From Bifidobacteriaceae bacterium (GTDB taxonomy: Bacteria > Actinomycetota > Actinomycetes > Actinomycetales > WQXJ01), in assembly GCA_031258055.1 (NCBI GenBank), contig JAIRNM010000073.1, positions 1-8,499 on the forward strand: 8,499 bases of DNA. The letters run 5' to 3'. The notes under the pieces were generated by a model, which was not told the DNA's origin, ran no database searches, and was given only the letters and a program-made list of their open reading frames with translations. The position numbers and the translations under genes are program-made. Of this stretch, positions 1 through 8,499 are shown in pieces; within the stretch, counting starts at the first letter, position 1, and every line of letters begins with the position of its first letter.

Positions 1-1463
1 TTCGCAAGCTCTACACCGAGGAACTGATCTCGCGGGGCGACCTGACCCTTCAAGACGCCGAGGAATCCCTCAAACACTTCCAATCAGAGCTTGAGCGGGC
101 CTTCACTGAAACCCGCCAAGACATCAAAGCCCAAGCTGAGGCGAAGGCGACGGGCGACGGAGCGGGCGGCGGTGCTGGGGACGGTGCTGGGGACGGCATC
201 GGCGGCGGAAACAGCGGCGGTGGACCGCAGCCGGAAACCTCCCACGGGCTGGAACTGCCCGCCTCCCAGCGCGAGGACGCGGGCGTGCTGATGGGCTGGA
301 AGACGTCGATCAGCCCGGCCGTGATCGAGCGGGTCGGTCAAGTCTTTGTGACGCCGCCAGCCGGTTTCACCGTCCATCCCAAACTGCGAACGCTGCTGGA
401 AAAGCGGGCCAAGATGGCCAAAGAAGGCGGGATTGACTGGGGCATGGCGGAAATGCTGGCCTTCGGCTCGCTCCTGCTCGAAGACATCCCGGTCCGGTTG
501 ACGGGCCAGGACTCACGGCGTGGCACCTTTGCCCACCGCCATGTGACCTTCCACGACAAAGTGAGCGGCGCGGAATGGACGCCGCTTTGGTTCCTCTCCG
601 AACACCAGGCAAAGGTCTTCATCTATGACTCGGCCCTTTCCGAATACGCCATCGCCGCCTTCGAATACGGCTACTCAGTGGAACGCCCCGACGCACTGGT
701 GATTTGGGAGGCGCAATTCGGGGACTTCTTCAACGGCGCCCAGACGGTGGCTGATGAATTCGTCTCCTCGGCTGAGCAGAAGTGGGGACAGCATTCGTCA
801 GTGGTGTACTTGTTGCCGCACGGCTTTGAGGGCCAAGGGCCTGATCACTCCTCTGCCCGGATTGAGCGCTGGCTGGCGCTCTGCGCCGAGGACAACCTGC
901 GCTTGGCGCAACCAACACTGCCCGCCAACTACGCGCATTTATTGCGCTTCCAGGCCTACACGCGCCCGCGCCGACCGCTAGTGGTGTTCACGCCGAAGTC
1001 GGGCCTGCGCCGCAAAGAAGCCGTCTCCTCGATCGAGGATTTCACTACCGGGACCTATCAACCGGTGCTGCTCGACCCGATCGTTCCTAACGCGTCCGCG
1101 CGCCGCGTTCTGCTCTGCTCGGGACGGGTTTACTGGGACCTGGCGGCCCGGCGCAACAAGCTGGACAGCCCCGCCCAGGCGACCACCGCCATTGTGCGTC
1201 TAGAACAGCTCTACCCGTTCACCCAGGAAATGGTCGACTCAATCCTGGACGGCTTGGCACCCGACGCGGAACTGGTCTGGGTCCAAGACGAACCGGTCAA
1301 CCAGGGCGCCTGGAGCTTCCTCCTCCGCAAAGCCGTGCCCATGCTGGGCGGACGGCCGCTAAGGGTGGTGGCGCGGCCGGAGGCGGCATCGCCCGCGACC
1401 GGTTCACACTCCCAGCACGCGGTCGAAGAAGCGGCCCTGATGGATCAAGCTTTCGCCGTTTGA
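1..1463 (+). CDS. kgd: Multifunctional 2-oxoglutarate decarboxylase/dehydrogenase E1 (Kgd), C-terminal part, 5'-truncated
   Basis: This is the 3' part of the actinobacterial thiamine-diphosphate enzyme that decarboxylates 2-oxoglutarate in the TCA cycle in the cytoplasm. The reading frame is open from base 3 (486 residues visible) and the N-terminal acyltransferase-like and first ThDP regions lie outside the window. Visible residues begin with KLYTEELISRGDLT, the end of the ThDP-binding domain. A Gly/Asp-rich linker follows (about 50-75), then the transketolase-type pyrimidine-binding domain with GQDSRRGTF (168-176), FGDFFNGAQ (239-247) and EGQGPDHSS (276-284), then the C-terminal domain with VLLCSG and EPVNQGAW. 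All are family hallmarks and nothing looks broken. The apparent GTG/ATG starts near 285-293 are internal, because homology continues upstream of them. The gene converges on the small gene at 1550-1723. Confidence 0.96.
   Translation, partial: RKLYTEELISRGDLTLQDAEESLKHFQSELERAFTETRQDIKAQAEAKATGDGAGGGAGDGAGDGIGGGNSGGGPQPETSHGLELPASQREDAGVLMGWKTSISPAVIERVGQVFVTPPAGFTVHPKLRTLLEKRAKMAKEGGIDWGMAEMLAFGSLLLEDIPVRLTGQDSRRGTFAHRHVTFHDKVSGAEWTPLWFLSEHQAKVFIYDSALSEYAIAAFEYGYSVERPDALVIWEAQFGDFFNGAQTVADEFVSSAEQKWGQHSSVVYLLPHGFEGQGPDHSSARIERWLALCAEDNLRLAQPTLPANYAHLLRFQAYTRPRRPLVVFTPKSGLRRKEAVSSIEDFTTGTYQPVLLDPIVPNASARRVLLCSGRVYWDLAARRNKLDSPAQATTAIVRLEQLYPFTQEMVDSILDGLAPDAELVWVQDEPVNQGAWSFLLRKAVPMLGGRPLRVVARPEAASPATGSHSQHAVEEAALMDQAFAV
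171..194 (+). repeat. Tandem 12-bp duplication in the kgd linker
   Basis: The unit GGTGCTGGGGAC occurs twice head to tail (171-182 and 183-194), encoding GAGDGAGD. It lies in a low-complexity Gly/Asp stretch (about 150-225) between the ThDP domain and the pyrimidine domain. This point is a variable surface linker in Kgd proteins, so the repeat probably only lengthens a flexible hinge. Confidence 0.7.
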
Positions 1464-1474
1464 CGCGAGCGTCA
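1461..1474 (+). terminator. Short inverted repeat over the kgd stop codon
   Basis: TGACGC and GCGTCA form perfect 6-bp arms separated by GA. The repeat begins with the TGA stop of kgd. As RNA it would fold as a 5-bp stem with a CGAG loop. No T-run follows, so it is at best a weak or Rho-assisted 3' end signal. Confidence 0.3.
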
Positions 1475-1499
1475 ACTGTTACGGATCTCTCCCGTCAGG

Positions 1500-1533
1500 C
1501 TGCGCGCAGTCGCAGCATCTGCCCGCCGCGGGC
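1500..1533. terminator. Palindrome and GC hairpin between convergent genes
   Basis: The 85-bp space between two converging stop codons contains a perfect 10-bp palindrome, CTGCGCGCAG (1500-1509), and a 5-bp stem GCCCG/CGGGC (1521-1525 and 1529-1533) with a 3-base loop. Position and GC content fit a bidirectional transcription end, but there is no T-tract on either strand. Confidence 0.3.
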
Positions 1534-1549
1534 TGGGGGGAGTAGGGCG

Positions 1550-1723
1550 TCAGTCCTCTGAGTTTGGTTTGATCGGGGCTTCGGGCGGCTTGTCGTCCGC
1601 GTAGTCACGCAGCCGGTTGGCCAAGGAATCCATGCCCTTGGAGCCAGCCCTGACTGACGCGCCGATTAGATGCCCGAAAGACTTGATCAGACCAGTGGCG
1701 GTCGAAACAATGCCGGATGCCAT
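1550..1723 (-). CDS. 57-residue amphipathic-helix protein of unknown function
   Basis: I do not recognise this protein. The start at 1721-1723 is chosen because AAGGGG (1730-1735) lies 6 bases upstream; a longer 86-residue reading from 1810 would place this ribosome site inside the gene and adds an unconvincing Arg/Gly-rich stretch. The product begins MASGIVSTATGLIKSF. Residues 5-41 show hydrophobic positions every three to four residues (I5, L12, F16, L19, M31, L34, L38, Y41) with Lys, Arg and Asp between, consistent with an amphipathic helix or surface-associated peptide. The tail (46-57) is Pro-rich and acidic. There is no signal peptide and no full membrane span. The upstream gtrA-like gene is on the same strand 102 bases away, but an extended -10 at 1756-1764 suggests its own promoter. 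Confidence 0.6.
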   Translation of the reverse strand: MASGIVSTATGLIKSFGHLIGASVRAGSKGMDSLANRLRDYADDKPPEAPIKPNSED

Positions 1724-1755
1724 TTCTTTCCCCTTCACGAAAAACGTTTGCTTCC

Positions 1756-1764
1756 GTTCTAGCA
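1756..1764 (-). promoter_or_regulatory. Possible extended -10 element for the 57-residue gene
   Basis: On the minus strand this reads TGC-TAGAAC, a TGn extended -10 form. It would start a transcript near 1749 with a leader of about 25 bases that contains the ribosome site at 1730-1735. No good -35 is seen, so this is tentative. Confidence 0.3.
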
Positions 1765-1825
1765 CCTTCGCGTGCCGCCCGTAGCCAGCCCCGTGCCTTG
1801 ACCCACCCACCGGACCGCGGACCGG

Positions 1826-2239
1826 CTAGCGGCGCTTGAAGACCCAGGCCCTCAGGGCCGCGAAGTTGAAAGCCGCGATCAAGACCATTGAAACCAATTT
1901 CGCGGCCCAGCCGGGCAGGCCGACGGCGGTTCCAAGAGCAACCAGGCCGGTCGAAGCGACCCAGTTGAACGCGACCAGCACCACGTAACGCCTGAGCGCC
2001 CCCGGCACCGCTCCGGCCCGGAAAACCAGGTCTCGGTTGCCGCGGTAGTTGACCGCGAAGGCAACCAGGAAGCTGACGGCCGATCCCGCCCAGGCCACCA
2101 GGCCAATATGCGTCAAGCCCAGGAAGACCACGAAGTCGACTGCCGCGCTGGCGCCGCCCACCAGCACGAACAGTCCGATCCGCCGGACGGCCGCGCGGGC
2201 TGGGCCTGGCTCAGGGGAAGACGGCGGTGACGACGGCAT
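1826..2239 (-). CDS. GtrA-like four-helix membrane protein
   Basis: This is a 137-residue membrane protein of the GtrA/DPMS family, whose members are thought to help move or present polyprenyl-phosphate-linked sugars across the cytoplasmic membrane. Four hydrophobic spans are visible at about 21-42, 44-64, 83-105 and 113-131. The family motifs are NYRGNRDLVF after the second span and FNFAALRAWVFKRR at the C-terminus. Length is typical for GtrA. The N-terminal 16 residues are Pro/Ser-rich and disordered-looking. The ATG lies 6 bases after the stop of the glycosyltransferase gene, in the same frame, with no Shine-Dalgarno sequence in between, so translation probably depends on coupling to the upstream gene. 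Context supports a role in lipid-linked sugar transfer; the actual substrate is unknown. Confidence 0.88.
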   Translation of the reverse strand: MPSSPPSSPEPGPARAAVRRIGLFVLVGGASAAVDFVVFLGLTHIGLVAWAGSAVSFLVAFAVNYRGNRDLVFRAGAVPGALRRYVVLVAFNWVASTGLVALGTAVGLPGWAAKLVSMVLIAAFNFAALRAWVFKRR

Positions 2240-2245
2240 CGGGCG

Positions 2246-3181
2246 CTATCTTGGGGTCGCTTGAATGTCCAAGACTAGGCCCTGAACTAAGAATTGGATG
2301 CCGATCATGGCGGGCGCCACCCCGAGCAGCCACGTGCCGGTCGAGGCGGAGACGCCGCTGGTCAGCGACCAGATGGTGGCCCAAGCGCCGACCGCCAAGC
2401 CGAACACGGTGAGCAGCAATCCGGCCAGGAGGAGCAAGGCGATAGGCGAAAAACTCCACAGAATGTACTTGCGCCACATTCGGCGCCAGCCGCCGCCCAG
2501 CAACGTCCACAAGATGCGCGGGGCGACTTTCATCAGGTTCATCGTGGAGGTTTCGTCGCCGTAGACGGCTGGCACATTGACGTCCATAGCCCTCACGTCA
2601 GCAATGTTCAACCAGATCAGGAGGTCGTTTTCGAAATCGTAACGCTTATGGACGCGGCCAAGCGGCAGTCTCTCCAGAACCTCGGTGGTGCAAGCGGTGT
2701 AGCCGTTTTGGGGATCGACCAGGTTCCAGTAGCCAGAGGCCGCCTTGGTCAAGATTGTCAAGATCATGTTCCCGAAGACACGGTGCTTCGGCATGCCTTC
2801 GAAAGAGGTCGATGAGTAGAAGCGGTTGGCTTTGACAAAGCCGTAGCCTTCATCGGCGATCGGATCGAGCAGTTTGGGCAGGTAGGACGGGTTCATCTGG
2901 CCGTCGCCCGCCATCACCACCGACACGTCCATGCCTTCTTCGATCATCCGCTTGTGGCCAGTGACTATGGCCCCGCCAACGCCCTGGTTGACTTCGTGCG
3001 TGATGACTTCGGTGCGCTCGTCTGCGGCGGCCCGCGCCAGCTCGCCGGTCTGGTCGGGACTGGCGTCATCGACTACGACTATGCAGTCGACTAGTTCAGG
3101 CATTGTCTCAATCACGGCTTGAATCTGCGCCTGCTCCTTGTAAGCCGGAACCACGACGCCTATCTTGAGAGCTTTGTACAC
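2246..3181 (-). CDS. Membrane-anchored family 2 glycosyltransferase (polyprenyl-phosphate sugar transferase type)
   Basis: This is a 311-residue GT-A enzyme expected to transfer a nucleotide-activated sugar to a polyprenyl phosphate at the inner face of the membrane. From the chosen start, the N-terminus reads IGVVVPAYKE (7-16), followed by DDASPDQTG (38-46) and the metal-binding region GDGQMNP (92-98), in the order usual for GT2. Two C-terminal membrane spans lie at about 240-272 and 283-303, and the protein ends LDIQATPR, a normal end for this family. The GTG at 3179-3181 is preferred over the ATG-like start at 3298 because the longer form would overlap the divergent gene and adds 39 low-complexity residues; AAGG stands 9 bases before this GTG. 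The next gene is gtrA-like, 6 bases downstream. The donor sugar is unknown. Confidence 0.88.
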   Translation of the reverse strand: MYKALKIGVVVPAYKEQAQIQAVIETMPELVDCIVVVDDASPDQTGELARAAADERTEVITHEVNQGVGGAIVTGHKRMIEEGMDVSVVMAGDGQMNPSYLPKLLDPIADEGYGFVKANRFYSSTSFEGMPKHRVFGNMILTILTKAASGYWNLVDPQNGYTACTTEVLERLPLGRVHKRYDFENDLLIWLNIADVRAMDVNVPAVYGDETSTMNLMKVAPRILWTLLGGGWRRMWRKYILWSFSPIALLLLAGLLLTVFGLAVGAWATIWSLTSGVSASTGTWLLGVAPAMIGIQFLVQGLVLDIQATPR

Positions 3182-3188
3182 GCCGCAA

Positions 3189-3194
3189 ACCTTA
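3189..3194 (-). promoter_or_regulatory. TAAGGT: -10 of a possible leaderless transcript, or ribosome site, for the GT2 gene
   Basis: On the minus strand TAAGGT stands 7 bases before the GTG at 3181. This suits a TANNNT -10 box for a leaderless mRNA. The embedded AAGG could instead be a weak Shine-Dalgarno sequence. The two readings cannot be separated by eye, and no clear -35 is seen. Confidence 0.35.
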
Positions 3195-3277
3195 TCAAGT
3201 CCCGCCCTCAGGACCGGGTTCCCCGCGCCCAGCGCCGGGGCAGTGGCCGCTCGGCTCACCCGCCCAGCCCGGTTTGG

Positions 3278-3283
3278 TACGGT
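3278..3283 (+). promoter_or_regulatory. TACGGT -10 box for a leaderless ppm1-like mRNA
   Basis: TACGGT matches TANNNT, and its last T is 7 bases before the GTG at 3290. This is the spacing expected when transcription starts at the first base of the start codon, common in Actinomycetes. There is no Shine-Dalgarno sequence before this GTG. The -35 region (about 3255-3260, CTCACC) is poor. Confidence 0.45.
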
Positions 3284-3289
3284 GTCTAG

Positions 3290-4084
3290 GTGCACCACGA
3301 CCAGCCCCCGGCGCCGGACCCGGCCGCCGCGAAAGCGCCGCTGGTCATCATCCCCACCTTCAACGAGGTCGAGTCGCTGCCTGGAGTGGTGACCCGGTTA
3401 CGCCGAGCGGTTCCGACCGCCCACATTTTGGTGACCGATGACGCCAGCCCAGACGGCACCGGCGCTTGGGCCGATGCCGCCGCCAGCGCCGACCCTCAAA
3501 TCCACGTCTTGCACCGGGCCGCCAAAGAAGGCTTGGGTAAGGCCTACTTAGATGGCTTCGCCTGGGGCTTGGCGCGGGGCTTCGACCCGCTCATAGAGAT
3601 GGACGCCGACGGGTCGCACCGCCCCGAACAGCTACCGCTGCTGCTGGCCGCCGTGCGGGATGGCGCCGACCTGGCCATCGGCTCGCGATGGGTGCCAGGC
3701 GGCGAAGTCCTCAACTGGCCCCGGCGCCGTAAGTTCCTTTCCCGTGGCGGCAACCTCTATGTCTCCATCATGCTGGGCTTGAGAATCAAAGATTCGACCG
3801 CTGGATTTCGGGCCTACCGCGCTGACCTGCTGCGTTCACTGCCGCTTGAGGGCGTCGAAGCCCATGGCTACGGCTTCCAGGTCAATATGTCGATGGCGGC
3901 GCGAGACGCCGGTGCGCGCATCACTGAAGTGCCGATCAGCTTCCCCGAGCGGGAGGCGGGCGTGTCCAAAATGACCGGCTCGATTGTGCGCGAAGCGATG
4001 TGGCTGGTCACCAAATGGGGCCTAGCCCGCCGCTGGCGTGCCCTCTTCCCCCGCCACCGAACGGCTCAAATCAAGCCTCGCTAG
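3290..4084 (+). CDS. ppm1: Polyprenol monophosphomannose synthase (Ppm1/DPM1-like)
   Basis: This cytoplasmic GT2 enzyme transfers mannose from GDP-mannose to polyprenyl phosphate, making the donor for extracytoplasmic mannosylation of lipoglycans and secreted proteins. The 264 residues carry LVIIPTFNE (18-26), DDASPDGTG (50-58), the catalytic/metal motif MDADGSHRPEQLP (104-116), GSRWVPGG (131-138), NWPRRRKFLSRGGN (142-155) and DSTAGFRAYR (168-177), all characteristic of DPM1-type synthases. There is no C-terminal membrane anchor and no fused apolipoprotein N-acyltransferase domain, unlike M. tuberculosis Ppm1. The start is the GTG at 3290-3292, probably leaderless. It diverges from the GT2/GtrA pair, fitting a shared role in polyprenyl-phosphate sugar metabolism. 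It converges on the LuxR gene with 22 bases between stop codons. Confidence 0.92.
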   Translation: MHHDQPPAPDPAAAKAPLVIIPTFNEVESLPGVVTRLRRAVPTAHILVTDDASPDGTGAWADAAASADPQIHVLHRAAKEGLGKAYLDGFAWGLARGFDPLIEMDADGSHRPEQLPLLLAAVRDGADLAIGSRWVPGGEVLNWPRRRKFLSRGGNLYVSIMLGLRIKDSTAGFRAYRADLLRSLPLEGVEAHGYGFQVNMSMAARDAGARITEVPISFPEREAGVSKMTGSIVREAMWLVTKWGLARRWRALFPRHRTAQIKPR

Positions 4085-4106
4085 AACGCCGCCCGAATTG
4101 CCGCCA

Positions 4107-5600
4107 TTACGCATCAGATCCTGTCAGATTGGCACCAATGGTGTCGATGGCATCTAGCAGTTCCTGTTGCGTGTGAACGCCCATCTTATGGTAGATATGT
4201 TTGATGTGAGTCTTGGCGGTATGGATAGAGATGACCAGCTCCGTGGCAATGAATTGCGCGTTGCGGCCGCGAGCCAGCACGAGTAGCACTTCCTTCTCCC
4301 GCTTTGTCAAATTATGCTCATCGCCAATGGTTTCGAGTTGCGCTGATAATTCGCGTTCAGCGTTCGCCAGCGATCCTACCCTTTCAACCGGGATCAGCCC
4401 CCACGTTATGGCGCTGGTGGGCTCATTGAGCGAAAAGACTGCCGCGAAGATGAGCAGGAGTACCGTGATCCCACAGATTACCGGCAGGGCGCGGGCTTCA
4501 ACGCCGCCCAGCGCGTACAACAGGACCCATACGCCCACGCCGACGCCAGTGCCCAGACTATGGAACCCCGCCATCCTGCAAAAGGTCAGCATCCCTGGCA
4601 TCGACAACTCGGATGCGATTCTGCTGCTAAGCGTGATCAACAGGATTACCTGATTGCTCCAGACGATAGCGGCCAGGAAGACTAGCAACAGGGGCGAAAC
4701 GTCTTGCTTGAAAAAGGTGGCCAAGAGCAGTGCGCCGACAACCGTCGGCGAAATCAGCTTGAAAAAGAGTTCGACATTTGCGGCAAGCGAGGCGAAGTGG
4801 TTCACGAGAAAGAGCGAACACGCGGCCAGAGCTACTCCGCCGGACAAGACAAGGAGACTATTAGGTGAGAGCCACGCCGGACGTAGACAAAGAGAGAGCA
4901 TCAGGCCTAGGGCCATGCCGTAGGCGACGAGGCCGAACGTAGGTCGAATGGACATCTTGAGTTGCTGCCCTGCGGCACGGTCCACCAGCGCGACCCGGCA
5001 CCAGACAGGTGTGAGCCTGGTCTGCCAGCTACCGACACCGGCCACCAGCGTCACGATGACCAGCATCATGCACGACACCATCCCGAGCCAAAATGACAGC
5101 ATTCGAAGAAGGCATCGTAACGCGAGCCCGCAGCCGGTGACCATGATTGACAATGGAATGATCAAAGACGCCTTTCTTGCGTCGATTACGCCCAGAAGTT
5201 CACCGCACAACATCGCCAGGGGGCTAAGACCAATTCCGAGAATGGCCAGGCCGAGCGAATGACACCAAGCAGGAATACCGCCAGCGCCTGAAACCGCGCT
5301 CAGCACAGCACCGCACCCCGCGACGGCCGTTGAGCTCAGGAGCAGTCTCCGTTGGGCATGGACCGGTACCACGAGGTCTCTGAATCCATAGAGCAGGAAG
5401 TAGCCTAGCCCGTTTGCAACAAAGAACACCGCCCAGGCCAGAAACAACTGGGTAGGGTAGCTCGTCAAGAAAGAGTCAACAACAAGGTCCCGCGAACTGA
5501 ATATAGGCATCGCCGCCCACAACGCGCCTAATGCTAGACAAAACAAGGGAACTTGCCCTCGCCCGCTTTCCGCCGCCGTCCCGTCTTGTTCGATGCGCAC
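4107..5600 (-). CDS. Twelve-transmembrane LuxR-type transcriptional regulator
   Basis: This is a 497-residue membrane-embedded DNA-binding protein. Twelve hydrophobic spans can be counted (about 17-34, 50-71, 86-108, 112-139, 144-164, 168-189, 219-240, 246-267, 280-298, 301-324, 338-363, 371-391), arranged six plus six around a charged loop (190-218), like a transporter fold. A linker (392-429) leads to a LuxR/FixJ HTH (430-487) containing LTKREKEVL, IATELVIS, HTAKTHIKHIYHKMGV. There is no receiver or PAS domain, so the membrane part is the likely sensor. The GTG at 5598-5600 is chosen because AGGAGG (5607-5612) stands 6 bases before it; a TTG at 5657 lacks a ribosome site. The family is abundant in Coriobacteriia, next to the enzymes it controls. 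It lies downstream of the reductase gene on the same strand, with 136 bases between, so regulation of that gene is inferred. Its DNA is clearly less GC-rich than ppm1. Confidence 0.9.
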   Translation of the reverse strand: MRIEQDGTAAESGRGQVPLFCLALGALWAAMPIFSSRDLVVDSFLTSYPTQLFLAWAVFFVANGLGYFLLYGFRDLVVPVHAQRRLLLSSTAVAGCGAVLSAVSGAGGIPAWCHSLGLAILGIGLSPLAMLCGELLGVIDARKASLIIPLSIMVTGCGLALRCLLRMLSFWLGMVSCMMLVIVTLVAGVGSWQTRLTPVWCRVALVDRAAGQQLKMSIRPTFGLVAYGMALGLMLSLCLRPAWLSPNSLLVLSGGVALAACSLFLVNHFASLAANVELFFKLISPTVVGALLLATFFKQDVSPLLLVFLAAIVWSNQVILLITLSSRIASELSMPGMLTFCRMAGFHSLGTGVGVGVWVLLYALGGVEARALPVICGITVLLLIFAAVFSLNEPTSAITWGLIPVERVGSLANAERELSAQLETIGDEHNLTKREKEVLLVLARGRNAQFIATELVISIHTAKTHIKHIYHKMGVHTQQELLDAIDTIGANLTGSDA

Positions 5601-5606
5601 AGGCCG

Positions 5607-5612
5607 CCTCCT
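5607..5612 (-). promoter_or_regulatory. AGGAGG ribosome-binding site fixing the LuxR start
   Basis: A full AGGAGG on the minus strand lies 6 bases before the GTG at 5600. It decides in favour of this GTG over the in-frame TTG at 5657. Confidence 0.8.
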
Positions 5613-5701
5613 CGTTGATGCCGTACCAGCTTCCCTCGCGTGGCAAAGCCCTGTCAAGGTCGGTTTGAGGAGGCTGGGGCGCTTTGACGCATAGTTTTAG
5701 C

Positions 5702-5721
5702 GGCAGGCGAGTGGGCAGGCG
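5702..5721. repeat. GGCAGGCG direct repeat between reductase and regulator genes
   Basis: GGCAGGCG occurs at 5702-5709 and 5714-5721, start points 12 bases apart, in the 136-bp space between the reductase stop and the luxR start. It could be a regulatory pair or chance in GC-rich DNA. I see no convincing terminator in this gap, so cotranscription is possible. Confidence 0.3.
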
Positions 5722-5736
5722 CCACCACCTCAGTAG

Positions 5737-7548
5737 TCACAGTGCGAGGGCGCTCCCGGCCGCTATGTAGCCCATCGTGAATGCCAGCGCGACGGTGCCC
5801 AGCGGCGAATAGCAGGTTCCAAAGGTGGACTCTCCGTTGGCGCCGCCGGTGGTCATACCTCCGGCGAACAAGCCGGGCACCACGTTGCCGTCGGTACCGA
5901 CAACCGCCATATCAGGATCAACGCGCAATCCGACGTTGCTGGAAATGGCGTATGAGCCTATAGCCGCGCCGTAGAAGGGAGGCGTCTTGACGGGAATCAG
6001 CCACTCGGCGGGAAACTCAAGCTCATCATCTACACCGGCAGCGCAGATGCTGTTCCAGTCCTCTACTGCTTTGATGAGGATGTCAGCGTCATAGCTGAGC
6101 TTCTCGGCCAATTCCTCGAGCGTGTCCGCCTGAGCGATTGTTCCTTCCTCTATGGCGCTTTTCGCCCCGGTCTTCCAATCGTGTGGGCCAACAAATTCCG
6201 GCATGCGGTCGATATTCGCCATGTCGGGGGTTATGAGCTTGCGGCAGTAGGTCTGGCCAAAGACCGGCGCGTTCTTCTCATAATCGGCGTCAAAGAACAA
6301 ATGGCCGCAGGCGCCTGGCTGTGTCTGCAGGATTTCCGCCTGGTTGAAGAGAGCGGAACTCTTGCGAACGGGGTCCAACCCCGGAAATTGAGGATAGCGG
6401 CGAGGTGCATGGTCATCGTAGTACGGATATCGTTTACCCTCGGAGGAAATGCCCAACCAGGGCTGCCTTACCAACTGCACATCGCCCCCATAGAGGAAGT
6501 GTGACCATCCAGCCCAATTCATGCCGCCGTCAAAAGCACAGTATGAGTCCCACCCCGAAATCTGAGCACCGGCGCCCAGGCCCATGCGAATGCCCTCGCC
6601 GGTGTCGCTGGTACTGGCCATTGAAGCCTTGCAGCGATTAGCCACAGTGGGCGCATAGGCGGCCAGCATATCCCGATTGTTGAGCATGCCGCCGGTTGTC
6701 AAGATGACGCCTTGCGTAGCCTGAATGAAAGACTCCCCCGACGAGTCGCTGATCTTGACACCAACCACCCGATCACCCTCTTTGACGAGTCCAATCGCCT
6801 CCGCGCCATAGAGAAACTCCGCACCGGCAGCCGCCGCCTTCTCAGCGGTGAAATCGCAAACCGGCATCGCCGCCCCGGCGATAAATCCGTCCTCAGTGGC
6901 GCCCCTCCAACAAAGCCCTGAGCCGAGGACGGGCTCAACCTCCCATTCTGCGCCCCGGTCTTCCATCCAATCGATGAAGGCCGGGCCTTCCTTCAGCAAC
7001 CTACGGATGAGAGGGATGTCTGCCTTCATGCCGGCGGCGCTTGCCATCGCCGTGACGAGGCCCTCATAGTCAAAGGGGACGCCGGCCTCGTTCTGGCAGC
7101 GAGCACCGCCGGGTACCGCGAAAGTCGTCGCCCATTTTGAGCTACCGCCCCAGGCGTTTGTCTTCTCAATACCGATGACAGAGGCGCCTTCCTCCGCCGC
7201 GCGCAGTGAGGCGGCCAGACCGCCGCCGCCAAGGCCAACGACGACGATGTCGGCGGACCTATCCCAACTCGATGGCGGTTCAAGGGGAGCAATTGGGTCT
7301 TTACCGGTGGCAACGGAGTCAGAGGTGTATAAGGAGTTGTAGCCCTCAAACAAAGCTTTAGCTGGCACGTCGCTCGGCGCTTCAGGTGCGGGCGCGGCAC
7401 TTGGTGAGCATCCCGCAAGGGCGACACTGCTCAGGGCCAGACCCCCTCCGGCTGCGAGGGTGCCCTTCATAAGGTCCCTGCGTGAAAGTGTCCGCTGACC
7501 CCGGTTCGCATCGCGCGTACCCGCCGTCTCGCTATGTCTTGCTGCCAT
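5737..7548 (-). CDS. Tat-exported FAD-dependent reductase lipoprotein (fumarate/urocanate reductase superfamily)
   Basis: This 603-residue flavoprotein probably reduces an organic electron acceptor at the outer face of the membrane. The N-terminus has a twin-arginine motif SRRDLMK (22-28), an Ala/Gly/Leu-rich h-region and a lipobox LAGC (44-47), predicting Tat export of the folded, FAD-loaded protein and lipid anchoring at C47. The FAD_binding_2 fold begins with DIVVVGLGGGG (100-110), GIEKTNAWGGSS (126-137) and, near the end, GLFAGGMTTGGANGES (559-574). There is no CxxCH haem motif and no FMN-binding domain, so electrons must come from another protein, none being encoded here. The His and Arg that bind fumarate in flavocytochrome c3 have no counterparts (SYAISSNVG and NGESTFGTCY stand there instead), while Y580-x3-G584 recalls ketosteroid dehydrogenases. 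Nine cysteines occur after C47. The ATG at 7548 has AAGGAAGAGG just upstream. Substrate unknown; fumarate reductase is unlikely. Confidence 0.9.
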   Translation of the reverse strand: MAARHSETAGTRDANRGQRTLSRRDLMKGTLAAGGGLALSSVALAGCSPSAAPAPEAPSDVPAKALFEGYNSLYTSDSVATGKDPIAPLEPPSSWDRSADIVVVGLGGGGLAASLRAAEEGASVIGIEKTNAWGGSSKWATTFAVPGGARCQNEAGVPFDYEGLVTAMASAAGMKADIPLIRRLLKEGPAFIDWMEDRGAEWEVEPVLGSGLCWRGATEDGFIAGAAMPVCDFTAEKAAAAGAEFLYGAEAIGLVKEGDRVVGVKISDSSGESFIQATQGVILTTGGMLNNRDMLAAYAPTVANRCKASMASTSDTGEGIRMGLGAGAQISGWDSYCAFDGGMNWAGWSHFLYGGDVQLVRQPWLGISSEGKRYPYYDDHAPRRYPQFPGLDPVRKSSALFNQAEILQTQPGACGHLFFDADYEKNAPVFGQTYCRKLITPDMANIDRMPEFVGPHDWKTGAKSAIEEGTIAQADTLEELAEKLSYDADILIKAVEDWNSICAAGVDDELEFPAEWLIPVKTPPFYGAAIGSYAISSNVGLRVDPDMAVVGTDGNVVPGLFAGGMTTGGANGESTFGTCYSPLGTVALAFTMGYIAAGSALAL

Positions 7549-7550
7549 GT

Positions 7551-7560
7551 CCTCTTCCTT
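7551..7560 (-). promoter_or_regulatory. Ribosome-binding site of the reductase gene
   Basis: AAGGAAGAGG on the minus strand ends 2 bases before the ATG; its AAGGA core is 7 bases away, a good spacing. It supports the 7548 start, which retains the full Tat signal. Confidence 0.75.
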
Positions 7561-7570
7561 TGCTTAGGGT

Positions 7571-7576
7571 CTTATC
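7571..7576 (-). promoter_or_regulatory. Possible -10 (GATAAG) of the reductase promoter
   Basis: GATAAG matches TATAAT at four of six positions. A start near 7564 would give a leader of about 16 bases containing the ribosome site. There is no recognisable -35, as expected for an activator-dependent promoter. This is an inference from position only. Confidence 0.3.
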
Positions 7577-7592
7577 CGCTCCGACAAATCGG

Positions 7593-7620
7593 CACGCCAC
7601 TGGAGCGCTGGAGTGACGTG
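7593..7620. promoter_or_regulatory. Inverted repeat, candidate operator for the LuxR regulator
   Basis: Arms CACGCCACT (7593-7601) and AGTGACGTG (7612-7620) match at eight of nine positions as a dyad with a 10-base spacer. The element lies 45-72 bases upstream of the reductase ATG. With the GATAAG -10 at 7571-7576 its centre falls near -42, where LuxR-type activators commonly bind. It could also be a hairpin in a leader RNA if transcription starts further upstream. Confidence 0.45.
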
Positions 7621-7646
7621 CCAAAGACTAAGGTGGCGAAACCTGC

Positions 7647-7672
7647 GCGATGACGCATCGCCCCGGCAGGGG
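7647..7672. repeat. Two adjacent small dyads upstream of the reductase promoter
   Basis: GCGATG-ACG-CATCGC (7647-7661) is a perfect dyad with 6-bp arms, and CCCC-GGCA-GGGG (7661-7672) follows directly. They sit 98-124 bases before the reductase start codon and might be further protein-binding sites. GC-rich DNA produces short dyads by chance, so confidence is low. Confidence 0.3.
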
Positions 7673-7718
7673 TATGTGCTGAAAATGTCGTCACACGTTG
7701 CGTGGTACTCGACGGTCA

Positions 7719-7758
7719 GATCAACCGATCAGGCCGAGTGGGGTCGAATTGGTTGATT
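7719..7758. repeat. Imperfect 11-bp inverted repeat
   Basis: Arms 7719-7729 (core CAACCGAT) and 7748-7758 (core ATTGGTTG) pair over 11 bases, with two G-T wobbles and an 18-base loop. It is about 170-210 bases upstream of the reductase start. It may be a distal regulatory site or part of a structured RNA. Confidence 0.4.
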
Positions 7759-7794
7759 CTGCGGGCCACGGCAGGGGCCGCTCCTTCGATGACT

Positions 7795-7874
7795 AGTTGG
7801 GTTGGGTCATCGCCCGCCACTGCCGCCCTCTGCGGGTTTCGTGACCCCGGAACACTCTCACGCTCAACCCAACT
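7795..7874. repeat. Long-range 10-bp perfect inverted repeat enclosing small hairpins
   Basis: AGTTGGGTTG (7795-7804) and CAACCCAACT (7865-7874) are exact reverse complements. Wobble and GC pairs extend the stem inward by three positions. The enclosed 54 or so bases contain CCCGC/GCGGG and GGGT/ACCC stems. The whole 80-bp segment could fold as one branched RNA, or be a small mobile repeat. No family is recognised. Confidence 0.45.
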
Positions 7875-8062
7875 CTCAGATCAGAAAAGGTCACTGATCC
7901 CGTGTTGGTAGCGAATCACAATCGGTGCTTCCGCGACCTCCGGCGCTCAACTCAGCCTTCCGCTCCGCCGCCGAGGTTGGGCTTGCTTGGCCGCCCGCTC
8001 CCGATGCCGCTCACTCCGGCTTACATGAACAGGCTCAAGCTTCATTCCGGTAACTCTACGGT

Positions 8063-8088
8063 AGACCCCGGTGAACAGGCCGGGGTCT
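8063..8088 (-). terminator. GC hairpin downstream of the HNH gene
   Basis: AGACCCCGG (8063-8071) and CCGGGGTCT (8080-8088) form a perfect 9-bp stem with an 8-base loop, 65 bases beyond the HNH stop codon. It is the strongest simple hairpin in the window. On the minus strand no T-run follows, so it may act as a weak terminator or as an RNA 3' end stabiliser. Confidence 0.45.
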
Positions 8089-8152
8089 GATTTAGGTGCC
8101 GCTTTACCGGGCCAACTACTCTCACAGCGCGTCCATCGGGTGCTGCTGTCAC

Positions 8153-8499
8153 CTATTGCCGTGACGGTGGTTCGGGTGGTGGTTTTGGTGGCGTGGGTTT
8201 GTGTCCTTGGAGTGTGAATCGGTGGTGGATGATGGGTTGTTGATCGGGGTCTAATTCGGGGGGTGGAGTGAATTCGGGTATGCCGTCTTGTCTGATCCCG
8301 AGATGCCAATATGGTTCACGGTCTCTGGGTGGTTCTATAAGCGCATGATGATGACGGCATAACAACACACAATTCGATAGGCAAGTGTCTCCGTCCACAT
8401 ACCAGGGTTGTATATGGTGCGCTTCAGTCAACCCGACCGGCATGTCACAATTCGGGAACACACAACCTTTATCTCTAAGCTCTAACGCGGCTCTTAGCG
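8153..8499 (-). CDS. HNH endonuclease-domain protein (13E12/DUF222 type), C-terminal part, 5' end outside window
   Basis: The frame is open to the right edge and 114 residues are visible. They begin LRAALELRDKGCVFPNC and contain the HNH core EAHHI (25-29), N42 and CRHHH (47-51), with C12, C17 and C47 placed as zinc ligands. This layout is the C-terminal nuclease module of the actinobacterial 13E12/REP13E12-like proteins, which normally have an N-terminal DUF222 domain, here unseen. The HNH metal and catalytic residues look intact. The tail (about 75-114) is rich in Pro and His. A start at 8461 would cut the zinc site, so the gene certainly continues beyond the window. Codons such as TTA, AGA and CTA and the AT-richer DNA differ from kgd and ppm1. 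These proteins occur in many copies per genome and their role is poorly known. Confidence 0.85.
   Translation of the reverse strand, partial: LRAALELRDKGCVFPNCDMPVGLTEAHHIQPWYVDGDTCLSNCVLLCRHHHALIEPPRDREPYWHLGIRQDGIPEFTPPPELDPDQQPIIHHRFTLQGHKPTPPKPPPEPPSRQ

Follow-up and report, generated by a model that had tools for sequence, protein, structure and literature searches.

How did a flavin reductase predicted to be exported and a membrane regulator of a kind known from Coriobacteriia come to lie side by side in a bacterium of another class, and what might the two do together? We addressed this question in an 8,499-nt stretch of DNA (the window) on contig JAIRNM010000073.1 (GCA_031258055.1), from a Bifidobacteriaceae bacterium whose genome is 77% complete. 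The reductase gene (RED) and the regulator gene (REG) are neighbors on the minus strand, with RED upstream and 79 bases between them. With moderate confidence, we consider the pair likely to be a substrate-inducible reduction module with a regulator of the Coriobacteriia 10-12-TM LuxR type, probably acquired horizontally by this Actinomycetes genus. The features of the window are as follows.

5737..7548, minus strand: RED, predicted Tat-exported lipoprotein FAD reductase of the flavocytochrome c / urocanate reductase / ketosteroid dehydrogenase superfamily
7408..7485, minus strand: RED Tat-like motif SRRDLMK (residues 22-28) to lipobox LAGC (residues 44-47), read from sequence
4107..5657, minus strand: REG, predicted 12-helix membrane LuxR-type regulator
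4407..5600, minus strand: REG membrane domain (residues 20-417), predicted MFS fold
4155..4313, minus strand: REG LuxR/GerE helix-turn-helix (residues 449-501), domain match
3290..4084, plus strand: Ppm1-like glycosyltransferase, a host gene marking the cassette's side

The sequence-only reading had described a Tat lipoprotein FAD reductase adjoining a same-strand 12-span LuxR protein in a host bearing Kgd and Ppm1. Both genes lie where it placed them and their domains were confirmed, the Tat signal and lipobox being read from the letters; the contig they share also carries a C-terminal portion of Kgd, a Ppm1-like glycosyltransferase and a GT2. The two reading frames are not chance occurrences, since they run to 516 codons for REG (from the first TTG) and 603 for RED (from ATG) and have domain matches well above curated cut-offs.

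RED contains an FAD_binding_2 domain (105 bits in a domain search), and its predicted fold matches 6t85 and 1qo8 (Foldseek E about 1e-30). Its SRRDLMK and LAGC motifs are read as a Tat signal plus lipobox, and the two arginines of the former are at least 90% conserved in a 32-row alignment. The domain search found no haem or FMN_bind domain in RED, and FMN_bind had no match anywhere in the 77%-complete host genome. In enzymes of the flavocytochrome c / urocanate reductase type, the catalytic and substrate residues include the His of an HHT motif and the Arg of an NRLGG motif near the C terminus, with a cap-domain Arg as the third catalytic residue. This His and Arg are missing in RED, where the aligned positions read SSN and ESTFG, and also from a 32-sequence profile; the middle of RED, where the cap-domain Arg would fall, did not align. 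RED likely reduces a carbon–carbon double bond or some similar unsaturated moiety; the classical reduction of fumarate or urocanate is unlikely, since other residues stand in place of this active-site His and Arg. Assignment as a VprA vinyl phenol reductase (NCBIfam NF053717) was rejected, at 162 bits versus an equivalog cut-off of 600.

REG carries a GerE/LuxR helix-turn-helix (pfam00196, 49.4 bits versus a cut-off of 23.5) and 12 hydrophobic spans in a Kyte-Doolittle scan; the source database holds it as a 497-residue form (P0001). Its predicted structure has 12 long helices across residues 35-410 (pLDDT 81), and the membrane part is predicted to adopt an MFS fold. Pfam MFS models had no match in REG or five relatives, in which only GerE was found at E 1e-3, and REG is therefore not classed as an MFS transporter. 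With its helix-turn-helix, 12 helices and adjoining flavin enzyme, it fits the 10-12-TM LuxR family described in a published survey (PMC9734109), members of which are usually but not universally encoded near a molybdenum or flavin enzyme.

Based on these features, we propose that an extracellular organic compound would bind the MFS-fold membrane domain of REG and alter its helix-turn-helix at the inner face, activating the RED promoter and perhaps also REG itself, which lies downstream on the same strand. Tat would export RED in its folded form, and RED, tethered by its lipid, would reduce the compound that REG senses, with electrons passing from menaquinol through an NrfH/NapC-type multihaem cytochrome encoded elsewhere in the host. 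The earlier description of the module as self-contained fails, because no cytochrome or other electron donor gene is present within the cassette.

The electron route bears on whether RED could instead be a dehydrogenase or detoxifying enzyme with no part in anaerobic respiration. RED resembles 3-ketosteroid dehydrogenases about as strongly as urocanate reductase, and both the bare cassette and the missing fumarate-reductase His and Arg would suit such a role. However, we regard it as unlikely given the Tat-like motif and lipobox, the NrfH-type cytochromes encoded in the host genome and the multihaem cytochrome that lies alongside the reductase in 13 of the 30 loci holding RED's best Eggerthellaceae relatives.

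Those same neighborhoods raise the question of whether RED and REG were gained separately, so that REG controls something else or only itself and their adjacency is incidental. A full TM LuxR occurs within 1.5 kb of the reductase in only one of the 30 best Eggerthellaceae loci (L125; L130 has a cut one), none follows the reductase in six of nine wider regions, and the RED and REG trees place genome G442 differently: its regulator joins REG in a 111-row FastTree tree (support 98) and falls outside REG's five nearest rows in a 29-row mixture tree, while its reductase falls outside RED's nearest group. Gene order and strand are nonetheless kept as in the host in three genomes (G442, G695 and G426), and proximity of TM LuxRs to flavoproteins is common in the genus, where 4 of 9 cases in the host genome and 10 of 12 in congener G003 lie within 1.2 kb of one. 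In addition, one pair is common to both classes as a unit (G006 L169 and G122 L185), with 71% identity between the reductases, 41% between the regulators and the same convergent layout. Separate gain thus seems improbable to us, and we retain joint action of RED and REG as the preferred reading.

We then considered where the pair came from. The nearest full-length relatives of RED share 54-55% identity with it; among the six closest (P0029-P0034) only P0031 bears an organism name, Coriobacteriales bacterium, and the closest relative of REG (P0002, 58% identity) is nameless, so the donor class had to be assigned from the wider trees. There, RED falls in a 37-row clade (support 100) that includes nothing else from the host genus. 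When up to six REG candidates were scored in each of 246 Actinomycetota genomes, every match scoring over 65 bits, apart from those in the host itself, belonged to two families that the class search groups with Eggerthellaceae, consistent with the proposal of a Coriobacteria-style architecture in another class. Comparison of the RED and REG trees for congruence revealed no agreement in detail; every tree contains some long branches, and no conclusion was drawn from FastTree joins alone. Cross-class gain of the pair is well supported if the direction of transfer is left aside, and acquisition from outside the host lineage is likely because the closest traceable relatives belong to a different class, Coriobacteriia.

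Vertical inheritance, in which RED and REG descend from a family long held and expanded in the genus and their likeness to Coriobacteriia is retained Actinomycetota ancestry, could draw on the 8 TM LuxRs of the host genome and on the genus's own old flavoprotein lineages (67-87% identical between congeners, about 28-38% to the Eggerthellaceae compared), but is very unlikely given that the best-scoring RED match in 58 host relatives, including nine congeners, reaches 30% identity, that AU tests reject grouping with host paralogues, at p 8e-67 for RED (32 rows) and at p 5e-7 for REG (29 rows with many long branches), and that 0 of 12 genomes of the host family carry the pair beside Ppm1. The sequence-only reading had set its proposal against vertical nesting in the host's class; the REG matches, the RED clade and the AU rejections all speak against such nesting. 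A faulty assembly or binning is also unlikely to account for everything, since Kgd, GT2, Ppm1, REG and RED share a single contig, another host flavoprotein (C18) adjoins a gene read as PNPase and several such proteins have orthologues in congeners.

The claim of a transplant into a different class therefore stands as regards cross-class gain but not as a single event: the genus has many such pairs, and some of its reductases appear long resident, being shared between congeners at the identities given above. A broader scenario, which we hold to be about evenly balanced, is that this family's sensors are MFS transporters that became one-component switches and travel with their reductases across bacterial classes, and that the genus built an Eggerthella-like inducible-reduction repertoire by repeated exchange with Coriobacteriia.

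Scans for regulatory signals, composition and carriers were also performed. Positions 4050-8000 contained two promoter-like sites (1.1 expected), both on the plus strand, and three terminator-like sites (4.0 expected), all inside RED; no promoter rose above chance, and no LuxR box was identified in the promoter/operator scan of the region. Candidate short inverted repeats lie upstream of RED, the longest at 7591-7622. GC3 is 0.667 for REG and 0.684 for RED, compared to 0.750 (sd 0.051) for 61 further long ORFs on the contigs fetched; values below those of REG and RED occur in 5% and 8% of these ORFs, respectively, and compositional evidence is weak because both genes are low yet within the genome's range. 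Using tblastn against 72,556 plasmid records, RED matched in 124, none covering 80% (best match, 24.6% identity), and REG had one match, limited to the helix-turn-helix; a single viral-contig scan yielded no RED relative. Given these searches, no plasmid or viral carrier is known.

Bacteria with more than ten such regulators per genome are described as mostly Coriobacteriia (PMC9734109). Here, a genus outside that class has 8 in the host genome (77% complete), four of them beside flavoproteins, as well as 12 in a congener, with at least one pair common as a unit with an Eggerthellaceae genome. We found no detailed account of 10-12-TM LuxRs outside Coriobacteriia in the literature consulted, but earlier mention is possible, since the survey says only 'mostly' and its supplement may hold one. 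Nor did we find a paper calling the membrane domain an MFS fold, and the main text of the survey never uses 'MFS', 'major facilitator', 'transporter' or 'horizontal'. Should the pair behave as predicted, a lifestyle of sensing one compound and reducing that same compound would be transferable, and regulator–reductase pairs taken from uncultured species could be assayed in a tractable host to reveal their substrates; the predicted MFS fold points to where the compound may bind REG.

Among known systems, the closest counterparts of REG are DadR, HcdR and CadR of Eggerthella lenta, which the survey describes as tested activators controlling catechol dehydroxylases (PMC9734109). Like them, REG has a 12-helix N-terminal domain, a C-terminal LuxR helix-turn-helix and a redox-enzyme neighbor, and membrane parts are hardly alike between family members; unlike them, REG is a predicted regulator, its host belongs to another class and its partner is a flavoprotein. 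RED shares its superfamily with the Eggerthellaceae Tat flavoproteins, present in many copies per genome and 44-45% identical to it by genome search in the closest genomes (G426, G355, G378 and G373), where a three-haem cytochrome gene adjoins the reductase, whereas RED adjoins a TM LuxR. The predicted fold of RED resembles UrdA and flavocytochrome c3 fumarate reductase (6t85 and 1qo8), although it differs from both in its C-terminal-region active-site His and Arg, haem domain and FMN_bind, all of which it lacks. Similarly, residues 20-417 of REG are predicted to fold like the MFS transporters 6g9x/6zgs, one with bound 3-phenylpropanoate, and SotB, but REG carries a DNA-binding domain, has no Pfam MFS match and shares 8-17% identity among the matches listed. 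Set against these systems, the RED–REG pair is ordinary in kind and unusual in its place of occurrence.

Two full-length frames, with the reductase upstream and a gap of 79 bases between them, make up the cassette:

5737-7548, (-): RED, a predicted exported FAD reductase with an FAD_binding_2 domain; SRRDLMK (Tat-like motif) and LAGC (lipobox), read from the sequence, lie near the N-terminus
4107-5657, (-): REG, a predicted membrane LuxR-type regulator with a LuxR HTH at residues 449-501, preceded by 12 membrane helices

These features agree with the sequence-only reading of a Tat-type FAD reductase adjacent to, and on the same strand as, a 12-span LuxR protein, and the Kgd and Ppm1 named there are on this contig, with Kgd, GtrA, GT2 and Ppm1-like genes to the left of the pair. 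The host Ppm1 is 85%, 77% and 75% identical to three proteins named Bifidobacteriaceae bacterium at NCBI. On the right, the contig ends in a partial HNH protein; this endonuclease-type fragment (8153-8497) adjoins the cassette and has a GC3 of 0.46, far under the genome mean of 0.75. The host genome comprises 2.39 Mb in 439 contigs and is 77% complete.

We searched for RED in 59 genomes (the host's own, nine congeners, eight further members of the family and 41 of the order). Hits in the host genome aside, the strongest reached 117 bits and 30% identity, compared with 1,369 bits for RED itself, and some short segments of other proteins were closer in identity and lower in score. In a protein search, the nearest full-length relatives were P0029-P0031 (54-55%; P0031 is named Coriobacteriales bacterium), accompanied by P0032 (50%), P0033 (45%) and P0034 (58% across 62% of RED). 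Matches at ≤1e-60 occurred in 56 of 138 Eggerthellaceae genomes (best 44-45%; at most nine candidates scored per genome) and at ≤1e-100 in 29 of 396 Coriobacteriia genomes (at most three scored per genome). Nine named loci emerged from 84,980 species genomes, headed by an Eggerthellaceae MAG (41%) and followed by Geobacteraceae (37%), Eggerthella sinensis (36%) and a Proteobacteria MAG (33%); the Geobacteraceae and Proteobacteria matches indicate that the wider subfamily extends beyond Coriobacteriia. Five- or four-haem cytochromes adjoin the RED relatives (33-37%) of the Proteobacteria MAG (L067 4584-8912) and a Geobacteraceae MAG (L065 5941-8451).

In a 142-row tree, RED clustered with P0029-P0034 (support 100) and was the sole host-genus row of a 37-row clade (support 100); the seven-row group was recovered at 99 in a mixture-model tree of 47 rows. 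On these sequence relationships, RED appears foreign among the host's relatives. The closest relative of REG was P0002 (58% over 88%), and the remaining 25 non-self hits matched at most 39% of its length. Across 246 Actinomycetota genomes, matches above 65 bits, own excluded, came only from families f42 (six genomes) and f56 (one), both in the same class as G122, an Eggerthellaceae genome; the sample's labels give the f42 genomes as same phylum as the host and others as same class. Family f42 is assigned to Eggerthellaceae because the rows of L064, an Eggerthellaceae MAG locus, and G355:C8 are identical. Matches to REG at ≤1e-17 were present in 82 of 396 genomes of the Eggerthellaceae's class, the best being G442 (31%, 111 bits, nearly whole length).

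Constraining RED to group with 11 other host flavoproteins lowered the log-likelihood by 1,024 and was rejected (AU p 8e-67; 32 rows), as was forcing REG together with another five TM LuxRs (membrane regulators with a LuxR HTH) of the host (AU p 5e-7; 29 rows, many long branches). The phylogenetic check proposed earlier thus places neither protein with host paralogues and, with RED's best match in the host's relatives at 30%, supports the claim of a cassette gained across classes, for which these sequence comparisons provide good evidence.

The pair itself recurs in variable form. Nine regions with a RED relative were inspected with widened flanks, and six had no TM LuxR after the reductase. 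G442 carries homologues of RED (39%) and REG (28%) in the order and strand seen in the window. The RED and REG trees disagree on its position: its regulator joined REG with support 98 in a 111-row FastTree and fell outside REG's five nearest rows in a 29-row mixture tree, and its reductase falls outside RED's nearest group. In G695 (L238 2897-7190), a reductase (38%), a four-haem cytochrome and a TM LuxR (31% over 239 residues) are consecutive on one strand, possibly a complete module. G426, the best Eggerthellaceae match (L240 2638-6756), has a reductase (41%) and a three-haem cytochrome; next on the same strand come two frames, one with 9 spans and one with the HTH, that look like a TM LuxR split in two. 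TM LuxRs also adjoin the reductase in Eggerthella sinensis (L066) and an Eggerthellaceae MAG (L069), in layouts differing from the window. Among the 30 best Eggerthellaceae loci with 1.5-kb flanks, one (L125) held full TM LuxRs, in two copies, another (L130) a cut one, and 13 a protein bearing three or more CxxCH motifs.

The idea of a single transplant did not hold, given eight TM LuxRs in the host, 12 in congener G003, and several flavoprotein lineages shared among congeners or most similar to Eggerthellaceae genes. Contigs fetched from the host gave nine membrane-type HTH proteins or fragments, of which one on C385 is doubtful, hence eight; four of the nine have a flavoprotein no more than 1.2 kb away (the window, C322, C119 and C122). 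The C385 protein (L032 3-1838; 611 residues, ~5 spans), which has a weaker LuxR HTH and is followed by a ClpC-like gene, is perhaps another kind of membrane regulator. The congener count took in four of the nine congeners, G003 (11 of its 12 full, 10 beside flavoproteins), G006 (one), G007 (one) and G005 (none), with few contigs fetched of each of the last three. Of 20 host ORFs matching flavoprotein profiles in the fetched contigs, 15 have at least 400 residues, including two (C35 and C50) that are probably other FAD enzymes. The two tandem flavoproteins on C261 (L048 2-1438 and 1683-3416), which match another on C113 (L015) at 72% and 68%, are recent host paralogues.

Some host flavoproteins are 67-87% alike between congeners versus 28-38% to the Eggerthellaceae compared, and are therefore long resident. 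In addition to RED, four flavoproteins have Eggerthellaceae genes as their closest relatives (49-71%): one on C18, two in G003 (L146, L148) and one in G006 (L169). Along the well-supported branches of the 142-row tree (FastTree, long branches), the host label must change at least 15 times. One pair is common to two classes as a unit, with both copies convergent: L169 of G006 and L185 of G122 (reductase 71%, regulator 41%); the regulator of G003 L160 is 77-78% like that of L169. Base composition of these contigs resembles that of their own genomes and so does not suggest contamination, although the L169 contig measures 3.1 kb. G003 also holds near-identical regulator-reductase pairs (L142 2546-4069 and 464-2242; L161 1861-3357 and 1-1530; regulators 94%, reductases 95%), reflecting either recent whole-module duplication or a bin that mixes two strains (contamination 7%).

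Ppm1 was matched at 1e-60 in 13 of 18 family genomes, own included, and neither REG nor RED lay beside it in the 12 others. Two of these, G009 and G005, retain GtrA-GT2-Ppm1, with a 912- or 991-residue protein of 11-13 spans on REG's side of Ppm1.

The cassette is not self-contained as had been proposed, as it lacks an electron donor gene. The host encodes NrfH (PF03264) with NrfA and ResB on C194 (L063), and a NapC-type end on C28 (L062) together with a molybdopterin oxidoreductase bearing a Tat-like motif; it may thus respire nitrite and another acceptor. No FMN_bind protein was found in the host genome (77% complete). RED would take electrons from a NrfH/NapC-type cytochrome encoded elsewhere in the host.

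The RED model (pLDDT 86) has a predicted fold resembling urocanate reductase, flavocytochrome c3 and 3-ketosteroid dehydrogenases (Foldseek E ~1e-30). Aligned to urocanate/fumarate reductases, RED has SSN at the HHT position and, slightly further on, EST at the NRL position; these alignments cover the HHT and NRL regions, the mid-protein with the third catalytic residue being unaligned. HHT and NRL have catalytic roles in those enzymes, and their replacement sets RED apart from the classical fumarate and urocanate reductases. The top NCBIfam model, vinyl phenol reductase VprA, scored 162 bits, far below its cut-off of 600.

A 2024 study reportedly concerned respiratory flavin reductases of gut bacteria. 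What we infer of the pair's function comes from characterised relatives. Chief interest lies in the repeated cross-class traffic and in the sensor's predicted MFS fold. According to PMC9734109, deleting dadR, hcdR or cadR abolishes induction of the respective enzymes, and E. lenta has 83 TM LuxRs, 50 near flavin enzymes; earlier work also includes PMC11585353, PMC5953540, PMC12771579 and PMC7024585. The regulator-reductase pair is of an already known kind, and the host's class is the unexpected element.
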